From: Prochlorococcus sp. AG-418-G23
GTDB lineage: Bacteria; Cyanobacteriota; Cyanobacteriia; PCC-6307; Cyanobiaceae
NCBI GenBank assembly: GCA_003214195.1
Contig: QCLY01000008.1
Coordinates: forward strand, 1-45,785
Direction: 5' to 3'
DNA: 45,785 bases
Shown here: in pieces, positions 1 to 45,785 of the stretch
Layout of the letters: each line of letters starts with the position of its first letter
Position numbering within the stretch: position 1 is the first letter of the stretch
The notes under the pieces: model-generated
What the model was told of the DNA's origin: nothing
Databases searched by the model: none
What the model saw: only the letters and a program-made list of their open reading frames with translations
Program-made: the position numbers and the translations under genes

Positions 1-102
1 TTTATTTTCCGTGTGTTGCAACTATTAACTGAATTTATCTATTCAATTTAGAAAATTTAAGTATTTTAATTTATGGAAAAAATTTATTAGATTCAACAAA
101 TT

Positions 103-816
103 ATGACAGAAATTATTAAACTCAGTAGATCTACTGTTGAGAAATATTTAAGTTGTCCGAGATGTTGTGTCCTTGAGAAGAAGTATCAAATTAAACCTCC
201 TTCATTACCATTTACTTTAAATATAGCTGTAGATACTTTATGTAAAAATGAGTTTGATTACTATAGAAGAATTCAGCAACCACATCCTTTATTTAATGAA
301 TACGGTATTGATGCTGTGCCTTTCAAACATAATGATTTAGAACGTTGGAGGAGTAATTTTAAAGGAATCAGATATAAATCAATTGAACATAATTATGATT
401 TCGGTGGTGCTGTTGATGATATTTGGCAGAAAAAAAATGGTGATCTTATTATCGTTGATGTAAAGGCAACATCTAGAAATAATTTTGATTGGGCTGAAAC
501 TTTTAATAAATATGAATATGCAAAAGCTTATAAAAGGCAATTGGAAATGTATCAGTGGCTATTTAGAAAAAATGGTTTTCAGGTTGCTAATGAAGCTTAT
601 CTTTTATATTTTAATGGAAAGAAAAATGAAGAGCTTTTTAATTATCAATTAAATTTTGATGTACATCTAATTAGATTAAATTGTTCTACATCATGGGTAG
701 AATCCAAGATAATTGATACTGTAAATTTATTAAGGTCAGATATTTTTCCTAAACCTTCATTAAATTGTGAATACTGTAATTATTTAAAAAGGCGTTGGGT
801 GTTATCGATAACTTAA
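103..816 (+). CDS. Cas4/RecB-like PD-(D/E)XK nuclease family protein
   Basis: Predicted 237-residue nuclease of the PD-(D/E)XK superfamily. The catalytic core is visible as GAVDD (D105/D106), a strand ending D119-V-K121 (the D-x-K motif), and Q146 with Y150 in RQLEMY, matching the QxxxY motif of the Cas4/RecB branch. Two CxxC pairs lie at opposite ends, C18/C21 and C222/C225. In Cas4 and AddB-type nucleases, terminal cysteines like these bind an Fe-S cluster; that this protein does so is inference. No cas genes or CRISPR array are in the window, so a DNA repair or end-processing role is more likely than adaptation. The ATG start follows an A+T-rich leader with no clear ribosome binding site. 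It is a stand-alone domain with no helicase fused. Confidence 0.72.
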   Translation: MTEIIKLSRSTVEKYLSCPRCCVLEKKYQIKPPSLPFTLNIAVDTLCKNEFDYYRRIQQPHPLFNEYGIDAVPFKHNDLERWRSNFKGIRYKSIEHNYDFGGAVDDIWQKKNGDLIIVDVKATSRNNFDWAETFNKYEYAKAYKRQLEMYQWLFRKNGFQVANEAYLLYFNGKKNEELFNYQLNFDVHLIRLNCSTSWVESKIIDTVNLLRSDIFPKPSLNCEYCNYLKRRWVLSIT

Positions 817-897
817 AACTTTGTAGAAAATTTTAAGATATTTCTGGAAAATTGTTGAATAAAAGATAATCTTGAATTAGTTGATTAATTTGAACTT

Positions 898-1506
898 TTG
901 ATAAAATCGAAGAAACCTGAAAGAAAGCTAACTAATCATCTCCAGCAAGATGTAGTAAAAATATCTGGTAAAACCATTTTTATTAATCCTTTTTTATATT
1001 GGAGAAGATTTGATGAAAATACTAATAGATGGTTGCGAGAACCTGGTCAAATGTCAGAGGATCAAATTCATCCAAATAGGCATCGTTTTTATCCTGAGTT
1101 AGATTGGTCTGATTTGAGTGACGAGCAAAAGCGTATAAAAGATGCAAGTGTTGAAATGTTTTTAAAAACCCTTGAGTTAGTAAGTACTTTTCATCCTTAC
1201 CTGACAGCAGGACAACTATTGGAAGTTGAGAGAAAAATGGCTATTACGAAAAAGATACCTTTTGAAAAGTGGGTTACAAAATCTTTTGCGAAAAAAGCAA
1301 GATTATTAAATAATGAAAAAAGAAAGTTTCAAAGAGAGAGATTTTTTAATACTTGGAGGGAGTGGTTTAGTCTTGAAAATACTCAAAAAGCATTATTGCC
1401 AATAATTGTTGCGATGTTTATTTCGTCTTTTATTGGTTGGTCATTGGGAATATCTAAAAATAGTTGTAATCCTTATTTTGAAGAAAACTTAAATCAGCTA
1501 AATTAA
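898..1506 (+). CDS. Conserved-looking protein with C-terminal membrane anchor, function unknown
   Basis: A 202-residue protein starting at TTG. The N-terminal part is hydrophilic and rich in W, R and K, including YWRRFDENTNRWLREPGQM and a second basic helical stretch near residues 125-160. One hydrophobic segment near residues 165-185 (PIIVAMFISSFIGWSLGI) suggests a single C-terminal membrane anchor with most of the protein in the cytoplasm. I do not recognise the family. It lies 82 nt after the nuclease and 73 nt before a small ORF coupled to a penicillin-binding protein, all on the same strand, so a link to the cell envelope is possible but unproven. The upstream TTG is taken because no ATG occurs in frame before residue 51. 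Confidence 0.6.
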   Translation: MIKSKKPERKLTNHLQQDVVKISGKTIFINPFLYWRRFDENTNRWLREPGQMSEDQIHPNRHRFYPELDWSDLSDEQKRIKDASVEMFLKTLELVSTFHPYLTAGQLLEVERKMAITKKIPFEKWVTKSFAKKARLLNNEKRKFQRERFFNTWREWFSLENTQKALLPIIVAMFISSFIGWSLGISKNSCNPYFEENLNQLN

Positions 1507-1579
1507 TTTTCTTGATTTATTTAGTCTTACTCTTAATATTATTTTGAAAAAATAAATTTTTTTAACTAAAATTATTTTA

Positions 1580-1765
1580 ATGCAAAATAGATCTCAAAAA
1601 TATAAATTCATGAATGAAAATTTAAATTCAAATAGAATCGAAGAAGATGATTTTAATTTGAATGTTGATGAACATAATTATGATAATTTAATCAATAGAC
1701 TTAAACAAATAAGATCAACTATTTTACTACTAGAAAAAAAATATTTCGATAAATTGAATTCTTGA
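1580..1765 (+). CDS. Small acidic protein overlapping the PBP2 gene, function unknown
   Basis: A 61-residue acidic protein with a probable C-terminal helix (NLINRLKQIRSTILLLEKKYF). There is no membrane segment, so it is not a conventional FtsL although it sits where ftsL often does, just before a class B PBP gene. Its TGA stop at 1763-1765 overlaps the TTG start of the next gene at 1762-1764, a strong sign of translational coupling. A second in-frame ATG at 1610 would give a 51-residue form. The unusual overlapping start downstream is the main reason to believe it is translated. Confidence 0.5.
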   Translation: MQNRSQKYKFMNENLNSNRIEEDDFNLNVDEHNYDNLINRLKQIRSTILLLEKKYFDKLNS

Positions 1766-3552
1766 ATAAATTTAGATCTAATAAAATACCTAATACATCA
1801 AAGAGACAGCCTCTAATTCTAACTTCTGTTTCTTCAATTTTATTTTTACTGATCTTATTGCGGCTAATTTTTTTACAACTATTTAATTATGATTCCTTTA
1901 AAAAGATGTCTGACGAAAATAGGATCAGACTTATCTCATCTCAACCAATCAGAGGGAGAATACTCGATAAAAACGGTTATGTTCTGGCTGATAGTAGAGT
2001 TAAGTATTCTTTAATATTAAAACCTCAATCTGTAAAAGAAATTACTTGGGAAAAACAAAAATCAAATATCTCGGGTTTGTTCGATCTTGATATTAATGTG
2101 ATTCAAAAAAAATATTTTGATGGTTTAAAAAATCAAAAACTTTCATTAACTATTATTGATGATTTAAATGTCGATCAATTAATAAAATTTAAGGAAAATG
2201 AAGATAATTTAGATAGTTTTGAAATTGCTACGAAATTAATTAGAAATTATCCTTATAAATCAGTTGCCGCACACGTAATCGGGTATACCCAACCAATCAC
2301 TGATTCAGAATTTAAATTTTTATACAATAAGGGTTATAAATTAAATGACTTAATAGGACGCACTGGGATTGAATATGTATATGAAGACACTATAAGAGGT
2401 GAGTGGGGTGGAGAGATGGTTGAAGTTAATTCTTTAGGAAAATTCCAAAGGTCTTTGGGTATAAAACCCTCAACTCAAGGAAATGATATTGAACTTACTA
2501 TTGATATAAATTTGCAACTAGTTGCTGAGGAAGTACTTAAAGACAAAAAAGCTGGAGCGATAATAGTCATGGATCCAAGAGATGGCGCAATTAGAGCAAT
2601 GGCCAGTAAACCTACATTTGATTTAAATTTTTTCTCTAAGGAATTTAAGCCTGAAAAGGAATATAATAAATTATTTAATTCGCCCGAAAAACCTCTTTTT
2701 AATAGGGCATTGAATGCTTATGATCCAGGAAGTGTTTGGAAAATTGTGACGGCTTTGGCTGGATTAGAAAGTGGAAAATTTCCTAGCGATACCATACTAG
2801 ATACGAAACCATGTATCACTTATGGAAGTCAATGTTTTAGGGAGCATAATGATTTAGGTTTTGGATTAATAGGATATGAAGATGCTTTAAGAGTCTCAAG
2901 CAATACATTCTTTTATCAAGTCGGATATGGAGTAGGAGTTGATAAAATTAATGAGGTATCAAGAAAGCTAGGTTTTAATTCTTTATCTGGGATTGAAATT
3001 TCTGAACAAGAAAATATAGGATTAGTAGCTAGTAGTGAATGGGCTAACGAAGGTAGAGGATGGGGAGAACCAGGGCAAACTCCATGGCTTCCAGAAGATA
3101 TCGCAAGTATGTCTATTGGACAATTTGTTGTTCAAGTTACTCCTATTCAAATAGCTAGAGCATATGCTGTAATCGCAAATGGGGGTTATCTAGTTACTCC
3201 TCATTTAGCTAAAAATGATAGAGAATATCTTTCAAATAAAAAACGTATTAAACTCGATATCGATCCAAATCATATTCAGCTAATAAAAAGCGGTCTTAGG
3301 AAAGTAGTTGAGTCTGGCACAGGAGTATCAATTAATTATGGAGTGTCAAATTTACCTCCTGTTTCAGGGAAAACTGGAACTGCTGAGGATGGTGAAGGCG
3401 GCTCAGATCATGCTTGGTTTGTTTGCTTTACTCCTTCTGAAAAAAGTGAGTTACTTATAGTTGCCTTTGCACAAAATACACCTGGTGGGGGTTCAGTACA
3501 TGCACTTCCTATGGCTAAAGAAATTTTGAGAGCTTGGAATGAGAAAAAATGA
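1762..3552 (+). CDS. mrdA: Class B penicillin-binding protein, PBP2/MrdA type transpeptidase
   Basis: A peptidoglycan D,D-transpeptidase of 596 residues. It has an N-terminal membrane anchor at about residues 18-40, a dimerisation/pedestal region (RGRILDKNG at 64-72), and a transpeptidase domain with S324-V-W-K327, S379-S-N381 and K537-T-G539. The surrounding sequence (GRTGIEYVYEDTIRG, RVSSNTFFYQVG and the stretch around IASMSIGQ) resembles PBP2 of the elongation machinery more than FtsI/PBP3, but many cyanobacterial annotations call this gene ftsI, and sequence reading alone does not settle it. The start is TTG, overlapping the stop of the preceding small ORF. It ends 24 nt from the convergent FMN reductase gene. 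Confidence 0.88.
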   Translation: MNKFRSNKIPNTSKRQPLILTSVSSILFLLILLRLIFLQLFNYDSFKKMSDENRIRLISSQPIRGRILDKNGYVLADSRVKYSLILKPQSVKEITWEKQKSNISGLFDLDINVIQKKYFDGLKNQKLSLTIIDDLNVDQLIKFKENEDNLDSFEIATKLIRNYPYKSVAAHVIGYTQPITDSEFKFLYNKGYKLNDLIGRTGIEYVYEDTIRGEWGGEMVEVNSLGKFQRSLGIKPSTQGNDIELTIDINLQLVAEEVLKDKKAGAIIVMDPRDGAIRAMASKPTFDLNFFSKEFKPEKEYNKLFNSPEKPLFNRALNAYDPGSVWKIVTALAGLESGKFPSDTILDTKPCITYGSQCFREHNDLGFGLIGYEDALRVSSNTFFYQVGYGVGVDKINEVSRKLGFNSLSGIEISEQENIGLVASSEWANEGRGWGEPGQTPWLPEDIASMSIGQFVVQVTPIQIARAYAVIANGGYLVTPHLAKNDREYLSNKKRIKLDIDPNHIQLIKSGLRKVVESGTGVSINYGVSNLPPVSGKTGTAEDGEGGSDHAWFVCFTPSEKSELLIVAFAQNTPGGGSVHALPMAKEILRAWNEKK

Positions 3553-3576
3553 TATTAATTGATAGTTTTTAAAAGC

Positions 3577-4101
3577 TTACGTTTTTAATTTCTTCATCTG
3601 TAAAAGTCTTTTAATAATATCTTCGATAGTTTTGGTATCTATCGGTTTACTATATGAGGATAAAAGTTGTCTCCCTAATACCTGGCTTCCTAAATGAACT
3701 AATTGAATGCGTAATGAAGTAAGCAGTTCTAATCCTATCCCACCAGAAAATGTTGCAATTGCAATAGGCTGACCATTAAACAAATTTCTGAAGTCATCCC
3801 CAGAAATAGAGAGCCATGCTATGAAGTTTGAGAGAATAGGAGGTATAGATCCGTTATATTCAGGAGCGCAAATGACCCACTTTTCTATTGTGAAAAGCAT
3901 TTTCTTTAATTCTTTTATTTCACTTGGAATCTCTTCTGTGCTGTGAATTCGTGGATTATATAGTGGGATATCAAGAGTGGTAAGATCTAAAATCTGAGAA
4001 TTTATATTAAGTTCGTTACTTTTCTCAAGAAATTTTTCTGCAAGTTCTAGATTCTTCCCACAACTAGCTGTAATAATTATTAGTTCTTTTGATTTAGACA
4101 T
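3577..4101 (-). CDS. NADPH-dependent FMN reductase family flavoprotein
   Basis: A 174-residue flavodoxin-fold protein of the NADPH-dependent FMN reductase family. The N-terminal strand ELIIITASCGKN is a phosphate-binding loop for FMN, and the family motif APEYNGSIPPILSNFIAWLS (about residues 79-98) is clear. Reactions in the family include NAD(P)H-dependent reduction of flavin, quinone or azo compounds; the exact substrate cannot be read here. It is the last gene of a minus-strand run after flv3 and flv1, with 17 nt between it and flv1, so co-transcription is likely. That placement suggests it could supply reduced flavin or electrons to the flavodiiron pair; this is inference. Confidence 0.82.
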   Translation of the reverse strand: MSKSKELIIITASCGKNLELAEKFLEKSNELNINSQILDLTTLDIPLYNPRIHSTEEIPSEIKELKKMLFTIEKWVICAPEYNGSIPPILSNFIAWLSISGDDFRNLFNGQPIAIATFSGGIGLELLTSLRIQLVHLGSQVLGRQLLSSYSKPIDTKTIEDIIKRLLQMKKLKT

Positions 4102-4118
4102 AAATTAGATAAATAAAT

Positions 4119-5921
4119 TTAATAGTTAGCGCCGGTCTTGCGGTGATGCACTGCTGTTAGACTATCGGATTTTAATATATTACCGTTTAATACTTCGGCA
4201 TATATCACCCAATGATCTCCACATTCCATTCTCTCTTTTACAGAAGCATCTAACCATGCTAAGGATTCAGGAATGATTATCTGTTCATTAGGAGTTAAGT
4301 CAATATTTAAACCTTCGAATCTATCTTCTCCTGGTGCAAAGGGTTTTGTGAATCTTTTTAACGGTTCTTTAAAATTGTTTTCACTTAAAATATTTAATGC
4401 AAATGAATCTCCAATTTGAAGGAGAGATTCTACCGATCTATCTTTTGCAACTGCAATACTTAATCCCGGAGGAGAAAAACTTGCTTGACTAACCCAAGAT
4501 GCAAGCATAGCCCCTTTAATATTATTCTCATCTTTTCCTTTAGATGCAGTCAGAACACAAAGTGAGCCAATTACTCTTCCAAGAGCCTGTAGCTTTGGAT
4601 CCGTTTTACTCGTAATCATTCCTGTATCTGATTTTCTGGGTTTTTTCTTAGCCTTTTTTATAATTTTTCTTCCAAAGTGAGTTCCTATTTCTTCTAACTC
4701 TTTAATCTTTGGTTTATTTGGACTGAATTTAATTCTTATAGGATCAAAACTAAATTTGAAGCCACCATCCTTCAATTTTGATTCAAGTAAATCTATTGCT
4801 TCGCCACTCCAACCAAAACTACCAAAAATTCCTACTGGTTTATCCCTATTACCCTCTGATAATAATGTTCCTAGTGCACTTACTATTGGAGTTGGGGCAT
4901 GACCTCCTAGTGTCGGAGATCCGATTAAATATCCATCAGCATTTTGGATAGATTTTATAAGTGCATCATTTGATGTAAATTCACAATTAATACTTTCAAC
5001 TTCTACTGAAGTTCTATTTATACCTTTAGCTAATGCATCACCTATTGAGGCGGTATTTCCATATGCACTTGCATATATCAGAGCGATTTTAGGATTATTT
5101 GTTGAGAGATTTTCGCCCCATCTAATGTAGTCATTTAAAAAGCTCTTTAAGCTATATTCGATCGCGGGACCGTGTAACGGCGCAATAGTTTTAATATCGT
5201 AATCTGCAATTTTTTCAGTTATTGATACTACTTGATTAGACATAGGTGCCATTAAACAATCATAAAAATGTTTCCTATCAATTTCTGTACTAACTCGATT
5301 TGTTTCGGACCAATCTTCAGATGTAATGTGAGCCGAGAAAATTTTTTCACTTAGAAGTATTTCTTGACTATGTTCATAAATTATCAAACTCCCAGGCCAA
5401 CGTGCTGTTGGGATAGGAATCAACTCTAGTGAAAAGTTATCTAATTTTAAATTAAGTTCTTTTTTGATTATGTTTATTTCAGGTAATTGAATTTCAACAA
5501 AGTTTTCTAAGGTAGGATTTCTTTGATTCCAAAGTTCGCTAATTAGTTTATAACCTGGATTAGAGCAAGTAATAGTAGTGTTTTGAAATTGGGTACTTAT
5601 ATTTTTGATAGTTTCAATAATTTGGGGATTAATATGTCCAGATATGACGTTAATTTTTTTTAATTTATTTTGATTAAAAAAGTTAGATATTATCTCATTA
5701 AGTGAATTTAAATATTGCTTTTCAGGTGGATAAATAATAAAAAGATCTTCATTATTTATTATTAAAAAAGTATTGAAAGAAGTTCCTTTTTCTAGATTGA
5801 ATTCTAGTTCAAATCTTTCTTTATTGTGGTCTAAGAATCGGATACAAGTAAAATTTTCGGTAATTTCAAATTGTGCTAAGTTTTGATTATTTAATGATAA
5901 GGTTGTATTAATTTCACTCAT
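4119..5921 (-). CDS. flv1: Class C flavodiiron protein with degenerate diiron site (Flv1 type)
   Basis: A 600-residue three-domain protein: metallo-beta-lactamase-like domain (about 1-255), flavodoxin domain (about 275-420, starting IALIYASAYGNTASIGDALAKG) and C-terminal flavin reductase domain (about 440-600, ending HHRKTGANY). The usual diiron ligand motif HxExDH is replaced: the equivalent segment reads SGHINPQII (H96, N98, Q100), and the later HWPD is RWPG. That matches the non-canonical Flv1-type partner, which in cyanobacteria works with Flv3 in light-driven reduction of O2 to water downstream of photosystem I. Seventeen nt separate it from flv3 upstream, so the two are probably one operon. 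Assignment as Flv1 rests on the missing ligands and on pairing with an intact Flv3. Confidence 0.88.
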   Translation of the reverse strand: MSEINTTLSLNNQNLAQFEITENFTCIRFLDHNKERFELEFNLEKGTSFNTFLIINNEDLFIIYPPEKQYLNSLNEIISNFFNQNKLKKINVISGHINPQIIETIKNISTQFQNTTITCSNPGYKLISELWNQRNPTLENFVEIQLPEINIIKKELNLKLDNFSLELIPIPTARWPGSLIIYEHSQEILLSEKIFSAHITSEDWSETNRVSTEIDRKHFYDCLMAPMSNQVVSITEKIADYDIKTIAPLHGPAIEYSLKSFLNDYIRWGENLSTNNPKIALIYASAYGNTASIGDALAKGINRTSVEVESINCEFTSNDALIKSIQNADGYLIGSPTLGGHAPTPIVSALGTLLSEGNRDKPVGIFGSFGWSGEAIDLLESKLKDGGFKFSFDPIRIKFSPNKPKIKELEEIGTHFGRKIIKKAKKKPRKSDTGMITSKTDPKLQALGRVIGSLCVLTASKGKDENNIKGAMLASWVSQASFSPPGLSIAVAKDRSVESLLQIGDSFALNILSENNFKEPLKRFTKPFAPGEDRFEGLNIDLTPNEQIIIPESLAWLDASVKERMECGDHWVIYAEVLNGNILKSDSLTAVHHRKTGANY

Positions 5922-5938
5922 TTTTTTAAAATTATTTT

Positions 5939-7714
5939 CTAATAGTGATTAGCAACTTTCCTGTGATGAACTGCTGTTTTGCATGATAAATCGGAGACAT
6001 TACCATTTTCGACAATTCCGTAAATTATCCAATGATCTGGAGTTTCTAATCTGGAGCTCACTTTACAATCTAAAAAGGCGAGTGAATCTGAGAGGACTGG
6101 TCCACCTTCTGCGATGTTGCTAATTATATCTACATCTGCAAATCTATCAGCTCCAGGAGCAAATCTTTTTAAAAAATGCCTGAACATTTTTTGATAGTTA
6201 TCTTCTCTCAAGATATTAACAACAAATCCTTTGCCAACTTGCATATATGATTCAATAGCTCTATCTTTTGCTACTGCAACTGTAATACCTGGTGGAGAAA
6301 AACTTGCTTGACTAACCCAACTTGCTACCATCGCACTTTGTCTAAATGTTGAGTCTTCTCCTTGGCTTGCTGTAACTACATATAATCCTCCACTTAACCT
6401 ACCTAAAGCTTTATCTAAATTTGAATCAAGGCTCTTCATAGAGGCAATATTTTTCTTTTTATTGATCAATTGACCCAGGTCAGTTCCAGCTTCTTCGAAT
6501 TGTTGATAAACAATGGGATCTGGAATATTTTTAACTCTTAAAGGAGAGAAAGCTTCTTTTTGACCAAGTTCTCTTAATTTATATGCTAAAGAATCTATTG
6601 GTTCATCATTTCCACCAAATGCATCATAGACAGCTGTAAATTGTTTTGATTTTAGTGCTGCAAATAAAGTACCAAGGGATTCTTTTAATTCATTATCTGA
6701 ATCTACTGGCCATGTGGGAATGACTACTGCTTTAGATTCAGAAATTAAACTTGTTAATTCTTGGGGGTCAGATGATCTTAGATCAATTAATTGAACCTGT
6801 GCATCTGCTTTACTAATTCCATGAGATATCGCTTGACTTAGTCGATCACAATAACCATAATCGCTTATATAGCAGACCGATACAAAATCATTACCTTTGC
6901 TTTTATTGCTACTCCATTCTTGATATTTTTCTTTCCAAAAATTGACTTGATTATGAAGTAAGGGCCCATGACCTACGGCTAATGTTTTTAATTCAGGTAG
7001 CTTATCTATCCTTTTAATTGCCTGCAGAACGCTCCTTGCGTTTGGACCCATTAGGCAATCATAATAAAATCGGAAATCATCATATATTTCTTTTTGATCA
7101 GTGTCAAAAAATTCTTCAGAACAATAATGGAGTCCAAATGCATCGCATGTGTAAAGAACATGAGTGCTATGGTCATATGAAAAAATTGTGTCTGGCCAAT
7201 GTAAATTTGGTGCACTTATAAATTCAATATTATGTTCTAAACCGCTATTAGGATTAGTTCCGAGATTTAAAAACTCTCCACTCTTAACTTCTAGACGCTT
7301 AAAGGGAATATGTATTTGGTCTTCAATAAATTTAAGAGCTAATTTTGATCCTACTACTGTGATATTTTGGTTTAATTCTAAAAGATTACCTATTAAACCA
7401 GAATGATCAGGTTCTGTATGGCTTGTAATTAGATAATCTACGTCTTGTGGATTTATCTTTTTCAGTAATTCTTCAAACCATAACTCTTGGAACTTAGCGT
7501 GACTAGTATCAATAATTGCTATTTTTTCGCCTTTAATTATAAAACTATTGTAAGTAGTTCCATTTCTTAAGCCAAATTCAATATCAAATCTACTGCGATC
7601 CCAATCTAAAGATCTAATAGCACATGAATCCTCAGCAAAGTTTTGAGATTGAACAGTCAACTTGTTATTTATTTGTGCCAATTTTGAATTACTTGTCTGG
7701 GCAGAGGCTAGCAT
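5939..7714 (-). CDS. flv3: Class C flavodiiron protein with intact diiron ligands (Flv3 type)
   Basis: A 591-residue A-type flavoprotein with the same three domains as its downstream neighbour. Canonical diiron ligands are present: H99-x-E101-x-D103-H104 (SHTEPDHSG), H172 in LHWPD, D191 in YTCDAFG and the His of VGHGPLLHN. The flavodoxin domain starts near VCYISDYGYCDRLSQAI, and the C-terminal flavin reductase domain ends HHRKVANHY. In cyanobacteria Flv1 and Flv3 form a heteromeric NAD(P)H- or ferredoxin-dependent O2 reductase that protects photosystem I in changing light. It is first in the operon and diverges from alaS across a 120-bp gap that must hold its promoter. The ATG start (MLASAQTS) gives the usual length. 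Confidence 0.9.
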   Translation of the reverse strand: MLASAQTSNSKLAQINNKLTVQSQNFAEDSCAIRSLDWDRSRFDIEFGLRNGTTYNSFIIKGEKIAIIDTSHAKFQELWFEELLKKINPQDVDYLITSHTEPDHSGLIGNLLELNQNITVVGSKLALKFIEDQIHIPFKRLEVKSGEFLNLGTNPNSGLEHNIEFISAPNLHWPDTIFSYDHSTHVLYTCDAFGLHYCSEEFFDTDQKEIYDDFRFYYDCLMGPNARSVLQAIKRIDKLPELKTLAVGHGPLLHNQVNFWKEKYQEWSSNKSKGNDFVSVCYISDYGYCDRLSQAISHGISKADAQVQLIDLRSSDPQELTSLISESKAVVIPTWPVDSDNELKESLGTLFAALKSKQFTAVYDAFGGNDEPIDSLAYKLRELGQKEAFSPLRVKNIPDPIVYQQFEEAGTDLGQLINKKKNIASMKSLDSNLDKALGRLSGGLYVVTASQGEDSTFRQSAMVASWVSQASFSPPGITVAVAKDRAIESYMQVGKGFVVNILREDNYQKMFRHFLKRFAPGADRFADVDIISNIAEGGPVLSDSLAFLDCKVSSRLETPDHWIIYGIVENGNVSDLSCKTAVHHRKVANHY

Positions 7715-7834
7715 AGGACAAACAGCATTATAGAATAACTTTAGTTATGTAGAATATAAATCCGCGTGATTATTTATGCGAAATAACCGAAATTACGCTT
7801 TTCTTTAATTTTTTGTTCTTTTTATTACTTATAA

Positions 7835-10495
7835 ATGACATCTCAACTAATTAAAAAAATAGTTACTGGAGATGAGATAAGAAGTGCTTTTTTAAAATTT
7901 TACAGTGAAAAATCACATAAAATCATTCCTAGTGCATCTTTAATTCCAGATGATCCTACGGTTATGCTCACAATTGCTGGAATGCTACCTTTTAAACCAG
8001 TTTTTTTAGGTTTAAAAGAAAGACCATCCAAAAGGGCTACATCTAGTCAAAAGTGCATTAGAACAAATGATATAGAAAACGTTGGAGTCACAGCTAGACA
8101 CCATACTTTTTTTGAAATGCTTGGTAATTTCTCTTTTGGAGATTATTTTAAACGAGAAGCAATTCAGTGGGCTTGGGAATTAGTTACTAATATTTATCAA
8201 ATTTCTGCTGAAAATATAATTGTGAGTGTCTTTCACGAAGATGGAGAGTCTGCAGAAATTTGGAAAGATGAAATTGGTATTCATCCAGATAGGATAGTGA
8301 AACTAGGCGAGAAAGATAATTTTTGGTCTTCGGGGAAAACAGGCCCATGTGGACCTTGTTCAGAACTTTATTATGATTTTTATCCTGAAAAAGGTTTGCA
8401 GAATATTGATTTAGAAGATGGAGATCGTTTTATTGAATTTTATAATCTTGTTTTTATGCAATATAATCGCGATCCTAATGGAAAATTGACAGATTTAAAA
8501 TTTAAAAATATTGATACAGGAATGGGCCTTGAAAGGATGGCTCAAATATTGCAAAAAAAACAAAATAATTATGAGACAGATTTAATTTTTCCTATCATTC
8601 AAAAAGCGTGTGAGATTGCAAATATTGATTATTTTTCTTCAAATGATAAAAACAAAACTTCTTTAAAAATCATTGGAGATCATACAAGAGCTACTATCCA
8701 TTTAATTTCTGATGGAGTAGCAGCAAGTAATCTCGGCAGGGGTTACATATTGAGAAGGCTGATTAGAAGAATGATCAGACATGGGAGATTATTAGGCATA
8801 ACAAATGAATTTTTACAGCATATTGCTACTGTCGCAATTAATTTAATGCAAAATAATTATCCTGATTTAAAAAATAATAAGGATTTAATTTTGAATGAAA
8901 TAAAAATTGAAGAAGTAAGGTTTAGGGAAACTCTTGAAAGGGGAGAGAAATTGCTAGATGAGTTAATTTCTTCAGGGAAGAAATTAATTTCTGGTTTTAA
9001 AGCCTTTGAACTTTATGATACTTATGGATTTCCTCTAGAACTAACTGTAGAAATTGCTGAAGAAAATAGTATCAGTGTAGATGTAAAGGGTTTTGAAGAA
9101 GAAATGCATGTACAAAAAGAGAGAGCGAAAGCCGCTTCAAGTAATATTGATTTGACATTAGAGGGATCATTAGAACGAGAAATAGATCTTTTTCAAAAAA
9201 CTATTTTTAATGGTTATGATTCACTCCTTTCGGAAGCTGAAATAAAGGGTATATTCTTGGATTCAAAATTAGTTAAGCAGGCAAGTGAAGGTCAGAAAGT
9301 TTTAATTGTTCTTGATCAGACAACTTTTTATGGTGAATCCGGAGGACAAGTTGGTGATATTGGAACGATATTTTCAAAAGATGTAGAAGTCTTCGTTGAT
9401 AATGTTATTCGCAAGAAAAATGTTTTTTTACATTATGGAACGATCAAAAAAGGAATATTAACTATTGGACAAAAAGTTAAGACTAATGTTAAATCCTCAA
9501 ATAGAACTAAGGCTGCTGCAAATCATACAGCTACCCATTTATTGCAATCCGCTCTCAAATCAATTGTTGATGAAAGTGTTGGACAAAAAGGTTCATTAGT
9601 AGCCTTTAATAAATTAAGATTTGACTTTAATTCTTCTAATCCTATTTCTAAAGATCAAATTTCTAAGATTGAGAGTCTAGTTAACTCTTGGATTATGGAA
9701 AATCATATTCTAGAAATAAAAAATATGTCTAAGATTGAGGCTCTAGAAAAGGGTGCAGTTGCCATGTTTGGAGAAAAATATGATGATAAAGTGCGCGTCG
9801 TTAATGTGCCAGGAGTTTCAATGGAACTTTGTGGTGGCACACATGTTAAAACTACATCCGAATTAGGTTCTTTCAAAATAATCAGTGAGGAAGGAATCTC
9901 TGCAGGAGTAAGAAGAATTGAAGCATTATCAGGCCAATCAGCATTCGAATATTTTAGTGATAGAAATACTTTAGTAAATCAACTAAGTGATTTGTTAAAA
10001 GCAAATCCTAATCAACTTTTTGAAAGAGTTAATAATTTGCAAGCTGAGCTTATTAATAAGAATAAAGAGATACAAAAAATGAAAGATGAAATTGCGTACT
10101 TTAAATACTCTTCTTTAAAATCATCCGCCGAAATAGTAAATTCTTTTTCAATTTTAGTAAATCAGATTGATGGCTTAGATGGAAATTCTTTGCAATCTGC
10201 AGCACTTAATTTAACTTCTCATTTAGGAAATAAAGCAATAGTGATTCTTGGGGGAATACCAAATCCAGAAAACAGAAAGTTGTTATTTGTAGTTTCTTTA
10301 GGTGATTATGCTGTAAAAATGGGATTGCATGCAGGTAAATTAATTAATGAGATTGCAAGAATTTGTTCAGGAGGTGGAGGAGGAAAGCCTAACTTTGCTC
10401 AGGCAGGTGCTAAAGATATTGATAAATTAAATTGTGCATTAGATTATGCTAAAAATCATTTGCAAAAAACAGTAGAAAGTTATTCTGATAAATAA
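7835..10495 (+). CDS. alaS: Alanyl-tRNA synthetase
   Basis: Charges tRNA-Ala with alanine in the cytoplasm. The 886-residue length is normal for bacterial AlaRS. The N-terminal class II catalytic domain contains motif 2 around [18 protein letters not shown]; a tRNA-recognition domain follows, then the editing domain with zinc-site motifs HTATH (in [15 protein letters not shown]) and CGGTH, and a C-terminal C-Ala domain with the glycine-rich [18 protein letters not shown]. The ATG start is followed by a standard N-terminus ([23 protein letters not shown], written here only as a landmark). Its last 16 nt overlap the 3' end of the convergent speA gene, so no intergenic terminator exists between the two. 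Confidence 0.97.
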
Positions 10496-12426
10496 CTACT
10501 TTTTCTTAGACTCATTTCGATTTGATCAATTAATTTACTTGCCTCTTCAATTGTTAATTTTTTTTTATCAATTGCTGATTCAGTATTAATTCTTATAGAT
10601 TCAACCAAAGAAGCTGAACTATAATCCAACAACTGTAAAATTTCAGATTTACTGTCCTCTTTAATAATATTTTTGACCTTATAAGAATTATCTTGATTTA
10701 TATCTATATGAACGACGTTGGTATTGCCAAATAAATTGTGCAAGTTTCCTAATGCTTCTTGATAGGCTCCAGTCATAAAAATTCCAATTAGATAATCTTT
10801 ATCTTGCTCTGGCTTATGTAAATTTAGTAATGATTTAATTTTTCCATCATCAATAAAATTATTTAGTTTCCCATCTGAATCACAAGTTAAATCTGCAAAG
10901 TTGCCTTTGCAGAAAGGCTCTTCTAAGTGCCTATGTATTGGTACTATTGGAAAAATCTGATTGATTGCCCAACTATCTGGAATAGATTTAAAGATAGATA
11001 AATTTGCGTAATAAGTTGATGCAAGAGTTTCTGTAATTTCAGATAAATCTGGGTGATTGATTTCATCATTATTCAAATTATTAGAAATTTCTTTTGCGCA
11101 AGCCCAGGTCAGTTCTTCGGCATAAGCTCGTTCAGATAAACTTAAAAATCCTAATCTAAAGGCAACTAAGCAATCTTCTTTGAACTTTTTTGCATCATTC
11201 CATAGTTCAATTATTCGAGATAAATTTATTTTTTTATTTTCAAGTTTTTTTAATTCATAGAAAGTATCAAGTAAATTTGAAATGATTAATTGTTGATTTT
11301 TTTTATCTAAAATTTGTAGTTTGGAATTGACATGGCTTGTTCCTAAGACATTAAAAATTAAAACTGAACAATGACTAATTATTGCCCTTCCACTTTCTGA
11401 GATTATTGTTGGATGCTTGATATTATTTAAATCACATGAATCTTTAATGGTTGCAATTACATCGTTAGCATAATTTTGAAGAGAATAGTTAGTAGAGGTG
11501 TTGGAAGAGGTTTTAGTTCCATCAAAATCTATACCTAATCCTCCCCCTACATCTATATATTTCATTGGAGCCCCTAATTTGCATAGTTCAACATATATTT
11601 GACTGGCTTCTTGTAATGCGTCTTTTATCACGGCAATATCACTTATTTGACTTCCTACATGAAAATGAAGCAATTTCATTTCGTTTATAAGATTTGCTTC
11701 TTTAAGCTCTTTTATCGTTGACATAATTTCTGGGATTGATAATCCAAATTTGGAATTATCTCCAATAGATTTCTCCCATCTACCACTACTTTTACTTGAT
11801 AACTTTGCTCTAATTCCTATCAATGGAGTCGCGTTAAGTTCTTGAACTGCTTGAATAATTCTTTTTACCTCATCTCGTTGTTCAATAACAATTATTGGAT
11901 TTTTGCCGAGTTTTCTGGCTAACGTAGCAATCTCGATATATTTTTTATCTTTATATCCGTTGCATATCAATAATGAATTTTGGTTTTCAAGAAGTGCAAG
12001 GCCAATTAGTAGTTCTGATTTACTTCCTACTTCTAAACCAAAATTCCATTGCTTACCAAACTCTATTATCTTTTCCAATACATTTTTTTGTTGATTACAT
12101 TTGACAGGAAAAACGCCTTGATAAATATTCTCATATTTGTAGGTTTTTATTGCTTTTAAAAAAGCATCATGTAGTGCATTTATTCGATCCTTCAAGATAT
12201 CGTTAAATCGTATGACTAATGGAGGATTTACTTCTCTACTTTTCAGTTCTTTGACAAGCTTGAAAAGATCAATTTTATTTTTAGATTTTATATCTTTGGT
12301 TACTGATATATTTCCTTTTGAATTAATAGAAAAATATTTATCCCCCCATTTGTCTATGTTATAAGTCGAAATACTATCTTCAATAGTCCAAGTATTCTTT
12401 AGTTTTTTCGGCTCAAAATTGGTCAA
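10480..12426 (-). CDS. speA: Biosynthetic arginine decarboxylase
   Basis: Pyridoxal-phosphate enzyme converting arginine to agmatine, first step of polyamine synthesis by this route. The 648-residue length and fold-III decarboxylase pattern fit SpeA: an alanine-racemase-like barrel with the PLP lysine in FPVKCNQQK (about residue 108), the [13 protein letters not shown] glycine-rich segment, and the C-terminal domain with [20 protein letters not shown]. The start is TTG (LTNFEPKK); no in-frame ATG lies just upstream. It converges on alaS with a 16-nt overlap and diverges from ndk across about 120 bp. Confidence 0.95.
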
Positions 12427-12545
12427 TTTATGTCTTAGTGATTAAAAATGTTTTAAAATAACTCAAAGCAATATCTTTTATTTTACTGATTACTTGCCAA
12501 GTTACCACCTAAAAGTTGAATATACATAGAGTGATATTTAACTAA

Positions 12546-13004
12546 ATGACTAAAGAGAGAACCTTTATTGCAATTAAACCAGATGGAGTTCAAAGAGGAT
12601 TTGTTGCTGAGATTATTGGCAGATTTGAAAAAAAAGGGTTTAAACTGGTTGGATTAAAGCAATTAATCCCCTCAAAAGATCTTGCTCAAAATCACTATGG
12701 AGTACATAGAGAAAGACCCTTTTTTGGTGATTTAGTAGACTTTATTTCAAGTGGTCCTGTTATAGCAATGGTGTGGGAAGGCGAAGGAGTTATTTTGAGT
12801 GCTAGAAAACTAATAGGTGCAACAAAACCTCTTGAAGCAGAGCCTGGAACAATAAGAGGTGATTTAGCTATTGATATTGGAAGGAATATTATTCATGGTT
12901 CTGATGGAGAAGATACAGCAAAATTTGAAATTGATCTATGGTTTAACAAGGAGGAAATATGTGAATGGGAAACTTCTGATTCGAAATGGCGATCTGAAAA
13001 ATAA
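12546..13004 (+). CDS. ndk: Nucleoside diphosphate kinase
   Basis: Transfers the gamma-phosphate between nucleoside triphosphates and diphosphates through a phosphohistidine. At 152 residues it is the normal bacterial/eukaryotic size. The start [15 protein letters not shown] holds the active-site lysine, and the catalytic histidine is in NIIHGSDG near residue 117. ATG start. The gene ends 3 nt before the stop codon of the convergent FAD oxidoreductase gene, leaving no room for a separate terminator. Confidence 0.97.
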
Positions 13005-13007
13005 AAT

Positions 13008-14117
13008 TTAAATCTCAAATCTATCTAAACTAAATTTTTCTAAAAAGTTTTTTTCTATTTCTTTGAGACTTTTATTTTGGACTATTTTCAAAAGAAGATC
13101 ACTTGTTATTGCAGAAAATAAAACTCCATTTCTGTAATGTCCTGTTGCTAAAAAAAGGTTTTCAATTTTTGATTTTCCAATTATTGGTTTAAAATCCGGC
13201 GTGCAGGGTCTAAATCCCCACCAATGTTCCATTTGTGGCCAATTAATAGCCTCTGGTAACAAGGAGCGAATGCCTTCTTGCAGTTGTTTTATTCCATTAG
13301 GAGTATTGCCCTGATTAAATTTTGAATCTTTTTCAACTGTCGCACCAACGATAATAAGTCCATCATCACGAGGAACTAGATAAGTTTTTGGACCAAAAAT
13401 AACTCTTTTCAAAAAATTTGTTGGACCTTGTATTGATAACATTTGTCCTTTTACAGGAAAGACTGGAATCTTATTAAAAATTTTTTTACTCCAAGCACCA
13501 CTGCATATAATTGCTTTTTCGCATTGAATTTTTTTTACTTCCCCTGTTGCACATAAAACTGTTGCACCAGTAATTTTGTTTTTTTCTAATGTCAAATCCT
13601 CTACTTCTGATCCTTCTTGAAATTCGACTCCATGCAAAGAGCATGCTCTCTCAAGAGCACGCATCAGTCTCCTTCGGTTATCTATTTGACCATCTTGTTC
13701 AAATAGTAAACCATGTTTCCAAATAGAATTTATTCCATTAATTTCTGTTTGAAGATCTTTGCGATTTAAATATTTTCCATATTCATAAGTGGGAAACTTT
13801 TCAAGATCTTTTTTATTTTTAAAAGGAACTACTATGCCACATTTTTTTAAACCACATTTGATATTACTATCTTGCTCAATACTTTCTATCCACTTTGGAA
13901 TTAGGATTTGACTTTCTTGGCCAAAATTTAGTAATTCATCTTCGAGCCCTTCGGCATGAGTAGCTAACATTCCTGCAGCAACAAATCCAGCTGATTCATT
14001 TCTGTTTTTGCTTAAAACTAATACTTTGAAGTTATTTCTAGAAAATTCATAAGCAATAGATAAACCTACAAGTCCACCACCAATAATTAATATTGAATTT
14101 TTTGTTTCTTGTGTCAT
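13008..14117 (-). CDS. thiO: FAD-dependent glycine/D-amino-acid oxidase family protein (ThiO-like)
   Basis: A 369-residue member of the DAO family. The N-terminal Rossmann motif GGGLVGLSIAYEFSR binds FAD, and the region with WWGFRPCTPDFKPIIG followed by TGHYRNGVL is the C-terminal flavin- and substrate-contacting part characteristic of glycine oxidase/ThiO. ThiO makes iminoglycine for the thiazole half of thiamin. No other thiamin gene is adjacent, so ThiO is the best family-level guess rather than a proven function. ATG start; it overlaps nothing real upstream, because gatB starts at 14196 on the other strand. Confidence 0.8.
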   Translation of the reverse strand: MTQETKNSILIIGGGLVGLSIAYEFSRNNFKVLVLSKNRNESAGFVAAGMLATHAEGLEDELLNFGQESQILIPKWIESIEQDSNIKCGLKKCGIVVPFKNKKDLEKFPTYEYGKYLNRKDLQTEINGINSIWKHGLLFEQDGQIDNRRRLMRALERACSLHGVEFQEGSEVEDLTLEKNKITGATVLCATGEVKKIQCEKAIICSGAWSKKIFNKIPVFPVKGQMLSIQGPTNFLKRVIFGPKTYLVPRDDGLIIVGATVEKDSKFNQGNTPNGIKQLQEGIRSLLPEAINWPQMEHWWGFRPCTPDFKPIIGKSKIENLFLATGHYRNGVLFSAITSDLLLKIVQNKSLKEIEKNFLEKFSLDRFEI

Positions 14118-14195
14118 TTAAAAATTAATATTTTTATTTGTTTTTGGTCCTCTTTTCCTTTATATCCAATAATATTAATAAAGAGACTTTTGATA

Positions 14196-15668
14196 ATGAA
14201 CAATTTGGAATCTTGGGAAGCTGTGATTGGTTTGGAAACACATGTACAGCTTAATACGAAAAGTAAAATATTCACATTTGCGTCAACAGCTTTTGGTGAT
14301 GCACCTAATACGCATATAGATCCTGTAGTTTGTGGTTTACCAGGAACCCTTCCAGTTTTGAATGAGACAGTTCTTGAGTATGCTGTAAAAACTTCTTTAG
14401 CATTAAATTTAAATGTTGCAGAACATTGTAAATTTGATAGAAAACAATATTTTTATCCTGATCTGCCAAAAAATTATCAAATTTCACAATTTGATGAGCC
14501 ACTAGCTGAAAATGGTTGGTTAGAGGTTGAAATAATTGAGAAGGGCAAAGAAACCTATATCAAAAGAATTGGTATAGAAAGGCTACATATGGAAGAAGAC
14601 GCCGGAAAACTAGTCCATGCAGGTAGTGATAGATTAGCTGGTTCTAAGTATTCTTTAGTTGATTATAATCGTGCCGGAATAGCACTTTGTGAGATTGTAA
14701 GTAAGCCGGATATTAGATCAGGCAAAGAAGCATCTGAATATGCTTCAGAGATAAGAAGAACAGTTAGATATCTAGGAGTATCAGATGGAAATATGCAAGA
14801 GGGTTCACTGCGCTGTGATGTCAATATTTCAGTTAGAAAAGGACCTAATTCTCCTTTTGGTACCAAAGTGGAAATAAAGAATATGAATTCATTTTCTGCA
14901 ATTCAAAAGGCTTGTGATTATGAAATAGCCAGACAAATAGAAATTTATGAAAATGGAGGAAAAATTTTCCAAGAAACAAGGTTATGGGATGAAGCTAAGC
15001 AATTAACAAAAAGTATGAGAATGAAAGAAGGTAGCAGTGACTATAGATATTTTCCTGATCCTGACTTAGGACCAATTGAAATAACAAAAGCCCAAAAAGA
15101 AATATGGTTAAAAGAACTTCCAGAATTACCTTCAAAGAAAAGAAATAAATACGTAAGTGAATTTGGGTTATCTTCATATGATGCAAGGGTCATTTCTGAT
15201 GAAATTAATATGGCAAACTTTTTTGAAGAAACAGTAGCTAATGGTGCTGAGGCAAAATTAGCTTCAAATTGGGTAACAAGTGATATTGTGGGTTATTTAA
15301 AAGCAAATAAACTTAGTTTTAGCGACTTAAAACTTAGTCCTCAAAATCTTGCTGAAATGATTAACATGATTGCAAATAATACTATCAGTGGAAAAATTGC
15401 AAAAGAAATTTTACCTGAATTAATTAAAAAAAATATTTCTCCAAAAAAATTAGTTGAAGAAAAGGGGTTGGCTATGATAACTGATTCATCAAGTATTTTA
15501 CCAATAATTGATGAACTTATAAATGAACATCAAAATGAGGTTCAAGCATTTAGAAATGGTAAAACTAAATTGCTTGGTTTTTTTGTTGGTCAACTAATGA
15601 AAAGAACAAAAGGTAAAGCTGATCCTAAACTTGCAAATAAACTTCTTGCAGAAAAATTGAATAGCTAA
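14196..15668 (+). CDS. gatB: Aspartyl/glutamyl-tRNA(Asn/Gln) amidotransferase subunit B
   Basis: Subunit B of the GatCAB complex, which turns misacylated Glu-tRNA-Gln and Asp-tRNA-Asn into Gln- and Asn-tRNA. The N-terminal VIGLETHVQLNTKSKIF, the tRNA-binding kinase-like core (YFYPDLPKNYQISQFDEP, LHMEEDAGK, VDYNRAGIALCEIVSKPD) and the C-terminal YqeY-like tail are all present; length is 490 residues. The reading frame is open further upstream to 14109, but the family's conserved start MNNLESWEAVIG at 14196, preceded by AAGAGAC, is the likely initiation site. The gene converges on coaE with 4 nt between stops. Confidence 0.96.
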   Translation: MNNLESWEAVIGLETHVQLNTKSKIFTFASTAFGDAPNTHIDPVVCGLPGTLPVLNETVLEYAVKTSLALNLNVAEHCKFDRKQYFYPDLPKNYQISQFDEPLAENGWLEVEIIEKGKETYIKRIGIERLHMEEDAGKLVHAGSDRLAGSKYSLVDYNRAGIALCEIVSKPDIRSGKEASEYASEIRRTVRYLGVSDGNMQEGSLRCDVNISVRKGPNSPFGTKVEIKNMNSFSAIQKACDYEIARQIEIYENGGKIFQETRLWDEAKQLTKSMRMKEGSSDYRYFPDPDLGPIEITKAQKEIWLKELPELPSKKRNKYVSEFGLSSYDARVISDEINMANFFEETVANGAEAKLASNWVTSDIVGYLKANKLSFSDLKLSPQNLAEMINMIANNTISGKIAKEILPELIKKNISPKKLVEEKGLAMITDSSSILPIIDELINEHQNEVQAFRNGKTKLLGFFVGQLMKRTKGKADPKLANKLLAEKLNS

Positions 15669-15683
15669 AGCTTCAAAGAAGCT
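15669..15683. terminator. Inverted repeat between gatB and coaE
   Basis: AGCTTC-AAA-GAAGCT is a perfect 6-bp inverted repeat with a 3-nt loop at the junction of the convergent gatB and coaE genes, covering the coaE stop codon. No strong T tract follows on either side, so terminator function is a guess. Confidence 0.3.
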
Positions 15684-16290
15684 CTCTTATTGTCTTGATC
15701 CATTTATTTTGATCATCTGAGTTATCTAAAATAACGTCTGAAAATTTTCTTTTTTCTTCAAAACTTAATTGAAGGTTTATAGATTCATATGCCTCTTTTT
15801 CGCTGATTTTATCTCTTGCGATAAGCCTTTTTGATTGAAGTTCTTTAGGACATTTAACCAACCATATTTCAGTGCATATATCTTCAAATTTTGCTTCAAA
15901 TAATAATGGAATGACCAATAGTATAGTTTGATTATTTTTGTATTGACTGCATTCTTGTATCATTTTTTCTTTAATTAATGGGTGAAGAAGTTTTTCAATC
16001 CATTTTTTACTTTCAGAGTTTTCAAAAATAATTTTCCTTAAAAGTTTTCTGTTTATTGTCCTTTCTGAATTGTTCTTATTATCAATAACTTTATTACCAA
16101 AATAATCTAAAATTTTATTATATCCATATGTGTTTGGTTTGATTAATTCTCTTGATAAATTATCTGCATCTATTATTGGAATGTTTTTATGTTTTCTAAT
16201 GTAATTAGTAATGGTTGTCTTCCCACTGGCAATACCTCCTGTTAAACCAATTCTTCTTAGATGGGTTTTTGATTTTTGAAGAATATCCAT
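15673..16290 (-). CDS. coaE: Dephospho-CoA kinase
   Basis: Phosphorylates the 3' hydroxyl of dephospho-CoA, the last step of coenzyme A synthesis. The P-loop is in GLTGGIASGKTTITNYI (about residues 15-31), the substrate site in PIIDADNLSREL, and the typical LLHPLIKEK and VIPLLFEAKFED follow. Its 205 residues are normal. The ATG start at 16290 gives a short N-terminal extension before the P-loop strand. It diverges from argJ over about 75 bp. Confidence 0.94.
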   Translation of the reverse strand: MDILQKSKTHLRRIGLTGGIASGKTTITNYIRKHKNIPIIDADNLSRELIKPNTYGYNKILDYFGNKVIDNKNNSERTINRKLLRKIIFENSESKKWIEKLLHPLIKEKMIQECSQYKNNQTILLVIPLLFEAKFEDICTEIWLVKCPKELQSKRLIARDKISEKEAYESINLQLSFEEKRKFSDVILDNSDDQNKWIKTIRELL

Positions 16291-16365
16291 ATTATTAATA
16301 ATAATCTAATGACTTGTTTCTTTAGTATTAAAGAATAGTTAATATGAATTAAAATACCAAAAAAT

Positions 16366-17604
16366 TTGAGCCAGTTAGATTCCAATTGGTCGTTAGTTGA
16401 TGACAGTAAGGTTACACCCAAGGGGTTCCTTTTTGCAGGCATATCTGCTGGATTAAAAGCTTCTAATAAAAAAGATTTAGCACTAATACTTGCTCCAGAA
16501 GGAAGTATTTTTAGTGGGATGTTTACCCAATCAATAGTTCGTGCTTCTTGTGTGGATATTTGTGAGGAAAGAATTAAAACAACTTCAGGTTTTGTGCGCG
16601 CAATACTAATTAATTCTGGACAAGCAAATGCATGCACAGGAAATCTTGGAATTCAACATTTTCAAATTGCTACAGGAAAGATTGCGGAACTTTTAGGAAT
16701 AAAAGAAGAAGAAGTTTTAATGTGCTCAACTGGTGTAATTGGTGTTCCAATACAAATAGATGATTTAGTAAAAAATTTACCGAATTTAGTTAATGATTTA
16801 AAGTGTAATAATTTTCAGAATGCAGCAGAAGCAATTTTAACTACTGATTTGACCTTGAAAACAGTCCTAATAGAGACCGTTATTCAAGGTAGAAAGATAA
16901 AAATAGCAGGAATTGCAAAAGGTTCAGGAATGATTTATCCCAATATGGCTACAATGCTTGCTTTTTTAACCTGTGATGCGGCTATTCAAAAAGAAGAATG
17001 GGATAAAATGATTTCTATTGCTGTTAAAAAATCTTTTAATGCAATATCAGTTGATGGAGAGACAAGCACAAATGATTCATTCGTTGCAATAAATGCAGGA
17101 GAGAAAATTGATAAAAGATTTTATCCAACTATCCAAAAAGGTATTGATATTGTGTGTCAGATTTTGGCAAAAAATATTGCAAGGGATGGAGAAGGAGCAA
17201 ATTGTTTATTAGAAGTTTCAGTTCAAGGAGCAAAAAATACTGATGATGCAATTATGGTTGCTAAATCTATTTGTAATTCCTCATTAGTAAAAACTGCGAT
17301 ACATGGCTGTGATCCTAATTGGGGCAGAATTATTTCTGCTGCAGGTAATTCTGGAGTTAAATTCTGTTTAAATGACTTTGACTTGTATATTGGTAAACAT
17401 CAAATTTTGGAAAATGGCAAATTAAAGCAATATGACTCGAATAAAGTTTCAAACTATATTAGATCCAAAATGAAAGGTAGGTATTTAGTCGATGATATTG
17501 TTGAAATTATGATTAATCTAAATTCTGGCCAATCCACAGGAACAGCTTGGGGATGCGATCTTTCTAAAAAGTATGTTGAAATAAATAGTGAATATACTAC
17601 ATAA
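16366..17604 (+). CDS. argJ: Bifunctional ornithine acetyltransferase / N-acetylglutamate synthase
   Basis: Recycles the acetyl group from N-acetylornithine to glutamate in arginine synthesis. The 412-residue precursor contains the autoprocessing site MATML, with T196 as the nucleophile that becomes the N-terminus of the beta subunit, preceded by AKGSGMIYPN. Other family blocks are TGVIGVPI and HGCDPNWGRIISAAGNSG. The start appears to be TTG at 16366: an in-frame TGA lies at 16345-16347 and no ATG intervenes. The last 11 codons, stop included, are part of a 89-nt segment repeated downstream at 18488, so this gene's 3' end looks like an integration target. It marks the left edge of the accessory island. 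Confidence 0.95.
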   Translation: MSQLDSNWSLVDDSKVTPKGFLFAGISAGLKASNKKDLALILAPEGSIFSGMFTQSIVRASCVDICEERIKTTSGFVRAILINSGQANACTGNLGIQHFQIATGKIAELLGIKEEEVLMCSTGVIGVPIQIDDLVKNLPNLVNDLKCNNFQNAAEAILTTDLTLKTVLIETVIQGRKIKIAGIAKGSGMIYPNMATMLAFLTCDAAIQKEEWDKMISIAVKKSFNAISVDGETSTNDSFVAINAGEKIDKRFYPTIQKGIDIVCQILAKNIARDGEGANCLLEVSVQGAKNTDDAIMVAKSICNSSLVKTAIHGCDPNWGRIISAAGNSGVKFCLNDFDLYIGKHQILENGKLKQYDSNKVSNYIRSKMKGRYLVDDIVEIMINLNSGQSTGTAWGCDLSKKYVEINSEYTT

Positions 17605-17660
17605 GTGCAAATCCATTGCAGGGCAATAGATTACAGAGATAGGAAAAACCATATGACACC
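17572..17660 (+). repeat. Putative attachment site copy A, covering the argJ 3' end
   Basis: First copy of an 89-nt direct repeat. It begins at a TAT codon 11 codons from the end of argJ (YVEINSEYTT-stop), continues through a 23-bp imperfect palindrome (17610-17632), and ends in a TGACACC motif 21 nt past the palindrome. About 73 of 89 positions match copy B without gaps (hand count). Interpretation as an att site is inference. Confidence 0.65.
17610..17632. repeat. 23-bp imperfect palindrome, candidate recombinase core site (copy A)
   Basis: Two 10-bp arms, AATCCATTGC and GCAATAGATT, flank the spacer AGG; the arms are inverted repeats with one mismatch. It starts 6 nt after the argJ stop codon. 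The same palindrome with spacer AGA occurs at 18526-18548. No T tract follows, so it does not look like an ordinary terminator. Confidence 0.6.
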
Positions 17661-17668
17661 AATATGAC
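17653..17668 (+). repeat. ATGACACC direct repeat motif (left copy)
   Basis: ATGACACCAATATGAC occurs here and again exactly at 18425-18440. Shorter forms (ATGACAC or ATGACAG) are at 18364 and 18569. The spaced repeats could be recombinase arm sites or an iteron-like array. Confidence 0.45.
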
Positions 17669-17687
17669 GCTTTATATGCGAAATTTA

Positions 17688-18149
17688 CTATTTTTCAATT
17701 AATTTTTTATGCTTTTCAATAAAGGGTTGAACAAGTTTTTTAAAATCATCATCAAGAAATTCTTTCTCAATATTACGGCAAGAGATATTTTCTCCCATTG
17801 ATTGAATACAATCATCTGCATACATTTTATTAAACAATTTATTGAGTTGATACTCTTTATTCGATTTATACTCCTCATAAATTGTCTTAAAGTAAGGATT
17901 AGTAATTGATTCTGAATTATTTTCTAGAATATTATTGTAATTTAATAAATTATCGCACTTTGTTTTTACTCCTTTATTACAGTAACTTGCGTCATATTTA
18001 AATAAAGCGATTCGTACAACATGAGTTATTACACCAGCACCTATAAATAGCAATATTGCACCACCAGCAGTTTTTAAAATTAACTGCATAATGTTCAATT
18101 GATCTACAGAATTTTTTACCTTTTTTATCTTTTTATTTTTCTTGGCCAT
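17688..18149 (-). CDS. Membrane-anchored Cys-containing protein in island, function unknown
   Basis: A 153-residue protein with a very basic N-terminus (MAKKNKKIKKVKN), one membrane segment at about residues 25-50 (ILKTAGGAILLFIGAGVITHVV), then a hydrophilic C-terminal domain with four cysteines in two pairs (YCNKGVKTKCDN and DDCIQSMGENISCRN). By the positive-inside rule the C-terminal domain is outside the cytoplasm, and the paired cysteines may form disulfides. I do not recognise a family. It is the only gene between att-like copies A and B, on the opposite strand to argJ. An ATG at 18149 is preferred over the TTG three bases upstream. Confidence 0.5.
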   Translation of the reverse strand: MAKKNKKIKKVKNSVDQLNIMQLILKTAGGAILLFIGAGVITHVVRIALFKYDASYCNKGVKTKCDNLLNYNNILENNSESITNPYFKTIYEEYKSNKEYQLNKLFNKMYADDCIQSMGENISCRNIEKEFLDDDFKKLVQPFIEKHKKLIEK

Positions 18150-18424
18150 CAATCATATTGAAATTGAATATAAGAATTATAAATTATTGAAGATGTTTCT
18201 ATTATATTAATGCAATTGGGTTACTTTAAAAAAGAAATATAAGAATGGTAAGGAAAATTTTTAATTTTTAAAATGATATTTATGATTTTTTGTCAATTGG
18301 ATTTAAAAGGTAGTTCCTCGTTATAAAAATTCCGCCTAATTCATAATGATTATTTTGATTCATATGACACTTTTATAACACTAGTATAGTGATACCAATA
18401 CTTCTGCAGAATTTATACAGGTTT

Positions 18425-18440
18425 ATGACACCAATATGAC
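18425..18440 (+). repeat. ATGACACC direct repeat motif (right copy)
   Basis: Exact 16-bp match to 17653-17668, immediately followed by a further ACCAAC so that TATGACACCAA occurs in tandem. It lies about 50 bp before att-like copy B. Confidence 0.45.
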
Positions 18441-18487
18441 ACCAACTTAATCCTTGAGATCTATTGGTATGATTGAATTTTATACTA

Positions 18488-18576
18488 TATGTCTTTATTA
18501 ATAGCGAATATACTACATAAGTCTAAATCCATTGCAGAGCAATAGATTACAGGGATATTCAAAACTATATGACAGT
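18488..18576 (+). repeat. Putative attachment site copy B (duplicated argJ tail)
   Basis: Second copy of the 89-nt repeat. In the argJ frame it reads Y V F I N S E Y T T stop, against Y V E I N S E Y T T stop in argJ. Most coding differences are third-position changes (GTT/GTC, ATA/ATT, AGT/AGC), except GAA to TTT. It keeps the palindrome 6 nt after the stop and the TGACA motif 21 nt further. There is no open frame leading into it, so it is a gene tail without a gene. Confidence 0.65.
18526..18548. repeat. 23-bp imperfect palindrome, candidate recombinase core site (copy B)
   Basis: Arms identical to those at 17610-17632; only the middle spacer base differs (AGA instead of AGG). Confidence 0.6.
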
Positions 18577-18651
18577 ACTTTTATCAATCAATTTAAGTGG
18601 TTCTTTAATTTTTGATGTAAGTTATAATTTTCTTATTTGTAAGATAATATA

Positions 18652-19218
18652 ATGATAAAAAATTTAAATCTTGGTAAGTCATTAATTTATATTTTTGTTC
18701 TTTGTGCGAGCGTTGGTTTAAATCAATTAAGATCTGAAGAATTTTTTGGATATGAAACATATGAACCAATCACAAATTATTTTCCATTGAGAATTTTAAG
18801 GGAAAAATATGACCATACTGAAACTCTTGGAGGATTTTATACTGTTGATATTACGAATTTCTTAAAACGGAATCAAAAATCTCCTTATTTTGAAACCTAT
18901 GAACTATCAATTGATAATAATAACTATATTCATGAGGTTGTCTTGCGCAAAGAATATAAAACTATGGAAACATGTCAAAAAATAAGCAATACTTTGGTCA
19001 ATAAATTATCTGAAAAATATAATGTTACTTTTATAAATGCAGACGATACATATCCTCAATTTAAATCGCAAAGAAGGGAGGCAAATACTAAATATAACCA
19101 TAGGATTAGTATCAATTGCAATTATTACTTTGCTAATGATTCTGTAGAGATGTGGTCATTTATAGCGACTCCTGAAGTGGATGAAGCAATTACTCAATTC
19201 TATGAAAAAGGTTTCTAA
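18652..19218 (+). CDS. Predicted secreted protein in island, function unknown
   Basis: A 188-residue protein with a likely Sec signal peptide: basic MIKNLNLGKS, hydrophobic LIYIFVLCASVGLNQL (about 11-26) and a possible cleavage region before SEEFFGYE. The mature part is rich in Y, N and charged residues and has few cysteines (one in METCQKI, one in ISINCNYYF), which might pair. I do not recognise a domain. It is on the same strand as the DnaB-like gene, 102 nt upstream of it, between att-like copies B and C. The A+T-rich codon use resembles the host, so there is no strong compositional sign of recent transfer. Confidence 0.5.
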   Translation: MIKNLNLGKSLIYIFVLCASVGLNQLRSEEFFGYETYEPITNYFPLRILREKYDHTETLGGFYTVDITNFLKRNQKSPYFETYELSIDNNNYIHEVVLRKEYKTMETCQKISNTLVNKLSEKYNVTFINADDTYPQFKSQRREANTKYNHRISINCNYYFANDSVEMWSFIATPEVDEAITQFYEKGF

Positions 19219-19300
19219 TTTTTCTTTAAATTAATTCTTTTAATTATTGCAAATTTAACTTTAGAAAACTTAATTTGCTTTTTCTTCAGAATTCGTTTAT

Positions 19301-19324
19301 ATGAGTTTCCCTAAAAAAAAATGA
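19301..19324 (+). other. Possible 7-codon leader ORF and A9 tract overlapping the DnaB-like start
   Basis: ATG AGT TTC CCT followed by three AAA codons and TGA encodes MSFPKKK. Its TGA overlaps the ATG of the helicase gene in ATGA. The run of nine A (19313-19321) means that one extra A would fuse the leader in frame to the helicase (MSFPKKK-MIKEN). Confidence 0.3.
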
Positions 19325-20214
19325 TTAAGGAAAATATTCTTGAACGCACAAAAGTTATTGGAGCAATTTTGAGTACTAAATTTGAAGAGATTGAAAGTCG
19401 TGCTTTAGGTAAAAGTGAATCTGGAATTCCAGTATCTTTTTATGATTATGATGCTTTAACCCAAGGTTTACCAAGGGGAGGATTGATTGTATTGGGAGGA
19501 AGACCTGCAATGGGTAAGACATCATTGTCTTTGAACATGGCTTTAAACGTTTCTAAGAAACAGAATCTTCCCGTTTGCCTATTTCATTTGGAGATAAGTC
19601 AAGAACAGATATCGAATAGATTTTTATCAATGGAATTAGGTATAGAATCAGGCAGATTAAGAACTGGCAGATTACAACTTGATGAATGGTCTTTATTAAG
19701 TGAGGGTATTAATTCTTTGAGCAAATTACCTTTATACATAACAGACCAACCATTAAGTTCAATACAAGAGATGCAATCAATCTGTCAAAAGATTAAAGAG
19801 CAATCTGAAAAAAATAGTTTGGGACTTGTAATTCTAGATTATGTCCAATTACTTGATTACCTGCCTATATCAGATGTATCAAATAGAGAAGAATACTTAT
19901 TGAAATTAACGAAGAGTCTTAAAAGGATGGCAGAGGAACTGAATGTCCCTGTAATTATTATTTCTCAACTTAGTAAGGATGTAGAGAAAAGAAAAAACAA
20001 GAGACCAATGTTGAGTGATATGAGAGACTTTGAACCTCTTGAAGTATATTCAGATATTATTACCATGATTTATAGAGATGAATATTATAATCCAGAAACT
20101 GAAGATAGAGGTATTACTGAAATTATTACCTGTAAACATAGGAACGGACCTTTAGGAACAGTTAAATTATTATTTGAACCGCAATTTACAAGGTATAGAA
20201 ATCTTTCTGATTAA
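19321..20214 (+). CDS. DnaB-like helicase/ATPase lacking the N-terminal domain
   Basis: A 297-residue protein matching the C-terminal RecA-like domain of replicative helicase DnaB: GIPVSFYDYDALTQGLP, Walker A GGRPAMGKTS (59-68), catalytic-type E91 in FHLEIS, DYVQLL Walker B (173-178), the VIIISQLSK sensor strand and KHRNGPLGTVKL (272-283). The N-terminal primase-interacting domain of cellular DnaB (about 450 residues in all) is missing. The usual GSIEQDADI region is changed to EPLEVYSDI. Short DnaB-type ATPases are common in phages and plasmids, so a role in replication or recombination of a mobile element is plausible. The ATG directly follows an A run and overlaps a 7-codon ORF's stop (ATGA). 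It lies between att-like copies B and C. Confidence 0.82.
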   Translation: MIKENILERTKVIGAILSTKFEEIESRALGKSESGIPVSFYDYDALTQGLPRGGLIVLGGRPAMGKTSLSLNMALNVSKKQNLPVCLFHLEISQEQISNRFLSMELGIESGRLRTGRLQLDEWSLLSEGINSLSKLPLYITDQPLSSIQEMQSICQKIKEQSEKNSLGLVILDYVQLLDYLPISDVSNREEYLLKLTKSLKRMAEELNVPVIIISQLSKDVEKRKNKRPMLSDMRDFEPLEVYSDIITMIYRDEYYNPETEDRGITEIITCKHRNGPLGTVKLLFEPQFTRYRNLSD

Positions 20215-20241
20215 ATATTGTCATTTTTTAAAGATTAAAGA

Positions 20242-20261
20242 AGCACTAATAAAAGAGTGCT
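20242..20261. terminator. Inverted repeat after the DnaB-like gene
   Basis: AGCACT and AGTGCT form a perfect 6-bp stem with an 8-nt loop 28 nt after the helicase stop codon. No U tract follows, so a terminator role is uncertain. Confidence 0.3.
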
Positions 20262-20302
20262 CTAGACAAAGCAATTAAGTTAAGTGATTAAAATGAAAAA
20301 TA

Positions 20303-20405
20303 AAACACTAATTTAATTCTTTAGATTTATTGCTATCAAAGCGTTTATCTTTGTATTCTTGTATTGATAGAGAATGTACTACTTAAGTTTTAGTAAATCT
20401 ATTGG
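20303..20405 (+). repeat. Degenerate third att-like copy C
   Basis: 84 nt from about 20305 align without gaps to the 84 nt ending at 18522 in front of and through copy B (about 59 of 84 matches by hand, many C/T differences). The gene-tail part reads Y S C I D R E C T T stop against Y V E I N S E Y T T stop of argJ. Only the left palindrome arm (AATCTATTG) is recognisable. It overlaps the stop codon of the minus-strand membrane protein at 20379. Confidence 0.45.
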
Positions 20406-20621
20406 TAGATATTCGTTTATATAAAGAAACAGTATTGTTAAAGTTCCAATTACAGAACCTATAAAACCTCCAAAAAAATTAACTATAAACTTTGATTTTG
20501 TAATTATTTTTTGTTCCTTTTTGCTTTCCTCTAAATCAGGTGATTCAACTACCTTTAGGCGCTGATTGGTTGTTGGTTGTTTAAGCTGTTGGTGGCGGAT
20601 GAGGGCTTCGAAATCAGGCAT
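20379..20621 (-). CDS. Small membrane protein overlapping parA, function unknown
   Basis: An 80-residue protein: hydrophilic N-terminal half (MPDFEALIRHQQLKQPTTNQ, then an acidic/basic linker) and one membrane segment near residues 45-70 (FIVNFFGGFIGSVIGTLTILFLYI). Its ATG is 67 nt inside the 3' end of the ParA-like gene in another frame, so the two are probably translationally coupled. ParA partner proteins are often encoded right after parA; this could be a membrane-located partner, but that is only a positional argument. Its stop lies inside att-like copy C. Confidence 0.55.
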   Translation of the reverse strand: MPDFEALIRHQQLKQPTTNQRLKVVESPDLEESKKEQKIITKSKFIVNFFGGFIGSVIGTLTILFLYINEYLPIDLLKLK

Positions 20622-21226
20622 GGAATTTGTGAGGCAATTTTACAATAAGCAGACCAGCCCGTCATTCGACGAGGATCTGATCTGCCTAAATCGTCTATAG
20701 CATTGAATACAGCATTTCCAGTGGCTTCTGCTTTATCAAACGCTGAAAGTAACGGTATAAATGTATCAAAAACATATAAGCCAAAATTTTCTAGAGCTGT
20801 TTTGGCTTGTTGAGCTGCTTTTTGCTGTCTAAAATCAACTTTGACTATCAATACTGCATGGTTAACTTTTAAGTTGCTTAATAAATTAGCTAGTTCAACA
20901 GTTAACTCTACTGATCTTGCTTTTGCAGTGGTAGGTAAGATAACTAAATCTGAACCATATGCTAAGTGTTTAAGTTCTTCTTGGTCACTGCTAGCCTGCC
21001 CATCAGTTATTACGATATCTGATGATCTTGATGCTTTCGCAGCTGAACTGACTGGGAAAACTGGAAAGGGAAGATTGCCTCTTGATGAGTATGCTAAAGC
21101 AGATCTATTCTTGTCAGCATCGACTACGCAAACTTTTTTACCTTCAGAATGCCAAACACTAGCAAGGTGGATAGTTGTGCAGGTCTTAGCCACACCTCCT
21201 TTTTGCCCGCAAACGGTAATGAACAA
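20555..21226 (-). CDS. Orphan ParA/MinD-like ATPase
   Basis: A 223-residue P-loop ATPase of the ParA superfamily. It has the deviant Walker A K9-G-G-V-A-K14-T (QKGGVAKT), VVDADKN (35-40) and VILPTTAKARSVEL (about 105-118). ParA proteins position plasmids, chromosomes or large complexes on the nucleoid; in cyanobacteria a relative (McdA) positions carboxysomes. No ParB-like gene is adjacent; instead an overlapping small membrane protein follows. The start is TTG, immediately after a run of 12 A with no recognisable ribosome binding site. The gene is visibly richer in G and C than its neighbours, which fits transfer. The cargo is unknown. Confidence 0.83.
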   Translation of the reverse strand: MFITVCGQKGGVAKTCTTIHLASVWHSEGKKVCVVDADKNRSALAYSSRGNLPFPVFPVSSAAKASRSSDIVITDGQASSDQEELKHLAYGSDLVILPTTAKARSVELTVELANLLSNLKVNHAVLIVKVDFRQQKAAQQAKTALENFGLYVFDTFIPLLSAFDKAEATGNAVFNAIDDLGRSDPRRMTGWSAYCKIASQIPCLISKPSSATNSLNNQQPISA

Positions 21227-21355
21227 TTTTTTTTTTTTATTTCTTTTACTTTGGAGAATAATTTTCTAATGTCAAGAGAATTTCAATTTTAATGCTTTAA
21301 AACTTATTTTTTGAAATATTTTAAAGAGGTAAATATTTTTAGATAACCTTATAAA

Positions 21356-22339
21356 GTGCTTTATTTAAATAGACTAGTGAAGAAAAGAATTGGACTAGGT
21401 ACTTGGTCTTGGGGGAATAAGCTTATTTGGGATTACAAATCTGCAGATGACGATGATTTACGAGAGACATTTAATGAGGCGTTGCAAAGAGGTTTTGATC
21501 TAATAGATACTGCAGATTCCTATGGAACTGGGAATCTTCACGGTAGAAGTGAATCATTGATAGGCAAATTTTTATTAGAAACTCCTTCTGCCAAAAGAAA
21601 CAGAATTCAAGTGGCAACCAAACTAGCACCTTATCCCTGGAGAATAGGTGAAAGAGGTTTTAATAAACCTTTTTTAAAAAGTTTAGAGAGACTTAATAAT
21701 AAAATAGACATAGTTCAACTACATTGGTCAACTGCAAAATATAATCCTTGGCAGGAATTAGGACTGTTGAATAATCTTTGTAATTTAAAAGATCAAGGTT
21801 TTGATTTTCAAATCGGCTTATCAAATATAGGTCCTCAACGGTTGAACAAATTAATTAATTTTTTGGCCAAAAGAGATCAGAGACTAAAAAGCGTTCAGAT
21901 ACAGTTTTCTTTGCTTGCTCCAGATTTAAAAAAACAATATCAGGTAAAAAAAATTTGTAAAGAAAATAATATTGATTTCTTTGCTTATAGTCCTTTGTCA
22001 TTTGGAATACTTTGCATTGATCCCGAAAAAGATGAAAATAAAGCAAATAGTTTTATTCGTAATGTTTTATTTGAAAACTACAAAAAACCAACATATGAAT
22101 TACGGAGTTGTCTAAAAAGAATTGCAAATCAAAGGTCAGTTTCCCAAGCTCAAGTAGCAATTAATTGGTGTTGTTATCAAGGAACTATTCCCCTTGTAGG
22201 AATGCGAAAAAAATCTCAAGTCATAGATATATCTAATGTATTCAAGTGGAATCTAAACAAAGATGAATTTAAAGTACTTCAGGAGGCTTCAAAAAATTGT
22301 TTAAAAAAAATGCCTAAAAATCCTTTTTCAAGTATTTAA
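21356..22339 (+). CDS. Aldo/keto reductase family oxidoreductase
   Basis: A 327-residue (beta/alpha)8 NADPH-dependent oxidoreductase. The N-terminal LGTWSWGNKLIW, the active-site region FDLIDTADSYG (catalytic D and Y), VATKLAPYPW (catalytic K), and VQLHWS are family hallmarks, and the C-terminal VSQAQVAINWCCYQGTIPLVGMRKKSQV holds the cofactor-binding loop. The substrate cannot be predicted. Start choice is uncertain: GTG at 21356 or GTG at 21377 (MKKRIGLG); an in-frame stop lies just upstream at 21344. It is the first host-like gene right of the island. Confidence 0.9.
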   Translation: MLYLNRLVKKRIGLGTWSWGNKLIWDYKSADDDDLRETFNEALQRGFDLIDTADSYGTGNLHGRSESLIGKFLLETPSAKRNRIQVATKLAPYPWRIGERGFNKPFLKSLERLNNKIDIVQLHWSTAKYNPWQELGLLNNLCNLKDQGFDFQIGLSNIGPQRLNKLINFLAKRDQRLKSVQIQFSLLAPDLKKQYQVKKICKENNIDFFAYSPLSFGILCIDPEKDENKANSFIRNVLFENYKKPTYELRSCLKRIANQRSVSQAQVAINWCCYQGTIPLVGMRKKSQVIDISNVFKWNLNKDEFKVLQEASKNCLKKMPKNPFSSI

Positions 22340-22347
22340 AAAGTTTT

Positions 22348-22485
22348 TTAGGTAGATATCTTCCTATTTTTTTTGTTTTGAAAACTACTACTCCATAGTT
22401 CAGCAGGAAATTTTTTACCGGTAAATCTAATAACTTTAGGTTTGAGATTTATTAACAAGTCATTTAGGTTTTTATTAGGTTCCAT
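22348..22485 (-). CDS. Small basic protein of 45 residues, function unknown
   Basis: A short ORF convergent with the aldo/keto reductase (8 nt between stops). It reads MEPNKNLNDLLINLKP, then KVIRFTGKKFPAELWSSS and a basic tail ending RKIST. The composition (one Trp, ordered hydrophobic spacing, basic tail) looks protein-like rather than random in such A+T-rich DNA, and the rest of this gap is closed by stops. I do not recognise the family. It may be a conserved small picocyanobacterial protein. Confidence 0.45.
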   Translation of the reverse strand: MEPNKNLNDLLINLKPKVIRFTGKKFPAELWSSSFQNKKNRKIST

Positions 22486-22647
22486 TTTGTAATTTGAGTT
22501 TTTAATAAGATAAATTAATCTCAAATTAATTTTCTCAGTATTTATACTTAAAAAATTGAAAAATAGTTTTTTAATACAAGCAATTGCAGCAATATTTACA
22601 AAATAATAAATTATCTACTACAACTTCTTAGTTATTTTAAAGAAAGT

Positions 22648-22665
22648 GGAGTCCTTCCAGACTCC
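22648..22665. terminator. Hairpin at the 3' end of the tmRNA coding piece
   Basis: GGAGTC-CTTCCA-GACTCC has a perfect 6-bp stem. On the minus strand it is followed by ACTTTCTTT. It may be the last structural hairpin of the coding RNA or a weak terminator. Confidence 0.45.
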
Positions 22666-22713
22666 GAGTATCATTTGGTTGATAAGGCTGATATGACCCC
22701 ATCTCCTTTAGGA

Positions 22714-22764
22714 TCAAGCAGCAACTGGTGCTGTTTGACGGGAGAAACTAACGATTTTGTTAGC
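22714..22764 (-). other. tmRNA tag reading frame
   Basis: Read on the minus strand, this encodes ANKIVSFSRQTAPVAA followed by TGA, with GCT as the resume codon. The PVAA end resembles known degradation-tag C-termini recognised by Clp proteases. Confidence 0.95.
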
Positions 22765-22966
22765 ATTTGTGTTTTTGCTCTAACCGAGCAGGCTTCAGTC
22801 ACCTTCCTTATGCCCCGTCGAAACCATTACAACCCCAAAAAGTGGAGTTGAGCGGAATCGAACCGCTGTCCGAAACATCGGTTGAGATCACCTAGTCCAA
22901 TTGGACATTTATATTCTGACAGGCAAAATGAGTATTGAATAGTTTTTTTATTAAGTTTTATCTTAT

Positions 22967-24091
22967 ATGAAGGTTGTAGCATCAGCTCCAGAGGGTCTTG
23001 AGCATTATTTGGCTGAAGAAATTTCGAATTTAGGTGGGTTTAATATTAATACTTATAAAAGATTTATTAATTTTGAATGTGAGTTTGACACTTTTTACAG
23101 AATTCATTTCTACTCTAAATTAGCTTTTCGTTTTTATAGAGAAATCGCAAGTTTTGATTGTTATGATAAGCAATCTTTAAAGAATGGGGTTAGAGATTCA
23201 TTTGATTGGTTAAATTGGTTGCATTATGAAAAAACGTTTAATGTCCAAGTAACTGGAAGAACATCTTCTTTAAGTCATACACATTTTACTGCACTTGAAG
23301 TTAAAAACTCTATAACTGATTTGCAAAAGGCTGCTTGGAATAAAAGATCAAATATTTCTTTAGATAATCCTGATTTTATAATTCATCTTCATTTAAATAA
23401 TAATAAAGGAATTTTGAGCCTTCAAAGTAGTGTGGAAAGCTTACATAAACGAGGCTATAGACCAGCAGTTGGAAATGCGCCATTAAAAGAAAATTTAGCT
23501 TCTGGTTTGATAAATATGACTAAATGGAATGGCAAAGTCCCTTTAATTGATATTATGTGTGGATCAGGAACTTTTTTAATTGAGGCTATTAACCAATTTC
23601 TTGAAGTTCCAATAAATATTGATCAAGTATATCTTTTTGAAAATTGGTTTGACTTTAGGAAAGATATTTATCTAATTGAAAAAAATAAGGCAAAAAATAA
23701 AATTATAAATTATGCAAAATTACCAAAAGTTATAGGCTGCGAAATTAATAAAAAGGTTTATGAGCAGGCGAAAGTAAATATATCATTAGCAGGACTTGAA
23801 AATTATATTGAACTTATAAATAATAATTTTCTACAACTCGAATCAAAATATAAACCTGGTTTAATTTTATGCAATCCTCCATATGGAAAAAAATTGGGAA
23901 ATGAAAATGAATTAATTTATTTATATGAACAAATAGGGATTTTCTTAAAGAATAACTTTTCAGGATGGGAATTTTGGCTGCTAAGTGGAAATCCAAAACT
24001 AACAAAATATTTGAAAATGAAATCTTCATTGAAAATTCCAATTAGTAATGGAGGGATTGATTGCAGATGGATAAAATATATTATAAGGTAA
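22967..24091 (+). CDS. rlmL: THUMP-domain RNA methyltransferase, RlmL-like
   Basis: A 374-residue S-adenosylmethionine-dependent methyltransferase. An N-terminal THUMP-type RNA-binding region (about 1-155) is followed by the family linker ESLHKRGYRPAVGNAPLKENLASG, SAM motif I DIMCGSGTFLIEA (195-207) and catalytic NPPYG (303-307). E. coli RlmL methylates G2445 of 23S rRNA to m2G; in E. coli it is fused to RlmK, which this protein lacks, as in many bacteria. The N-terminus MKVVASAPEGLEHYLAEEI is a normal start. It is divergent from the tmRNA gene and converges with 1 nt to spare on the gene at 24093. Confidence 0.9.
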   Translation: MKVVASAPEGLEHYLAEEISNLGGFNINTYKRFINFECEFDTFYRIHFYSKLAFRFYREIASFDCYDKQSLKNGVRDSFDWLNWLHYEKTFNVQVTGRTSSLSHTHFTALEVKNSITDLQKAAWNKRSNISLDNPDFIIHLHLNNNKGILSLQSSVESLHKRGYRPAVGNAPLKENLASGLINMTKWNGKVPLIDIMCGSGTFLIEAINQFLEVPINIDQVYLFENWFDFRKDIYLIEKNKAKNKIINYAKLPKVIGCEINKKVYEQAKVNISLAGLENYIELINNNFLQLESKYKPGLILCNPPYGKKLGNENELIYLYEQIGIFLKNNFSGWEFWLLSGNPKLTKYLKMKSSLKIPISNGGIDCRWIKYIIR

Positions 24092-24092
24092 T

Positions 24093-24479
24093 TTATTTTT
24101 TGCCTAAAACTGCTTTTGTTGTCTTCCCTAAACCCTCCAATGTTTGAGGAAGATAAGGTCCTTTGACTAATTTACCTCCAAGTTTCAAACTTAAGCCTGC
24201 AAGAAATAAATCGATAACTATTATGATTAATAAATTATATTCAGTATTCCAGTTATTGTAGTTTCTAAGAAAAAGATAAATAATAATATGGATGCAAATA
24301 AGAACTAATAATAGTAATGTGCTTCCAAGTGTCAAAAATATTCCACCACTAATTAATCTTCTTTTTTCTCTATCTACTTCTTGAAGAGCTATTTTTACAT
24401 GTAAATCCATAACTGAACTTGCGATAGCTGAAATCCTTGAAGCGGTATTTGAAAAGTTTTTCTTTTTTGGCTTTTCCAT
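24093..24479 (-). CDS. Membrane protein of the phage-holin/DUF1469 (YqjE-like) family
   Basis: A 128-residue protein with an amphipathic N-terminal region (ASRISAIASSVMDLHVKIALQEVDRE), two membrane segments at about 45-70 (GGIFLTLGSTLLLLVLICIHIII) and 80-100 (LLIIIVIDLFLAGLSLKLG), and a basic tail. This pattern is that of the DUF1469/Holin-X family, which includes E. coli YqjE, a membrane protein not known to act as a holin. The ATG at 24479 leaves 1 nt after the upstream gene; an alternative GTG at 24494 would overlap it by 14 nt. It forms a pair with a YqjD-like gene, as in E. coli yqjDE. Confidence 0.7.
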   Translation of the reverse strand: MEKPKKKNFSNTASRISAIASSVMDLHVKIALQEVDREKRRLISGGIFLTLGSTLLLLVLICIHIIIYLFLRNYNNWNTEYNLLIIIVIDLFLAGLSLKLGGKLVKGPYLPQTLEGLGKTTKAVLGKK

Positions 24480-24480
24480 A

Positions 24481-24942
24481 TTATTTTCTGCCACTGTTTA
24501 TGAGAGTTCCAATTAGTAAACCAATACCAGCTGCAATAGCAATAGATAATATTGGTTTTTTTCTAATTGGACTTTCTATTTTTGGTCTAAGTGTGTTATT
24601 AAGTTCCTCTAATAACTCTTCTAATTGACTTTCGATAGGTTCAATTTTTTCTGATAACTCCCAATTGTTGTCTCGGATTGAATCAATGATTTCAAATAGT
24701 TGGCGCTTTATTCCACTTGCAGAGGTGCCACTTTGGTTCGCAATTACTCCAACTAAATCATCAATACTCCCTTTTGTGGCTTCAAGAGTTTGCTGAGCAA
24801 TGGTAGGCCATTTTTCTTTTATTAAGGGGATTAAACTGTCAATTTTTTCAAGCAACCATTTCTCTGAGATAACTTCTTTGTCAGGTAGCTCAAAGTTACC
24901 TTCTTTTTCTTCTAATTCTTTGGGAGGATGGTAAGTCTCCAT
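24481..24942 (-). CDS. C-tail-anchored protein, YqjD/ElaB (DUF883)-like
   Basis: A 153-residue acidic, helical protein. The middle part (about 25-120) is long amphipathic helix with heptad-like spacing, and the C-terminus ends with RKKPILSIAIAAGIGLLIGTLI, a glycine-rich tail anchor typical of YqjD/ElaB-type proteins. In E. coli these bind ribosomes at the membrane in stationary phase; whether that applies here is unknown. Family assignment rests on architecture and on the following YqjE-like gene, not on strong sequence motifs. Confidence 0.6.
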   Translation of the reverse strand: METYHPPKELEEKEGNFELPDKEVISEKWLLEKIDSLIPLIKEKWPTIAQQTLEATKGSIDDLVGVIANQSGTSASGIKRQLFEIIDSIRDNNWELSEKIEPIESQLEELLEELNNTLRPKIESPIRKKPILSIAIAAGIGLLIGTLINSGRK

Positions 24943-25130
24943 TATTTATGCTTATTTATTTTAAGATTAGACCCTATTTTCTTAATTTGGAACCCTTATC
25001 TAAAGATTTGTGCGATTTATATAGATTAAAAACATATAAAAGTTTATTTACATTTTATTTTTCTACTCTGTTCTGTAAGAAGGTTTTGTTAAGCTATTAC
25101 TGAATTTATAAATTGAATTTAAATTTCATC

Positions 25131-25268
25131 ATGGATATTACATTTGCATCATTAATTTTTGCCTCTCGCACTATCCCTACAGATTTTGGATTAGTGGCGG
25201 CAGCTATAGCTGGAGCTGGAAGTCTGCTATTCATTGCTTTAAGATTTGTGCCTGATGCAAGTAATTAA
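25131..25268 (+). CDS. 45-residue single-pass membrane protein, unassigned
   Basis: ATG to TAA frame encoding 45 residues: MDITFASLIFASRTIPTDFG, then a hydrophobic segment LVAAAIAGAGSLLFIALRFV and the tail PDASN. The codon pattern and a single clean membrane helix suggest a real gene. It has the size and shape of photosystem or cytochrome b6f small subunits, but I cannot match it to PsbI, K, L, M, N, T, X, Y, Z, Psb30, PsaI, J, M or PetG, L, M, N. It stands alone with about 190 bp upstream and 80 bp downstream. Confidence 0.6.
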   Translation: MDITFASLIFASRTIPTDFGLVAAAIAGAGSLLFIALRFVPDASN

Positions 25269-25349
25269 ATAACAGGAAATCTTCAACACAATATATTTGT
25301 CTCTCAACTTTGTTTTGAAAATAGATTCAATTTATTTCTTAACTTGACA

Positions 25350-25712
25350 ATGAATAAATGGGTTTTGCTTGAACATAAAGTCTATTCTCAGAACTCATTA
25401 GATATTCATTATGATTTTCTAGTTGAGAATAGAGTTGATTGTTTAACTTGGAAATTTTTAAAACTACCCTTATTAAATCAAGCTTCTATAGAAATTTTTA
25501 AACAGCCAAATCATAAACTTGTATGGCTAAATAGGTTGGAACATGAACTTTCTGGGAATCGAGGCTTTGTAAGAAGAATTGATCATGGAACATTCAAAAT
25601 TGTTAGAGATAAAATTGAGTCTGAATGTTTTAGATTCATTTTGGACGGTAAAATTCTTCATGGCTTGTTTGAAATTTCGGGCAATTCTTGTAAATTAAGA
25701 AAAAATATTTAA
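25350..25712 (+). CDS. Small protein resembling the LigD N-terminal phosphoesterase domain
   Basis: A 120-residue single-domain protein. Features shared with the LigD N-terminal 3'-phosphoesterase-like family are the start WVLLEHKVYSQNSLDIHYDF (compare Q/EHxxxxxHYDF), LTWKF in the place of the family's W(A)xPKG, then ELSGNRGFVRRIDHGTF and GKILHGLFEI. Some catalytic residues of true LigD phosphoesterase may be missing, so activity is uncertain. No ligase or Ku gene is nearby. ATG at 25350 is preferred to a TTG two codons upstream. It lies 76 nt before smc on the same strand. Confidence 0.5.
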   Translation: MNKWVLLEHKVYSQNSLDIHYDFLVENRVDCLTWKFLKLPLLNQASIEIFKQPNHKLVWLNRLEHELSGNRGFVRRIDHGTFKIVRDKIESECFRFILDGKILHGLFEISGNSCKLRKNI

Positions 25713-25788
25713 TCTGCATTTATAAATAATCGTAATATTTCTATTGAGATTTTGTTCAAATTGGTTATTCTTATTTAGCTATTGAGAC

Positions 25789-28700
25789 TTGAGATTGGTA
25801 TATATCAATCAGGTCGAGTTTGAAAATTTTAAATCTTTTGGGGGAAGTGTAAAAATTCCTCTAGAAGAGGGTTTTACTGTGGTTACTGGTCCAAATGGTT
25901 CTGGGAAAAGCAATATTTTAGATGGAATTTTATTTTGTTTAGGTTTAGCTAACAGTAGAGGGATGAGAGCTGAAAGATTACCAGATCTCATTAATAATTC
26001 AAAAGTTAAAGATGGTAAATCATCTGAAACTTTCGTATCAGTAAAATTTAATATTCAAGATTGGTCTCCAAGAGAGGATCTTCCACCCTTAGAGTTAGAA
26101 GAAGATGAAATTGTACTTAATAAGGGTCAAAAAGAATGGGTAGTTTCTAGAAAATTACGGCTTATGCCAGGTGGTTCTTATGCTTCGACTTATACTTCTG
26201 ATGGAAAACAATGTACCTTGCAACAAATACAAAAAATATTGAGGGATATTAGTGTTGACCCAGAGGGTAGCAATGTTGTTATGCAGGGCGATGTAACAAG
26301 AATCGTATCAATGAATAATAAGGAGAGGAGAAATCTTATTGATGAATTAGCAGGAGTTGCACTATTTGATACAAGAATAGAACAAACTAATGCAAAATTA
26401 AATGACGTTTTTGAAAGACAAGAAAGATGTGAAATTTTAGAAAATGAATTGCAATCTAGTAAAAATAAGCTCGAAAAAGAATGTGAAAAAGCTAAGCGAT
26501 ATAAAGAGTTAAAGTCAAAACTATTTCAAATAATGGAACTAGAAAAAGTTCTTATTTTTGAGAAACAATTAAAGCATGTTGAATCTATAAAGCAGAAAGA
26601 GTCTGAAATTGAAAAAAATAAAATATTATTTAATGAACATAAGGAATCTCTCAATAAAGAAATATCAGTTTTAGAGGATGCTTTGAAAATACTTGTTGCT
26701 GAACTTAAGGAGAAAGGAGAGGATAAATTGATAAAAGTTAATAGTGATATTGGAAGCATTAATTCTAATTTAAGAGAACTTGATAGGATATCAAGCTTGA
26801 ATAAAGAAGAGGGTATTAAATTGCAAAAGCAAAGAGATGAAATTGCAATATCTAAGAGGAATATCGAGTCAGAAAAGATGAGACAAGAAAATTTTGATGA
26901 ACAATTTTTAAATAAATTGAACTTGCAAATTAATGATCTCACTTCTAAACATAAATCATCCAGAAAAAAACTTTCTGATGCAGCAGGAGAAACTGGAGAA
27001 TTCTCAAAACAAAGTATCAAAATAAATGCTGACCTTGAAAGCATCCAAAATATAATTAATCCATTGGAAGCAGAAAAAAGGAAATTTGAAGAAGAAACTA
27101 TTCAAAATAATATTCAAAAAGATGAAATATCTTTACAGATTGATGCCTTAGCTATAGAAGAGAAGAGACTGTGTGAGATAAATCAGAGAAAAAAAGAGTC
27201 TTCCGAAATTAAAAATAATAACTTAGTAAGTAATAGTTCAGAACTTAATACTTTAAAAAATGAAATTGATTTATTAAATAAAACTAAATTGAGACTAAAT
27301 AATGAGCAATTAAGGCTTGAAAAGGATTTATCTAGATTTGAGAGTAGAAAAGAAGCTTTAAATGAATCAAGAGGTTCACACGCTCTCAGGATTCTCTTAG
27401 AAGCAGGTTTAGAGGGTATACATGGATATGTAGCTCAATTGGGAAATGTCAGTGAAAAAAATAGATATGCATTAGAAATTGCTGCGGGAAATAGACTCGG
27501 ACAAATTGTTGTTGATAATGATCATATTGCTGCTAAAGCAATTGAGATTCTTAAAAAGAAAAAGGCAGGAAGATTAACCTTTCTACCTTTAAATAGACTT
27601 AAAATTCAAAAGAAGAATTATGCATTTTCAAGATTTGAAAATAATAGAGAGCCTGGATTTATTGATAAAGCTATTAATTTAATTACTTTTGATGAAGTTT
27701 ATTCAGATGTTTTTAGGTATGTTTTTGGAGATACTTTGGTTTTTTCAGATTTAGCCTCAGCTAGGTTATCCAAACAAAAAATTAGGTTAGTTACTTTAGG
27801 TGGTGAATTATTAGAAGCAAGTGGTGCTATTACAGGCGGTAGTAAGTTAAATAAAGATTTGGCCTATAGATTCGGAATTAATAATGATTTTGATGATTCT
27901 AATCCATTAAAAGAAAGATTATTGGTTATTGAAGAAGCTTTAAAAGAGTCAAATAATGATTTAATCATAAAAACCAATAGGCTTAGTAAATTAAGTTCTC
28001 ATCGCAGTCAAATTATTGAGGATTGTGCAGCATTTAGTAAAGAAATTGAAGTAAATCAGAATTCTCTGGAGGTTGTAATGCAAAGATCTGAGGAGTATAA
28101 ATCGAGATTAAAAAAACTTGAAAGTGCTAATAATCTATTATTAGAGAATTTAGATCGTTTGAAAAATGAATTGCAGCCTCATTATGAGAAATTTGATCAC
28201 TTACAGACCATTCTTAAAGCCAATTATGAAAAAAATCAGAATTCATCATTAAAAGCTATTAATGATGATTTCAACAATCTTGATAAAGAACTTGAATTAC
28301 TTATTAAGGAGAGAGATACATTATTAGAAAAGAAAAATCAATCTGCTTTAAATAAAGAACGTATAAATAATTCATTAAAAATCACATTATTGCAAGAAAA
28401 AAACTTGCAGGCATCCATCAAAGAACTTGCTATTGCTCATAGTGAATGGATCGAAAAAAGAGATAAATTTAAAAAAGAGCTTTTAGTCCTTGATAATCAA
28501 AAAAATTCTCTAGAAAAGGATTTAGGTTTATTGAGAAGGAAACGAGATGAATTAAACTCGTCAATTTCAAATAAAAGGCAAGAATTTAATAATTATCTTT
28601 TAAAGCTAGAATACTTAGAGAGAGATATTCATTCTCTCAAAGAAGAGATGAGGAGCGAGAAAATAAAATTAGAAAACTATAAAAAAGATTTACCTAATCC

Positions 28701-29379
28701 TTCTCCAGAGTTTGGAGAATACGAAGGGACGAGTCTTGAATCTTTGCAATTAGAAATATCGAATATAAATCTAAAGCTACAAAGTTTGGAACCTGTAAAT
28801 ATGTTGGCTCTTGATGAATTAGAGGAATTAATTGAGAGATTAAACGGTTTACGAGAAAAATTAGAAGTTTTATCTAACGAGAGATCTGAATTATTGTTAC
28901 GCATAGAAACCGTGTCGACTTTGCGTCAGGAGGCTTTTATGCAAGCATTTGTTGAGGTTGATAAACACTTCAGAGAGATTTTTGCAAATTTATCTGATGG
29001 AGATGGTTTTCTTCAGCTCGAAAATCCCAATTCTCCACTAGAAGGAGGCTTAACTTTAGTAGCTCATCCTAAGGGAAAAAATGTCCGAAGGTTGGCCTCT
29101 ATGTCAGGTGGTGAAAAATCATTAACTGCTTTAAGTTTTTTATTTGCTTTGCAAAAGTATAAACCTTCACCTTTTTATGCATTAGATGAGGTTGATAGTT
29201 TTTTAGATGGTATAAATGTTGAAAGGTTGTCAAAATTAATATCAAATCAGTCATCAAATGCTCAATTTATAGTAGTAAGTCATAGAAGGCCTATGATAAG
29301 TGCGTCAGAACGTACAATTGGTGTTGCGCAAGCAAAAGGTGCTCATACACAAGTTATTGGTTTACCAAATGCAGCATAA
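25789..29379 (+). CDS. smc: Chromosome segregation protein SMC
   Basis: Condensin ATPase that organises and separates chromosomes with ScpAB. The 1196-residue length is normal: Walker A GPNGSGKSN near residue 35, two long coiled coils, a hinge around residues 520-680 (GIHGYVAQLGNV to LVTLGGELLEASGAITGG), then the ABC signature MSGGEKSLTALSFLFAL and Walker B PFYALDEVDSFLDG near the end. The start is TTG at 25789 or, equally likely, TTG at 25795 (MVYINQVEFENFKSFGG). It is followed 45 nt later by the PRC-barrel gene on the same strand. Confidence 0.96.
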   Translation: MRLVYINQVEFENFKSFGGSVKIPLEEGFTVVTGPNGSGKSNILDGILFCLGLANSRGMRAERLPDLINNSKVKDGKSSETFVSVKFNIQDWSPREDLPPLELEEDEIVLNKGQKEWVVSRKLRLMPGGSYASTYTSDGKQCTLQQIQKILRDISVDPEGSNVVMQGDVTRIVSMNNKERRNLIDELAGVALFDTRIEQTNAKLNDVFERQERCEILENELQSSKNKLEKECEKAKRYKELKSKLFQIMELEKVLIFEKQLKHVESIKQKESEIEKNKILFNEHKESLNKEISVLEDALKILVAELKEKGEDKLIKVNSDIGSINSNLRELDRISSLNKEEGIKLQKQRDEIAISKRNIESEKMRQENFDEQFLNKLNLQINDLTSKHKSSRKKLSDAAGETGEFSKQSIKINADLESIQNIINPLEAEKRKFEEETIQNNIQKDEISLQIDALAIEEKRLCEINQRKKESSEIKNNNLVSNSSELNTLKNEIDLLNKTKLRLNNEQLRLEKDLSRFESRKEALNESRGSHALRILLEAGLEGIHGYVAQLGNVSEKNRYALEIAAGNRLGQIVVDNDHIAAKAIEILKKKKAGRLTFLPLNRLKIQKKNYAFSRFENNREPGFIDKAINLITFDEVYSDVFRYVFGDTLVFSDLASARLSKQKIRLVTLGGELLEASGAITGGSKLNKDLAYRFGINNDFDDSNPLKERLLVIEEALKESNNDLIIKTNRLSKLSSHRSQIIEDCAAFSKEIEVNQNSLEVVMQRSEEYKSRLKKLESANNLLLENLDRLKNELQPHYEKFDHLQTILKANYEKNQNSSLKAINDDFNNLDKELELLIKERDTLLEKKNQSALNKERINNSLKITLLQEKNLQASIKELAIAHSEWIEKRDKFKKELLVLDNQKNSLEKDLGLLRRKRDELNSSISNKRQEFNNYLLKLEYLERDIHSLKEEMRSEKIKLENYKKDLPNPSPEFGEYEGTSLESLQLEISNINLKLQSLEPVNMLALDELEELIERLNGLREKLEVLSNERSELLLRIETVSTLRQEAFMQAFVEVDKHFREIFANLSDGDGFLQLENPNSPLEGGLTLVAHPKGKNVRRLASMSGGEKSLTALSFLFALQKYKPSPFYALDEVDSFLDGINVERLSKLISNQSSNAQFIVVSHRRPMISASERTIGVAQAKGAHTQVIGLPNAA

Positions 29380-29424
29380 ACACACTTTTTTAAATTTATA
29401 CGTCAGAATAATAAAAAGGTATTT

Positions 29425-30480
29425 ATGAGTTTGTCTAACACATCTCCAAATCAGAGTCGTCCTAATTCTGTTCCTAGTGAGCGGTTATGGTTAAGGGCAG
29501 AATTGATGGGTACACAAGTTATTACTACTGATACTGGTAAGCGTTTAGGTGTAGTTGGTGAAGTTGTTGTTGATATTGATAGAAGAGAGGTGGTGGCTTT
29601 AGGGCTTAGAGATAACCCACTTACAAGATTTTTACCAGGTTTACCAAAATGGATGCCATTAGAAAGTATTAAGCAGGTTGGAGATGTTATTTTAGTCGAT
29701 TCTCTGGATTCATTAAGTGAAGGTTTTTCTCCAGAAAGATATGGAAAGGTAATTAATTGCCAAGTGATTACAGAATCTGGCCAACTTTTAGGAAGAGTTC
29801 TTGGTTTTTCTTTTGATATAGAGACAGGAGATTTGATTTCTCTTGTTGTGGGTGCAATTGGTGTTCCGCTTTTGGGAGAGGGAGTTTTAAGTACTTGGGA
29901 AATCTCTGTTGAGGAAATAGTAAGTAGTGGAACGGATAGGATTATCGTTTATGAAGGTGCTGAAGAAAAATTGAACCAATTAAGTAGTGGGCTACTTGAA
30001 AAACTTGGAGTTGGAGGTTCTGCCTGGGATGAGAGGGATGCAAGTGGATACTCATCAAATCTTGTGCCTGTTGAGAATCAGTTACTATCTGGAACAGAAT
30101 CGGAAGAACAAAATAGTTTTATTGAAGAATATGAAGAAGAAATTGTTAGAGAAGATGATTATGAAGATGCAGATGAAGATTATGAAGATGAACTTGAATA
30201 TGTTGAGATAAAGAGTTCTTCGGAAGAAATAAATACTAGAAAAAAGCTATATATGGAGAATGATTATCTTGATCAGACTAAGAATCAAAATAATTTTGAA
30301 AAAATAGATGAAGAAAATAATATTGATTTTAAACAAAAGAAAAAATCAAATACTAGTTTTGTATCGAAAAGACCAATTCAGAATGCAAATGAAACCCTAG
30401 ATATTGAGCCATTAGAAGATAAAAATTTAGTTAAAGAGAAGGAAGAATTAGAAAAATTTGAAATTGATGATCCTTGGTAA
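29425..30480 (+). CDS. PRC-barrel domain protein with acidic C-terminal tail
   Basis: A 351-residue protein with two PRC-barrel-like domains (about 20-95, LWLRAELMGTQVITTDTGKR; and about 105-180, YGKVINCQVITESGQLLG), each of about 75 residues with strand-rich sequence. From residue 215 on it is disordered and very acidic (EEYEEEIVREDDYEDADEDY), then mixed charged to the end. PRC barrels occur in RimM and photosynthetic reaction-centre H subunits; cyanobacterial two-barrel proteins of this kind are widespread, with an uncertain role. It ends directly against the convergent LpxB-like gene (stops at 30480 and 30481). Confidence 0.82.
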   Translation: MSLSNTSPNQSRPNSVPSERLWLRAELMGTQVITTDTGKRLGVVGEVVVDIDRREVVALGLRDNPLTRFLPGLPKWMPLESIKQVGDVILVDSLDSLSEGFSPERYGKVINCQVITESGQLLGRVLGFSFDIETGDLISLVVGAIGVPLLGEGVLSTWEISVEEIVSSGTDRIIVYEGAEEKLNQLSSGLLEKLGVGGSAWDERDASGYSSNLVPVENQLLSGTESEEQNSFIEEYEEEIVREDDYEDADEDYEDELEYVEIKSSSEEINTRKKLYMENDYLDQTKNQNNFEKIDEENNIDFKQKKKSNTSFVSKRPIQNANETLDIEPLEDKNLVKEKEELEKFEIDDPW

Positions 30481-31749
30481 TTAATAAAGTTTTCTTATGG
30501 AATCAAGAATTATATAAGCAAGTTTTTCTGTAGCACCTTCTCCCCCTCTTTCTTTGAGTAAATTATCTTTAATTCTTTTTAGGTGATTTTTATTTTTAAT
30601 TAAAAATAATACCTCTCTCGCTATTTTTATTGGGGAAATATTCCCTATATGTTCTGGGACTATCATTTTTTTTGCTTTAATGTTAGGCCATGCATAAAAC
30701 TTCTTTTTTTTGAAATAGATTGATTTCACTAAAAAAGTTAGGAATCTATTTATGAATGAAATTTTTCCAAGTACTCCAAAAATGCCATCCCAAGCATTCA
30801 TCATATGTAAATGTTGAGTTGGTAGAACAACTAACATTGGTAGGGTGATGGCGGCTAATTCCGCAGTATTTGCACCCACAGTTGTAATTGCCAGATCACA
30901 TTCTTTTAATATTTCATAGCAAGGATGTTTTTTTATAAGATAAATTTTTGTATTTTTTGATGTTTCAATTACATAATCAAAATTTGAGTCTTTAGTTTCT
31001 TGTATTGTTTTGATTCTTGATGAGTAATATTTTGCAATAGGATTTTTTTCGCTTTGGAACAATAAATATTCACTTTTATTGGTAGTTGGGGCAATGGGGA
31101 TTATAAAATTTATATTTTTATTTTTTTTTGAAATATGATCCGCTATTTCTAGGAAGAAAGGAATTCCAACAGAGAGCTTAGCTTTCTTAGAGCCAGGCAA
31201 TAATGCAATATGGTGACTCTCTTTTTTGATTAAAGATATTTCACTATTTAGTTTAATATCTGCCATCAAATCGCCTATGATTTCACATTTATTTTTATAT
31301 CGTTTAGGAAGTAACTCTTTTACTTTTAAATTCATAGCTGCAATTTTGTTTGTCAATTGAGGCCATCGTGAAATCCATTCAGCATATGTGATATTTAAAT
31401 AACCTAATCTTTTAGCAAGTAAAATGCTCCAAAATTGATCCCCACCAAGGAAAATAACGATCCCTTTTTTTGGCCAATTTGCAAAAGAGTATGGCCTTAA
31501 TAATAACTTCCAAAAACTTTTTGATTTTGTAATTAATTCGAATTTATTCCATGAATTTGCTACGTCAAATTCTTTACCAGTTGCATTTGGGCAAGGAACT
31601 AATACTAATCTGAGAGTAAAATCAACTTTATTGTTGTTACCAATAGATTCATTTCTTTTGTTAAGCTCATCTACCACAGGTCTTACCCAAGTGGCTAATT
31701 CACCAGGACCATTAGAAACTATTACTACTGCAAGTGATTTTTTTTTCAT
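30481..31749 (-). CDS. Cyanobacterial LpxB paralogue (lipid-A-disaccharide synthase-like)
   Basis: A 422-residue glycosyltransferase-like protein. The N-terminal SLAVVIVSNGPGELATWVRPVVDEL and the C-terminal TVGANTAELAAITLPMLVVLP and ATEKLAY resemble LpxB (GT19), but true LpxB begins with a different GEVSGD motif, which here reads SNGPGELATW. It matches the cyanobacteria-restricted LpxB paralogue family. Sugar donor and acceptor are unknown. The frame stays open upstream through the tRNA-Leu gene, so the first 40 codons of the longest ORF are not real; the ATG at 31749 is chosen because the conserved domain starts right after it. Confidence 0.83.
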   Translation of the reverse strand: MKKKSLAVVIVSNGPGELATWVRPVVDELNKRNESIGNNNKVDFTLRLVLVPCPNATGKEFDVANSWNKFELITKSKSFWKLLLRPYSFANWPKKGIVIFLGGDQFWSILLAKRLGYLNITYAEWISRWPQLTNKIAAMNLKVKELLPKRYKNKCEIIGDLMADIKLNSEISLIKKESHHIALLPGSKKAKLSVGIPFFLEIADHISKKNKNINFIIPIAPTTNKSEYLLFQSEKNPIAKYYSSRIKTIQETKDSNFDYVIETSKNTKIYLIKKHPCYEILKECDLAITTVGANTAELAAITLPMLVVLPTQHLHMMNAWDGIFGVLGKISFINRFLTFLVKSIYFKKKKFYAWPNIKAKKMIVPEHIGNISPIKIAREVLFLIKNKNHLKRIKDNLLKERGGEGATEKLAYIILDSIRKLY

Positions 31750-31774
31750 TGCAGTCACCCTTGAATACATCAGA

Positions 31775-31856
31775 TGCGGACGGCGAGACTTGAACTCGCA
31801 AGGCCTAAGCCACACGCTCCTTAGACGTGCGCGTCTACCAATTCCGCCACGTCCGC
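31775..31856 (-). tRNA. tRNA-Leu (anticodon AAG)
   Basis: An 82-nt class II tRNA on the minus strand: acceptor GCGGACG/CGTCCGC, D stem GCG/CGC with loop GAATTGGTAGA, anticodon stem CACGT/GCGTG around loop CTAAGGA (anticodon AAG at 31820-31822, T33 present), long variable arm, and T stem GCGAG/CTCGC with loop TTCAAGT. Discriminator A; CCA is not encoded. It reads CUU and, if A34 is deaminated to inosine, CUC and CUA. It lies 25 nt upstream of the LpxB-like start on the same strand. Confidence 0.95.
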
Positions 31857-32114
31857 AAAGGGTTTTCAAGCACCTGTGGGTACCTAAACCTTAAAAATAT
31901 AATACATTATTGACTGGAACTAGGATCTTTTGATTAAAGAGAAATTTTGAATATTCATAAAATCTTTTCTATTGCATAAAACAAATATTTATACATATGT
32001 AACGTTCTAGGTTGTATTCTAAAAATGTCTTCTAATTCCAAAAAATTTTATAAATTGCTTTGGCAAAGAATTCTTATTTTAAGTCATTTTCATTTCTTAA
32101 ATTTATTTTTCATA

Positions 32115-33464
32115 ATGGTTGAGAAAGTTTTAATTGCTAATCGTGGAGAAATAGCTTTACGTATTGTCAGAAGTTGTAGAGAACTAGGTATTGCAACAGT
32201 TGCAGTTTTTAGTACCGTAGATAAAAAAGCATTGCATGTTCAGCTTGCAGACGAAGCTGTGTGTGTTGGAGATTCGTTGAGTAATAAAAGTTATTTAAAT
32301 ATCCCAAATATACTGGCTGCCGCTACATCTAGAGGCGTTGATGCCATTCATCCTGGTTATGGATTTCTTGCCGAAAATGATAAATTTGCTGAAATGTGTA
32401 ACGATCATGGCATAGTTTTTATTGGTCCATCTCCTGAAGCTATAAGATCTATGGGTGATAAATCTACAGCTAAAGAAACTATGGAAAAAGTAGGTGTACC
32501 AACAGTTCCTGGGAGTAAAGGTTTATTGTCAAACGTTGAAGATGCTTATAAATTAGCGGATGATATAGGCTATCCAGTAATTATCAAAGCAACTGCAGGA
32601 GGAGGTGGAAGAGGTATGAGATTGGTCGAAAAAGCTGATAACCTTGAAAAAATGTTTAAAGCAGCTCAAGGTGAAGCAGAAGCTGCTTTTGGTAATGATG
32701 GTCTATATATGGAGAAATTTATAAAGAAACCAAGACATGTAGAAATTCAGATTCTGGCAGATAGGTCGGGAAACGTTGTTCATTTAGGAGAGCGAGATTG
32801 TTCAGTTCAAAGAAGACATCAAAAGTTGTTGGAAGAGTCTCCTAGCCCGGCAATTAATAAAGAACTTAGAAAAAAAATGGGAAATGCAGCTATCGCTGCA
32901 GCAAAAAGTATAGGTTATGAGGGTGCTGGTACAGTTGAATTTTTGGTTGATGAGGATGATAATTTTTATTTTATGGAAATGAACACTAGGATTCAAGTTG
33001 AACATCCAGTTACTGAAATGGTTACTGGAGTTGACTTAATAGCTGAGCAAATAAAAATAGCAAGTGGTGCAAACTTAGACTTTAATCAAGGTGATATCCA
33101 ATTAAATGGTCATGCTATTGAATGTAGAATAAATGCTGAAGATCCTTCCCATAATTTTCGCCCTTCACCTGGAAAGATAACTGGATGGCTTCCCCCAGGT
33201 GGGCCTGGAGTAAGGGTTGATAGTCACGTTTATACAGGTTATGAAATACCTCCTTTCTATGATTCTCTTATTGGTAAATTAATAGTCTGGGGGAAAGATC
33301 GAAATTCTGCAATTAAACGTATGAATAGGGCTTTAAATGAATGTGCAGTTACTGGTATTCCTACAACAATTAACTTTCATTTAACTCTATTGAATAAAGC
33401 TAAATTTAAGGAAGGTAAAATACATACTAAATACGTTGAAGAAGAATTATTACCAAATTATTGA
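32115..33464 (+). CDS. accC: Biotin carboxylase subunit of acetyl-CoA carboxylase
   Basis: Carboxylates biotin on AccB with ATP and bicarbonate, the first half of malonyl-CoA formation. The 449-residue length equals that of typical AccC. Visible motifs: [20 protein letters not shown] at the start, the ATP-grasp glycine loop [24 protein letters not shown], the catalytic region [18 protein letters not shown] and [16 protein letters not shown]. The frame is open 90 nt further upstream, but [12 protein letters not shown] at 32115 is the conserved start. accB is not adjacent. Confidence 0.97.
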
Positions 33465-33487
33465 GGAATAATACTGAGGAATAAATA
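33462..33487 (+). repeat. Tandem 13-bp repeat at the accC stop codon
   Basis: TGAGGAATAA occurs twice, 13 bp apart, the first copy starting with the accC stop codon. It is probably a small replication-slippage duplication. Confidence 0.5.
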
Positions 33488-33495
33488 AAAAAACT

Positions 33496-33801
33496 TTAAG
33501 AACTAGTTGTATGCAATGCTATTTTTATAAGGCCTTGCTGACCAACTAAAATTTCTCTAAAAAAACTTATAATTCCAATCCATATTACGGGTCCTATATC
33601 GACTCCTCCTATAGGGGGAATTAATTTTTTTGTTAAATTAAGAATAGAGTTTGAAGGTATTGAAATTAATAACCATAAACCTTTATTTAAAATAATTTTT
33701 GGGTACCAAGTAAGAATTAGTCTTATTAAAAAAACTATAGTTAGATATGAAAGAACAATTCCTAAACTAAGATCTAAAATTCGTAGAGCGTTTTCAGGCA
33801 A
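33496..33801 (-). CDS. YGGT family membrane protein
   Basis: A 101-residue protein with two membrane segments (about 12-32, LSLGIVLSYLTIVFLIRLILTW; and about 72-90, VIWIGIISFFREIL) separated by the family motif region ISIPSNSILNLTKKLIPPIGGVDIGP. YGGT (YlmG/Ycf19) proteins occur in cyanobacteria and plastids, where they are linked to nucleoid distribution, division and cytochrome maturation. The start is TTG (LPENALRILD); no ATG is available before the first helix. It converges on accC and diverges from psbX. Confidence 0.8.
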   Translation of the reverse strand: MPENALRILDLSLGIVLSYLTIVFLIRLILTWYPKIILNKGLWLLISIPSNSILNLTKKLIPPIGGVDIGPVIWIGIISFFREILVGQQGLIKIALHTTSS

Positions 33802-33891
33802 GGAAATAACAATAATTTAATTCATCTTAATAAATAACCCATTGAATAGTACTTAATTCGTATTATAAATTGAGAATTAAATATTTAAAAA

Positions 33892-34077
33892 GTGTTTCAA
33901 ATCTCAAGTTTATTACTAACTGCAAATTTCTCTGCTGAAGTCTCAAATAATTCTGCAGTTGGCATGATTGGCAGTTTTATTGCAGCAGCTTTACTTATCG
34001 TTGTTCCAGCTACTGCATTTTTGATTTATGTTAGTCAGAAAGATTCTCTTGATCGTACTTCTGCAGGAAGACGCTAG
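33892..34077 (+). CDS. psbX: Photosystem II reaction centre protein PsbX
   Basis: Single-helix subunit of photosystem II near cytochrome b559, in the thylakoid membrane. The 61-residue sequence has the picocyanobacterial form: a short lumenal stretch SLLLTANFSAEVSNNSAVG, helix MIGSFIAAALLIVVPATAFLIYV and stromal tail SQKDSLDRTSAGRR. GTG start. It precedes ycf66 by 79 nt on the same strand. Confidence 0.93.
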   Translation: MFQISSLLLTANFSAEVSNNSAVGMIGSFIAAALLIVVPATAFLIYVSQKDSLDRTSAGRR

Positions 34078-34156
34078 TTTTTGTAGAAGTTTTAAGTACA
34101 CTATATATATGGGGTGATTTAATTTGCCCTTTAAAAATTAATTTTGGAGAAAGAAT

Positions 34157-35080
34157 GTGGTCAATGCTAGTCTAAATTGGGCCAGTATTGTTGGTATAGT
34201 TCTCGCTGTATGTGGGGGTGGCCTTTACTTTTTGAGGTCTTTTAAACCTGCTTTAGCTCGAGATTATGATGTTTTCTTTGCAGCTATTGGACTTTTGTGC
34301 GGGGGAATATTATTTTTTCAAGGTTGGAGATTAGATCCTATTCTTCAATTTGGACAATTTTTGTTAGCTGGAACTACTGTTTTTTTCGCATATGAAAGTG
34401 TGCGATTGAGAGGAGTTGCTACTGACCAAGCTAGAAGGTCATCTTATTTTGATGATGATACTATTCCTGATGTGCCTAGAAATCCTAGAGGTCGATTTAA
34501 CGATGATTACGATAGGTTTGAAGATGTTGAACGACCATCTAGAAGATTCAAACCTCAAGAAGATGAGTTTGATGAAGATTATGTAGAGGGGAGATCAAGA
34601 AGGAGAAATGTTTCAAGAGCAATACCTGCTTCAGCTGTAAGTAGAAGAAGGCCACCATCAAGAGAAGGAATTGAGTTTGAGAATGATGAACCCATAAGAA
34701 GAAGAAAGACTTCTGTAGATAGAAACAGTAACCAATCAGCAAGAAATAACTTTGGTGAAAGACGAACTTCATCTCGTAATGAAGTTAAAACAGGATCTCG
34801 ACCAAGAATGAATCAAACAATATCTAGATCAGAAAATAATAATCCTGATGATTCTCCTCCATTGGGAAAGAAACCTACAAGATCTCCGATTAGGCAGCAA
34901 ACTACAAAAGAGCAAGTAGAAGAAGCCTCATTCAGAGATGCTAATCAAGTAAAAAAACCTCGTCAGAATCGTAGACAAGGCTCTTCAACTAGATCAAGTT
35001 TAAAAAATCAAGATGGAAGATATACCGTTGGTGCAAACAAAAAGAAACCTAGAGATAACAGTTCTAGATTTGATGATTAA
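34157..35080 (+). CDS. ycf66: Ycf66 family protein
   Basis: A 307-residue protein with three membrane segments in the first 90 residues (WASIVGIVLAVCGGGLYFL, VFFAAIGLLCGGILFF, FGQFLLAGTTVFFAYE), the Ycf66 domain found in cyanobacteria and some plastids. From residue 95 to the end it is low-complexity and disordered, rich in R, S, D and N, alternating acidic and very basic patches. The function is unknown. The start is GTG at 34157, behind a good GGAGA at 34146-34150; the ATG two bases upstream is in a frame that stops after six codons. It ends 0 nt from the convergent hli stop codon. Confidence 0.88.
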   Translation: MVNASLNWASIVGIVLAVCGGGLYFLRSFKPALARDYDVFFAAIGLLCGGILFFQGWRLDPILQFGQFLLAGTTVFFAYESVRLRGVATDQARRSSYFDDDTIPDVPRNPRGRFNDDYDRFEDVERPSRRFKPQEDEFDEDYVEGRSRRRNVSRAIPASAVSRRRPPSREGIEFENDEPIRRRKTSVDRNSNQSARNNFGERRTSSRNEVKTGSRPRMNQTISRSENNNPDDSPPLGKKPTRSPIRQQTTKEQVEEASFRDANQVKKPRQNRRQGSSTRSSLKNQDGRYTVGANKKKPRDNSSRFDD

Positions 35081-35332
35081 TTATAAGATTCCTGCCCATT
35101 TCAAAAACGATTGTTGACTAAATAATTCAATTAGTATTATTGCCAAGAAGCCGATCATTGCGAATCTCCCATTAGTTATTTCAGAATAACTACTCCATCC
35201 AAACTTATACATATTTGAATCATCATCAATTACTTGATCAATCATTTCTCCAGTTGTGAGATCGCTATCTTCTTTCAACTCATTATCAATAGAAATGTTT
35301 TTTAACTCATTTCTATCTTCATCAGTTTTCAT
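35081..35332 (-). CDS. hli: High-light-inducible protein (HLIP, single-helix Lhc-like)
   Basis: An 83-residue protein with an acidic N-terminal extension and the chlorophyll-binding helix E51-I-T-N54-G-R56-F-A-M-I-G, followed by AIILIELF. HLIPs bind chlorophyll and carotenoid and protect photosystem assembly under excess light. The WSSYSEITNGRFAMIGF context is typical. It is the last gene of a five-gene minus-strand run, 9 nt after the ABC transporter. Confidence 0.93.
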   Translation of the reverse strand: MKTDEDRNELKNISIDNELKEDSDLTTGEMIDQVIDDDSNMYKFGWSSYSEITNGRFAMIGFLAIILIELFSQQSFLKWAGIL

Positions 35333-35341
35333 AAATATACT

Positions 35342-37324
35342 CTAGTTATCAAAATTATAGTTTTTTGTAGGTAATAATTGCCAGTTCCCTTTACCGTTTA
35401 AAGCTAAAACGTTATTATGAAACTCTTTGAGAGTTGGACGATGCCCAACACTTATCAGAGAAAGTTCTCTTTTAATAAGCAAACCATAGAGATATTTTTC
35501 AGTTTCAATGTCTAATGCACTAGTTGCTTCATCAAGTACTGCAAACTGTGGCGAATTAAGTAAAAGTCTTGCAAAAGCTAGTCTTTGTTGTTCTCCAAGA
35601 GATAATATCCTTGGCCAATCTTGCTTGATATCAAGATTTGGATATCTATCAAGCATAGAATTTAAATTAACTTCTTTTAGTACAGAGAATAAATGATCGT
35701 CACTAAATTTACTTACTTCAGTTGGATAACAAAGTTGTTCCCTCAGTGAACCTAAAATCATGTATGGTTTTTGGGGGATAAAAAGTAAATCTCCTGTTTT
35801 TGGCTTTTCTATAAACCCTTTATCAGGTTGCCACAAACCACTAATCATTCTTAAAAGTGAGGTTTTACCGCAACCTGATGGTCCAGTTATTAACAGGGTG
35901 TCTCTATTATTAATATTTATGCTCAGATCTTTAATAATGGGTTTATTGGAGCCGGGAGTGCATAAATCTGCATTTTTAATTAGTATTACAGGTTTGTTTG
36001 TAATAGATATATTATTTTGTGATGGTTTTTCTTTACTTATTAACTCAACTTCAGATTGAAACCCTTCTAATCTGCTAATGCCTGCAGTGAATTTTGCAAG
36101 TTCATCTATTTGGTTAACAATAAAAAAGAGAGAACCTTCTACCATATTAAATGCAAAATTTGCTTGTACAAATTTCCCGTAATCAATAGTTCCAGCGAAA
36201 TATGGAACAGCCATTATTAAATATGGAAAAAATATTCCAGCATAATTAGTCGATCTTTTCATCGTAAATATTATTGTTTTCCAAATTATCAGTAGGTTAA
36301 AATTTTTGACTAAGACTCCTAGTCTTCTTTGATTTTCGACATTTTCTGGGTTTTCTCCTGAGTAAAAAGCGATTGCTTCGGAGTTATTTCTTATATGAAC
36401 TAAGCCATATCTAAAATCAGCCTCAAATCTCAATTGATCAAAATTAATTTTAACTAATCTTTTTCCTGCGTATATTAAAAGCGAAGAAGCTATTGCAGCA
36501 AATGTAAATAGTGAAAAGGTTAACGTTCTACTTATAGTGTAAAGGATGAGAATATTCAGAGAAAAAGTCAAAATTGCATCAAATATTCCAATCGTGAAAT
36601 TTAAGCTTTGTTCAGTAAATGATTTTGTATCTTCAGAGATTCGCTGATCTGGATTGTCAACATCAGTTGCTTGCTCATCATTGGGATTTAGCTTGAAGTA
36701 AGCTCTATTAGTTAGATACTGACTGATAAGACTTTTTGAAAGCCACTCTCTCCAAATAATGCTTAATTTTAATGTAAAGAAAATTTGTAGAGCTCTTATT
36801 GGTAATGCAAAAATAAAGCAAGATGCGTATATTGCTAAAATTCTGTAGAAACCATCTTGTTCTCTTTGAACTAGGGCATTAGTTAAATCTCTTGCAATAA
36901 AACCAATCCCTGCATTTATACCATTAATTGCTAGAAGCATTAATACAATTATTCCTAATAAAATCCAATGAATCCATCTTTTTGCTTTTAGTTGGTGCCT
37001 AAAACTAAAGAAACTTGAAGAACCTATTACAAATAATGCAGAAAAGATTAATCCCCATTTCCCAGACCAAATTGTATTAAGAGTGCTAACAACACCCTCA
37101 AAATATTTTGCTAATAAATCAGGTTGAAAATTTTCTAATAAATTAATTAACCCTGTAAGTAATACAAGGACTATTCCTCCTACGCAGAATAGAAGTGAAA
37201 TTAAAAGCCAAATGAATTGTATTCCATTATTTTGCTCAATTGGCAAGAAAAAAGGTTGGGATAATCTCCTTAATTTTTGTAATTGCAATATAATTTTAGA
37301 TTTATTATTAACTGCTGTATTCAT
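35342..37324 (-). CDS. ABC transporter, fused permease and ATPase (SbmA/BacA-like, ABCD type)
   Basis: A 660-residue half transporter. The N-terminal part (about 1-430) has six membrane segments of the SbmA/BacA-like type with the region NRAYFKLNPNDEQATDVDNPDQRISEDTKSF (given as landmark NPDQRI). The C-terminal ATPase has Walker A GPSGCGKTS, signature LSLGEQQR and Walker B FAVLDEATSALD. Related proteins export or import fatty acyl-CoA, vitamin B12 or peptides; the substrate here is unknown. It works as a dimer in the cytoplasmic or thylakoid membrane. Spacing to neighbours (42 nt upstream, 9 nt downstream) suggests an operon. Confidence 0.88.
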   Translation of the reverse strand: MNTAVNNKSKIILQLQKLRRLSQPFFLPIEQNNGIQFIWLLISLLFCVGGIVLVLLTGLINLLENFQPDLLAKYFEGVVSTLNTIWSGKWGLIFSALFVIGSSSFFSFRHQLKAKRWIHWILLGIIVLMLLAINGINAGIGFIARDLTNALVQREQDGFYRILAIYASCFIFALPIRALQIFFTLKLSIIWREWLSKSLISQYLTNRAYFKLNPNDEQATDVDNPDQRISEDTKSFTEQSLNFTIGIFDAILTFSLNILILYTISRTLTFSLFTFAAIASSLLIYAGKRLVKINFDQLRFEADFRYGLVHIRNNSEAIAFYSGENPENVENQRRLGVLVKNFNLLIIWKTIIFTMKRSTNYAGIFFPYLIMAVPYFAGTIDYGKFVQANFAFNMVEGSLFFIVNQIDELAKFTAGISRLEGFQSEVELISKEKPSQNNISITNKPVILIKNADLCTPGSNKPIIKDLSININNRDTLLITGPSGCGKTSLLRMISGLWQPDKGFIEKPKTGDLLFIPQKPYMILGSLREQLCYPTEVSKFSDDHLFSVLKEVNLNSMLDRYPNLDIKQDWPRILSLGEQQRLAFARLLLNSPQFAVLDEATSALDIETEKYLYGLLIKRELSLISVGHRPTLKEFHNNVLALNGKGNWQLLPTKNYNFDN

Positions 37325-37366
37325 TACTCGAAGAGTTTTATAAGATAAATTATAGCTTTTAGAAGT

Positions 37367-37645
37367 CTATTGACCAAAGCCAATAAAAGAAAGTACCCAG
37401 TCAGGTAATTGCAAGTAATTCAGGATTGTTGCATCAAATTCATGAACTTTTGGAAGAGATTTATCTAATGCCCACCATAGTAGAAAAGGTAAATTAAATA
37501 AAATTTGTAATTGCCATTTGTAAGTTAAGATGTTCCAAATTTTTATTAACTTAGTTTTGAGTGAATCATCTAACTCTTCCCAATTTTTTAAGATTAAATT
37601 AAATAAATTTTTGGATTCTGTATTTAAGGAATCTGGGGTATTCAT
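37367..37645 (-). CDS. Small protein with C-terminal hydrophobic region, function unknown
   Basis: A 92-residue protein: N-terminal acidic helix (SKNLFNLILKNWEELDDSLKTK), then WQLQILFNLPFLLWWALDKSLPKVHEFD, a probable membrane-associated segment, and an end rich in aromatic and hydrophobic residues (LPDWVLSFIGFGQ). I do not recognise the family. It is between the HIT gene (46 nt) and the ABC transporter (42 nt), same strand. Confidence 0.6.
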   Translation of the reverse strand: MNTPDSLNTESKNLFNLILKNWEELDDSLKTKLIKIWNILTYKWQLQILFNLPFLLWWALDKSLPKVHEFDATILNYLQLPDWVLSFIGFGQ

Positions 37646-37691
37646 TTTGTTTTTACTTATTTATAACTCATAAAGATTTCTTTCGAGAGTT

Positions 37692-38033
37692 TTAACCTGG
37701 GGGCCAATTCATTTTTCTTCCAGATAAAAAGTGAATATGTAAATGAAAAACTGTTTGACCTGATTCTGCTCCAGTATTAATGACTGTTCTCCAATTAGTT
37801 AAATTTTTTGATTTAGCTATTTTGCTACCAATAAAAAGTAAATGCCCTAATAAACTTTCATCTTCCTTATTAGATTCTAATAAACTTATAATTGGTTTTT
37901 TAGGAATAACTAAAAAATGAACTGGAGCTTGCGGCTGGATATCATTAAATGCAATGCAAAACTCATCTTCATGAAGCTTATCGCAGGGAATTTCTTCATT
38001 AATTATTTTTTGAAATATTGTAGTTTCAGTCAT
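37692..38033 (-). CDS. HIT family protein (Hint-type nucleotide hydrolase)
   Basis: A 113-residue histidine-triad protein. It begins TETTIFQKIINEEIPCDKLHEDE, the standard Hint start, and carries the catalytic triad HLHIH in VFHLHIHFLSG near the C-terminus. Hint enzymes hydrolyse purine nucleotide phosphoramidates. ATG at 38033 is used; a TTG one codon upstream is possible. The def stop is 4 nt upstream, so the two are probably co-translated. Confidence 0.93.
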   Translation of the reverse strand: MTETTIFQKIINEEIPCDKLHEDEFCIAFNDIQPQAPVHFLVIPKKPIISLLESNKEDESLLGHLLFIGSKIAKSKNLTNWRTVINTGAESGQTVFHLHIHFLSGRKMNWPPG

Positions 38034-38037
38034 CAAA

Positions 38038-38643
38038 TTAAGTAATAGAAATTACGTCTTTTTTGTTAAAGCCTTCTTTTATAAGTTCTTTGTTTAAATC
38101 TTCTTTTGATGTAACTCTATCAACAAATAATATTCCATTTAAATGATCCATTTCGTGTTGAATGCATCTCGCTAAAAGACCATCTGCTTTCATTTTACGT
38201 GGTCTTCCCATTTCATCTCTAAATTTTAATTTTATAGTCGATGGTCTCACTACATTCAAATAGACACCAGGTATACTCAAGCAGCCTTCTTCGTATGAAT
38301 TAAGAGTTGTTCCAAAGTCCGTAATTTCTGGATTGATTAATATTAAAGGCTCTGCTGCTGAATCTTCAAAATTTACATCTATGACAAGAAGCTCTTTGTT
38401 GATACCAATTTGAGGTGCCGCAAGTCCAATTCCTTTTGCTGCATACATGCTTTGAAGCATTTCTCTAGTAAGTTTTCTGATCGATTCGTCAACCTTAGTA
38501 ATTCTTTTGGAATTTTGTCTTAATACATCATCACCAAGTTTATATATTTCAAGGGATGGCTTACCTGTGTGCTCCTTTGCAATTTTGTCTGAGTTTCCAT
38601 TTGTTCTTGACTTTTTTGCAAGTTGTGAAAAATGGTTTGCCAC
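38038..38643 (-). CDS. def: Peptide deformylase
   Basis: Removes the formyl group from nascent N-terminal methionine. All three family motifs are intact: GIGLAAPQ (Q78), EEGCLSIPG (C121) and HEMDH (H163, E164, H167), where C121, H163 and H167 bind the metal. The protein has 201 residues, with an N-terminal extension of about 30 basic residues. It is first in a minus-strand run def-HIT-unknown-ABC-hli. Confidence 0.96.
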   Translation of the reverse strand: MANHFSQLAKKSRTNGNSDKIAKEHTGKPSLEIYKLGDDVLRQNSKRITKVDESIRKLTREMLQSMYAAKGIGLAAPQIGINKELLVIDVNFEDSAAEPLILINPEITDFGTTLNSYEEGCLSIPGVYLNVVRPSTIKLKFRDEMGRPRKMKADGLLARCIQHEMDHLNGILFVDRVTSKEDLNKELIKEGFNKKDVISIT

Positions 38644-38719
38644 GTTAAAAAGTTTTTTGTGAAGAGTTTAGCTATAAAAATACTAGCACTTTAATTTACT
38701 TTCTTTTAAGTTTTTTTAA

Positions 38720-40645
38720 ATGAGTAATGTTGATAAGTTAAAAGTTAGGCAAACTGCATATAAAAAAAAAGCTTTTAAGGAATTAACTATTGTTAGGGAT
38801 ATCATTTTTTGGATTGATGTTGTTGCTCAAGGTCAAAATGAAAATGCCATTTTTGTAAGACCATTTAATTCCAAAGAGGCGTTGCCTCAGAAATTAACAA
38901 GTAAAAAATATAATATTAAAAATAACTTTCATGGATATGGTGGTAAATCTTATAAATGTATAAATTTTAAAAATAATTTTTATTTGATATGGATAGATCA
39001 GATTACCAAGGCGTTATGGTTTCAAATTTTTCAAGAGGTAGAATCAAATGATAGATGTCAAAATAAATATCTCGATTCAGTTCAAGAACCCAGACAACTA
39101 TCTAAATCAATTGATGGAAATTTTGATTCTTCATTTGTTATTTCTCAACAAAATTTTTTGTATGGTATTTGTGAAATAAATAATAGAGATTATTTATTTT
39201 CTTTAAACTTAAAAAAAACTAAACAAGATATTTTCCTAATAAAAAAATTTAACAATTTTGCTGGAGAATTATGTTCTAATACTTCTGCAAGCCTACTCTC
39301 ATGGGTCGAGTGGGATACTCCATATATGCCCTGGGAGAAGAATGATCTGTATTTTGCTCATCTAGACTTAGATGGAGAGATAAAAAAAATAAAAAAATTC
39401 TCAAATAAGCTTATCAATGCGACAAAAAACGTTTCTTTTTTTCAACCTTATTGGATAAGTGAAACACTTTTAGTATGTTCTGAAGATAGTTCCGGATGGT
39501 GGAACTTATTGTTTTTAGATGTCAGTGAAATTGAGAATATTTTTATTAAGAAAAGAGTAAAAAGAAATTTGATTGAATATGGAATACCACAGTGGGTCTC
39601 AGGAATAACTTTGTTTTCGGGGACTATACAAAACTTATTTTGTGTAGCAAAAAAAGAAAATAATTTAATAGTGGAACAATATAAAGATCTTTTATTAGTT
39701 AAAGAATTTTCTACTCCTTTTACCTCAATAAGTGATTTCAGTGTTTCTCGGAATAAAGTTCTTTTAAGAGGTTATGGATCTGATTTTTTGGGAATTATAG
39801 TTGAACTTGATTTCGCCGAAAAAGTTTTATCAAATTTTTCTGAGCAGATACATATTGATTACATAAAAGATTGTTCCAAACCTGAAATATTTTGGTTTAA
39901 AGGTTTTGATGATCAACCTACGCATTCTTTTCTTTATAAACCCATTGCTGAAAATTTTAGAAATCCACCGCTCCTTGTTAGAGCTCATAGCGGTCCAACT
40001 TCATTTTATGATGGATCATATAATTCTGAAGTTCAATTTTGGACTTCAAAGGGGTTTCTTGTTGCTGAAGTTAATTACGGAGGATCATCAGGATTTGGCA
40101 AAGCATATAGAGAGAGGTTGAATTATAAGTGGGGTATTGTTGATTCTTTTGATTGCAAAGCACTAGCTCTTGAGTTAATCAAATCAAATATAGTTGATAG
40201 TGAGAAAGTAGTAATTTCTGGCAATAGTGCTGGTGGATTAACTGCCTTTAACTGTCTACTAAATGGATCTATTTTTAAAGCTGCAATTTGTAAATATCCT
40301 GTTATTGATTTGAAGGATATGTATAAGAATACTCATAGGTTCGAAAAAGATTATTTAAATTCTTTGGTAGGAAATTATGCAAAAAATTATGATGATTATA
40401 TAAATAGATCACCTATAAATCATGTTAGCAAAATTAAAAAACCTATCTTATTATTTCATGGAAAAAAAGATACAGTAATTTCTTATAAACAAACTTTAAA
40501 AATTCAAGAAATTTTGATTCAGAATAATGAATATTCAGAAGTAATTTTTTTTGAAAATGAAGGGCATGGGTTTAAACAGATAGAAACTAAAGAAGAAGTA
40601 ATGAAAAAATCTGAGGATTTTTTAAAAAATGCTCTGAGTATTTAA
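38720..40645 (+). CDS. S9 family prolyl-oligopeptidase-like alpha/beta hydrolase
   Basis: A 641-residue protein with an N-terminal beta-propeller-like part (about 1-385; repeated W- and F-rich blades such as LLSWVEWDTPYMPWEKNDLYFAHLD, cited by its start LLSWVEWD) and a C-terminal alpha/beta hydrolase domain. The catalytic triad reads S503 in GNSAGG, D584 in FHGKKDTVI and H616 in NEGHGF. The HSGPTSFYDGSYN region forms the oxyanion area. It likely cleaves short peptides or esters in the cytoplasm; no signal peptide is seen. Divergent from def across 76 bp. Confidence 0.88.
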   Translation: MSNVDKLKVRQTAYKKKAFKELTIVRDIIFWIDVVAQGQNENAIFVRPFNSKEALPQKLTSKKYNIKNNFHGYGGKSYKCINFKNNFYLIWIDQITKALWFQIFQEVESNDRCQNKYLDSVQEPRQLSKSIDGNFDSSFVISQQNFLYGICEINNRDYLFSLNLKKTKQDIFLIKKFNNFAGELCSNTSASLLSWVEWDTPYMPWEKNDLYFAHLDLDGEIKKIKKFSNKLINATKNVSFFQPYWISETLLVCSEDSSGWWNLLFLDVSEIENIFIKKRVKRNLIEYGIPQWVSGITLFSGTIQNLFCVAKKENNLIVEQYKDLLLVKEFSTPFTSISDFSVSRNKVLLRGYGSDFLGIIVELDFAEKVLSNFSEQIHIDYIKDCSKPEIFWFKGFDDQPTHSFLYKPIAENFRNPPLLVRAHSGPTSFYDGSYNSEVQFWTSKGFLVAEVNYGGSSGFGKAYRERLNYKWGIVDSFDCKALALELIKSNIVDSEKVVISGNSAGGLTAFNCLLNGSIFKAAICKYPVIDLKDMYKNTHRFEKDYLNSLVGNYAKNYDDYINRSPINHVSKIKKPILLFHGKKDTVISYKQTLKIQEILIQNNEYSEVIFFENEGHGFKQIETKEEVMKKSEDFLKNALSI

Positions 40646-40650
40646 GAATT

Positions 40651-41904
40651 TTAAGAATTGATCTTTAGAAAATTAATAGTGTCTTTTAATTTTTCTATAA
40701 ATATATCAATTTCTTCTTTATTGGTTGTGAAATTCATGCTAATTCTTGCTGTTGATTTAATTCCAATATATCTGTGAAGAGGTTGACAGCAATGGTGACC
40801 ACTTCTAATGCAAATCCCTTTTGAGTCAAGAATTTCTGCAATATCGTTTGAATGTATATTTTTTATATGAAAGGTGGCAAGTGATGCTCTGTCTGGATCT
40901 ATCTCTGGCGATGGGCCTATAATTTCGATATTTTCTATTTGATTTAATTTTTCAAATAAATATTTAGTAATAGTCTTTTCATATTCATGAATTTCATTCA
41001 ATCCAATATTGTTGATATAGTTAATTGCTTCTGCAAGACCTATTGCTTCCGCAATGGCTGGAGTTCCAGCTTCAAATTTGTGTGGTAGTTCTGCCCAAGT
41101 ACTTGTCTCTTCAAAAACATCTTGAATCATTTCGCCACCTCCAAAGAGAGGAGGAATTTTTTCTAGGATTTCTTTTCTTGACCAGAGGAAACCAATACCT
41201 GTAGGACCGCATAGTTTATGTCCTGACCCAGCTAAAAAATCTATATTAAGATCAATCACATCCAGTTTTTGATGAGCTAAACTTTGGCATGCATCTATTG
41301 ACACTAAAGAACCTTTTTGTTTGGCTATTTTAGTTATTTCTTTGATTGGATTACAGCAACCTAGAGTATTACTAACATGTACTAGGCTAACAAGTTTAGT
41401 TCTAGATGTTAGTTTTGATTTAAAGTCGTCTATATCTAATTTCCCATCTTTATCAATACCTATAAATTTTAATTTGCATTTATTTTTTGCTGCAACCATT
41501 TGCCATGGAACAATATTGCTATGATGCTCCATTATTGACAAGAGAATTTCATCATTTTCTTTTAATGCATATTCGCCCCATGATCTTGCTACTAGATTGA
41601 TTGCCTCAGTCGCATTTCTTGTGAAAATAATTTCTTTTGCTGAATTCGCTTTTATATATTTGCTAATTAAATATCGTGCATTTTCAAATTCTTCTGTTGC
41701 TTTAGCACTTAATTGATGTGCCCCTCTATGTACATTAGCATTAAAGTTTTTGTAATATTCATCAATTTTTTTTAAGACTTGTACTGGTTTTTGTGTGGTT
41801 GCGGCATGGTCTAAATAAATAATTTGCTCATTATTTTTTAAGTTCTTATTTAAAAGAGGAAAGTCTTTCTTAGTTATTTCAGGAAAATTTTGAATCGTTT
41901 CCAT
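40651..41904 (-). CDS. sufS: Cysteine desulfurase SufS
   Basis: PLP enzyme releasing sulfur from cysteine for Fe-S cluster assembly. The 417-residue protein has the PLP lysine K230 in AGSGHKLCGPTG and catalytic C372 in RSGHHCCQPLH, the group II (SufS) arrangement, preceded by IIYLDHAATTQKP. The ATG at 41902-41904 overlaps the TAA of sufD by one base. It is the last gene of sufBCDS. Confidence 0.96.
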   Translation of the reverse strand: METIQNFPEITKKDFPLLNKNLKNNEQIIYLDHAATTQKPVQVLKKIDEYYKNFNANVHRGAHQLSAKATEEFENARYLISKYIKANSAKEIIFTRNATEAINLVARSWGEYALKENDEILLSIMEHHSNIVPWQMVAAKNKCKLKFIGIDKDGKLDIDDFKSKLTSRTKLVSLVHVSNTLGCCNPIKEITKIAKQKGSLVSIDACQSLAHQKLDVIDLNIDFLAGSGHKLCGPTGIGFLWSRKEILEKIPPLFGGGEMIQDVFEETSTWAELPHKFEAGTPAIAEAIGLAEAINYINNIGLNEIHEYEKTITKYLFEKLNQIENIEIIGPSPEIDPDRASLATFHIKNIHSNDIAEILDSKGICIRSGHHCCQPLHRYIGIKSTARISMNFTTNKEEIDIFIEKLKDTINFLKINS

Positions 41905-43121
41905 TAATTCTCATTTAAAAGTTTATCAAGCAAATCCCATTTATCTTTTGAAATGGGAATAAATGAAATTATTTCTTGAAAGTAAGAACTTAATTGTAGT
42001 TTACTTGCTTCTGTTAATGTGATCCCTCTTGTTCGCATATAAAAAAGTTCTTCTTCATTTAATTGCGAAATTGTAGCTCCATGTTTGCATTTGACATCAT
42101 CAGCAATTATTTCTAATTGAGGTTTGGTATCTATTTGTGCAAGCTTTGATAAAAGTAAATTTCTGCTTAATTGGGAAGCATCAGTTCTCTGGGCAATTTT
42201 CGGAACTATTATTGAACCTTCAAATATTGCATGTGATTCATCATCAGCAAGTGATTTATTAATTTGATCTAGAAATCCATTTGGGCCATTAAATTCTATT
42301 TTTGTGTAGGTTGAAATTTGCTCATCTTTTTTTGTTATTTGCATACCTTTGATATTTGTTTTAGCGTTTCCTTCAGATTGCATAATACTAATTTCAAATC
42401 TCGCGTAATTGAATTTGAAGTGTAAAGATCCTAAGTTGTATTCACTATTTTTTTGTTGAATTACATTGAGAGAATTTAATAGATTGGATCTGTTTTCACC
42501 GTAAGAAACAACACCATGATTTACGGAACTATTTTCTTTCAAACAAAAGAAAGTTGATTGAGATAATGAAGAGTTTTCTTTACCAAGATTTACTTGTAAT
42601 AATTCAACATCACAATTCTTTTCTAAAAATATTACAAGGGTTTTTGCGTTTAAGGAATTACTTGATGCATGACTAAAAATTTCAATAGGAGGAATTTTTG
42701 ATCCATTTATTTTTAGTCCCAAAATATTATTTTTACAACTTAAAGACAGATTTAGTAAGTCACTCCAATTTTCGTTTTCCTTAAAAAAATATATCTGTTC
42801 CTTGATATATTTTTGTAATTCATCCTCACTTAATTGCTGTATTGAATAATTTCTCTCTATTAATTTAGTTTCGCAATTCTCTCCAATTATTAATCTAATA
42901 GTACTTTTTGAATTTTTTGGATATGGAATATCAAATTTTGAATCTTTTTCATTAACTGAGTAATCTAAAAAGTTTGAAAATTTTGATTTATTTGAAAGTC
43001 TCCATAGTTCACTTTTAGGATTAGGGAGAGGGCTTGATTGTAATTTATGAAGACAGATTTTTTGTATTTCTGTTAGATTTTCATCTATTTTATTAGTTTT
43101 TATTTTTTCAATAATTTCCAT
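41904..43121 (-). CDS. sufD: Fe-S cluster assembly protein SufD
   Basis: Scaffold partner of SufB in the SufBC2D complex. The 405-residue protein has the family's C-terminal beta-helix core with SQLSRNLLLSKLAQIDTKPQLEI (landmark DTKPQLEI) and the conserved DDVKCKHGATISQLNEEELFYMRTRGI (landmark CKHGAT). The N-terminal third is divergent, as usual. It begins 4 nt after the sufC stop and overlaps sufS by one base. Confidence 0.94.
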   Translation of the reverse strand: MEIIEKIKTNKIDENLTEIQKICLHKLQSSPLPNPKSELWRLSNKSKFSNFLDYSVNEKDSKFDIPYPKNSKSTIRLIIGENCETKLIERNYSIQQLSEDELQKYIKEQIYFFKENENWSDLLNLSLSCKNNILGLKINGSKIPPIEIFSHASSNSLNAKTLVIFLEKNCDVELLQVNLGKENSSLSQSTFFCLKENSSVNHGVVSYGENRSNLLNSLNVIQQKNSEYNLGSLHFKFNYARFEISIMQSEGNAKTNIKGMQITKKDEQISTYTKIEFNGPNGFLDQINKSLADDESHAIFEGSIIVPKIAQRTDASQLSRNLLLSKLAQIDTKPQLEIIADDVKCKHGATISQLNEEELFYMRTRGITLTEASKLQLSSYFQEIISFIPISKDKWDLLDKLLNEN

Positions 43122-43125
43122 TTGT

Positions 43126-43911
43126 TTAGTTCTCTTTTATAAAGTTATCAGTCCATTCATACCCTTTTTCCTCAAGCTCTAGAGCAAGATCACTCTCACC
43201 AGTTTTTATGATTTGTCCGTCTGACATAACATGGACATAATTTGGTTTAATTTCATCTAATAATCTTTGATAGTGGGTAATAAGTATAATTCCAGTTTGT
43301 GCATTAGATATTTTTTTAATTCCTGATGCCACTATCCTTAGAGCATCGATATCAAGACCGGAATCGGTCTCATCTAATATTGCTATCTTTGGCTCAAGTA
43401 AAGCCATTTGCAGAATCTCATTTCTTTTTTTTTCACCTCCGGAAAAGCCTTGATTTACACTCCTCGATAGAAATGCCTGATCCATTTTCACAATTTCTAA
43501 CTTTTCTTTAACTAATTCTTCAAAATCAAAAGTATCCAATTCTTCTTTGTTTAGGAATTTCCTTCTAGCATTAGTTGAAACTCTGAGAAACTCAAGATTA
43601 CTTACACCTGGAATCTCAATTGGATATTGAAAACCAAGAAAAATTCCTGATTGAGATCTCTCTTCAGGTTCAAGAGAGTTGATGTTTTCACCTAAAAATT
43701 TTATGACGCCATTTGTAATATTATACGAGGGATGTCCTGCAATGATTTTCGAAAGAGTACTTTTGCCACATCCATTTCTTCCCATAATGGCATGGATTTC
43801 TCCAGGATAGACAGTAAGTGAAACCCCTTTTAAAATTTCAAGATTATCAGTAGATGCAGAGAGATTGTCAACTTCTAAAATTGGATCTGATTCTTTCATT
43901 TTACTTTGCAT
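43126..43911 (-). CDS. sufC: Fe-S cluster assembly ATPase SufC
   Basis: ABC-type ATPase of the SufBC2D complex. The 261-residue protein has Walker [10 protein letters not shown] (44-52), the SufC-type signature [13 protein letters not shown] and Walker [16 protein letters not shown] starts are possible at residue 1 or 5 ([10 protein letters not shown]). It lies 21 nt after sufB and 4 nt before sufD. Confidence 0.97.
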
Positions 43912-43932
43912 TTCAGTTTAGAAATTGATTAA

Positions 43933-45375
43933 TTAACCCACTGATCCCTCTAGTTTAAGTGCCAGTAACTTATCTGCTTCAGCAGCAAATTCCATAGGTA
44001 ATTGATTAAATACATCTCTGCAAAAACCGCTGACCATCATAGATACTGCCTCCTCAAATTCTATACCTCTGCTCTGGAGATAAAAAAGTTGGTCCTCTGA
44101 GATTCTACATGTGCTTGCTTCATGCTCAATTTCAGAATTGGGTTGTTGAGATTTGATGTAAGGGAATGTATTTGCAGAAGCTTGATCCCCTATTAACATT
44201 GAATCACATTGACTGTAATTTCTTGACCCTGTAGCTTTTGTTCCTATTTTGACAAGACCTCTATAGCTATTTTTTGAGTTACCTGCACTAATACCTTTGC
44301 TAACAATAGTTGATTTGGTCTTAGGACCAATATGGATCATTTTTGTGCCGGTATCTGCTTGCTGAAGATTATTTGTGAGAGCCACTGAATAAAATTCTCC
44401 TACAGATTCTTCCCCTAAAAGAAGACAGCTAGGATATTTCCATGTGATTGCAGACCCTGTTTCAACTTGAGACCAACTAATTTTGCTTCTCTTGCCTAAA
44501 CATTTTCCTCTCTTGGTGACAAAATTAAAAATTCCGCCAATACCTTCTTCATCACCAGCATACCAATTTTGCACTGTTGAATATTTTATTGAGGCGTCGT
44601 CTAATGCTATAAGCTCTACAACTGCTGCATGTAGGGTATTTGTATCAAACATTGGAGCTGTACAACCTTCTAGATAGCTTACAGAACTTGATTCTTCAGC
44701 AATGATTAACGTTCTTTCGAATTGTCCTGAATCTCCACTATTAATTCTGAAGTAGGAAGATAGATCCATAGGGCAGGTAACACCTTTTGGGATATAAACA
44801 AAAGAACCATCACTAAAAACTGCAGAATTTAGTGCTGCAAAATAATTATCACTCGCTGGAACGACTGTACCTAAATATTTTTCAATCAAATCCGCGTGAT
44901 TTTTTACTGCTTCACTTATTGAGCAAAATATAACTCCATGTTCAGCAAGTTCTTCTCTAAAAGTTGTAGCTATAGAAACACTATCAAAGACTGCATCTAC
45001 TGCTACATTTGTGAGTTTTTTTTGCTCCGTGAGGGGTATTCCTAATTTGTCAAAAGTCTCAAGAAGTTTGGGATCAACTTCATCTAAGCTAGAAATTTTT
45101 TCTTTTTGCTTAGGAGCAGAGTAATAAATAATATCTTGATAATCAATTTTTTTATATCCTAATGCTGCCCAATCAGGCTCTTTCATTTTTTGCCATTTTT
45201 TAAAGGCTTTTAGTCTAAAATCAAGAAGAAATTTTGGCTCTTCTTTTTTCTGTGAAATTAATTTTATGATATCTTCATTTAGTCCTTTTTCTATTTTTTC
45301 AGTTTCAATATCAGTAATGAAACCATATTTGTAAGGCTCTTTTACTACATTTTTAACTAAATTTTCGTTAACCAT
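43933..45375 (-). CDS. sufB: Fe-S cluster assembly protein SufB
   Basis: Main scaffold of the SUF pathway. The 480-residue protein has [25 protein letters not shown], and the C-terminal [30 protein letters not shown] region (landmark [10 protein letters not shown]). It is the first gene of sufBCDS on the minus strand. The ATG is directly preceded by a perfect short palindrome instead of a Shine-Dalgarno sequence. SUF is the main Fe-S assembly route for photosystem I and ferredoxins in cyanobacteria. Confidence 0.97.
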
Positions 45376-45390
45376 GTTATCAAAAATAAC
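45376..45390. promoter_or_regulatory. Palindrome abutting the sufB start codon
   Basis: GTTAT-CAAAA-ATAAC is a perfect 5-bp inverted repeat with a 5-nt centre, ending at the base before the sufB ATG (minus strand). It could be an operator or a 5' UTR hairpin. It does not match the CAAC-N6-GTTG type site I recall for cyanobacterial SufR. Confidence 0.3.
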
Positions 45391-45470
45391 TTATTACAAT
45401 TAGCTTTATATACTTTAACGAAAGATACCCCCAATATTGAGTTTTTTTCCTTTATTAAAACTAAAAATTA

Positions 45471-45785
45471 ATGTCTAATCATCTTGATCCCTTGTCTAAC
45501 CCATTAAACATAGAAACTATTCAACAAATTGATAATCTTGATCTACCTATAATGCAGAAACATCATTTAAGAATTCTCGCTCATTGCCTTCAGATTTTAA
45601 AAATTATCAATTTTGATAATAGTTTGGAATATCAAAATAAAAATCCCCTAAGAGAATGGTGTGATAACCAATCCAAAAAATTTGATGATAAAAACTTTAG
45701 TGATCTTTTTTATGAGCAGTTAGAATCCACTTCGAAAAAATTAAGTACTTTTTCAAAAGAAATAGGTAAAAGTATTGATGATTTA
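45471..45785 (+). CDS. Unassigned protein, 3' end beyond the window
   Basis: An ATG at 45471 opens a frame of 105 codons with no stop before the window ends. The translation starts MSNHLDPLSNPLNIETIQQI and continues hydrophilic and helical (LPIMQKHHLRILAHCLQIL, then REWCDNQSKKFDD). It has no helix-turn-helix or cysteine motif like SufR, which is found divergent from sufB in many cyanobacteria. I do not recognise it. It is divergent from sufB across 95 bp and probably shares that regulatory space. Confidence 0.6.
   Translation, partial: MSNHLDPLSNPLNIETIQQIDNLDLPIMQKHHLRILAHCLQILKIINFDNSLEYQNKNPLREWCDNQSKKFDDKNFSDLFYEQLESTSKKLSTFSKEIGKSIDDL

Follow-up and report, generated by a model that had tools for sequence, protein, structure and literature searches.

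How genes are swapped in Prochlorococcus, whose streamlined genomes have few known plasmids and prophages, is an open question. One answer is provided by the tycheposons, Prochlorococcus elements at tRNA genes that were reportedly described by Hackl et al. in 2023. At the locus studied here, the end of a protein-coding gene, argJ, occurs a second time further downstream, which raises the question of whether argJ is an integration site as well.

The initial annotation of the window, which is the whole stretch of DNA analysed (45,785 nucleotides from Prochlorococcus sp. AG-418-G23), had reported an ungapped 89-nt repeat with about 73 identical positions and had read it as a duplicated argJ end. 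The repeat itself was confirmed, as positions 17572-17660 and 18488-18576 are identical at 73/89 positions without gaps (84% over 87 nt in a second comparison). In each of 200 windows simulated with a second-order Markov model, the best ungapped match to the 89-mer was at most 48/89. Copy B is translated as YVFINSEYTT-stop and its argJ counterpart as YVEINSEYTT-stop. It had also been stated that copy B encodes INSEYTT-stop with no gene running into it, and this was borne out: the translation agrees, and the ORF list contains no ORF of at least 60 aa overlapping copy B, the neighbors being at 17688-18152 (minus strand) and 18652-19218 (plus strand). The reading as a duplicated argJ end stands for a core of ~21 nt (17584-17604 and 18500-18520), the only argJ-like portion common to other strains, but not for the remainder. 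The ~56 nt after the core are the elements' own left end and are repeated because elements 1 and 2, listed below, have the same end class.

16366-17604, plus strand: argJ, the proposed target gene, 412 aa (PF01960, E 7.1e-131; 80 relatives), with its 3′ end as the putative left attachment site
17584-17604, plus strand: core copy A (attL), AATAGTGAATATACTACATAA, the final argJ codons and stop; the crossover is placed by inference in the first 8 bases
17584-18499, no strand: element 1, 916 bp, from core A to core B, no recombinase gene detected with integrase HMMs on the reading frames
17649-17670, plus strand: left arm-type pair of element 1, 11-bp direct repeats CCATATGACAC CAATATGACGC
17688-18152, minus strand: cargo ORF, 154 aa, without a Pfam match
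18361-18443, plus strand: right arm-type repeats of element 1 (18361-18382 and 18422-18443), like the left pair
18500-18520, plus strand: core copy B (internal junction), AATAGCGAATATACTACATAA
18500-20365, no strand: element 2, 1866 bp; integrase HMMs on its reading frames detected no recombinase gene
18652-19218, plus strand: cargo ORF, 188 aa, without a Pfam match
19321-20214, plus strand: cargo with a DnaB-type helicase C-terminal domain, 297 aa (PF03796, 6.2e-80)
20300-20317, plus strand: right arm-like repeat of element 2, ATAAAACACTAATTTAAT, found by eye; the class is present in L066, L073, and L170
20366-20386, plus strand: core copy C (attR), GATAGAGAATGTACTACTTAA, a decayed copy at the o80 3′ end; TACTTAA is the host half
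20379-20621, minus strand: o80, a convergent 80-aa gene with its stop inside the core
20555-21226, minus strand: ParA/MinD-like gene, the right chromosomal anchor (PF01656, 6.3e-13; in 77/80 loci)

From sequence comparison, we assign a probability of about 0.72 to the reading that the window contains two tandem integrase-less mobile cassettes at the argJ/o80 site, moved by rare argJ-targeting helper elements. The element proposed downstream of argJ is supported, but as two tandem elements rather than one. The right neighbor had been given as an aldo/keto reductase gene and is instead o80, followed by the parA-like gene. A protein-gene target rather than a tRNA gene, as had been suggested, is in line with the site, where no tRNA gene was found. 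The left end of element 2 is of the ATGACA class and its right end resembles the AAAACACTA class; since the two classes differ, element 2 is probably composite or decayed. L073 and L111 contain homologues 93% identical to its DnaB-type cargo within their argJ arrays.

The site was compared across 80 named Prochlorococcus loci, which were the best tblastn matches to the window argJ and not a random sample, and which overlap with the genomes designated G. Of these, 77 extend from argJ to the parA-like gene downstream, with 38 empty and 39 occupied. The initial annotation had called for a search for empty-site strains and strains with differing cargo, and both were found; it had also named the opposite outcome, the same genes and both copies everywhere with no empty site, which did not occur (38/77 loci empty). 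Empty loci span 169-178 nt from the argJ stop to the parA end, and argJ and o80 overlap by 8 nt in 38/38 of them. The argJ-parA intervals of occupied loci are 389-9215 nt, with ~0.2-9.0 kb of cargo that differs in content. Occupied loci are built of modules between GARTAYACNACNTRR cores, up to four per array, and some modules are common to several loci in different combinations.

Right junctions were located by their match to the o80 3′ end. Dropping exact duplicates only reduced 90 elements to 82, among which related, non-independent elements remain. Lengths range from 0.15 to 9 kb; 8/82 distinct elements exceed 4 kb, and six are only 148-274 bp (e.g., ~151 bp in L181). The core regular expression demands an intact EYTT-stop, and so a long "element" may hide a decayed internal core and the conservation of internal cores is partly built in. 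Places among the matches listed were compared with argJ by eye. Cargo annotation with Pfam, NCBIfam, and PADLOC on samples of cargo ORFs gave surface adhesins, restriction-modification, DnaB, and vitamin-related genes, in both orientations. An identity test for horizontal transfer gave a mixed result in 42 element pairs: the element was more than 2 points more identical than argJ in 13 pairs (mostly L167 or L168), the two were within 2 points in 10, and argJ was more identical in 19. In L279, a script looking for words of at least 9 bases common to the two ends returned none; an 8-base core is visible there by eye.

The junctions suggest where strands are exchanged. A base other than T at -6 was seen in 0/38 empty sites, 29/40 attL, and 0/40 attR. 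An argJ stop other than TAA occurred in 2/38 empty sites vs 23/40 attL (p 4.5e-7), and GAG at -12 in 1/38 vs 10/40 (p 0.007). At -21 and further left, attR and the internal junctions diverge from argJ, whereas attL does not. We infer that the crossover maps to AATAGYGA, from where sequences switch; with a crossover at this place, elements would supply the final codons and stop of argJ. An att site that rebuilds the 3′ end of its target gene had been predicted, and the element left ends do restore the last argJ codons with silent changes. INSEYTT is preserved in 78/78 sequences (38/38 empty, 40/40 attL). The position of the o80 stop is unchanged in 38/38 empty sites and 39/40 right junctions, and exact TACTACTTAAG is present in only 26/40 right junctions. 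In some loci, the 8-bp crossover stretch is unequal between attL and attR (AATAGC vs AACTCG), which is unusual for a strict overlap.

Direct repeats at a lag of 11 were strongly enriched in 69 left ends (z = 18.2), and the other lags from 8 to 21 gave z of -2.0 to 3.6, both against single-base shuffles. These repeats are spaced 11 bp, class-specific, and matched between the left and right ends of an element. The left arm pair scored a mean of 16.6/22 against its own right end, compared with 13.6 when permuted (0/10,000 permutations), and the own right end was top-ranked for only 3/57 elements, partly as many share one class. All 24 matches of the window-class arm motif across 200 genomes were located at argJ. 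By analogy with phage-lambda-type integrases, a cognate integrase may recognize the 11-bp-spaced repeats through its arm-binding domain. When the arm unit of L070, which encodes an integrase, was used as the query against 76 elements of at least 400 bp, L036 (no integrase) scored 41/44, and L070 itself and L062 (no integrase) scored 37, with a median of 25. The integrase-encoding element of G067 lacks a clear L070-type arm pair where one would be expected (scores of 12 and 14 of 22); two 12-bp-spaced copies were seen further in by eye.

A tyrosine integrase is encoded by 2/82 distinct elements (L083 and L070), plus one in G067. The L083 and L070 integrases group with a divergent family B, whose viewed loci are at argJ, flavodiiron, guaA, and trmD genes. 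Among six aligned family-B members (G067 excluded), R, K, R-H, and Y are invariant, and a small serine recombinase accompanies the integrase in L070 and G067. Neither the L083 nor the L070 integrase had an NCBIfam match; against PDB sequences, the former gave chance-level matches only (lambda Int, E 0.58) and the latter none, and the AlphaFold model of the L083 integrase was unusable (pLDDT 34). The G067 integrase matches the XerA_Arch model far below its cut-off. An integrase for the window's own arm class was not found, and a PF00589 match is absent from G000, a genome 70% complete. No conjugation genes were noticed in the helpers, and the Pfam matches listed include no conjugation family.

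In our proposal, the 3′ ends of argJ and the convergent gene o80 overlap and together make up the attachment site. Strand exchange inside AATAGYGA, as the sequence switch suggests, would be carried out by a tyrosine recombinase of the lambda type. The left end of the element would contribute the terminal codons and stop of argJ, and the o80 end would remain that of the chromosome, so that neither protein is altered, as is seen in the sequences. Arm repeats matched between cassette ends would be read by the arm-binding domain of the cognate integrase. Since the recombinase is missing from most cassettes, these would depend on helpers, probably the rare elements of 4.7-9 kb that target argJ and encode family-B integrases. 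Such helpers would act either in trans or, through tandem accretion, in cis. New elements may join at existing cores, yielding arrays.

Another possible explanation, which we consider unlikely, is that a conserved 389-aa chromosomal tyrosine recombinase is the trans-acting integrase of a host-run, integron-like platform. This PF00589 protein is present in many searched genomes of the genus and at the same place in the four viewed, where its gene sits between cobO-type and ferrochelatase genes (neighbors confirmed by HMM). Its match to the XerA_Arch "recombinase/integron integrase" model is weak (38 vs a cut-off of 220 bits), and most arrays are without any other linked recombinase. However, homologues occur in 138/151 family genomes and 53/59 genera, a distribution that would fit a Xer-like housekeeping role, and the protein was downgraded as a dedicated integrase for this reason. 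It had no match among phage records. A single conserved enzyme would also leave the many arm-repeat classes unexplained. There is a slim chance that tycheposon- or phage-encoded integrases mobilize the cassettes, with argJ as an extra target. Of 10 other long integrases that were viewed (413-434 aa), six belong to a single family, two of them with a tRNA-Ser in the fetched stretch, but an HMM of this family matched none of the reading frames in the 82 distinct elements. The L083 and L070 integrases fall outside this tRNA-Ser-associated family, and the window arm motif is restricted to argJ in the 200 genomes. Moreover, neither 50,697 phage records nor IMG/VR contained a match to the L083 integrase; a search of IMG/VR with the core pattern gave no match.

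The absence of any site-specific mobility, with local duplication of the argJ tail and cargo spread by homologous recombination via the flanks, is very improbable. The flanks are conserved and, thus, allelic replacement can spread whole arrays; in 19/42 pairs, the similarity is higher for argJ than for the element in common. Empty sites, exact boundaries across many unrelated cargos, the single switch point, and matched end repeats argue for site-specific integration instead. Most of the genomes are draft assemblies, many of them single-cell, but an assembly or amplification artefact has a negligible probability given the arrays in the record of the named strain MIT 9314 (L099) and in the 1-5-contig genomes G106, G108, G171, and G182.

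Beyond the two cassettes of the window, we see an even chance that argJ cassettes are exchanged genus-wide, from a large pool of integrase-less cassettes with cognate arm sites and rare helpers that target protein-gene 3′ ends (argJ, flavodiiron, guaA, trmD). If true, these elements would form a class of their own alongside the tycheposons, resembling an integron without a resident integrase. The argJ arrays would provide a second, finer-grained route of gene swapping, in which single genes or small sets of genes, serving surface structure, DNA defense, or metabolism, are exchanged at a single predictable place. Excision and transfer are testable, as the site is short, about half of the sampled loci are occupied, and MIT 9314 has arrays. 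Integrase/arm pairs might also serve as genetic tools.

Several known systems resemble the argJ elements in part. The e14 and phage 21 prophages rebuild the icd 3′ end, and argJ elements similarly supply silently changed tail codons; they are cassette arrays, unlike these single autonomous phages. Integron arrays are small tandem cassettes at one primary site with a recombinase that is not cassette-borne and a GTTRRRY crossover. The argJ cassettes are also tandem, small, and at one primary site, but their core AATAGYGARTAYACNACNTRR has no GTTRRRY, arm repeats are present, and cargo lies in both orientations. No integron integrase was identified with NCBIfam among the L083, L070, G067, and 389-aa proteins (G000 is 70% complete).

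Tycheposons, as summarized in PMC10872708, are 4-200 kb long, use tRNA genes, and have their own recombinase. The Prochlorococcus host, tyrosine recombinase, and flexible-gene cargo are shared with them. In contrast, there is no tRNA near 17.5-20.4 kb and argJ is the target in 39 occupied loci, no recombinase was detected in the window elements (2/82 distinct elements encode one), and the window elements are 0.92 and 1.87 kb long. No paper on argJ as a Prochlorococcus island or integrase site was found among the open-licence papers searched, and the tycheposon paper may mention argJ. A picocyanobacterial element outlined in the preprint PMC10187409 has a divergent tyrosine integrase, often with a small serine recombinase, near tRNA-Phe/tRNA-Cys. 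L070 and G067 combine the same two enzyme types, but the viewed family-B loci are at argJ, flavodiiron, guaA, and trmD.

Most likely, the argJ elements are integrase-less cassettes moved by rare helpers. Their way of working would resemble that of Streptococcus CIMEs and of additive islands; they are not tycheposons. The passages on CIMEs and microCIMEs in PMC7563491 and PMC5704250 (e.g., from Streptococcus salivarius) describe integrase-less elements that are bounded by attL and attR, undergo tandem accretion, and target the 3′ ends of the protein-coding genes rpmG, rpsI, fda, and rplL. Gene-carrying forms are given as 1.2-13 kb and gene-free micro forms as 130-220 bp, and CIMEs are regarded as decayed conjugative or mobilizable elements. 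The six argJ elements of 148-274 bp are comparable to the micro forms. Most argJ elements likewise keep attL and attR without an integrase at a protein-gene 3′ end, and tandem accretion with an integrase-bearing element is seen in the L070 and G067 arrays, though absent from the window. Unlike CIMEs, most argJ cassettes have a single gene or a few, their cargos and arm classes are numerous, and the site they use is where two convergent genes overlap. The additive island fGI-2 of Methylophilaceae, in the account of PMC10872708, has repeats of a tRNA-Lys end and cassettes of 330 bp-42 kb with variable content. The argJ cassettes also lie between direct repeats of a target-gene end, as in additive flexible genomic islands, but their repeat comes from a protein gene rather than a tRNA gene, and they have a mapped crossover and arm-like repeats.

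The two 89-nt segments compared, the argJ tail (17572-17660) and its copy B (18488-18576), are identical at 73 of 89 ungapped positions, in agreement with the initial annotation, and a repeat search gave 84% over 87 nt. The best match to the 89-mer was at most 48/89 in each of 200 simulated second-order Markov windows. The genes around the repeat are as follows.

Genes around the argJ-tail repeat
16366-17604: argJ (PF01960, E 7.1e-131)
Between the two copies, minus strand: ORF of 154 aa, no Pfam match
First after copy B: ORF of 188 aa, no Pfam match
After the 188-aa ORF: DnaB C-terminal-type helicase, 297 aa

To the right of the helicase follow o80 (a convergent 80-aa gene), a ParA-like gene and the aldo/keto reductase. 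The tmRNA at 22623 and tRNA-Leu at 31773 are distant from the argJ site.

An argJ-targeted element predicts both empty and occupied sites among strains, and both were found when 80 argJ loci were fetched from Prochlorococcus and picocyanobacterial records. The ParA-like gene was also present in 77 of these and absent from three. In 38 of the 77, the site was empty: argJ meets o80 directly, with an 8-nt overlap in 38/38, and 169-178 nt separate the argJ stop from the ParA end. The other 39 were filled, with intervals of 389-9215 nt, about 172 nt of which is chromosomal; the window's own interval is 2954 nt. The inserts consist of one to a few modules and, where intact, their terminal cores have the form GARTAYACNACNTRR. 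The same pattern was seen in twenty further loci, partly from the same strains as the 80, the largest array being L167 with five cores and four modules.

To place the crossover, bases were counted at each position, numbered from the last base of the argJ stop. The counts covered 38 empty sites and three kinds of junction: left (40, from 39 loci and the window), internal (16) and right (40). Leftward of -21, left junctions resemble empty argJ while right and internal junctions differ; from -6 onward, right junctions resemble the empty site and left junctions differ. A base other than T at -6 occurred in 0/38 empty sites, 29/40 left junctions and 0/40 right junctions. Left junctions were likewise richer than empty sites in non-TAA stops (23/40 vs 2/38, p 4.5e-7) and in GAG at -12 (10/40 vs 1/38, p 0.007). 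This switch therefore places the inferred strand exchange in or at AATAGYGA, with the last argJ codons and stop supplied by the element. Restoration of the target gene's 3' end, as proposed from the window, was borne out, with INSEYTT intact in all 38 empty sites and all 40 left junctions; the o80 stop position was unchanged in 39/40 right junctions. The left motif TATGTNNNNAT is mostly retained on the element side too, and T at -28 was found in 16/16 internal and 35/40 right junctions. Counter to a strict overlap, some loci have AATAGC vs AACTCG between left and right junctions, and exact TACTACTTAAG was present in just 26/40 right junctions.

At the left end of the elements, the core is followed by direct repeats with an 11-bp spacing, whose sequence varies by class. 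In the 69 of 92 left ends kept after dropping those at least 85% alike ungapped, lag 11 gave z = 18.2 against shuffles (remaining lags 8-21: -2.0 to 3.6), and 42/69 had at least 7 of 8 matches at this lag. In 57 elements that measured 400 bp or more and were picked for a good left pair, that pair recurred at the element's own right end with a mean of 16.6 of 22 vs 13.6 when permuted (0/10,000 permutations). The own right end ranked top in only 3/57, partly because many elements share a class. Left and right arm distances are often fixed (+45/-98, +68/-117, +88/-128), and the window-class motif ATRACACYAATATRACA occurred 24 times in 16/200 genomes, always at argJ. We read these repeats as putative arm-type integrase sites, like P'1-P'3 of lambda, which are arm-type integrase sites. 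The first ~151 bp after argJ in L181 (G041) form a micro-element that has no genes and is made up solely of its two ends; it includes three 11-bp repeats in tandem.

A search of 552 reading frames of at least 50 aa from 82 distinct elements, with HMMs for three local integrase families and for a 389-aa tyrosine recombinase, matched integrases in two loci only, L083 and L070. Both belong to family B, a divergent tyrosine integrase family, and its profile added a third argJ-located integrase, in genome G067, across 229 genus genomes; that protein matches the integrase SAM-like domain. Six aligned members all share R, K, R-H and Y, which may be the catalytic residues. Besides the integrase, genes with a serine resolvase domain are present in the L070 and G067 elements. 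The 389-aa recombinase could be an alternative enzyme moving the cassettes, as it is present in many genus genomes. However, homologues occur in 138/151 family genomes (53/59 genera), so a housekeeping role is likelier; it is possibly the Xer enzyme of picocyanobacteria. Its gene (L184:3482-4651 and relatives) is flanked by cobO-type and ferrochelatase genes in the four genomes viewed.

Turning to integrases acting on elements that lack one, the L070 arm unit was used as query at both ends. It scored 41/44 in L036 and 37 in L062, both integrase-less, and 37 in L070 itself (median across 76 elements, 25), which fits a shared integrase. A helper link is suggestive but not general, because the G067 element had no L070-type arm pair at the expected places and none of the integrases found could be assigned to the window's own arm class.

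Family-B matches, some partial, were found in 24/229 genomes, and 12 loci away from argJ were viewed. These integrases follow a flavodiiron-type gene of 591 aa (L279, L320, L321, L323, L324, L326), guaA (L280, L282, L286, L319) or trmD (L325; near trmD in L322), one gene of each target being confirmed by HMM. No tRNA genes were found in the fetched stretches of these 12 loci. In L279, a 5.8-kb element splits the flavodiiron pair; by eye, CACTATTA is present at each of its ends. Window 5921-5939 is an empty flavodiiron site, with two paralogous genes 17 bp apart. L282 and L286 also have 11-bp direct repeats behind the stop codon of guaA.

The suggested distinction from tycheposons holds, as the argJ elements lack their tRNA, size and recombinase features as described in PMC10872708. 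The closest behaviour is that of CIMEs/microCIMEs and additive islands. Like the argJ elements, CIMEs and microCIMEs accrete at the 3' termini of protein-coding genes (PMC7563491, PMC5704250), and additive islands behave alike, but their repeats are tRNA ends (PMC10872708). A picocyanobacterial integrase element is placed at tRNA-Phe or tRNA-Cys in PMC10187409.

Cargo families were identified on samples of cargo ORFs, and the genes are oriented both ways. YadA-anchor surface proteins formed a cluster of 17/117 ORFs (three scanned members match). Other sampled cargo included TPR, thiamine-binding, cobalamin adenosyltransferase-like, PEBP, LemA/DUF3137, Z1 and DUF4379 proteins, an HNH homing endonuclease, and DNA methylases, two of them C5 enzymes. 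In 42 element pairs with shared modules, the element was closer than argJ by more than 2 points in 13, mostly involving L167 or L168 (e.g. L081/L168, 95% vs 87%), similar in 10 and less alike in 19. These mixed identities suggest transfer between lineages for some modules only.

A pattern scan found the exact core in 126/200 genus genomes (reversed control pattern, 0). Among the matches listed, all places compared were at argJ except one in G042, which is due to an inversion. There (L327/L328, G042:C1:30000-69000), a ~20-kb segment is inverted between the homologue of window 103 and argJ, with one breakpoint inside the argJ array and cores at 42082 and 40630 on the minus strand and 63187 on the plus strand. 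In L171 (G142:C12), the full-length argJ is preceded upstream by another, incomplete copy (residues 261-412) and coaE fragments, either a rearrangement or a single-cell chimera. In L318 (G067:C5), argJ is split into reading frames of 175 and 246 aa by a sequencing error or a real frameshift.
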